Of a stretch of DNA of 32,262 bases, positions 1 to 32,262 are shown piece by piece. This DNA comes from a bacterium (GTDB lineage Bacteria; DRYD01), in the NCBI GenBank assembly GCA_026418475.1, contig JAOABG010000009.1, forward strand, positions 1-32,262, in the 5' to 3' direction. Below the pieces are notes generated by a model. The model searched no databases. It was not told the origin of the DNA and was given only the letters and a program-made list of their open reading frames with translations. Positions within the stretch are counted from its first letter, which is position 1. Every line of letters starts with the position of its first letter. The position numbers and the translations under genes are program-made.

Positions 1-37
1 CCATATCACTAATATATAAATACCAAATGAAAAATAC

Positions 38-76
38 AAAAAAGTAATCCCTCTCGTAAAGAGGGATTACTTTTTT
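38..76 (-). terminator. Rho-independent terminator of the sugar transferase unit
   Basis: Two perfect 17-base arms (38-54 and 60-76) enclose a 5-base loop. The G/C core AATCCCTCT/AGAGGGATT is flanked by A and T runs, so on the minus strand the stem is followed by a T-rich stretch. The stop codon of the sugar transferase (67-69) lies inside the stem, so the terminator overlaps the gene end. The symmetry could also let it stop plus-strand transcription. Bases 1-37 hold no gene that I can see. Confidence 0.9.
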
Positions 77-699
77 TCCCAAACACCTTCCCGCTTAATA
101 ACTACAAATATAGTTCTTATAATTATATATAAATCAAGTAAAAGAGAATAGTTTTTTATATATGTTAAGTCATAAATGATTCTTTTTTCCCAAGAAATAG
201 TATTTCTACCGTTTACTTGAGCTAATCCAGTTATACCTGGTTTAACAAGAGTCCTTTTTTTCTGGACATCACTTAACTGCTGATACTGTTCTGGAAGATT
301 TGGTCTTGGACCAATAAAGCTCATATGCCCCAAAATAATATTTATCAATTGAGGGAGCTCATCCAAAGAAGTCTCCCTCAAAAAGTTTCCCACTCTTGTA
401 ACTCTCGGGTCGCCTTTATAAGTGTGTATACCCCCATTCTGCTGCAAAGTTCTGAATGTTCTGAACTTGAACATCTTAAATGGCCTACCATGTAACCCTG
501 TCCTCAACTGAACAAAAAAAATCGGCCAACCATCATCCAAATAAATACATACAGATATTATCAAAAAAACAGGCAACAAAATAACAAGTAAAACCAGAGC
601 CAAAAATCTATCAAAAGTGTATTTAAAAACAAGCTGGTACCTCTGAAAATTCGAAATCCGTATATCTTTGAAAGAATCTATTTTACTATCGTGACTCAT
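67..699 (-). CDS. Bacterial sugar transferase (PglC/WcaJ-type phosphoglycosyltransferase)
   Basis: Predicted to transfer a sugar phosphate from a nucleotide sugar to undecaprenyl phosphate at the inner face of the membrane, the first step in building a surface polysaccharide or glycan. The 210-residue protein has the family's order: one membrane segment (about 32-52), the GWPIFFVQLRTG and FKMFKFRT motifs, the SLDELPQL motif with the Asp-Glu catalytic pair (D113-E114), MSFIGPRP, and KPGITGLAQVNGRN. The length fits the minimal, monotopic PglC-like class without the N-terminal multi-membrane domain of WbaP. The frame is open to 777, but I chose the ATG at 699 because the family homology begins soon after it and it overlaps the kinase stop by only 14 bases. 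No good ribosome binding site precedes it, so translation is probably coupled to the kinase. No glycosyltransferases lie next to it in this window; substrate sugar unknown. Confidence 0.88.
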   Translation of the reverse strand: MSHDSKIDSFKDIRISNFQRYQLVFKYTFDRFLALVLLVILLPVFLIISVCIYLDDGWPIFFVQLRTGLHGRPFKMFKFRTFRTLQQNGGIHTYKGDPRVTRVGNFLRETSLDELPQLINIILGHMSFIGPRPNLPEQYQQLSDVQKKRTLVKPGITGLAQVNGRNTISWEKRIIYDLTYIKNYSLLLDLYIIIRTIFVVIKREGVWEKK

Positions 700-1882
700 T
701 AGAGGGTAAAGTGAAATAAAATGTTGTTCCCACTGATAATTGGCTTTCAAACCATATCTTACCACCAAGTGTTTCAACTAAGTATTTAACTATAACTAAT
801 CCCAAACCAGTTCCTTGAGCAACAGACATTGATATAGAAGTTCTGAAAAATTTTTCAAATATATGTGGCTTTTCCTTGTCAGGAATCCCTATACCCGTGT
901 CAGAAATACTAACAAGAATTTCCGAATCTTGCTTGCTAATACCTATGGTTATTTCCCCACCAAATGGAGTGTACTTTATAGCGTTGTCTATTAAATTTAG
1001 AAGAATCTGTTCAACTTTCTCTTCATCAGCAAAAACTATATAATCCTCATCATCACTATATTCCCTATTTATAGTCAAGTCAGAAGATTTAATACGAGGA
1101 TAAACCAATTCTAAGACATTTTCAACTATATCTTTAATATCAAACTTTTTTCTTTTGAAATGAACTTTTGCAGCCTCAATCCTTGATATATCCAATATAG
1201 CATTTACCAAATTATTCAACCTGTTTGATTCATTATATATTATATGAACAAATTTCATGACTTCTTCTTTTGAGAGATCTTCTTGCAATATTGTTTCAGC
1301 AAAACCCTTTATTGAAGTAAGAGGAGTTCTTAATTCATGAGAAACCATTGAAATAATTTTTTCACTTATTTCATCAAACTTCTGTCTCAAATAAGCCTCA
1401 GAAAAAGAATCAAAAATTATACTTCTTATACTCTTATTCTTATCATACCTAACCAAAGAATATCCATATGATATGTTATCAATAATATTTTTAATTTTTT
1501 CAAATTCTATACTTTCCTTAATGATGTTTGTTTTTATTTCAGAAATTATCCTAATAGCAGCTATTTTCAAATTGTATATATCCAACGATTTCTTGTATCT
1601 TGGTTTAGAAATCAATAGCAATATTATTTGATCATCACGATAATCGTTAATGAGAACCAAGTCATCCTGTCTAAAAATCCTACCTTTTAAACTTAACAAA
1701 AATTCACAAATATTTCTAAAAAGTTTTTGATAAAAATCAGTACCGTACTTTTCCTTTATCAACCCAGCAGAAGTTAACTCAAACGTTATTAACCCTATCA
1801 ATTCCTGTTCAATTAATCTACTTTCTATAAAATCTAAGCAACTAAATATTGGTTTCAAATCCAATGTTTCAACATTATCCAT
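686..1882 (-). CDS. Orphan sensor histidine kinase with degenerate GGDEF-like N-terminus
   Basis: A 398-residue HisKA/HATPase_c kinase. The dimerisation/phosphoacceptor region shows MVSHELRTPLTSIKGF (phosphorylated His182), the N-box LLNLIDNAIKYTP (N300), the G1 motif DTGIGIP (328-334) and the G2 motif GTGLGL (357-362). No membrane segment or signal peptide is visible, so it should be cytoplasmic. Residues 25-170 resemble a worn GGDEF fold: an ITFELTSAGLIKEKYG start, DDLVLINDYRDDQIILLL where RYGGDEF-type residues would be, and a GYSLVRYDK...FSEAYLRQKF ending like the last helix of GGDEF domains. The GGDEF signature itself is absent, so it is probably a non-catalytic sensor or dimer module. 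No response regulator is nearby. The ATG at 1882 has an AAAGG site upstream and begins just after the GTPase stop, suggesting one transcript. Confidence 0.9.
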   Translation of the reverse strand: MDNVETLDLKPIFSCLDFIESRLIEQELIGLITFELTSAGLIKEKYGTDFYQKLFRNICEFLLSLKGRIFRQDDLVLINDYRDDQIILLLISKPRYKKSLDIYNLKIAAIRIISEIKTNIIKESIEFEKIKNIIDNISYGYSLVRYDKNKSIRSIIFDSFSEAYLRQKFDEISEKIISMVSHELRTPLTSIKGFAETILQEDLSKEEVMKFVHIIYNESNRLNNLVNAILDISRIEAAKVHFKRKKFDIKDIVENVLELVYPRIKSSDLTINREYSDDEDYIVFADEEKVEQILLNLIDNAIKYTPFGGEITIGISKQDSEILVSISDTGIGIPDKEKPHIFEKFFRTSISMSVAQGTGLGLVIVKYLVETLGGKIWFESQLSVGTTFYFTLPSNESR

Positions 1883-1884
1883 AT

Positions 1885-3198
1885 CTAAATTCTAACCTTT
1901 AGGCGTTCCTTAATAAGATCATCAAGTTTTACATTCTCTTCCTCAAGATAATACTCCACAAAAACAGTGGGTTTATTTATATTCATTAGTTTAGTTATAT
2001 CAAAAGGAGTAGCAATAATAACACAATCAGCTTCTATTTTATTAATTGTCTCTTCAAGCTCCTTTATCTGTTCAGGGAAATACCCCATAGCAGGCAAAAC
2101 TTCCCTAACCTGAGTATACTTTTCATAGGTTTTTTTAACAGAACCAACAGCATAAGAATAAGGACTAATAATTTGACAACCATACTTTTTAGCTATAAGA
2201 TATCCAGCACCAAATGACATATCCCCATGTGTTAATGTTGGTCCATCTTCAATAACAACCACCCTCTTGTTTTTTACTAAATCAGGATTATCTATTTTTA
2301 CAGGAGATTTTGCCTTAACTATAACAGCTCCAGGATTAATCATTTTTATATTATCTTCAACTCTTCTTATATTATCCTCAGAAGAAGAATCTATTTTATT
2401 AATAACTGCCAAATGACACATTCTGGCGTTAACCTCACCTGGAAAATACGACAATTCATGGTTTGGCCTATGAGGATCAAAAACTGTTATCCATATATCT
2501 GGTTTGAAAAATGGAAAATCGTTATTACCTCCATCCCAAACTATTACATCAGCTTCTTTTTCAGCTTCTTTCAATATTTTTTCATAATCTACACCTGCGT
2601 AAACCACATGACCCTCTTTTATATGAGGTAAATACTCTTCACCCTCTTCAATAGTACAATTGTGCTTTATTATATCATCAGGTGTTTCAAACCTTTGGAC
2701 AATCTGTTTTGAAAGATCCCCGTAAGGCATTGGATGCCTAACAACCACAACTTTTAATCCCATACCTTTCAATATCTTGGCAACTTTTCTTGAAGTCTGA
2801 CTCTTACCACAACCAGTTCTTACAGCAGTCACAGCAACAACAGGCTTAGAAGAATACAAAAAAGTACTTTTAGGAGAAAGCAATCTGAAATTGGCACCAG
2901 CCTTTAAAACTCTACTTGCAAGATTCATAACATACACATGACTAACATCAGAATAAGAAAAAACCACCTCATCAACCAAATATTTTTCGATCAAACTTTC
3001 CAAATCATCTTCAGAATAAATGGGAATCCCGTTGGGATAATTCCTACCAGCCAGAACCTCAGGATAAACCCTATTATCTATTGAAGGTATTTGAGTAGCA
3101 GTAAAAGCTACAACCTGATAATCATCCTTATCTCTAAAAAAAACGTTGAAATTATGAAAGTCCCTTCCGCCAGCACCCAAGATAATAACCCTTTTCAT
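1885..3198 (-). CDS. Cyclic 2,3-diphosphoglycerate synthetase-like P-loop NTPase
   Basis: A 437-residue protein. It opens with a Rossmann-like GAGGRDFHNFN motif (8-18), has a P-loop AVRTGCGKSQTSRK (125-138, GCGKS at 129-133), and contains VWDGGNNDFPFF and HGDMSFGAG segments. I recognise this architecture as that of the archaeal cyclic 2,3-diphosphoglycerate synthetase family. In methanogens that enzyme makes a thermoprotective cyclic phosphate ester from 2,3-bisphosphoglycerate and ATP. Bacterial relatives are usually annotated by homology only, so the substrate here is unproven; a general GTPase or metal-chaperone-like role is the alternative. The start at 3198 has an excellent AAAGGAGGGG site 7 bases upstream. 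It is the first gene of the unit that continues into the kinase and sugar transferase. Confidence 0.72.
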   Translation of the reverse strand: MKRVIILGAGGRDFHNFNVFFRDKDDYQVVAFTATQIPSIDNRVYPEVLAGRNYPNGIPIYSEDDLESLIEKYLVDEVVFSYSDVSHVYVMNLASRVLKAGANFRLLSPKSTFLYSSKPVVAVTAVRTGCGKSQTSRKVAKILKGMGLKVVVVRHPMPYGDLSKQIVQRFETPDDIIKHNCTIEEGEEYLPHIKEGHVVYAGVDYEKILKEAEKEADVIVWDGGNNDFPFFKPDIWITVFDPHRPNHELSYFPGEVNARMCHLAVINKIDSSSEDNIRRVEDNIKMINPGAVIVKAKSPVKIDNPDLVKNKRVVVIEDGPTLTHGDMSFGAGYLIAKKYGCQIISPYSYAVGSVKKTYEKYTQVREVLPAMGYFPEQIKELEETINKIEADCVIIATPFDITKLMNINKPTVFVEYYLEEENVKLDDLIKERLKVRI

Positions 3199-3296
3199 AA
3201 AGAGACCCCTCCTTTGAACAACTGCAATATAGTTTTCTATATCAAATAAAATAAAACCTTCTATAAAATACAGTATATTAAGAATTAATTTTAAGA

Positions 3297-3818
3297 TTAT
3301 AATTTTTTAGTTTCAAAAAAATAGAACATTCCAATAGCAAATATAGCTAAAATAGCAATGATAGTGTAAGGTGAAACATTAAAATACTGATATATGGTAA
3401 TTTTTCCCAAGTTGCCAAACTCAATAATGGGTTTCAAATATGGATATAAATTGGCAAAGATCATAGAACCAACCAACATACCAAGTATAGCAAATAAAGC
3501 GTGAATCCTTCCTTCAGCCAAAGCAGCAACAGAAGTCCCAGGACAATACCCAGTCATAGCCCAACCTAAACCAAACAGAATACCACCCACAACAATTGCC
3601 CCAATCATCATAGGTTTCAAATGAAGACTAATTAATCCCATCTGATACAAAACATTTACACCTATAGAACCAACAAGGACAGCAGAAAACATAAACTTTA
3701 TAATAGTCATATCTTTTAGTAATACCGCCGAGATTTGTTTTTCATATCTTATAACCCTTGCAAAAGTAAGTATAGAACCAAAAATTACTCCAAACACTAA
3801 ACCAAGTATTAATTCCAC
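3297..3818 (-). CDS. YeeE/YedE (TsuA-like) transporter, second half-protein
   Basis: A 173-residue membrane protein with about five hydrophobic segments and the family motif GYCPGT (Cys92). YeeE/YedE proteins, including TsuA, import thiosulfate through a path lined by conserved cysteines. The full-length form is about twice this size and has two pseudo-symmetric halves. Here the halves are separate genes, and this one carries the GYCPGT half. The start is a GTG at 3818, placed 7 bases after AGGAGGTG; that site overlaps the 3' end of the upstream half gene, whose stop is 6 bases before this start. Last gene of the sulfur operon. The 98 bases between it and the next gene (3199-3296) hold the ribosome binding site of the GTPase gene and no clear terminator. 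Thiosulfate is the likely substrate, but another sulfur species is possible. Confidence 0.85.
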   Translation of the reverse strand: MELILGLVFGVIFGSILTFARVIRYEKQISAVLLKDMTIIKFMFSAVLVGSIGVNVLYQMGLISLHLKPMMIGAIVVGGILFGLGWAMTGYCPGTSVAALAEGRIHALFAILGMLVGSMIFANLYPYLKPIIEFGNLGKITIYQYFNVSPYTIIAILAIFAIGMFYFFETKKL

Positions 3819-3824
3819 ACATAA

Positions 3825-4352
3825 TCACCTCCTACTTCTATATATCAAGTTTGCAAATATTATAGCAGAAGAGAAAAAGACAATAACTGCAAGCAAAGAA
3901 CCCAATGAAAGCTGCATCATGCCACTCAACCCATGTCCACTTGGACAACCATCGGCCAACCTGGCACCAAAAGCAACAAAAAACCCTCCAACAAAAGCAA
4001 AAACAGCTCTCAGAATAAAGTTATTCCCAAACCGTTCCCTGAAAATGGGAGGTACCAACTCAATCCTAAAACTCCCCGACAGAATAGAAGAAATCAAAGC
4101 CCCCAAAAATATACCAATAACAAACATAAATTGCCAATCAATGGTCAATTTCACTTTTTCATAATACTGATTTGATAAATCATGAACAAAAAACTTTTCT
4201 ATTAAACCTGCCATTTTAACAAAAGTAGTAGAAGTGCCAAAAAATTTGGTATCACCTATCAATACCGTGGTTAAATACACTACCAGTATGGCAAGTATTC
4301 CAACCAAAATACCACCAATATAGGGATTTAAAACCCTTTCCTTCATACTCAT
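3825..4352 (-). CDS. YeeE/YedE (TsuA-like) transporter, first half-protein
   Basis: A 175-residue membrane protein and the partner of the next gene. It has about four hydrophobic segments and the motif RLADGCPSGHGLSG (Cys136), the other conserved cysteine signature of YeeE/YedE. Together the two halves would rebuild one thiosulfate-type sulfur transporter in the cytoplasmic membrane. The hydrophilic loop at 50-72 lies between the first two segments. I chose the ATG at 4352, 5 bases after AAAGG; a GTG at 4355 and an ATG at 4346 are also in frame. The gene begins 9 bases after the repressor stop, so translation of repressor and transporter is probably linked. Confidence 0.85.
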   Translation of the reverse strand: MSMKERVLNPYIGGILVGILAILVVYLTTVLIGDTKFFGTSTTFVKMAGLIEKFFVHDLSNQYYEKVKLTIDWQFMFVIGIFLGALISSILSGSFRIELVPPIFRERFGNNFILRAVFAFVGGFFVAFGARLADGCPSGHGLSGMMQLSLGSLLAVIVFFSSAIIFANLIYRSRR

Positions 4353-4361
4353 CACAACCTT

Positions 4362-4661
4362 TCATAAATATTTTTCTATTAGTTTGCTTACAGATGATAT
4401 CTTTTCCTTCAATTCCTTATATTCATCAGATTCTCTATCATTAATACAGCAGTTATTTTCCAAAATCTTTGACACAGCATTTGTAAAAGTTTTATGTATA
4501 GCTTGTTTAACAGCTGCTAATTGATGTATAACAATATCACAACTCTCTTCTTTCTCTATCATATTTATTATAGCTCTTATCTGACCTTCTATTTTAGACA
4601 ACCTCGCAACAAGTTCCCTTTTATCAGCCTTATCCATTATCTTTAAATCATTCTTCATCAT
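4362..4661 (-). CDS. CsoR/CstR-family transcriptional repressor
   Basis: A 99-residue all-helical repressor of the CsoR/RcnR/FrmR/CstR family, with the opening helix motif RLSKIEGQIRAIINMIEKEESC. It keeps the first family cysteine (C41) and has a Cys pair at 71-72 about 30 residues on. The copper-type C-H-C set needs a His four residues before the second Cys; here that place holds Leu or Glu. This favours a CstR-like persulfide sensor, in which two cysteines become cross-linked by sulfur and DNA is released. Its place within a persulfide-handling operon supports that. A formaldehyde (FrmR) or other metal sensor is less likely. The start at 4661 follows a strong AAGGGGGTG site. The likely target is the GGGTA cluster upstream of the first operon gene. 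Confidence 0.83.
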   Translation of the reverse strand: MMKNDLKIMDKADKRELVARLSKIEGQIRAIINMIEKEESCDIVIHQLAAVKQAIHKTFTNAVSKILENNCCINDRESDEYKELKEKISSVSKLIEKYL

Positions 4662-4674
4662 AATCTCACCCCCT

Positions 4675-4706
4675 TAAATATTCACAATTTTAAATATTCA
4701 CAATTT
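4675..4706. repeat. Perfect 16-bp tandem duplication at the 3' end of the exporter gene
   Basis: TAAATATTCACAATTT occurs twice head to tail (4675-4690, 4691-4706). One copy contains the exporter's TGA stop and last codons; the other fills the gap before the repressor's ribosome binding site. Confidence 0.9.
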
Positions 4707-5903
4707 TACGAACTGCCCCAAAATAAGGATTACAAAATAAGAAACTAAACCAACAAATACAGCACCAATAAAGCCAATAACGAAAGGTTTTATTCCTATT
4801 CCTCTAAAAACAGAAAAATTCGTATTTAACCCAACCGCAGCCATAGCAGTACCCAACAAATACTTAGAACCCCAAAGTTCACCAATATTATTAACCAAAC
4901 TTTTCCATGCAGTAGAATCGAAAATTCCCAAAGCAAGACTTCCATTCATTAAAGCTACATCCCCAACGGACCTCAAAACAGCCATAAGAATAAAACCAAT
5001 TATAAACGTTGGTATTAAAGAAACAATATTTATTTTCTGATGTTCTTCATCCACTTTACTCCTTAAATAAAGGAAGGCAAGCAGAGGAACAACAACTGCA
5101 AGAAATAAATTTCTCGTCAATTTAGTTACAGTAGCAGCTTTAAATACAGTATCATCAGAAAAAACCTCCTTGTAGGTAAGAGCAGCACCGACTACCTGTG
5201 AAGTCTCATGAATAGCAGTTCCCAAAAACAATCCTATCTGTTCAGAAGTGGTAAACAAAAATTTAGCTAAATATGGATATAGAAACATAGCTAATAAACC
5301 AAATATAGTTACGTTAGCTACAGAGTAAGCTATTTCTTTATTATCAGCTTTTATTGCAGGAGATACAGAAACAATAGCAGTAACACCACATATACTTGTA
5401 CCAGCAGCTATTAAAGTCCCCAATTTCTCAGGTAACTTCATCAATTTATTGATAAAGTAAATAAATATCAGAGCTGAAAAAATTACAATTAACACAATTG
5501 GTATTCCCCAAAATCCCAATTTCAGCACCTCATTAACACTGAGCTTTATCCCAACAAATATTATACCTAATCTGAGAATTTTAGTGACAGAAAAATCTAT
5601 TCCATTCTTGAAAATATCAGAAAGCTTAAAAATATTAGAAACTATCATACCAAGAATTATAGCAATCAAAACTGAAGAGATAGGACTGCTCTTACCAGTG
5701 GGATCTATACCCTGAATTTTCAGTAAAAATTTTCCAATACCATCAGCTATAGGTATAGCGAGTAACATCAAAAGAACTGATAAAGCAAGTCCTGGAATTA
5801 TAGACGGTAATAAACGTAAATTTTTGACTCCGAATAAAGCCTTGATAAATTTATTTTCATTTTCAATTTCTTTATCTACACTTTCAGTTTCCTTTATGCC
5901 CAT
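4698..5903 (-). CDS. YeiH-family putative sulfate/sulfur-anion exporter
   Basis: A 401-residue integral membrane protein of the UPF0324/YeiH family (PF03601), normally described as a putative sulfate exporter. About ten hydrophobic segments follow a 30-residue acidic, charged N-terminal tail. Family-like stretches include GTSICGVTAIVSVSPAIKAD (about 168-187), LGTAIHETSQVVGAALTY and the C-terminal GTAMAAVGLNTNF segment. The start at 5903 follows GGAAGGAG by 9 bases. It sits between DsrE2 and the repressor in the sulfur operon. The likely role is to export an oxidised or waste sulfur anion such as sulfite, made when persulfides are oxidised. The exact ion is not established for the family. Confidence 0.87.
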   Translation of the reverse strand: MGIKETESVDKEIENENKFIKALFGVKNLRLLPSIIPGLALSVLLMLLAIPIADGIGKFLLKIQGIDPTGKSSPISSVLIAIILGMIVSNIFKLSDIFKNGIDFSVTKILRLGIIFVGIKLSVNEVLKLGFWGIPIVLIVIFSALIFIYFINKLMKLPEKLGTLIAAGTSICGVTAIVSVSPAIKADNKEIAYSVANVTIFGLLAMFLYPYLAKFLFTTSEQIGLFLGTAIHETSQVVGAALTYKEVFSDDTVFKAATVTKLTRNLFLAVVVPLLAFLYLRSKVDEEHQKINIVSLIPTFIIGFILMAVLRSVGDVALMNGSLALGIFDSTAWKSLVNNIGELWGSKYLLGTAMAAVGLNTNFSVFRGIGIKPFVIGFIGAVFVGLVSYFVILILGQFVKL

Positions 5904-5925
5904 AAAACATAACTCCTTCCCAAAA

Positions 5926-6537
5926 CTATATAAATATGGTCATAGCAGAATTAAGAGCGTGCGATAAGAAATAGGCAACTCCTCCAGATTCAACACCTTC
6001 CATAAGTTCATCATCTTGAATACCCAAAACATCCTTAGACATTTCACAGGCTACAAATCTTATTCCAAGATCTTTAGCAATCTTTATCAAATCCTCAAGA
6101 GTATTAACATTCTTTTCTTTCATCATATTTTTCAACATCATAGCTCCTATACCTAAAAAATTCATCTTTGAAACCGGTAAATCATTATAACTTTTGGGAT
6201 TAAGCAGAGAGAATAATTTCTGATGCCATTTCTTATTTTTGATGTTTCTTTTCACTTTTATAGAATTAATTCCCCAGAAAGTGAAAAAAACAGTAACCTC
6301 CTTACCAAAAGAAGCAGCACCAGTTGCAATTATCATCGAAGCAAGAACCCTATCCAAATCACCTGAGAAAACAACTATTGAAACCTTATTTCTCTGATTT
6401 ATAACTTCTGAAAGCTGGTCTTTCAAATTATTCAACTCTTTCTGTAATTCGTTTATCTGATTGTACATTTCTGCAATAGATTTTTCTGTAACAGATTGGT
6501 TTTCAAACGATTCATTTCTTACAGCTTCAAAAGACAT
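5926..6537 (-). CDS. DsrE2-type (DsrE/F/H-like) sulfur carrier protein
   Basis: A 203-residue protein. A hydrophilic coiled-coil-like N-terminus (about 20-50) is followed by a DsrE/DrsE_2 domain that starts KVSIVVFSGDLDRVLASMII. The domain has the TFWG motif and the ACEMSKDVLGI segment, with the probable sulfur-binding Cys164. Short hydrophobic stretches (65-90, 125-138) are typical of this group. DsrE2 proteins are usually encoded beside TusA and a rhodanese and are thought to relay persulfide sulfur, though their exact role is less clear than that of TusA. The start has an ideal AAGGAGG site 7 bases upstream. It is 12 bases downstream of tusA. Confidence 0.88.
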   Translation of the reverse strand: MSFEAVRNESFENQSVTEKSIAEMYNQINELQKELNNLKDQLSEVINQRNKVSIVVFSGDLDRVLASMIIATGAASFGKEVTVFFTFWGINSIKVKRNIKNKKWHQKLFSLLNPKSYNDLPVSKMNFLGIGAMMLKNMMKEKNVNTLEDLIKIAKDLGIRFVACEMSKDVLGIQDDELMEGVESGGVAYFLSHALNSAMTIFI

Positions 6538-6549
6538 ATATTTTCCTCC

Positions 6550-6798
6550 TTATTTTTTCTTAACATAATGTACATATATTTCTTTCCCATTTTCATCTTT
6601 TTCAGTAGCTTGAGAAATCAATTCTATTGTTTTATCAGTATTTGCCCAACCTTGGAAATCCTTAACTGATCCCTTATCTGTTGCTATTACTTTAATGACA
6701 GTTCCAGATTGAACTTTGTTTAGTTCCTGCTTTGTCTTTACAAGTGGCATAGGACAGGAAAGCCCCTTAACATCAAGAAGAATGTCAAAGTTAGTCAT
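6550..6798 (-). CDS. TusA-family sulfurtransferase
   Basis: An 82-residue protein with the complete TusA/SirA signature GLSCPMPLVKTKQEL, in which Cys15 of the CPxP motif carries the persulfide. The rest follows the family: GTVIKVIATDKGSVKDFQGWA and a C-terminal strand. It would pass sulfane sulfur between the upstream rhodanese-MBL protein and DsrE2 or other acceptors in the cytoplasm. The start at 6798 has a very strong AAGGGAGGTGAT site. The gene lies 90 bases downstream of the rhodanese-MBL gene, across a hairpin. A role in tRNA thiolation, as in E. coli, is less likely given the neighbours. Confidence 0.93.
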   Translation of the reverse strand: MTNFDILLDVKGLSCPMPLVKTKQELNKVQSGTVIKVIATDKGSVKDFQGWANTDKTIELISQATEKDENGKEIYVHYVKKK

Positions 6799-6849
6799 TC
6801 TTAAATCACCTCCCTTATTCTTTATGCTACTTTATAATATCTTATAACA

Positions 6850-6878
6850 GTAGAGAGGAGAATTTATCTCCTCTCTAC
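6850..6878 (-). terminator. Hairpin between the persulfide dioxygenase and tusA genes
   Basis: Perfect 12-base arms GTAGAGAGGAGA / TCTCCTCTCTAC (6850-6861, 6867-6878) with a 5-base loop. It lies just after the stop of the rhodanese-MBL gene. No T run follows on either strand, so full termination is doubtful. An RNA-processing or mRNA-stabilising hairpin that sets different expression of the first gene and the rest is equally possible. Confidence 0.5.
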
Positions 6879-6888
6879 CAAAATTATA

Positions 6889-8088
6889 TTATCCATTAAC
6901 GTATGCTTGTGAAAGGGCACATATATTCTTCCCAGTTTCTAGCTCTTGAGCTCTTTCTTCGTCCACTTCAATAAGCTCTATATTAACTCTCTTTATATCA
7001 ACATATTCTTGTGGGAAAACAGGTAAACTGGAAAGCATATACTTTACAAATTCATCCTTACCTTTTGTTATTAGTAGATCAAGAGCTTCATTTGACTTCT
7101 TAAGAACCCCTAAATTCTCTATAAATAAACCTTCTTCATTGGCTTCTGAGAATTTACTAAAGTGAGCAGGTAGAACAACTATATTATCATCAAAATTAAC
7201 CAATCTCAAAAGAGATTCAGCTTGAATCGGAGCCCATGACTCTCCCCTACCACCTAAATCAGGTCTTGCAACAGAAACTATAAATATCGTATCACCCGTG
7301 AAAAGATATTTATCATTTACTAAAAACACCAAATTACCCAACGTATGCCCTGGAACATGTAAAACTCTTATTTTAGATTTCCCTAGAGTCAATACATCTC
7401 CATCTTTAAGAAATGAGAACTGAACTTTTCCAATCATCACATCAACGGGATGTATGGCATCAAATGGGTGAAAATAGTAGGGAACATTTAAAATTTTGGA
7501 CAACTTAGGACCACCACTTATATGATCAGCATGTATATGTGTATCCAGTACGAAATTAACAGTTGCTCCTTTTTCCTTGATAAAATTCAAATATTTTTCA
7601 ACATGTCTCAAAGGATCAATAATAGTTGCTTGGCCATCAGAAATAATAACCCAACTCAAGTCACCTCTGGAAACTCTACTAATTTGATAAATTGAAAGTT
7701 CAGGAGATTCAACAACCGTCTTGTAATCATAATAGTTGAACCAGTTTTGCATTCCTCCTTCTATATTGTAAGCATTGTATCCCAGTTTTACAAGATTTCT
7801 TGTGAATATTTCTGATGTTCCACCTTGATCACAAACTATATAAAGTTCCTCTTTTTTAGAAAACATATTTGGGAAGTTTTTCTCTATATAATTTGTCATA
7901 TCTTTATCTATATCTCCAGAATCTAGCATTTGTGCATAATACATGTTAAATATAGTGAAATTATTTTTACCTTCTATTTTTTGAGCTTTGAACTTTTCTG
8001 GATTCCTTAGGTCAATAACAGTGACCTTTTCATCTTTAAGTATCTTCTCGTACAACTGGCCTGGGGATATCACTCTTTGGCAACTCAT
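6889..8088 (-). CDS. Rhodanese-MBL fusion, probable persulfide dioxygenase
   Basis: A 399-residue fusion. The N-terminal rhodanese domain (about 1-122) has an active-site loop YIVCDQGGTSE with Cys86. It joins a metallo-beta-lactamase domain (about 130-350) with THIHADH (H184, H186, D188, H189), VPGHTLG (H248), FTGDTIF (D266) and LPAH (H309). These are the ligands of ETHE1-type enzymes, which use non-haem iron and O2 to oxidise glutathione or low-molecular-weight persulfide to sulfite. Staphylococcal CstB joins the same modules in the opposite order. The last 75 residues are charged and unassigned. It is the first gene of the sulfur operon; the ATG at 8088 follows GGAGGTG. If the organism is anaerobic, oxygen-dependent activity is puzzling, and a sulfurtransferase or hydrolase role should be kept open. 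Confidence 0.87.
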   Translation of the reverse strand: MSCQRVISPGQLYEKILKDEKVTVIDLRNPEKFKAQKIEGKNNFTIFNMYYAQMLDSGDIDKDMTNYIEKNFPNMFSKKEELYIVCDQGGTSEIFTRNLVKLGYNAYNIEGGMQNWFNYYDYKTVVESPELSIYQISRVSRGDLSWVIISDGQATIIDPLRHVEKYLNFIKEKGATVNFVLDTHIHADHISGGPKLSKILNVPYYFHPFDAIHPVDVMIGKVQFSFLKDGDVLTLGKSKIRVLHVPGHTLGNLVFLVNDKYLFTGDTIFIVSVARPDLGGRGESWAPIQAESLLRLVNFDDNIVVLPAHFSKFSEANEEGLFIENLGVLKKSNEALDLLITKGKDEFVKYMLSSLPVFPQEYVDIKRVNIELIEVDEERAQELETGKNICALSQAYVNG

Positions 8089-8117
8089 TTAGCTCACCTC
8101 CTGTTTCACTCTTCTAT

Positions 8118-8180
8118 TACCCCTTTACCCTATACCCATACCCCTATCTGTTATACCCCTACCACTATATTATTATACCC
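8118..8180 (-). promoter_or_regulatory. Cluster of GGGTA elements, candidate CstR-type operator
   Basis: In 63 bases of an AT-rich spacer there are six TACCC words (plus strand: 8118, 8126, 8133, 8139, 8154, 8176); three extend to TACCCC and partial TACC copies occur nearby. On the transcribed strand they read GGGTA or GGGGTA. CsoR/CstR/FrmR-family operators are typically a C- or G-tract flanked by AT, for example ATACCCC-type sites; the segment 8151-8170 (TATACCCCTACCACTATA core) fits best. The cluster lies between the -10 box and the start of the first operon gene, a good place for repression. Binding is inferred. Confidence 0.6.
8172..8177 (-). promoter_or_regulatory. Probable -10 box of the sulfur operon promoter
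   Basis: The minus strand reads TATAAT here, giving a predicted start near 8165 and a leader of about 75 bases. The hexamer 17 bases upstream reads GAAGGG, a poor -35; TTGTGA is present but 21 bases away. A weak -35 is compatible with a regulated promoter. It overlaps the outermost GGGTA element. Confidence 0.5.
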
Positions 8181-8214
8181 TAAAATTACCTAATCCCTTC
8201 ACAATTTTTGATAT

Positions 8215-8242
8215 AAAAATATTGATTTTTATCAATATTTTT
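8215..8242 (-). terminator. AT-only hairpin, possible terminator of the housekeeping unit
   Basis: Perfect 12-base arms AAAAATATTGAT / ATCAATATTTTT (8215-8226, 8231-8242) around TTTT. It lies about 110 bases after the last gene of the unit ending at 8351 and before the sulfur promoter. The stem is weak (AT only), but its 3' arm ends in T5. It may terminate, or it may be an AT-rich protein-binding site upstream of the sulfur promoter. Confidence 0.4.
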
Positions 8243-8275
8243 GAATAAATATAAAATTTTTGAATAAATATAAAA
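8238..8275. repeat. Perfect 19-bp tandem duplication
   Basis: TTTTTGAATAAATATAAAA occurs twice head to tail (8238-8256, 8257-8275), overlapping the edge of the hairpin. The rest of the 262-base spacer 8089-8350 is AT-rich and without a gene. Confidence 0.92.
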
Positions 8276-8350
8276 ATTATCTAAAAAAAATTATCCACTA
8301 CAATATTTAAATAATAAAAATAAACCCCAAATACAAATGATTACAGGACT

Positions 8351-8629
8351 CTATTTTTTGAGCACAAAATCCACATGTATTTTCTTATTAATTTTTGCAC
8401 CGTAAGCCATAACTATTGCTTTAACCGAAGTTAACAGTACTTTATTTTTCACTATAAAATTGTAATCATTTTTGGCTGTTAAAACTTTTAAATATATATT
8501 TTTTGCATCCTCTTTGTAATTAATAGAAAAATTTGAAAAAACTGTAGAAAGAAGATAATTCAAAATTTCCTTTGAAGTCTCAGCATAATTGGCCACTTTA
8601 TCACCACTGCTCAAATTGTTATCCAACAT
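8351..8629 (-). CDS. Small KhpA-like protein with a degenerate KH motif
   Basis: A 92-residue protein whose C-terminal half matches the shape of KhpA-type KH domains. The stretch KNIYLKVLTAKNDYNFIVKN is followed by KVLLTSVKAIVMAYGAKINK and a final KKIHVDFVL strand, as in the family's IGKqGR-x-AkAiRtvvkAaaak-x-VxVeI. The RNA-binding GxxG loop, however, reads KNKV (61-64). Lys-rich content would still allow RNA contact. I place the start at the ATG 8629, five bases after AAGGTGG; the in-frame GTG at 8638 falls inside that site. It is 23 bases after glyA and the last gene of the housekeeping run. The identification rests on pattern only and could be wrong. Confidence 0.6.
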   Translation of the reverse strand: MLDNNLSSGDKVANYAETSKEILNYLLSTVFSNFSINYKEDAKNIYLKVLTAKNDYNFIVKNKVLLTSVKAIVMAYGAKINKKIHVDFVLKK

Positions 8630-8652
8630 AAAAACCACCTTCCAAACACTTT

Positions 8653-9885
8653 TTAATAATATACAGGAAATGAAGAAGAAATCTCCTTAACTTTCTTAGA
8701 AACATAGTCTCTTTTTGAAACATCTTTAAGAACCATAGAAACAAGCTTTGCCAATTCAACAACATGTTCTTCTTTAAAACCTCTTGTAGTAATAGCAGCC
8801 GTCCCTATCCTTATTCCACTGGTTATCCTGGGAGGCTGGGGATCAAAAGGAATAACATTCTTGTTGACATATATTTCAACATCATGTAAAATTTCCTCTG
8901 CCTCTTTGCCTGTAAGAGCAGTACCCCTTAAATCAACCAAGAACATATGTGAATCAGTTCCTCCAGAAACTATCCTAAATCCTTCCTCCTGTAAAGTCTG
9001 TGCAAAAACCTTAGAATTTTTAATAACCTGTTTCTGATACTCTACAAAATCTTCAGTTTGTGCTAACTTAAAAGCAACAGCTTTAGCAGCTATTACATGC
9101 ATCAACGGTCCACCTTGAACACCCGGAAAAACAGATTTATCTATATCTTTAGCATATTCCTTTTTAGACAAAACTATTCCACCACGAGGACCCCTCAAAG
9201 TCTTATGAGTAGTAGATGTCACAAAATCTGCAAAAGGAATAGGTGAAGGATAAACCTCAGCAGCAATCAGTCCAGCGTAATGAGCCATATCAAACATAAA
9301 CAAAGAACCAGCTTCCTTGGCTATTTCCCCAAATATCTTACTATCTATTACCCTGGGATAGCTGGAAGCTCCAGCAACAATTATCTTTGGCCTGTACCTC
9401 AATGCTAAATCTCTCACTTCATCATAATCTATTAGCTCATTTACACGCGAAACACCGTAGTGAATAACTTTATAAACCTGCCCCGAAAAATTAACTGGGC
9501 TCCCATGAGTTAAATGCCCTCCACAATTTAAACTCATTGTAAGAATAGTATCCCCTGGCTTGAGAAAAGCAAAATATACAGCCATATTAGCCTGAGCACC
9601 AGAATGAGGTTGCACATTCGCATGCTCAGCTTTATATAAACTTTTCAATCTATCTATGGCAATATTCTCAATCTTATCTATATACTGACATCCAGAGTAA
9701 TACCTTTTACCAGGATATCCCTCGGCATATTTATTAGATAAAGATGTACCCATAGCTTCAAGAACAGCCCTATAAGCATAGTTTTCAGAAGCAATCAGGT
9801 TTATACCCTGAGATTGACGCTGAGTTTCCAATTTTATCAACTCAAAAATCTCAGAATCAACTTCCATTAGAGGCTCATTTATCAT
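8653..9885 (-). CDS. glyA: Serine hydroxymethyltransferase
   Basis: Interconverts serine and glycine with tetrahydrofolate, supplying one-carbon units. The 410-residue protein carries all family landmarks: LIASENY (30-36), [16 protein letters not shown] (51-66), [17 protein letters not shown], the [14 protein letters not shown]-aspartate segment, [14 protein letters not shown] with the PLP lysine K228, [18 protein letters not shown] and SGIRIGT. Length is normal. The ATG at 9885 is chosen because AGGT precedes it and the family N-terminus ([13 protein letters not shown]) starts there. The frame is open to a TTG at 9918 that would overlap rph. The start lies one base after the rph stop (TAAGATG), so the two are probably translationally coupled. 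Confidence 0.96.
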
Positions 9886-9886
9886 C

Positions 9887-10618
9887 TTATAAACCTGAGT
9901 ATTTAACAATCTCAACACCCCCCTGTCTTAAAACATTAGCCTGTAAATCAAAAATTTCTGCCGACTTTTGAAAACTTATGTCTATGATTTTATCCAACAT
10001 TTCCTTATTTACAGATTTTTTTTCAGCAGAAAACTGCAACTCAGTTATTGTCCCATCACTGTTAACCACAATATTAAGATCAATATCAGCACTACTATCC
10101 TCAAGATATACAGGATCAAGTAAAATCTGATCATCCTCAATAACAAAACTCATGGCTGCAATAAGATATCTCAGCGGATTCTCATTAATACTGCCATTTT
10201 TTAACAACTTTTGAAAAGCATCGACGAGAGCAATAAAACCAGCATTAATACAAGCAACCCTTGTTCCACCATCCGCCTGTAAAACATCACAATCAACAAT
10301 AACATAATGCTTTGGAAACTTGTAAACATCAAAAGCACTCCTCAAAGCTCTCCCTATAATCCTTTTTATCTCTTGGGATCTTGAATTAACAAGATTATAA
10401 TTCCTCGTTGGAGTAGAAGAAGGAAGCAACCTATACTCGGCAGTTATCCATCCATGACCAAAAGATTTACAAAAATCAGGTAAACTATCAGAAAAACTTA
10501 CACTAACCAAAACCATGGTATTACCCATAACTCCCAAAACCGACGAAATAGGATATCTCAGATAATTCAATCTAAATTCCATTTGCCTAAATTGTAAATT
10601 ATCTCTACCATCTATTCT
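9887..10618 (-). CDS. rph: RNase PH
   Basis: A phosphate-dependent 3'-to-5' exoribonuclease that trims tRNA 3' ends and other RNAs; it works as a ring-shaped hexamer. The 243-residue protein starts [16 protein letters not shown] and shows the family blocks: [57 protein letters not shown] and the catalytic [12 protein letters not shown]. The ATG at 10618 has GGAGG 9 bases upstream and overlaps the previous gene by 14 bases; the frame is open to 10681 but upstream residues do not fit the family. None of the three tRNAs here encodes CCA, so trimming to the discriminator base matters in this cell. Confidence 0.95.
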
Positions 10619-11375
10619 CATTATCTTGCTCCTCCTCATATAGATCATCATCCTGAGTAATGTCCTCAACAAATAAATCATCTTGAATATTATCGTCTAC
10701 AAAATCAACCATATCATCTTCATAATTCCCATAATTTACAACATCATTGTCAACAAATTCCTCAAATTCATAACCTTCTAAATTCGAACTTTCTTCATTT
10801 ACAAATATTTCACTATCATCAAAAGTTTTGAAATCTATGAAAGAAAAATCATCAAAAGAAACATTATAATCCACCAACTCTGATACGTATCCAATATAAG
10901 GAGTTTCCGCTTCCTCTCTAACTATACCAATATTCTTTTTCAAAAGAATGGAATACTCGGACTTACCATATTTATTTTCTTCTGTATATACAATTTTATA
11001 AGTATTTTCCTCAACTATTTTTTTGTTCTGAAACAGTATTTTTGTAGGAATGAACCCAGCTTTACCTTCCCAACTCCACCAATCAATGTTTTCAAAATTA
11101 TAGGGTAAAAATGGAACTAATGGCTCAAATACAACTAAATTATTATCCACTTTTTTAGCATATAAATATATTCCATCATTCTGTATAACGTAAGATTCCT
11201 TCTTTATCTCTTCATCATCAATATAGTAAGAAAAAATATAAATAATTTTCTCACTGAATGGAATCTTTTCATTAATCACAACTCTGGTTAAAACATAATC
11301 ATTACTAAATTTTTCAGATATCTTATAAATCCAAAAATTTTTAATATTTAAAGGAAAATAATTCCAAAAGCCCAT
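10605..11375 (-). CDS. Unknown protein with a very acidic C-terminal tail
   Basis: I do not recognise this 256-residue protein. The first about 175 residues look like a beta-rich domain opening YFPLNIKNFWIYK, a pattern common in proteins of the 'fPl-vGn-WtY' kind, with IQNDGIYLYAKK and WWSWEGKAGF. No signal peptide is visible. Residues about 176-254 form a low-complexity tail rich in Asp and Glu with repeated D-D-x-x-(F/V) steps (for example DDMVDFVDDNIQDDLFVED). Such tails often bind basic partners or act as nucleic-acid mimics. Its ATG shares one base with the clpC stop (TAATG), so it is translated together with ClpC. It overlaps rph by 14 bases. Confidence 0.8.
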   Translation of the reverse strand: MGFWNYFPLNIKNFWIYKISEKFSNDYVLTRVVINEKIPFSEKIIYIFSYYIDDEEIKKESYVIQNDGIYLYAKKVDNNLVVFEPLVPFLPYNFENIDWWSWEGKAGFIPTKILFQNKKIVEENTYKIVYTEENKYGKSEYSILLKKNIGIVREEAETPYIGYVSELVDYNVSFDDFSFIDFKTFDDSEIFVNEESSNLEGYEFEEFVDNDVVNYGNYEDDMVDFVDDNIQDDLFVEDITQDDDLYEEEQDNENRW

Positions 11376-13858
11376 TATTCATTATTAAGTTCTACAACTT
11401 TGAGTTTAACGTGTTCACCCTTTGAAACTGAATACTTTATCTCCCCATTCTCAACAAAAGCACGTATTACAGCATTTTCAAAAACATTATTCTTTAACAT
11501 TTCCTCAGCTAAACTCTCTTCTAATAAAGAAGTTATACTCCTTCTTAATGGTCTGGCACCAAAACTCGGATTATAACCATGTTTAACTATCATCTCTTTA
11601 ACCTTATCATCTACTTCCAATTTAATATTTCTTGAATCTATTTCCTTATATAAAGGTTTAAGGAGTATATCTACTATTCCCTTAAGTTCATTAATACCAA
11701 GTGGCCTAAAAACAAGAATTTCATCTATTCTATTAATCAACTCAGGTCTGAAAAGTTTTTTAACCTCTTCCATAACTTTTGTTTTCATTCTACTATAAAC
11801 TTTATCAGGATCATCTTCCTTTTTCTCAGCTCTCAATCCCAATTCCCTTGTTGTAACAGTTTCATGTGTTCCCACATTAGAAGTCATAATAATTATTGTA
11901 TTTTTAAAGTCCACAGTCCTACCTTGACTATCAGTTAATCTTCCATCCTCAAATATCTGAAGCAATATATTGAAAACATCAGGATGTGCTTTCTCTATCT
12001 CATCAAAAAGAACAACTGAGAAAGGTCTTCTCCTCACTCTTTCTGTCAATTGCCCCCCTTCCTCATAACCAACATAACCTGGGGGAGCACCTATAAGCCT
12101 CGTAACAGAAAATTTCTCCATATACTCAGACATATCAATTCTAATCAGAGCATCCTCGGTACCAAAGAGAAACTCTGCAAGAGCTTTTGCAGTCTCTGTC
12201 TTACCAACCCCCGTTGGACCCAGAAACATAAAAACTCCAACAGGTCTTTTAGGATCCTTCAAGCCAGCTCTTGCTCTCCTAACAGCTTTTGAGATCTTTG
12301 TTATAACCTCATCTTGACCAACAATCCTCTCCTTTATATAGTTTTCCATATTAATCAATTTTTCAGTTTCACTTTGGGTAAGCCTGGTTACCGGTATTCC
12401 TGTCCAAGAAGATACAATATCAGCGATGTCTTCCTCCTTTACAATATTCTCTTCATTATCAGGATTTGCTATCTTCATCCTCCATTGTAACTCTAACTCT
12501 TCCTTTTTCAATTTCAACTGTTCTTCCTCTTTTTTCAATCTCTTTGCCTGTTCAAAATCCTCAGAATGAGAATAATACTCTTTTTCACGCTGTATCTCTT
12601 TTAGCCTATTTTCTATATTCATTAACTCTGGAGGATACTGATAAAGTTTTAATCTCAATTTTGCAGCAGCTTCATCTATCAAATCTATGGCCTTATCAGG
12701 AAGATACCTATCAGAAATATACCTATAAGAAAGTTTAACAGCAGCATTTATGGCTTCATCAGATATCTTAACCTTATGGTGTGCTTCATATCTATCCCTT
12801 AAGCCCTTCAATATAGTTATAGCTTCATCTATAGAAGGCTCATCTACCATAACAGATTGAAATCTTCTTTCTAAAGCGGCATCTTTTTCTATATGTTTTC
12901 TATATTCTTGAATTGTTGTTGCACCTATGGTTTGGATCTCACCCCTTGCCAGAGCTGGCTTGAGAATGTTAGAGGCATCTATGGCACCCTCAGCAGCACC
13001 AGCCCCAATAATAGTATGCAACTCATCTATAAATAATATAATGCTTCCCGAGGCTTCTCTTATCTCTTCCATAACTCTTTTCATTCTTTCTTCAAATTCA
13101 CCCCTGTACTTAGTCCCTGCCACCAAACCAGCCAAATCCATGGCTATAACTCTCTTACCTCTAAGTAAATCAGGAACTTCATTCTTCACTATCTTTTGGG
13201 CAAGACCTTCCACAATAGCAGTCTTACCAACACCTGGCTCACCTATTAAAACAGGATTATTTTTTGTTCTTCTCGAAAGAATTTGTATCACTCGCTGTAT
13301 TTCTTTAACCCTACCAATAACCGGATCTAGCTTACCCTCTCTGGCTAACTTAGTTAGATCTCTACCATACATATCAAGAGTTGGTGTCTTTATCTCGTGT
13401 TCTCTGTGTTTCCTAACAAAATCAAACCCCATTATCCTTATAAGCTCATCTTTGAGTGAGTTTATATTCACATTAATTTTCTGAAGTATTCTATATCCAA
13501 CACCCCCAGTTTCAGATAGTATACCGAGAAGTATATGTTCAGGACCTATGTAATTGTGATTCATAGTCCTGGCTTCATCAAAAGCATTTTCTATTGCTTT
13601 CTTGGCTCTAGGGGAAAATTCCAAATCCATCTTTGAGGACAAACTCTGTGATCTACCCAAAAAATTCTCTATCTCTTTTTTCAATTTTTGATAAGTGATA
13701 TCATATTTAGTCAATATCTTTGCTGCAATACTCTCAGCCTCTATAACTATACCCAGTAATAAATGTTCAGTCCCAACATGGGAAGATCCCAGGTTCTTAG
13801 CCTCTTCTTGAGCATAAATTATCACCTTTTTAGCCCTCTCAGTAAAAGTTTCCCACAT
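11375..13858 (-). CDS. clpC: ClpC-type ATP-dependent protease/unfoldase ATPase
   Basis: An 827-residue Hsp100 ATPase that unfolds proteins and feeds them to ClpP or refolds them. In order: a double Clp-N repeat (about 1-145: SSHVGTEHLLLGI, HNYIGPEHILLGIL), AAA1 with GEPGVGKT and FIDELHTIIGAG, a middle region with a UVR motif (HSEDFEQAKRLKKEEEQLKL), AAA2 with GPTGVGKTE and LFDEIEKAHPDVFN, and a ClpB-type D2-small domain (YNPSFGARPLRRSI). The UVR motif marks it as ClpC, not ClpB. The ATG at 13858 is five bases after AAGGTGG; a GTG at 13867 is in frame but sits in that site. No ctsR, mcsA or mcsB accompanies it. It follows nusA after a short duplicated spacer. Confidence 0.96.
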   Translation of the reverse strand: MWETFTERAKKVIIYAQEEAKNLGSSHVGTEHLLLGIVIEAESIAAKILTKYDITYQKLKKEIENFLGRSQSLSSKMDLEFSPRAKKAIENAFDEARTMNHNYIGPEHILLGILSETGGVGYRILQKINVNINSLKDELIRIMGFDFVRKHREHEIKTPTLDMYGRDLTKLAREGKLDPVIGRVKEIQRVIQILSRRTKNNPVLIGEPGVGKTAIVEGLAQKIVKNEVPDLLRGKRVIAMDLAGLVAGTKYRGEFEERMKRVMEEIREASGSIILFIDELHTIIGAGAAEGAIDASNILKPALARGEIQTIGATTIQEYRKHIEKDAALERRFQSVMVDEPSIDEAITILKGLRDRYEAHHKVKISDEAINAAVKLSYRYISDRYLPDKAIDLIDEAAAKLRLKLYQYPPELMNIENRLKEIQREKEYYSHSEDFEQAKRLKKEEEQLKLKKEELELQWRMKIANPDNEENIVKEEDIADIVSSWTGIPVTRLTQSETEKLINMENYIKERIVGQDEVITKISKAVRRARAGLKDPKRPVGVFMFLGPTGVGKTETAKALAEFLFGTEDALIRIDMSEYMEKFSVTRLIGAPPGYVGYEEGGQLTERVRRRPFSVVLFDEIEKAHPDVFNILLQIFEDGRLTDSQGRTVDFKNTIIIMTSNVGTHETVTTRELGLRAEKKEDDPDKVYSRMKTKVMEEVKKLFRPELINRIDEILVFRPLGINELKGIVDILLKPLYKEIDSRNIKLEVDDKVKEMIVKHGYNPSFGARPLRRSITSLLEESLAEEMLKNNVFENAVIRAFVENGEIKYSVSKGEHVKLKVVELNNE

Positions 13859-13875
13859 ATGTTCCACCTTCCTTA

Positions 13876-13908
13876 TTTCATTTCCTGAAATGTTTCATTT
13901 CCTGAAAT
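13876..13908. repeat. 16-bp direct repeat (period 17) across the nusA stop codon
   Basis: TTTCATTTCCTGAAAT occurs at 13876-13891 and 13893-13908. One copy encodes the last codons and TGA stop of nusA; the other forms the nusA-clpC spacer just before the clpC ribosome binding site. Confidence 0.9.
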
Positions 13909-15049
13909 TTGAAGGAATATTTTTTATATCTATTTCCTCTATATTGTAATCTTCGGAAACAGATACAGCTTCAAATATGGTCTCTTCTTTCTCCTCAGTT
14001 TTCCTCCTAACAGCAGTTTCACTTTTTATATCTATCTTCCATTTGGTTATAGTTGCGGTAAGCTTAGCATTATATCCTTCCCTACCAATAGCTATAGACA
14101 ACTGTTCATCTGGAACAACAATCTTAGCTATTCGATTATTATGGTCCAAATCCATTGACAATATTTTAACATTTCCCAATGCCCTGGTAATGAACACTTT
14201 AGGATCATCAGAAAATAGGATGACATCCACTCTTTCACCATTGAGTTCATTAACAACATTTTGTATTCTGAAATTTTTGGGTCCCAAAAGAGTAGATATG
14301 GGATCCAAATAAGGAAGCTTGCTTCTGACAGCAACTTTTGTTCTGTAACCAGCTTGTCTGACCAAATCTATTATTTCAATATTTCCATCTTTTATCTCAT
14401 TATATTCTTTTTCCAGGATTTTTCTGACAAATAGAGGGCTTTTCCTATTAAGTATAGCCACAATGTTAGTTTTTGATGGATCTTCTTTTATGCCCATAAC
14501 AAGAAAGAACATTCTTTTATTAACATAATACGGTTCATTTCTAACTTGGTAATTAACAGGTAAAACACCAACGGCTTTTTCAAATTCAACCCATACATTA
14601 CCCTTTTCATCTCTTTTCCTAATTGTTCCGACATGAACATCTTTGAGATTCTTGTTTATTTCTTCATAAGCAGCTTGATATTCCAATTCTTTTATTTTTT
14701 GTGCAAGTAACTGCTTAGCAACTATTGCTTCTGAACGAGAAAAATCCTTGTCATTGGCTTCAACAAATATTTTATCCCCTTCCTTTATATTTTTATCATA
14801 CTTTTTATGAACCTCTCTAATAGTTATCTGAAGAGGATTTCCATCGGTCAAGGTTTTAACAACTTCCTTTTCAATTAGAATTTTCAAATCATCTTTTACT
14901 ACCTCTATTTTTACATTTGGGGTAAGTTTATATTTTTTTCTGAATGATTTTGAAATTGAATCAGCAAGAATATCTATCAACTTCTCAAGAGGAATACCCT
15001 TCTCATAAGACAGCTGTCTTATAGCACTGAGTAAAGCCCTTGTTTGCAT
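13895..15049 (-). CDS. nusA: Transcription termination/antitermination factor NusA
   Basis: Binds RNA polymerase and nascent RNA and controls pausing, termination and antitermination. The 384-residue protein has an N-terminal polymerase-binding domain (1-about 125, MQTRALLSAIRQLSYEKGIP), an S1 domain (about 130-200, DVHVGTIRKRDEKGNVWVEF), KH1 (about 225-275, VRKILEKEYNEIKDG), and KH2 (about 300-345, with DEQLSIAIGREGYNAKLTATITKW). It lacks the acidic repeats of the E. coli protein, as is usual outside proteobacteria. The last 35 residues are acidic and specific. The ATG at 15049 follows AAGGGGG by 7 bases. It follows rimP, the standard order. Confidence 0.96.
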   Translation of the reverse strand: MQTRALLSAIRQLSYEKGIPLEKLIDILADSISKSFRKKYKLTPNVKIEVVKDDLKILIEKEVVKTLTDGNPLQITIREVHKKYDKNIKEGDKIFVEANDKDFSRSEAIVAKQLLAQKIKELEYQAAYEEINKNLKDVHVGTIRKRDEKGNVWVEFEKAVGVLPVNYQVRNEPYYVNKRMFFLVMGIKEDPSKTNIVAILNRKSPLFVRKILEKEYNEIKDGNIEIIDLVRQAGYRTKVAVRSKLPYLDPISTLLGPKNFRIQNVVNELNGERVDVILFSDDPKVFITRALGNVKILSMDLDHNNRIAKIVVPDEQLSIAIGREGYNAKLTATITKWKIDIKSETAVRRKTEEKEETIFEAVSVSEDYNIEEIDIKNIPSNFRK

Positions 15050-15061
15050 TACTATTCCCCC

Positions 15062-15322
15062 TTATTTTATTCCTTTGGATTGAACCTCTAAAAAATATTT
15101 GTCTTCTATGATATCCAATTCATCAAGATAAGAACCTATTCTCTTACTGTATATTTCACAATCTTTTATAGAAGTTCCACCATCTCTGGATATTGTAAAC
15201 CTTAAAACCCACCCCTTTTTATCTCTAAACATTCTTATGTCATGCAGATTTAATTCCAAATCTTTGGCTATTTCTTCAGCTTTTCCTCTAATTTTTTCTA
15301 TAATTTCCTGAGTTTCTCTCAT
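15062..15322 (-). CDS. rimP: Short RimP-like ribosome maturation factor (N-terminal domain only)
   Basis: RimP helps assemble the 30S subunit. This 86-residue version covers only the N-terminal domain (EIIEKIRGKAEEIAKDLELN, KKGWVLRFTISRDGGTSIKDCEIYSKRIGSYLD, KYFLEVQSKGI). It stops where the family normally reads EVSSPGldRpL and continues into an SH3-like domain; the usual length is about 150. Only 12 bases separate the stop from nusA, so no remnant of the second domain is left nearby. The start at 15322 follows AAGGGG by 6 bases. The N-terminal sequence is intact and the gene keeps its place before nusA. Whether it still works is unknown. Confidence 0.87.
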   Translation of the reverse strand: MRETQEIIEKIRGKAEEIAKDLELNLHDIRMFRDKKGWVLRFTISRDGGTSIKDCEIYSKRIGSYLDELDIIEDKYFLEVQSKGIK

Positions 15323-15386
15323 AAATTTCCCCTTAATTATTTTATTCTATATTTCAAAAATATAAACCTTTAAACTAAAAAACGTT

Positions 15387-16988
15387 TTATTTTAGGATAT
15401 TCTTTGAAAATTTCTTTCTTCTTGAATTGGCAAACCTGTGAGCTTCATCTCTTAACCTCCTAATAAAATTCCAAATATTCTGATTTAAACTCATCTGTTT
15501 AACGTTATCATAATCATAGAAATAAATTTTATCATCAGGTTTAGAAATTGATATGAACTTTGTATTAGAAAACACATCTGAATCCCTGAATGCTCTAACT
15601 GCAGCTAGAAGTTGGTTTATTCCTCCATCAACAACCATAAGCTGTGGTAAAATTTCAAGGGATTTATCCTTAGAAATATTCTTAAACCTTCTAATCACTA
15701 AATCATAAATATTTGATAAATCATCAAAATTGTTATACAGCTTAAAAATCCTATATTTAGATTTAGAGAAATTTGACTTTTCAAATACAACAAGTGCTCC
15801 ATAAACATCTTCACCATAAAAGTGACTGATATCAACAACCTCAATCCTATAGACAATATCAACACCCATAATCATAGACAGATTCTTTAAAATTATATGA
15901 ATATCATTTTGTTTCAAATACTCAACTTTTTGTAAGCAAGTACTCATCAAATAATTGAAATTATCATCCATTTTATATTGAATTTGAATCTTTTTTATTC
16001 TATCCGAAGTTTCATCATGATACAATTTTACATATTCATCAATAAGATGGATCAATTCTGAATAATACTCTTGCTGAACAAAAATTCTTTGAGAGTGAAT
16101 ATTTAAAATAGCATTAAATAGGATTTGAGCAGGAGTTAGATCCTCAAAATTCTCAACCTCCAATATTTTCATATCAGTTGGAGGGTAAAAAATACCCAAT
16201 ACACACAAATTATCATCAAAAAGAATGTAAAGATAACTTTCCATTTTGGAATCAAGAATTTTGCTCAGGTAATTTTTTACAGTATACATCTTATTTCTAT
16301 AAATTATTGCTTTTTCAAATTCATGATTTTCAGAAAAACTCCTTATTTTTTTCTGATATTCATCTATTAAATCTTGTATAAAAGATTGTTTTAACTTAAT
16401 AAATTCAGTGGCCCTATGGAAATTTTTATTATACTCATCCTTAGATATTTTCCCCTGACAAGGACCACTACAGAGACCAATGTAATAATACATACATAAA
16501 TCTGGTCTCTTATTATTAAAATTATAATCACACTGCCTAACACCAAACAAAGCGGAAACTATGTTAAATAATTGTTTAAAATTCAGACTATGTATAAAAG
16601 GTCCAAACATTTCAGTGGTATTAACATTCCACTCAGAAACAACTGAAAAAAAAGGGTATCCATCTTTATCTATAACACCAATATATTTCAAAGGATTCCT
16701 ATATTTATACTGTATATTATAAATTGGCTTATATTGATAGATCAGTTTAGATTCTAATATTTGAGCTTCTAAATCAGAGTTCGTAATAATATACTCCAAA
16801 TCGTCTGCTTTCTCAACAATTTCCAAAGATTTCTGGTCACTGCAATAAAAGTAACTCCTCAATCTATTTTTCAAATCTTTAGCTTTACCAATATAAATAA
16901 TAACCTTTCGTTTTTTAAAAATATATACCCCCGGTAAAGAAGGAATAGAAACAAGATCTACTTTAATCACAATTATATTTTTCAACAA
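15387..16988 (-). CDS. uvrC: UvrC excinuclease subunit lacking the C-terminal HhH domain
   Basis: Makes both cuts around DNA damage in nucleotide excision repair with UvrA/UvrB. Domains in 533 residues: GIY-YIG nuclease (about 15-95, PGVYIFKKRKVIIYIGKAKDLKNRLRSYF), a cysteine set C153, C165, C173, C177 matching the iron-sulfur ligands reported for E. coli UvrC, a UVR motif (about 203-240), and the RNase H-like 3'... 5'-cutting domain with D386 (VVDISHFYG), D454 (VDGG) and H517 (RDEAHRFA). The protein then ends 16 residues after that motif, where other UvrCs carry a helix-hairpin-helix DNA-binding domain. The start is uncertain: the frame opens with TTG codons at 16988 and 16985, a GTG at 16970 is possible, and no ribosome binding site stands out. 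The 64 bases to rimP hold no HhH remnant and only weak short hairpins. Confidence 0.93.
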   Translation of the reverse strand: MLKNIIVIKVDLVSIPSLPGVYIFKKRKVIIYIGKAKDLKNRLRSYFYCSDQKSLEIVEKADDLEYIITNSDLEAQILESKLIYQYKPIYNIQYKYRNPLKYIGVIDKDGYPFFSVVSEWNVNTTEMFGPFIHSLNFKQLFNIVSALFGVRQCDYNFNNKRPDLCMYYYIGLCSGPCQGKISKDEYNKNFHRATEFIKLKQSFIQDLIDEYQKKIRSFSENHEFEKAIIYRNKMYTVKNYLSKILDSKMESYLYILFDDNLCVLGIFYPPTDMKILEVENFEDLTPAQILFNAILNIHSQRIFVQQEYYSELIHLIDEYVKLYHDETSDRIKKIQIQYKMDDNFNYLMSTCLQKVEYLKQNDIHIILKNLSMIMGVDIVYRIEVVDISHFYGEDVYGALVVFEKSNFSKSKYRIFKLYNNFDDLSNIYDLVIRRFKNISKDKSLEILPQLMVVDGGINQLLAAVRAFRDSDVFSNTKFISISKPDDKIYFYDYDNVKQMSLNQNIWNFIRRLRDEAHRFANSRRKKFSKNILK

Positions 16989-17051
16989 ACAATTTTAACA
17001 ACCTATAAAGAAGGCCATAATGAAGAAACCTAGAACCATATATTGTGGCAT

Positions 17052-17396
17052 ATGAATGATTTTATAGATCTTTTCTCAAAAATAGAAAAGTTATATTTCT
17101 TAAATTTAGATGAACAAAATAATTATGATTTTCTAAATTTATTGATAAACCTACAAGAAAAAACTAAAAATGACACTCAAATCTATGAATTCTTAGAAAG
17201 AAAAATAATAGAAAAACAAAAAATAATAATGAAAATAAAAAAGATAAAGAATCAAGTGGAAAATGAATTGAAAATATTAAAAATGAAAAACCTATGTATT
17301 TCACCAGCTCTACCACTATTTTTAACATTTTTTTTACAAACCAATATGAATAAAATTTCTAATAATGGGAATAAAAGAATTGAGAGAACACAATAA
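17052..17396 (+). CDS. Small unknown protein, coiled-coil with a hydrophobic C-terminal segment
   Basis: I do not recognise this 114-residue protein. It is helical by composition, rich in Lys, Ile, Asn and Glu. Residues about 40-80 look like a coiled coil (LERKIIEKQKIIMKIKKIKN), followed by a hydrophobic stretch SPALPLFLTFFL (about 85-97) and a basic tail. It may be tail-anchored in the membrane. The ATG at 17052 is the best start although its ribosome binding site is poor; a TTG at 17043 is also in frame. It is the first gene of the plus-strand run, divergent from uvrC, and 13 bases before the secreted protein gene. Coding status is moderately likely because length and spacing fit an operon. 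Confidence 0.55.
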   Translation: MNDFIDLFSKIEKLYFLNLDEQNNYDFLNLLINLQEKTKNDTQIYEFLERKIIEKQKIIMKIKKIKNQVENELKILKMKNLCISPALPLFLTFFLQTNMNKISNNGNKRIERTQ

Positions 17397-17409
17397 GATG
17401 GAGGGTAAA

Positions 17410-18393
17410 ATGAAAACAATTTTGATAACAGCAATAGCGTTCATAATAATAACAATAACAGTGTATTCTCAAACAATAAATGGTAAGTTCATCAGATTTG
17501 GTGCAGACAGTGTTATAATTAAAACAGAAACAGATGTTCTGAATTTACCAGTATCAAAAGAATTAATAGTTATTGATAACAAAGGACAAAAAGTATCACC
17601 AGCCTCACTATTTGAAAATGCAAATATAACAATAAAATATGAAGACGGAGTAGTAAAATCAATAGTTATTGATAATCAGTTCATAAACTATGTTAATAAC
17701 CAAGATAAGCCAGAATATCAATTATTATACAGAGAAACAAATTACAACTACAGCAACTTTCAAGCACCATCAAAAGTTAGCTATGTAGGTTACTTACCCA
17801 TGGATTACCAATCAATACTTTATCCACCAGTTGACATATACAATGCAAAAATAAATTACTATAGCTATATGCCAGTTAATAATAGCTACACTTTTGGGGG
17901 CTCAGAATCCATGGCAACCGAAATAAAATTCTATGATAATTTATTAGCAAATAACTATTACTCTCCAAGATATTACTACGAAACAATGTCATCCATTATG
18001 GGTAACGATATACCAAATTATTACTATATATCTCAAATTCAAGAAAAGAGTAAGTATTACTATAAAAAAGATCCGACAAATACTAAAAATGATGAAATAT
18101 ACTATTATGCAAACAATACAACTAATAATGTGAACAACAATTACAATAATAGTAATAATATCTTTGGAACCTTAGTAGAAGTCAACCAAAATAAATTGAT
18201 AATATTATCAGACAGAACTTATGAAATTGAATTAAACAATTCATCAAACATATTTGTTAAAAAAGAAGGTAAATACATTCCTTTATATAACAAAGAAGAA
18301 TTAAAAAATTTGGTTAACAAAAAAGTGGAACTAAATATATCCTCAAATAACAATAAATTAATAGCAAATACAATAATAATAAATAATCAATGA
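17410..18393 (+). CDS. Secreted Tyr/Asn-rich protein with two similar beta domains
   Basis: A 327-residue protein with a clear signal peptide (MKTILITAIAFIIITITVYS, cleavage likely near SQ-TI at 20-21). After it come a small beta domain (about 22-95, NGKFIRFGADSVIIKTETDV... ITIKYEDGVVKSIVIDN), a 150-residue middle rich in Tyr, Asn and Ser, and a final domain (about 255-327, FGTLVEVNQNKLIILSDRTY... VELNISSNNNKLIANTIII). The two end domains share the layout strand, 'ANITIKYEDGVVKSIVID'-like close, and resemble the DUF5666 kind of repeated barrel. ATG 17410 is chosen for GGAGGG five bases upstream and the signal peptide; the frame is open to 17365. A cell-envelope or outer-sheath role is a guess. 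Confidence 0.78.
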   Translation: MKTILITAIAFIIITITVYSQTINGKFIRFGADSVIIKTETDVLNLPVSKELIVIDNKGQKVSPASLFENANITIKYEDGVVKSIVIDNQFINYVNNQDKPEYQLLYRETNYNYSNFQAPSKVSYVGYLPMDYQSILYPPVDIYNAKINYYSYMPVNNSYTFGGSESMATEIKFYDNLLANNYYSPRYYYETMSSIMGNDIPNYYYISQIQEKSKYYYKKDPTNTKNDEIYYYANNTTNNVNNNYNNSNNIFGTLVEVNQNKLIILSDRTYEIELNNSSNIFVKKEGKYIPLYNKEELKNLVNKKVELNISSNNNKLIANTIIINNQ

Positions 18394-18462
18394 ATTTTAT
18401 AAAAAAATTTGATAAAATAAATCTTTTTATAAAAAAATACTAAAGAATATGGGCTGGAGATA

Positions 18463-18969
18463 ATGGTATTGCAAAAATTAGAAGAATCTATAGATTTCAT
18501 AGTCTCTCAAATGGAATTAAATAATATAGAATATGTTGATTTTGAACAAAAAGATGGAGATAAAACTTCTTTAAAAATAAAAATAGTTAAGCAAAATCTA
18601 AGTAGTAAACATGGAAATATAGAATCTTCACAAATGATCAAAATTGACTCTGAATTACCAAATGACAAAGATAAACTCAATCAAGATTCAAAAGATCTTG
18701 GAGGATTCAAAATAAAATACATAGAAAATAATAAGCTTTATATAATCTCAACTTCAGTAGGAAAACTTAAACTTGACAGAAAAATAAATAAAGGGGACAT
18801 AATAAACCCAAAACAAAAAATAGGAGAAATAGAAATATTAAATATAAAGAATCCTATTTCACTGGACTTCAAAATAAAAATACTAGATATAATGACTAAC
18901 TTTGAAGACAACGTTGATTATGGAAAAATTATAATATTAGCGGAAAGGATAGAAAATGGAAATAGTTAG
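18463..18969 (+). CDS. BCCP-like biotinyl-domain protein without the biotin lysine
   Basis: A 168-residue protein with the outline of AccB. The N-terminal helix-strand segment (1-44, LQKLEESIDFIVSQMELNNI then DGDKTSLKIKIVK) is like that of acetyl-CoA carboxylase biotin carrier protein. A charged linker (45-85) follows, then a biotinyl/lipoyl-like barrel (92-162: STSVGKLKLDRKINKGDIINPKQKIGEIEI... VDYGKIIILAE). Where BCCP reads E-A-M-K-M-M-N-x-I, this reads E-I-L-N-I-K-N-P-I, so the modified lysine is Asn127. It cannot carry biotin at the usual place. It overlaps rseP by 14 bases, implying linked expression. A structural or binding role in the protease's work is possible but unproven. The start at 18463 has GGAG only 3 bases upstream, a short spacing. 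Confidence 0.72.
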   Translation: MVLQKLEESIDFIVSQMELNNIEYVDFEQKDGDKTSLKIKIVKQNLSSKHGNIESSQMIKIDSELPNDKDKLNQDSKDLGGFKIKYIENNKLYIISTSVGKLKLDRKINKGDIINPKQKIGEIEILNIKNPISLDFKIKILDIMTNFEDNVDYGKIIILAERIENGNS

Positions 18970-20053
18970 TATAATACTGGTCATCAGTGCTTTCTTTTTT
19001 ATTATATTATTTCATGAATTTGGACACTATTTGGGATGTAGGCTAGTTAAAGTAAAAGTTGAAGAGTTCTCTATTGGTTTGGGTAAAGAACTGTGGTCAA
19101 AAAAAGTTGGAGATACAAAATTCAGTTTCAGATTACTACCAATTGGCGGATACGTTCTACCCGAAGGGGAAGAATATAAGAAAGATCAAGAATTATCAGA
19201 GACAAACTTTTATTCTAAACCTCTGTGGGCAAGGCTAATAATAATAGCCCTTGGACCAATATTCAATTATATTTTGGCTCTAATCATTTTCTTTTTCTTA
19301 TATAGCATATATGATTACAAAATAACAACAGAAGTATTAATGGTAGCTCCAAATACACCAGCATATAAAGCTGGATTAAAACCTGGAGATATAATAACGA
19401 AAATAGACTCAATAAAATTTGATTACTACGAAGGCAAAAAACTAATAGAATATATACACCAAAGTAAAGATAAAACATTGGAAATTGAAATAAAAAGGGG
19501 AAATGAAACAAAAACTTTTAGAATACAAACAATATACAACAAAGATCATAATTTTTCTTATATAGGATTCAATCCTAAAAAGACGACAGTGTATAATTTT
19601 AATCCAATTAGGGGAATAAAAGAATCATTGTTTACAATTTATGATCTAACGATGAAATACCTCAAAGTAATAATAAGTATCTTTAGTGGAAGTATACCAT
19701 TAAAAACAGTTGTTGAGCAGTCTGCAGGTCCAATAGGAATAACAAAAATAATGTATGACTTTGCCAACAATGGTATCTACAATTATTTGGTTCTTGTGGC
19801 CTTCATAAATATTGTCATAGGTCTATTCAATTTATTTCCTTTCCCCGCTTTAGACGGTGGAAGAATACTTTTCATCTTAATAAATTATCTATTAATAGGG
19901 ATTTCAAAAATTACCAGAAAGAGAATATCTATTGAACCAGATAAAGAAGAAATATTTCATAAAGTAGGATTAGCCTTGTTGTTAATACTTATAGTATTCA
20001 TTTCTTACAATGATGTAGTAAGAATAATAAGAGGTGAAAATTTTATTAAGTAG
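18956..20053 (+). CDS. rseP: Site-2 membrane metalloprotease RseP
   Basis: An intramembrane zinc protease that cuts within membrane segments of its targets, typically anti-sigma factors or signal peptides. The 365-residue protein has the HEFGH zinc motif (H20, E21, H24) in its first membrane helix, GCRLVKVKVEEFSIGLGKEL, RLLPIGGYV, one PDZ domain (about 118-195, APNTPAYKAGLKPGDIITKI), and the second active-site motif NLFPFPALDGGRIL with the third zinc ligand Asp. Four membrane segments fit the family. The start at 18956 follows GGAAAGGA and overlaps the biotinyl-like gene. tRNA-Leu begins 21 bases after its stop. No sigma/anti-sigma pair lies in this window. Confidence 0.95.
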   Translation: MEIVSIILVISAFFFIILFHEFGHYLGCRLVKVKVEEFSIGLGKELWSKKVGDTKFSFRLLPIGGYVLPEGEEYKKDQELSETNFYSKPLWARLIIIALGPIFNYILALIIFFFLYSIYDYKITTEVLMVAPNTPAYKAGLKPGDIITKIDSIKFDYYEGKKLIEYIHQSKDKTLEIEIKRGNETKTFRIQTIYNKDHNFSYIGFNPKKTTVYNFNPIRGIKESLFTIYDLTMKYLKVIISIFSGSIPLKTVVEQSAGPIGITKIMYDFANNGIYNYLVLVAFINIVIGLFNLFPFPALDGGRILFILINYLLIGISKITRKRISIEPDKEEIFHKVGLALLLILIVFISYNDVVRIIRGENFIK

Positions 20054-20074
20054 AATTAATAAGAGAAGGGGTAA

Positions 20075-20160
20075 GCCGGAGTGGCGGAATTGGCAGACGC
20101 AGGAGACTCAAAATCTCCCGGAGCTCGCACTCCGTGTGGGTTCGAGTCCCACCTCCGGCA
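20075..20160 (+). tRNA. tRNA-Leu (anticodon CAA)
   Basis: Acceptor arms GCCGGAG/CTCCGGC with discriminator A, anticodon stem GGAGA/TCTCC around loop CTCAAAA (anticodon CAA, reads UUG), a long class II variable arm (CGGAGCTCGCACTCCG) and a T-arm with TTCGAGT. The CCA end is not encoded. It lies between rseP and the bifunctional nuclease gene on the same strand, so it is probably cut out of the mRNA by RNase P and RNase Z. Confidence 0.98.
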
Positions 20161-20169
20161 AATAAAAAA

Positions 20170-20733
20170 ATGAAACTTAAAAAGGTTCAGGTTTATCAAT
20201 TAGCAACAGATATAGTTACAGATGATGCTGTTGTCATTTTGAAAGAAGAAAATGGAACAGCAATATTACCAATAATTATCGGACACTTTGAAGCCTCAAG
20301 CATAGCAATAGCCTTAGAAAAACTCAAAATAGAAAGACCAATGACACACGATTTAATCAAAAATATACTCGAAATACTAGACATAAAAATCCAGAAAGTG
20401 GTAATAACAGAATTAAAAGGTTCAACATATTATGCAACAATATACATACAAAAAGAAAACAAAGTAATAGAAGTTGATGCAAGACCAAGCGACAGTATAG
20501 CAATAGCTGTAAGATCAGGATGCCCCATATTTGTAAACGAAAGCTTACTTCAAACGTTACCAATACTTGAATACACAGAAAAAACATCCGAAGTTAAAAG
20601 TATATCCTCAATACCTGAAGATGAAGAAAAAGAAAAATTTAAGCAATTTTTAGAAAAAATAAAGCCAACAGATTTCATAAAATATTTTCAAGAAGAACAT
20701 AAAAAAGAAGATCAACAAGAAAGGGATAGCTAA
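20170..20733 (+). CDS. Bifunctional nuclease family protein (DUF151, TM0160-like)
   Basis: A 187-residue member of the BFN/DUF151 family, whose structural prototype is Thermotoga TM0160; plant members have been reported to cut RNA and DNA, but the role in bacteria is unclear. Visible family blocks are VLKEENGTAILPIIIGHFEASSIAIALE (about 22-49), RPMTHDLIKNILE and IEVDARPSDSIAIAVRSGCPIFV (about 99-121). A 50-residue charged tail follows. The ATG at 20170 is the only sensible start, yet it lies just 9 bases after the tRNA-Leu 3' end and has no ribosome binding site. The frame open upstream is a translation of the tRNA. It is followed 2 bases later by mtnP. Confidence 0.92.
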   Translation: MKLKKVQVYQLATDIVTDDAVVILKEENGTAILPIIIGHFEASSIAIALEKLKIERPMTHDLIKNILEILDIKIQKVVITELKGSTYYATIYIQKENKVIEVDARPSDSIAIAVRSGCPIFVNESLLQTLPILEYTEKTSEVKSISSIPEDEEKEKFKQFLEKIKPTDFIKYFQEEHKKEDQQERDS

Positions 20734-20735
20734 CA

Positions 20736-21554
20736 ATGTATAAAGCAGATATAGGAGTTCTTGGTGGAACGGGATTTTATTCGTTCTTAAAATCCAAAGA
20801 AATAGTCGTTGAAACTCCATATGGAAGCACATCAGATAAGATAGCTTTAGCAGAAGTAGAGGGTAAAACAGTAGCCTTTTTACCAAGACACGGAAGAGAT
20901 CATAGGTATCCACCATCAAAAATACCTTACAGAGCAAATATTTGGAGTTTCAAAAAATTAAATGTAAAGTACATTATAAGTCCATGTGCAGCTGGATCAC
21001 TACAACCACATATAAAACCTGGACACATAGTAATACTAGATCAAATATTTGATAGAACTTACAAAAGAGAAAACACATTTTATGAGGGCCCAATAACAAC
21101 TCATTTATCATTTGCCAACCCATATAATGAATACTTGAGAAATTTGTTTATAAATAAAGCCAAACAAATGAACCTTTCATATCATGAGAAAGGAACAGTA
21201 GTAGTAATAGAAGGCCCAAGATTCTCGACAAAAGCAGAAAGTAAATTTTACTCTCAAATGGGATTTGATGTAATAAATATGACACAAATGCCAGAAGCAA
21301 TATTAGCAAGAGAGTTAGAGATCCCATTTGCTGGAATAGCTCTAATTACAGATTATGATGTTGGATTAGAAGGACATCCAGAAATAGAACCAGTTTCCCA
21401 CAAAATAGCAGTAGAAAACTTTCTAAAAAACCAAGAAAAATTGAAAGAACTAATATTAAGCACCATAAAAGATATAGATTTAAACAGAGAAGAAGAAGAA
21501 AACAAAGCTTTAGAAAACGCCAGATTCTCTGTGGATTGCATCAAACTACTCTGA
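20736..21554 (+). CDS. mtnP: S-methyl-5'-thioadenosine phosphorylase
   Basis: Splits methylthioadenosine, the by-product of polyamine synthesis, into adenine and 5-methylthioribose-1-phosphate. The 272-residue protein shows the MTAP/PNP signatures GVLGGTGFYS (7-16), LPRHGRDHRYPPSKIPYRANIW, SPCAAGSLQPHIKPG, VVIEGPRFSTKAES and the INMTQMPEAILARELEIPFAGIALITDYD block that holds the substrate residues. Length is normal. The start has AAAGGGA 9 bases upstream, inside the 3' end of the previous gene. No other methionine-salvage gene is here, so the fate of methylthioribose phosphate is unknown. A 5'-methylthioinosine or inosine phosphorylase activity cannot be excluded from sequence alone. Confidence 0.93.
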   Translation: MYKADIGVLGGTGFYSFLKSKEIVVETPYGSTSDKIALAEVEGKTVAFLPRHGRDHRYPPSKIPYRANIWSFKKLNVKYIISPCAAGSLQPHIKPGHIVILDQIFDRTYKRENTFYEGPITTHLSFANPYNEYLRNLFINKAKQMNLSYHEKGTVVVIEGPRFSTKAESKFYSQMGFDVINMTQMPEAILARELEIPFAGIALITDYDVGLEGHPEIEPVSHKIAVENFLKNQEKLKELILSTIKDIDLNREEEENKALENARFSVDCIKLL

Positions 21555-21578
21555 AAAAAATTCAAATAAAACAATACC

Positions 21579-22130
21579 GTGAATAGAAAATCTATTAAAC
21601 TGGGTCAAAAAGTTTTGGAAATAGTCTTGGGGGATATAACCAATCAGCCAGATATAGAAGCAATTGTCAATTCTGCTAATAGAGATCTAAAGCCCGGAGG
21701 AGGAGTCTCTGGAGCCATACACAGAAGAGCTGGTCCACAATTATATGAATCCTCAAAAAAATTGGCTCCCATAAAAGTGTCACAAGCAGTTATAACAGAA
21801 GGTTTCAATTTACCCAACAAATACATCATACATACCTTAGGACCAGTATTTGGAGTAGACAAACCAGAAAGTGAATTACTGAAACAAACATACATAAACT
21901 GTATCGAGTTAGCTGACAAATATAATATAAAGTCCATAGCTTTTCCATCAATTTCAACTGGAATATTCGGATATCCAATAGAATCAGCTTCACATATAGC
22001 AATAAAAACTATAGAAACAGAATTACCAAAAACGAAAATAGATTTAGTCAGAATAGTATTATATACTCTGGAAGATTATAAAGTTTATGAAGGGGTTGTA
22101 GCTCAAAAGGACAGAGCGTTGCCCTCCTAA
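21579..22130 (+). CDS. Macro-domain protein, reading frame ends inside tRNA-Arg
   Basis: A 183-residue MacroD/YmdB-type macro domain, expected to bind ADP-ribose and remove it from O-acetyl-ADP-ribose or proteins. The signatures are GDITNQPDIEAIVNSANRDL (about 18-37), GGGVSGAIHRRAGP and the phosphate loop SISTGIFGYP. The start is taken as the GTG at 21579; no good ribosome binding site is seen and a start a few codons later is possible. The last 13 codons (EGVVAQKDRALPS) and the TAA stop are the tRNA-Arg gene read as protein. The stop uses the last anticodon base and the next two loop bases. If the tRNA is cut out of this transcript, the mRNA loses its stop codon. The domain itself is complete before the overlap. 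Confidence 0.85.
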   Translation: MNRKSIKLGQKVLEIVLGDITNQPDIEAIVNSANRDLKPGGGVSGAIHRRAGPQLYESSKKLAPIKVSQAVITEGFNLPNKYIIHTLGPVFGVDKPESELLKQTYINCIELADKYNIKSIAFPSISTGIFGYPIESASHIAIKTIETELPKTKIDLVRIVLYTLEDYKVYEGVVAQKDRALPS

Positions 22131-22165
22131 GGCAAAGGTTGCCGGTTCGATTCCGGCCAACCCCA
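22092..22165 (+). tRNA. tRNA-Arg (anticodon CCU)
   Basis: Acceptor arms GGGGTTG/CAACCCC, D-arm GCTC/GAGC, anticodon stem TTGCC/GGCAA with loop CTCCTAA (anticodon CCT, reads AGG), T-arm GCCGG/CCGGC with TTCGATT, discriminator A. CCA is not encoded. It overlaps the 3' end of the macro-domain gene and lies 11 bases before dnaA. Confidence 0.98.
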
Positions 22166-22176
22166 AATCTAAAAAC

Positions 22177-23466
22177 ATGGAAAAAGAACTCCTTAATCTA
22201 TTCATAGATGAATTAGGTCAAATAGCATACGACATATGCTTCAACATAAGTAACTCATCAATAGATAAAAACGAAAAAAAGATGAATATAATAACTACTG
22301 ACAGTTCAATAAAAGAATGGATAGAAAAAAAATACTCCCCACTGATAAAAGAGGTATTAGAAAAACATTTTAATGATGACTCTTGGACAATAGAAGTGAG
22401 AGTAAAAGATAGTGAACAAGAAATAGTAGAAACATCATTAGACATATTAAATCCATTTTTTAACTTTGATAATTTTGTAGTAGGTAACAGTAATCAATTC
22501 GCTTATGCAGCTTCATTAGCAGTTGCCCAGAAACCTGGTAAAGCCTATAATCCATTGTTCATATATGGATCAACAGGATTGGGGAAAACACACCTACTAC
22601 ATGCCATCGGTAATCTGGCATACAAAAGAAAAATATCAAAAAAAATAATATATATCACATCAGAAAGGTTTATAAATGACTTGGTTAACTCCATTAAAGA
22701 AAAAAAAATAGAAGATTTCAGAAATAAATATAGAAAAGCAGAAGTACTACTAATCGATGATATTCAATTTATAAGCGGAAAAGAAAGAACACAAGAAGAA
22801 TTATTCCACACATTTAACGAATTATATTTAGATAGTAAACAAATAGTACTTACAAGTGATAGACCACCAAAAAATTTAGAAGGAATAGAAGAAAGACTGA
22901 AATCTAGATTCCAATCTGGGCTAATTGCAGACGTTCAACTACCAGATTTCGAAACCCGCAAAGCAATACTAAAGAAAAAAATAGAAAACTACAATATAGA
23001 TTTCGATGAACAGGTTGTGGATTTCTTGGCACAAAAATTCAGAAACAATATAAGAGAAATAGAAGGAGCCATCATAAAAACAGTAGCATATGTTAATCTT
23101 AATAAAATTAATATTGATAAAATAAAACTAGAACATATTTCAGAAATAATAAAAGATGTAACAATAGACGATAATAAGATAACTCCTGAAAACATAATGG
23201 ACACAGTATCAGAATATTTTAGTGTAAGCAAAGACGAGATATTTTCAAATTCAAGAGAAAAAAGGATAGTCTACCCAAGACAAGTAATAACTTACCTATT
23301 GAGAGATATATTAGGCTTACCTTTCAAAGGAATAGGAAACTATTTAAAAAAAGATCATACCACTATAATGCATTCATATGAAAAAATTAATATAATGTTA
23401 GCAAGTCCCAAAGTATACAAAGATATAACAAACATTAAAGAAAAATTATATGAGAAATATCACTAA
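22177..23466 (+). CDS. dnaA: Chromosomal replication initiator DnaA
   Basis: Binds DnaA boxes at the origin and opens the duplex. The 429-residue protein has domain I (1-about 80), a very short domain II, the AAA+ domain III with Walker A GSTGLGKTH (131-139), Walker B VLLIDDIQF (190-198, D194/D195), sensor I LTSDRPP, and the arginine-finger segment EERLKSRFQSGL. Domain IV (about 340-429) has the signature YPRQVITYLLRDILGLPFKGIGNYLKKDHTTIMHSYEKI type stretch (read in two parts, 364-402). The ATG at 22177 sits 11 bases after the tRNA-Arg 3' end and has no ribosome binding site. No dnaN follows; a small unknown gene does. I saw no DnaA-box cluster beside it. Confidence 0.97.
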   Translation: MEKELLNLFIDELGQIAYDICFNISNSSIDKNEKKMNIITTDSSIKEWIEKKYSPLIKEVLEKHFNDDSWTIEVRVKDSEQEIVETSLDILNPFFNFDNFVVGNSNQFAYAASLAVAQKPGKAYNPLFIYGSTGLGKTHLLHAIGNLAYKRKISKKIIYITSERFINDLVNSIKEKKIEDFRNKYRKAEVLLIDDIQFISGKERTQEELFHTFNELYLDSKQIVLTSDRPPKNLEGIEERLKSRFQSGLIADVQLPDFETRKAILKKKIENYNIDFDEQVVDFLAQKFRNNIREIEGAIIKTVAYVNLNKINIDKIKLEHISEIIKDVTIDDNKITPENIMDTVSEYFSVSKDEIFSNSREKRIVYPRQVITYLLRDILGLPFKGIGNYLKKDHTTIMHSYEKINIMLASPKVYKDITNIKEKLYEKYH

Positions 23467-23572
23467 ATAAGCATAATCTAAATTTAACATCTTTTTTACA
23501 AACTCCCAAAAATAAAAACAGAAACCTAAAAATATAATTATCGTGATTTATAAGAAAGAAGGGGTTGATAAA

Positions 23573-23743
23573 ATGGCAAAAATAACAGAAAAAGAAAAAG
23601 GAACAACTATAAATGAAGAATACTCAAAGGAAAAGAAAAAAACTGTTGAAGAGATCTATTCAATTAAAAACATCAACAAGATAGAGTTAATTAACTACGG
23701 AAGCTTAATTGTATATTTAATAAGGAAAGCTTTGGGTGAATAG
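23573..23743 (+). CDS. Small unknown protein
   Basis: A 56-residue protein, highly charged (Lys/Glu) in the first 30 residues and more hydrophobic at the end (IELINYGSLIVYLIRKALGE). I do not recognise it. The ATG at 23573 is supported by AAGGGG 8 bases upstream. It lies 106 bases after dnaA on the same strand and ends 4 bases before the 3' end of the oppositely oriented tRNA-Leu(UAG). No terminator is visible between them, so the two transcripts must meet head-on. The amphipathic C-terminal helix could bind membrane or protein. Confidence 0.65.
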   Translation: MAKITEKEKGTTINEEYSKEKKKTVEEIYSIKNINKIELINYGSLIVYLIRKALGE

Positions 23744-23747
23744 ATTT

Positions 23748-23832
23748 TGGGGGAGGCGGGAGTTGAACCCGCACGGGAGTGATTCCCATTGGATCCTAAG
23801 TCCAACGCGTCTTCCTTTTCCGCCACTCCCCC
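23748..23832 (-). tRNA. tRNA-Leu (anticodon UAG)
   Basis: On the minus strand, acceptor arms GGGGGAG/CTCCCCC with discriminator A, anticodon stem TTGGA/TCCAA around loop CTTAGGA (anticodon TAG, reads CUA/CUN), a long class II variable arm and T-arm loop TTCAACT. CCA is not encoded. It begins 10 bases after the stop of the GH3 gene, so it probably shares that transcript. Confidence 0.98.
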
Positions 23833-23842
23833 ACTATTATCT

Positions 23843-25315
23843 TTATACTATTTTAATCCTATTTATTCCTTCCCAAAATTTCGACAACCATTTTGTGAAA
23901 TTGAATAAATGAACCTCTGAAAAACCACCAATATTGACAACATAGTCTCCTTTAATAAATGGATTTGAAAAACTGAATACAAAAACCTCTTTGTTTAAAC
24001 TTCTCAATTTATCAATAAAAAACTGGTATGAATTATCCATAACTAAATAGCATACCAAAAGAGGAGATTGAAAATTCATATTCCCAACAACGTTATCAAC
24101 CTCATTAGGATCCAAAATTTCAATAAAATTGATCTTATCCAATTTACCATTAAAAAAAGATCCCAAAAGTAATTCAATTTTTTCATTTATACCAATTAAT
24201 TTTATATAATTATTACTTAGAATGAAAACGGTTGGTACAGCTGAAGTAAAAAAATTCTTGAATACGTTATCGTTACCTTTCTGAATAATTGGAATTTCAT
24301 AATCATTAAAAATCCAGTTTCTCAACCTTTTTAATTCTTCCAGGACACTTTCACAATTTTCTAATTTCTTCAGTCTCTTTAAAAAGCTGTTTATTTTTTG
24401 ATATTTTGAAAAGACCAATTCTCTGAATTGTAAATCTTTTTCAGCTTTATCAGCTAAAAACTCTATAGATCTCATTTTCAGTTCATCATCACCAAATATC
24501 AATAAAACATCAATACCAGCATAAAGAGAATTAAGTATAACATCTTCCCATTTAAAACTTTTCAAAGCTTTCATGTTAAGAGCATCAGAAAAAATTAATC
24601 CATCATAAGGCTGATACAAATCAAGAACTTTTTTAGACATGGTAGCAGGAAAATTATCAACATTTTCATAAACCACATGTGCAGACATTATAGATGGAAG
24701 TATAGACTTATTAAAAATGAATGGATACAAATGTTCGTCAGTTAATGTAGAAACTGGTAAATCTAAGTGACTATCAACATTAGTGTCCCCATGACCAGGA
24801 AAATGTTTACCAGTACATAAAATATTAACATCATTATAAGCATGAATATACATTTTAGAAAAAAGAGAAACTTTATGATTGTTATTTCCAAAACTTCTCA
24901 CCCCAATTATGGGATTTTCATTATTAGTATTCACATCCATAACAGGAGAAAAGTTAAGGTTGAAACCCAAATATTTTAGGATCAATCCATTAAATTTTGC
25001 AACCAAATAAGCATCATTTTCATTATTTATAGATGATTGTGAACAAACAGCAGGAAAATCAGGATAATCAAATCTAAATACCACTCCACCCTCTTGGTCA
25101 ACACTTCTAAAAATATCAACTCCAAATTTCTTTTCAAAAGTATCTGCATAATACTCATTCATCTCTTTAAGTTTCCGCCAACCATTGGGTGAATGATCAA
25201 TATCTTTATAAAACAAGATATAACCTGCAAAAGGAAACTGAGTCAGAAAATGAGGATCCTGAATATCTATCAATATTAGTCTTGATACAATATTTTTCAA
25301 ATCCCTGTTTTTCAT
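23843..25315 (-). CDS. Glycoside hydrolase family 3, NagZ-like beta-N-acetylglucosaminidase
   Basis: Expected to remove N-acetylglucosamine from cell-wall fragments during peptidoglycan turnover. In 490 residues: RSVDQEGGVVFRF (70-82), NFSPVMDV, the NagZ hallmark KHFPGHGDTNVDSH (170-183), whose Asp-His pair acts as acid/base, MSAHVVYENVD, and IFSDALNMKAL with the nucleophile D244. NagZ of E. coli is about 340 residues; here an additional C-terminal region (about 330-490) of unknown fold is present, as in Gram-positive-type relatives. No signal peptide is visible, so it should be cytoplasmic. The ATG at 25315 follows GGGG by 9 bases. It begins 14 bases after proline dehydrogenase and is followed by tRNA-Leu. 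Specificity for another sugar is possible. Confidence 0.88.
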   Translation of the reverse strand: MKNRDLKNIVSRLILIDIQDPHFLTQFPFAGYILFYKDIDHSPNGWRKLKEMNEYYADTFEKKFGVDIFRSVDQEGGVVFRFDYPDFPAVCSQSSINNENDAYLVAKFNGLILKYLGFNLNFSPVMDVNTNNENPIIGVRSFGNNNHKVSLFSKMYIHAYNDVNILCTGKHFPGHGDTNVDSHLDLPVSTLTDEHLYPFIFNKSILPSIMSAHVVYENVDNFPATMSKKVLDLYQPYDGLIFSDALNMKALKSFKWEDVILNSLYAGIDVLLIFGDDELKMRSIEFLADKAEKDLQFRELVFSKYQKINSFLKRLKKLENCESVLEELKRLRNWIFNDYEIPIIQKGNDNVFKNFFTSAVPTVFILSNNYIKLIGINEKIELLLGSFFNGKLDKINFIEILDPNEVDNVVGNMNFQSPLLVCYLVMDNSYQFFIDKLRSLNKEVFVFSFSNPFIKGDYVVNIGGFSEVHLFNFTKWLSKFWEGINRIKIV

Positions 25316-25329
25316 TTTTATTTACCCCA

Positions 25330-26262
25330 TTATTTTTTTATTAACGAGTAAAGTATAAGCAACAAATTTGATGGCTTCTCTGCTATTCTACGCACAAAAT
25401 ATTCATACCAATCTGAACCTATGGGAACATAAAGTCTCAAGTTATAACCCTGTTCAATTACCTTTTTCTGCAGCTCTGGCCTAACTCCAAAAAGCATTTG
25501 AAATTCAAAATTTTCTTTAGATATACCCCTATACTGAACATAATTTTTTATCTTTTCTATTAACCTATGATCATGAGTGGCAAAAGCAGGATACACTTTC
25601 TCTACATTATCCAACATTTTTACAGAAAGATTGTAATAATTCTCATCAACCAATTTCTTATTTGGAAAGACCTTATCAAAAGGTTCCTTGTAAGCTCCTT
25701 TACAAATCCTAATAATAGGTTTAGTATCCCATATGAAAGAAAGTATCCTATCCTCTATATCCTTAGACGTTCTGTACAAATAAGATTGGAAAGTTATATC
25801 CAAATTATTATATTTTTCATCTTTTCTATACGTATCAAATATATTTAGAATATTATCAACATAAACTGATTCTTCCATATCTATATGAACCCTCATATTA
25901 ATCTGGGAGGCTACACTTAACACCTCACCCAAATTATTCTTACAATAATCATAATCAATAAGTAATCCTAAAGCCGTAAGTTTGACAGATACTGTAATAC
26001 CCTGATAATTGGATACCTTCTGAATAATATCTATCAAATTATCTTTATACTTCTCAACTTTATCTTTTGAAGAATAATGTTCTCCCAAAAAAGAAATAGT
26101 AATTCTATAACCAGAACTCAAAATTTCATCTATCTTATTAATAAAAGAATCTATACTTTCTGCACCAACATATCGAAGAGCCAAAGATTTAATAGATGGT
26201 ATCTTACTAATACTTCTTGTAATAGGATTACCCAATAACGAAATAATAATTACTTTTAACAT
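25330..26262 (-). CDS. Proline dehydrogenase
   Basis: Oxidises L-proline to pyrroline-5-carboxylate with FAD. The 310-residue monofunctional form shows SVKLTALGL, the HIDMEES strand, TFQSYLYRTSKDIEDRI, RICKGAYKEP, ATHD and the substrate block FEFQMLFGVRPE...LRLYVPIGSDWYEYFVRRIAEKPSN with the paired Arg residues that hold proline. The start ATG shares one base with the stop of the ABC permease (TAATG), so it is coupled to it. The partner pyrroline-5-carboxylate dehydrogenase is not in the window. The neighbouring transporter could be linked to amino-acid or peptide use, but its type (ABC-2) does not suggest proline import. Confidence 0.92.
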   Translation of the reverse strand: MLKVIIISLLGNPITRSISKIPSIKSLALRYVGAESIDSFINKIDEILSSGYRITISFLGEHYSSKDKVEKYKDNLIDIIQKVSNYQGITVSVKLTALGLLIDYDYCKNNLGEVLSVASQINMRVHIDMEESVYVDNILNIFDTYRKDEKYNNLDITFQSYLYRTSKDIEDRILSFIWDTKPIIRICKGAYKEPFDKVFPNKKLVDENYYNLSVKMLDNVEKVYPAFATHDHRLIEKIKNYVQYRGISKENFEFQMLFGVRPELQKKVIEQGYNLRLYVPIGSDWYEYFVRRIAEKPSNLLLILYSLIKK

Positions 26263-27047
26263 TACTCTTTATCAGTTAAAAATAAAACAGAGAGATAGAT
26301 AAATAAAAGATTAAAGACAATAAAATATACAACATTCTTAATATCTATAACACCTTTAGAAAAATTCTCAAAATTATTGGCTAAAGAAATAGTTTTCACC
26401 AAATTTTTATAAGTCACGTTTGCAAAGTCACCAGTGAACCCTATTAACCAAAAAATAAGAACAACCACTAAAGAAATAGCCCACGCTGGTATAATATCAT
26501 CAACAAAAGTAGAGACAAAAACAGAAATTGAAACCACAGACAGACCTAATAAAATTAATCCCAGAGAACCTGCAAAAACCACACCAAAATCAATTGAACC
26601 CTTATTTATAAAAGAATAAATAACAATGAATAAAACTATATATAACATTGCAAAAAATAAAAAAACTAAATATATGAAAAAAGATGATAAAACTTTTCCC
26701 AATACCAACTCAGTTTCTTTAAAAGGGTAAGTGAAAAGTAGTTCTATGGTTTTCAACTTCTTTTCCTGTGCAAATGATTTAGCTGCTATGATAGGTATTA
26801 TAAGAATACTGAAAAAAGCCACAAACCCCAAATAAGGTGTAACAATCATATCATTAACATTGAAATTTTTGGCAAATGTTGGAAAACTAACAGCAACAAA
26901 AGCAGCCTGAAAAAACGAATACACAGCACTAATAAAAAAAATAGTTAAAAATAATAAAGCAATAAACATTGAAACAAATGGAAAAATGGTAGACAAATAC
27001 TCAAGTATATCCTTAGAGACAATAAGGTTTATCTTCTTGAAATCCAT
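26262..27047 (-). CDS. ABC-2 type transporter permease
   Basis: A 261-residue membrane protein with six hydrophobic segments, the usual number for ABC-2 export permeases. The loop between segments two and three reads IIAAKSFAQEKKLKTIELLFTYPFKETELVLGK, typical of the GldF/NosY-like group (split here across about 92-124). It should form the channel for the ATPase encoded just upstream. The start is either the ATG at 27047 or the GTG at 27053; AGGGG lies 10 or 4 bases before them. Substrate unknown; the family includes lipid, drug and gliding-type exporters. A GldG-like third component is not seen here. Confidence 0.87.
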   Translation of the reverse strand: MDFKKINLIVSKDILEYLSTIFPFVSMFIALLFLTIFFISAVYSFFQAAFVAVSFPTFAKNFNVNDMIVTPYLGFVAFFSILIIPIIAAKSFAQEKKLKTIELLFTYPFKETELVLGKVLSSFFIYLVFLFFAMLYIVLFIVIYSFINKGSIDFGVVFAGSLGLILLGLSVVSISVFVSTFVDDIIPAWAISLVVVLIFWLIGFTGDFANVTYKNLVKTISLANNFENFSKGVIDIKNVVYFIVFNLLFIYLSVLFLTDKE

Positions 27048-27066
27048 GATCACATTTCCCCTTTCC

Positions 27067-27993
27067 TCATTCTTTTATAGCTTCCAAAAACAGATTCTCC
27101 ATTGTTAATAAATTTCTATTGACATACAGGAAATCCAATCCATTATCAAAAAACTTTTTATTTATCTCTTTAACTTTTTCCTCTTTATCCCTTCTTATCT
27201 GAATCCTCATAGAATTGGTATCAAAAATGGGTTCGAGTGCAAAATTTTGAAGCAAATTTTTTACCTTTTCCTTTTTATTCTCATCCAATTGATCAAACAA
27301 GTATTCCACCGTTAATTGGTCTTGTATTTTGGCTTTTAATTCTTGAATTTTTCCACTCATTTTTATTCTACCTTTATGGATTATAGCCACATTGTCACAT
27401 ATAGCCTCAACCTCTTGCATTATATGAGTACTCAATATTATGGTCTTATCATGGGAAAGGTCTTTTATGAGCTTTCTTATTTCTATTATTTGAGCTGGGT
27501 CCAATCCCTGTGTAGGCTCATCAAGAATTATAACTTTAGGATTACCCATTATAGCCTGAGCAATTCCCACTCTCTGTTTGTAACCCTTCGATAATTCTCT
27601 TAAAAACCTATTTTTATAATCTTTTATACCAACTAATTCAATTACCCTTTCAACCTCCTTATCAACTTCCTCAACATCTTTAGCTAAAGCAACAAACCTC
27701 AAAAAATCCAATATAGTTAAATTATCATAGATAGGAAAATTTTCAGGAAGGTATCCCATTAGTTTTCTAACCCTATAGGGATTTTCAGAAATATCTAAAG
27801 AATCCACATAAACCTTACCAGAATTGGGTTTAAAATATGTGGTTATTATTTTCATTGTTGTAGTTTTGCCAGCACCGTTCAATCCCAAAAATCCAGTTAT
27901 CCTACCTTCTTCAAAACTTACAGATATATCCTGTATAGCAACCCTGTTACCATACTTTTTAGTAACATTTTCAAGAACAACTATTTCCTTCAT
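27067..27993 (-). CDS. ABC transporter ATP-binding protein (GldA/CcmA-like)
   Basis: The 308-residue ATPase powers the permease encoded 13-19 bases downstream. It contains Walker A GLNGAGKTTT (about 37-46), the Q-loop region MGYLPENFPIYDNLT, signature LSKGYKQRVGIAQAI (the usual LSGGQ has become LSKGY, normal for this export subgroup), Walker B KVIILDEPTQGLDP, and the H-loop LSTHIMQEVE. A C-terminal 80-residue domain of the DUF4162 type follows. The ATG at 27993 has GGGAG 7 bases upstream and is 29 bases after atpD on the same strand; the spacer shows only a T-rich stretch, not a firm terminator. Confidence 0.92.
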   Translation of the reverse strand: MKEIVVLENVTKKYGNRVAIQDISVSFEEGRITGFLGLNGAGKTTTMKIITTYFKPNSGKVYVDSLDISENPYRVRKLMGYLPENFPIYDNLTILDFLRFVALAKDVEEVDKEVERVIELVGIKDYKNRFLRELSKGYKQRVGIAQAIMGNPKVIILDEPTQGLDPAQIIEIRKLIKDLSHDKTIILSTHIMQEVEAICDNVAIIHKGRIKMSGKIQELKAKIQDQLTVEYLFDQLDENKKEKVKNLLQNFALEPIFDTNSMRIQIRRDKEEKVKEINKKFFDNGLDFLYVNRNLLTMENLFLEAIKE

Positions 27994-28022
27994 ATTTCGT
28001 CTCCCAAAATTTTTGTTTTTTA

Positions 28023-29501
<1,479 letters not shown>

Positions 29502-31853
29502 TCATGTCCCCCTTCTATATATTCCCTTTGTTGTAAGCTCATTAAATATTGAATTAATTATATCATTTATTTCCTGGTTAGTTATCTCAGATTTAGGTTT
29601 TAATTCAATCCTAAAAGTGTAACTCGTATTTTCATCGTCAAGCTTATATATATCAATTAGATAACACTTCTTAACTATTACTTTATCAGAAAAATTTAAA
29701 TCTAATAATTTTTTAAAATCATAATAATTAAAACCCGAAGATGTATAAAATGAAACATCCTTATATATTGGAGGAAACTCAGAAAAATCTGAAAATGATT
29801 CTGTCTCCCTGTAAGCTATAACTTTATCCAAATCGATCTGACCAACCAAAGTATATGGAGGATAATAAAAATAATCGAGAAGATAATCATTTAAAACTCC
29901 AACAATTCCCACATTTTGATCACCCCAAAAAAGCAGATAAGCAGGACTAAGAAAAACAAAATCTGCACAAGAAACCAAGCGCAAGTCATAAAAAATATTT
30001 TTCAATTTCTCAATCTCAAAAATAACAAATTTATCAGAATCAGAAATAAATGACTTCGTTTCACTATAAGCAACAAACCCCAATTGATAGTACTCCTTTT
30101 TATCAAAAACTTTACCTATTTCAAATATTTTCAAATACTTATACCCAGCTTTATAATTATTAGAGGCTATATTTATAACCGAAGGTAAAATTGAATTCCT
30201 ATAAGCAGAATTATCAATAGACATATAATTATCTATTTTAATGAATTCTTTACCAAAAATATCCAAATAAATAGGATTCAGCAAATTATATCCTATTACT
30301 TCAAAATATCCACTGCAAACAAATCTTTTCCTTATCTCATCAATTTTATGTATAGAATCCTGAACAAAAAAATAAGTACCATCAGAAGAAGATAGATAAA
30401 TCTTTTCAGGATAATCAACCACATCTTTCACTAAATTTCCAAATCCTTTGAATCTACAAAATTCTTCAGCAATATCCCACCAAGCATTTATATCATTTCT
30501 ATATGTCTTTATTTGAACCTCATCATCATCTTTGAAAATAAAATCAACAGCAAATAATTTCAGTATCCTTTCTATCTCATTTCTATCGAACTTTACTCCT
30601 ATGAACTCATTTATTTTTTTCACACTAAAATCAACCAACTTAGGAAAATCTGGTTTACCCGCAAGAGAGTATCCAACAATATCACACTTTATACCAAACT
30701 CACCAATTAATTCAATAAACCTTCCGTGACAAAAATCTACGTATATTGAAGGGATATTCTTATCAAACCTCTTAGAAGAATTAGTAAACAGTCCCAATCT
30801 CTTAGAGGTCCTCCTAACAGAAGAAGAATTAAAATTAGCTATCTCAATTATTACATTAGATGTTCCCTCTTTAATTGAAAAATTTCTGGATCCTATTACA
30901 CCAGCAAGAGCCAAAGTTTTACCATTCTGGTCAGAAATAATTATATCGGTTTCTTCTACTTCATAGTCTTTCCCATCAAGTGCCTGTATTACCTCGTTTT
31001 TATTACCTTGCCTAACAGCTATAAATCCATCCACATCATCCATATCAAAAGCATGTAAAGGCTGAGAAAACTCATACATTAAAAAGTTGGTCAGGTCCAC
31101 CACATTATTTATAGGTTTAGTTCCCATCCAACTCAACATAAGCTGAAGCTCAACAGGAGAATAATCTATCACAACATTATTCAATATAATAGCTTTATAG
31201 TACTTACAATGAGGAGATAATATTTTTATTTCATACTCAACCTTATTATCAAAATTTGTTATACTTTCTATATTTTTGATTTTGCAGTCCAGAAAAAAAC
31301 TCAATTCTTTACACAAATGATAGACAGCAAGAGTTTCAACTTTATTTGGCAAAGGCTGAATCTCTATAACCCAATCTTTGGTCTTAATGACCTGATTCAA
31401 GTTTTTACCAACATTTTCTGATAATCTATTATCAAAATTGAATTTACTTACACCAGAACCATAAGCCTTAACGTTTTCCCAACCTAACTCCTGTGTAGAC
31501 AACATCATACCATAACTGTCTAAACCTCTTATTTTTCTATTTTCTATTTTCAAACCGCTTGGCAAAATGCATCCATGAATTGCAATCAAAACAATATCAC
31601 CAATCTCAACAGAAGAATCAGCTGTTAATACCTGAATAATATCATTTCCTAAATTAACTTTACAAACATAAACTCTATCTGCATTTGGATGCTTCTCTTT
31701 ATAAACAACTTTTCCAATCCTCACATTATCCAAATTATGACCAACTTCATAAACATTTTCCACTTGAATACCTATCTTAAAAAGTATATCAATCAGCGAG
31801 TCTTTATCACATATTCCAAGATATCTGTTAAAAAAACTGAGTGGTATTAACAT
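29502..31853 (-). CDS. pheT: Phenylalanyl-tRNA synthetase beta subunit
   Basis: With PheS it charges tRNA-Phe. In 783 residues: an EMAP/OB-fold tRNA-binding domain (about 38-150, GKVVYKEKHPNADRVYVCKV), the B3/B4 editing domain (about 205-385, NNVVDLTNFLMYEFSQPLHAFD), B5 (about 400-470), a catalytic-like core (about 480-680), and the C-terminal FDX-ACB anticodon-binding domain (about 690-780, FPPIYKDVSFYTSSGFNYYDF). Length is normal. The ATG at 31853 begins one base after the stop of the preceding gene, with a poor ribosome binding site, so it is probably coupled. pheS, usually directly upstream, is replaced by an unrelated gene. Confidence 0.96.
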   Translation of the reverse strand: MLIPLSFFNRYLGICDKDSLIDILFKIGIQVENVYEVGHNLDNVRIGKVVYKEKHPNADRVYVCKVNLGNDIIQVLTADSSVEIGDIVLIAIHGCILPSGLKIENRKIRGLDSYGMMLSTQELGWENVKAYGSGVSKFNFDNRLSENVGKNLNQVIKTKDWVIEIQPLPNKVETLAVYHLCKELSFFLDCKIKNIESITNFDNKVEYEIKILSPHCKYYKAIILNNVVIDYSPVELQLMLSWMGTKPINNVVDLTNFLMYEFSQPLHAFDMDDVDGFIAVRQGNKNEVIQALDGKDYEVEETDIIISDQNGKTLALAGVIGSRNFSIKEGTSNVIIEIANFNSSSVRRTSKRLGLFTNSSKRFDKNIPSIYVDFCHGRFIELIGEFGIKCDIVGYSLAGKPDFPKLVDFSVKKINEFIGVKFDRNEIERILKLFAVDFIFKDDDEVQIKTYRNDINAWWDIAEEFCRFKGFGNLVKDVVDYPEKIYLSSSDGTYFFVQDSIHKIDEIRKRFVCSGYFEVIGYNLLNPIYLDIFGKEFIKIDNYMSIDNSAYRNSILPSVINIASNNYKAGYKYLKIFEIGKVFDKKEYYQLGFVAYSETKSFISDSDKFVIFEIEKLKNIFYDLRLVSCADFVFLSPAYLLFWGDQNVGIVGVLNDYLLDYFYYPPYTLVGQIDLDKVIAYRETESFSDFSEFPPIYKDVSFYTSSGFNYYDFKKLLDLNFSDKVIVKKCYLIDIYKLDDENTSYTFRIELKPKSEITNQEINDIINSIFNELTTKGIYRRGT

Positions 31854-31854
31854 T

Positions 31855-32243
31855 TCAATCCACTATTTTAACTATATTATGAACATTGTTTTCCATGACA
31901 TAATCTTCCACCTTTATTATAGTATCAATATTAATCTCCTGTAATCTATTGATTCCTAGGGAACCATCAAACTCGAAATACGAACTCATATTAACAACAA
32001 AGCTTCCTTGAAGTGTCTGTTTTTGTCCTGTAATACTCTCCATATCTATAGGAATTGTCACACTGCTCTCTGTACTTCTACCTTCTATAAAAAATATATT
32101 ATCTTTAACACTCTTCAAAGTATAGTTAATAGCTATATCCATGTATTTATTATAGCCAGGTAAATTAAATTTTATGGTACTATTCCAATATTGACCAACA
32201 TCAACTTCATATTCTGAAAATACAAGAGTACTAACTTCTTGAC
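31855..32243 (-). CDS. Unknown protein, 3' part only (cut by the contig end)
   Basis: The frame is open from the stop at 31855 right up to the adapter junction at 32243, giving at least 128 residues with no start needed; the ATG at 32142 is probably internal. The visible part contains EYEVDVGQYWNSTIKFNLPG, then IDMESITGQKQTLQGSFVVN and ends VHNIVKIVD. The 'V-x-V-G-x-x-W' opening and the following beta-rich segment look like the DUF6263 type of exported protein, but this is a pattern guess. The N-terminus, and any signal peptide, is missing. It runs directly into pheT. Confidence 0.72.
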
Positions 32244-32262
32244 CTGTCTCTTATACACATCT
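32244..32262. other. Nextera transposon mosaic-end adapter, not genomic
   Basis: The final 19 bases, CTGTCTCTTATACACATCT, are exactly the mosaic-end adapter used in Tn5-based (Nextera) library preparation, read toward the contig end. It marks untrimmed adapter at an assembly end. Confidence 0.97.

Follow-up and report, generated by a model that had tools for sequence, protein, structure and literature searches.

A putative CstR-controlled sulfane-sulfur homeostasis operon with a rhodanese-MBL fusion enzyme and an unusual upstream GGGTA array

The stretch of DNA analysed here (the window, 32 262 nt) carries seven minus-strand ORFs that run from position 8088 down to 3297 with intergenic gaps of 90, 12, 22, 36, 6 and 6 nt, and in a profile search each of them passed the curated cut-off of a Pfam family. 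Coding sequence ends at 8088 on the upstream side, and 8089–8180 is promoter DNA. From upstream to downstream the features are:

8118–8180, minus strand: six GGGTA half-sites of like orientation ahead of the first gene, a candidate non-canonical CstR operator
6889–8088, minus strand: Rhod-MBL (Pfam Rhodanese and Lactamase_B), rhodanese domain N-terminal, MBL fold C-terminal
6550–6798, minus strand: TusA sulfur carrier with an SCPMP motif (PF01206, 64.8 bits)
5926–6537, minus strand: DsrE2-like sulfur carrier (DrsE_2; PF13686, 165 bits) with a single Cys in VACEMS
4698–5903, minus strand: YeiH-superfamily permease (Cons_hypoth698; PF03601, 237.5 bits), a putative sulfite/sulfate/thiosulfate exporter
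4362–4661, minus strand: CsoR-family repressor of the CstR type (Trns_repr_metal; PF02583)
3825–4355, minus strand: PmpA/YedE1-type half (Sulf_transp), equivalent to the TsuA C-terminal half, with the Cys293 equivalent in LADGCPSG
3297–3818, minus strand: PmpB/YedE2-type half (Sulf_transp, also DUF6691), equivalent to the TsuA N-terminal half, with the Cys91 equivalent in TGYCPGT

An earlier note had proposed a set of seven same-strand genes (rhodanese-MBL, TusA, DsrE2, a YeiH-type exporter, a CstR-like repressor and a split thiosulfate-type importer), and the ORFs and Pfam matches bear out the set at family level, the last two genes forming a YeeE pair in two parts, as they do the fusion of both enzyme domains in one ORF; the single strand and the gaps of 6 to 90 nt support a single operon. 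Calling the operon 'complete' was too strong, since none of its genes encodes SQR. The NCBIfam curated cut-offs were missed for DsrE2 (NF047629, 86 bits against 210), TusA (NF001423), YeiH (TIGR00698, 154 bits against 232.6, although the superfamily cut-off of PF03601 was passed) and the TsuA models (NF052577 and NF041049 scored the importer halves far under cut-off), so these names hold at family or superfamily level and not at orthologue level. Gene content, gene order and the intact catalytic and redox residues described below are read directly from the sequence. A conserved 95-aa ORF without a match in Pfam or NCBIfam lies on the same strand directly upstream of the operon (8351–8638) and recurs in congeners G003 and G005. 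Elsewhere in the window, a macro-domain ORF (21579–22130) overlaps the start of a tRNA-Arg gene (22092–22165).

The seven-gene order is identical in two congeners (G003 and G004), and a third (G005) is represented by a short contig with only Rhod-MBL, TusA, DsrE2 and CstR. Neither TusA nor a full-length Rhod-MBL match was found in the incomplete genomes of two members of the sister genus and one of the sister family, and the operon thus looks genus-level; all genomes of the phylum are incomplete (71–90%), which makes such absences provisional. The phylum is represented by only seven genomes, and the Thermotogota placement suggested earlier is therefore unlikely.

The rhodanese domain of Rhod-MBL has its active Cys86 in the loop CDQGGT, and the MBL domain carries THIHADHIS, H248, D266, H309, an RPD motif and then a C-terminal Cys390. 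The protein aligned over its full length with proteins from Bacilli, Haloarchaea, Chloroflexota, Gammaproteobacteria, Armatimonadota and Bipolaricaulota, and Cys86, H184, H186, D188, H189, H248, D266, R275, D277, H309 and Cys390 were invariant in an alignment of 44 diverse sequences spanning several phyla (a C-terminal Cys is present in 44/44 Rhod-MBL proteins; the codon of residue 390 lies at 6916–6918). The persulfide dioxygenase (PDO) motif T-H-x-H-A-D-H-x-T/S is found at T183–S191, together with the two-His-one-Asp iron-site residues (H184, H248 and D266) and an invariant Arg-x-Asp pair (R275/D277; cf. R163 of hETHE1); both T-H-x-H-A-D-H-x-S and R-x-D are described features of PDOs (PMC6060420). 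The final residue of the CDQGGT loop is Thr, which can replace the usual Arg at the end of the loop in another rhodanese (PMC8533005). An AlphaFold model (pLDDT 94) retrieved 3tp9, 3r2u (CstB), 4chl (ETHE1, TMt 0.85) and 5ve5 (BpPRF) as top PDB folds in Foldseek, with glyoxalase II and β-lactamases ranked below the PDOs. Cys390 may correspond to the essential C247 at the C-terminal end of hETHE1. Two residues past H309, a position assigned by motif only and not by structural alignment, the protein has Ser311 and not Tyr; the GSH-binding Tyr197 of ETHE1 presumably sits two residues past the equivalent of H309. In a quick tree the Rhod-MBL of the genus grouped with an Armatimonadota sequence (SH-aLRT 87), and the clade around them also holds Bipolaricaulota, Chloroflexota and Gammaproteobacteria.

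Metal ligands of MBL proteins are common to hydrolases such as glyoxalase II, and all two-metal ligands are kept here (H184, H186, D188, H189, H248, D266 and H309). The domain might therefore be an O2-independent hydrolase or sulfurtransferase, e.g. a two-metal persulfide or thioester hydrolase, so that sulfur would be moved and not oxidised within an anaerobic sulfur metabolism; that no COX1 or haem-copper oxidase was found in the genome, and that its three POR genes are compatible with anaerobic fermentation, would fit this. We nevertheless regard such a role as unlikely in view of the PDO motifs and the ranking of folds, and many relatives of the enzyme belong to Bacilli and Haloarchaea that are aerobes. 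The genome, moreover, encodes an adjacent CydA and CydB (cytochrome bd), superoxide dismutase (SOD) and an AhpC/TSA peroxiredoxin, from which it follows that the host probably meets low O2 and that O2 use by Rhod-MBL is plausible. An O2-using dioxygenase, which had been thought unexpected in this lineage, would thus present no paradox. The CydA-CydB pair (L101:6877–9275) lies near a 2-oxoacid:ferredoxin oxidoreductase gene of the same genome. Sulfite reduction was considered as a sink and rejected, as no NIR_SIR/DsrAB gene was found in the genome.

The repressor, encoded by the sole CsoR-family gene found in the genome, has Cys41 and a C-terminal Cys72/73, and alignment revealed no His at the CsoR copper-ligand position; the second Cys is missing from the CstR of congener G005. 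Its top NCBIfam matches are RcnR, RicR and FrmR, all below cut-off, which could point to a copper or nickel sensor and hence to a metal-stress operon. We consider this very improbable: the protein has two Cys only and lacks the His ligand, its nearest solved structure is PDB 7mq3, a pneumococcal CstR, and no metal transporter is found among the operon genes.

The last two genes had been read as a split thiosulfate-type TsuA. TsuA is a single chain of ~330–350 aa with nine helices; here there are two genes, whose products (173 and 176 aa, against the usual ~130 aa for PmpA/PmpB-type chains) match the PmpA/PmpB (YedE1E2) type, a two-gene layout already described (PMC11582611), and each half keeps the single essential Cys expected of it. 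Proteins of this type from Cupriavidus and Sinorhizobium import zero-valent sulfur when placed in E. coli, where the single-chain YedE3 form gave no such import (PMC10812762). An importer pair of this kind, in one operon with what is the genome's sole TusA as far as found, would also suit an operon that serves mainly sulfur supply, with PmpAB importing, TusA and DsrE2 delivering to biosynthesis and the enzyme acting as an overflow valve. This seems improbable, as TusA was not found in the two sister-genus genomes, so that the family can do without it, repressors of this type are released by excess sulfane sulfur, and exporter and oxidase genes suit disposal. A YeiH homologue also lies inside the same operon in Bipolaricaulota (L020) and adjoins Rhod-MBL in a further locus (L021).

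The DNA in front of the first gene is unusual. Six GGGTA half-sites occur within 63 nt on the coding strand (8118–8180), whereas elsewhere on that strand no stretch of 75 nt holds more than two, and none of the six has a TACCC partner; a TATAAT (8177–8172) overlaps the first half-site. Arrays of three GGGTA are rare genome-wide, none of the others being dense; a triple at G000:C33 was dropped, being inside a band-7-like coding region. The congener loci have four (G003), four (G004) and two (G005) half-sites. Across 79 related loci (1394 kb) we counted 79 sites of the form TACCC-N4-GGGTA, against one in a single mononucleotide shuffle, and each other spacing from 0 to 11 occurred once or not at all. 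Most of these sites (70/79) precede cluster genes by no more than 250 nt. Of the 50 loci that encode CstR, 36 have a site, compared with 6 of the 29 that lack the repressor; in the Bipolaricaulota locus a site takes up the interval from TTGACA to TATAAT. No such site occurs in the window or in the three congener loci. We infer that the CstR-like repressor may bind the GGGTA array. The CstR of the genus may even have switched from the inverted TACCC-N4-GGGTA to a direct-repeat array, controlling a Rhod-MBL/YeiH/PmpAB combination not seen elsewhere, a tentative proposal to which we give slightly less than an even chance; the literature examined describes no direct-repeat binding mode for CsoR-family proteins, and the combination was unseen in the other loci examined. 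Scans for promoter and terminator consensus sequences yielded no more than the same scans of shuffled DNA.

Further upstream lies a perfect AT-rich palindrome, AAAAATATTGAT-AAAA-ATCAATATTTTT (8216–8243), whose core TTGATAAAAATCAA recurs in front of a peroxiredoxin gene (L111:1012) as well as near an SOD/redoxin gene group (L112:1543). The core (8222–8235) fits the FNR consensus; its identity as an FNR box was rejected because a search of the genus turned up no HTH_Crp_2 protein.

Kits of this type are known in other microbes. The merger that the earlier note regarded as new is already established in Bacilli, which carry CstR, DsrE2, TusA and Rhod-MBL clusters: in B. licheniformis, YrkD is a CstR that represses a cluster with DsrE, a rhodanese, the putative PDO YrkH, TusA and TauE, a repression that is lifted by elemental sulfur (PMC9918477). 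The Bacillus yrkD-yrkE-yrkF-yrkH-yrkI-yrkJ cluster and related Bacilli loci (L014, L018, L033 and L050) share with the present operon a CstR-type repressor, DsrE2, TusA, a rhodanese and one permease, and the Bacilli loci read have the same Rhod-MBL domain order. They differ in having TauE for YeiH and additional genes for a rhodanese and a TusA-rhodanese, and in lacking a PmpAB pair; the Bacilli loci have canonical inverted operators, and the B. licheniformis cluster, unlike the operon here, has SQR and a second PDO. Five of the genes (Rhod-MBL, TusA, DsrE2, YeiH and CstR) are in the same order in Candidatus Bipolaricaulota SKW78 (L020), whose Rhod-MBL is ~50% identical to that of the operon; in that locus PmpAB was not found and the promoter has canonical TACCC-N4-GGGTA operators.

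The Staphylococcus aureus cst operon (CstR, TauE, CstA, CstB and SQR) likewise combines CstR control, a TusA/rhodanese/DsrE relay and a PDO with rhodanese. Its CstA is one fused protein whereas TusA and DsrE2 are separate here, its CstB has the MBL domain before the rhodanese and not after it, and it has SQR but no PmpAB, the reverse of the present case. In the bigR/blh and yedE1-yedE2-pdo operons of Proteobacteria, PmpAB/YedE1E2 adjoins a sulfurtransferase-dioxygenase or PDO, as here, but TusA and DsrE2 are not described; bigR/blh also differs in its ArsR-type BigR regulator and in a Blh with DUF442 in place of the classical rhodanese. The bigR/blh operon keeps respiration going under sulfide stress at low O2 (PMC5823870), and a similar role might be offered for the present operon, only as an analogy. 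Haloarchaeal plasmid clusters (L015, L016, L017 and L019) have a Rhod-MBL of like domain order followed by a YeeE pair, with TusA/DsrE2 adjacent; they differ in that CstR and YeiH are absent and TusA/DsrE2 divergent.

Against these known clusters, the present variant has YeiH for TauE, an added PmpAB pair, a shorter relay and an altered operator. What is new is the mix of parts and the unusual switch region in front: among the loci examined, CstR, YeiH and PmpAB in one Rhod-MBL operon, and indeed a PmpAB-type pair with CstR at all, occur only in this genus, a statement restricted to a sample of the best 80 of >555 matches.

The sulfane-sulfur sensing and clearance function proposed earlier is supported, and we think it likely that the locus is a CstR-controlled sulfane-sulfur homeostasis operon for sulfane-sulfur-induced import, relay and oxidation. 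Accumulating zero-valent sulfur or persulfides would cross-link the two cysteines of the CstR-like protein, causing it to leave the upstream G-rich array and so turn on all seven genes, its own included. PmpAB would import zero-valent sulfur as thiol-bound persulfide, and TusA, DsrE2 and the rhodanese domain would carry the sulfur as protein persulfide. With O2, the ETHE1-like mononuclear iron site of the MBL domain would oxidise the persulfide to sulfite (or thiosulfate), and the YeiH-type permease would export the oxidation product.

Such an operon would extend CstR-controlled persulfide clearance to a small bacterial phylum that has been poorly sampled and whose genomes encode cytochrome bd, and would connect it with an import pair described mainly in Proteobacteria. 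Across the family, the nearly invariant TACCC-N4-GGGTA signature may serve as a simple guide to CstR regulons; this genus, as the exception, would allow a change of operator to be tested.
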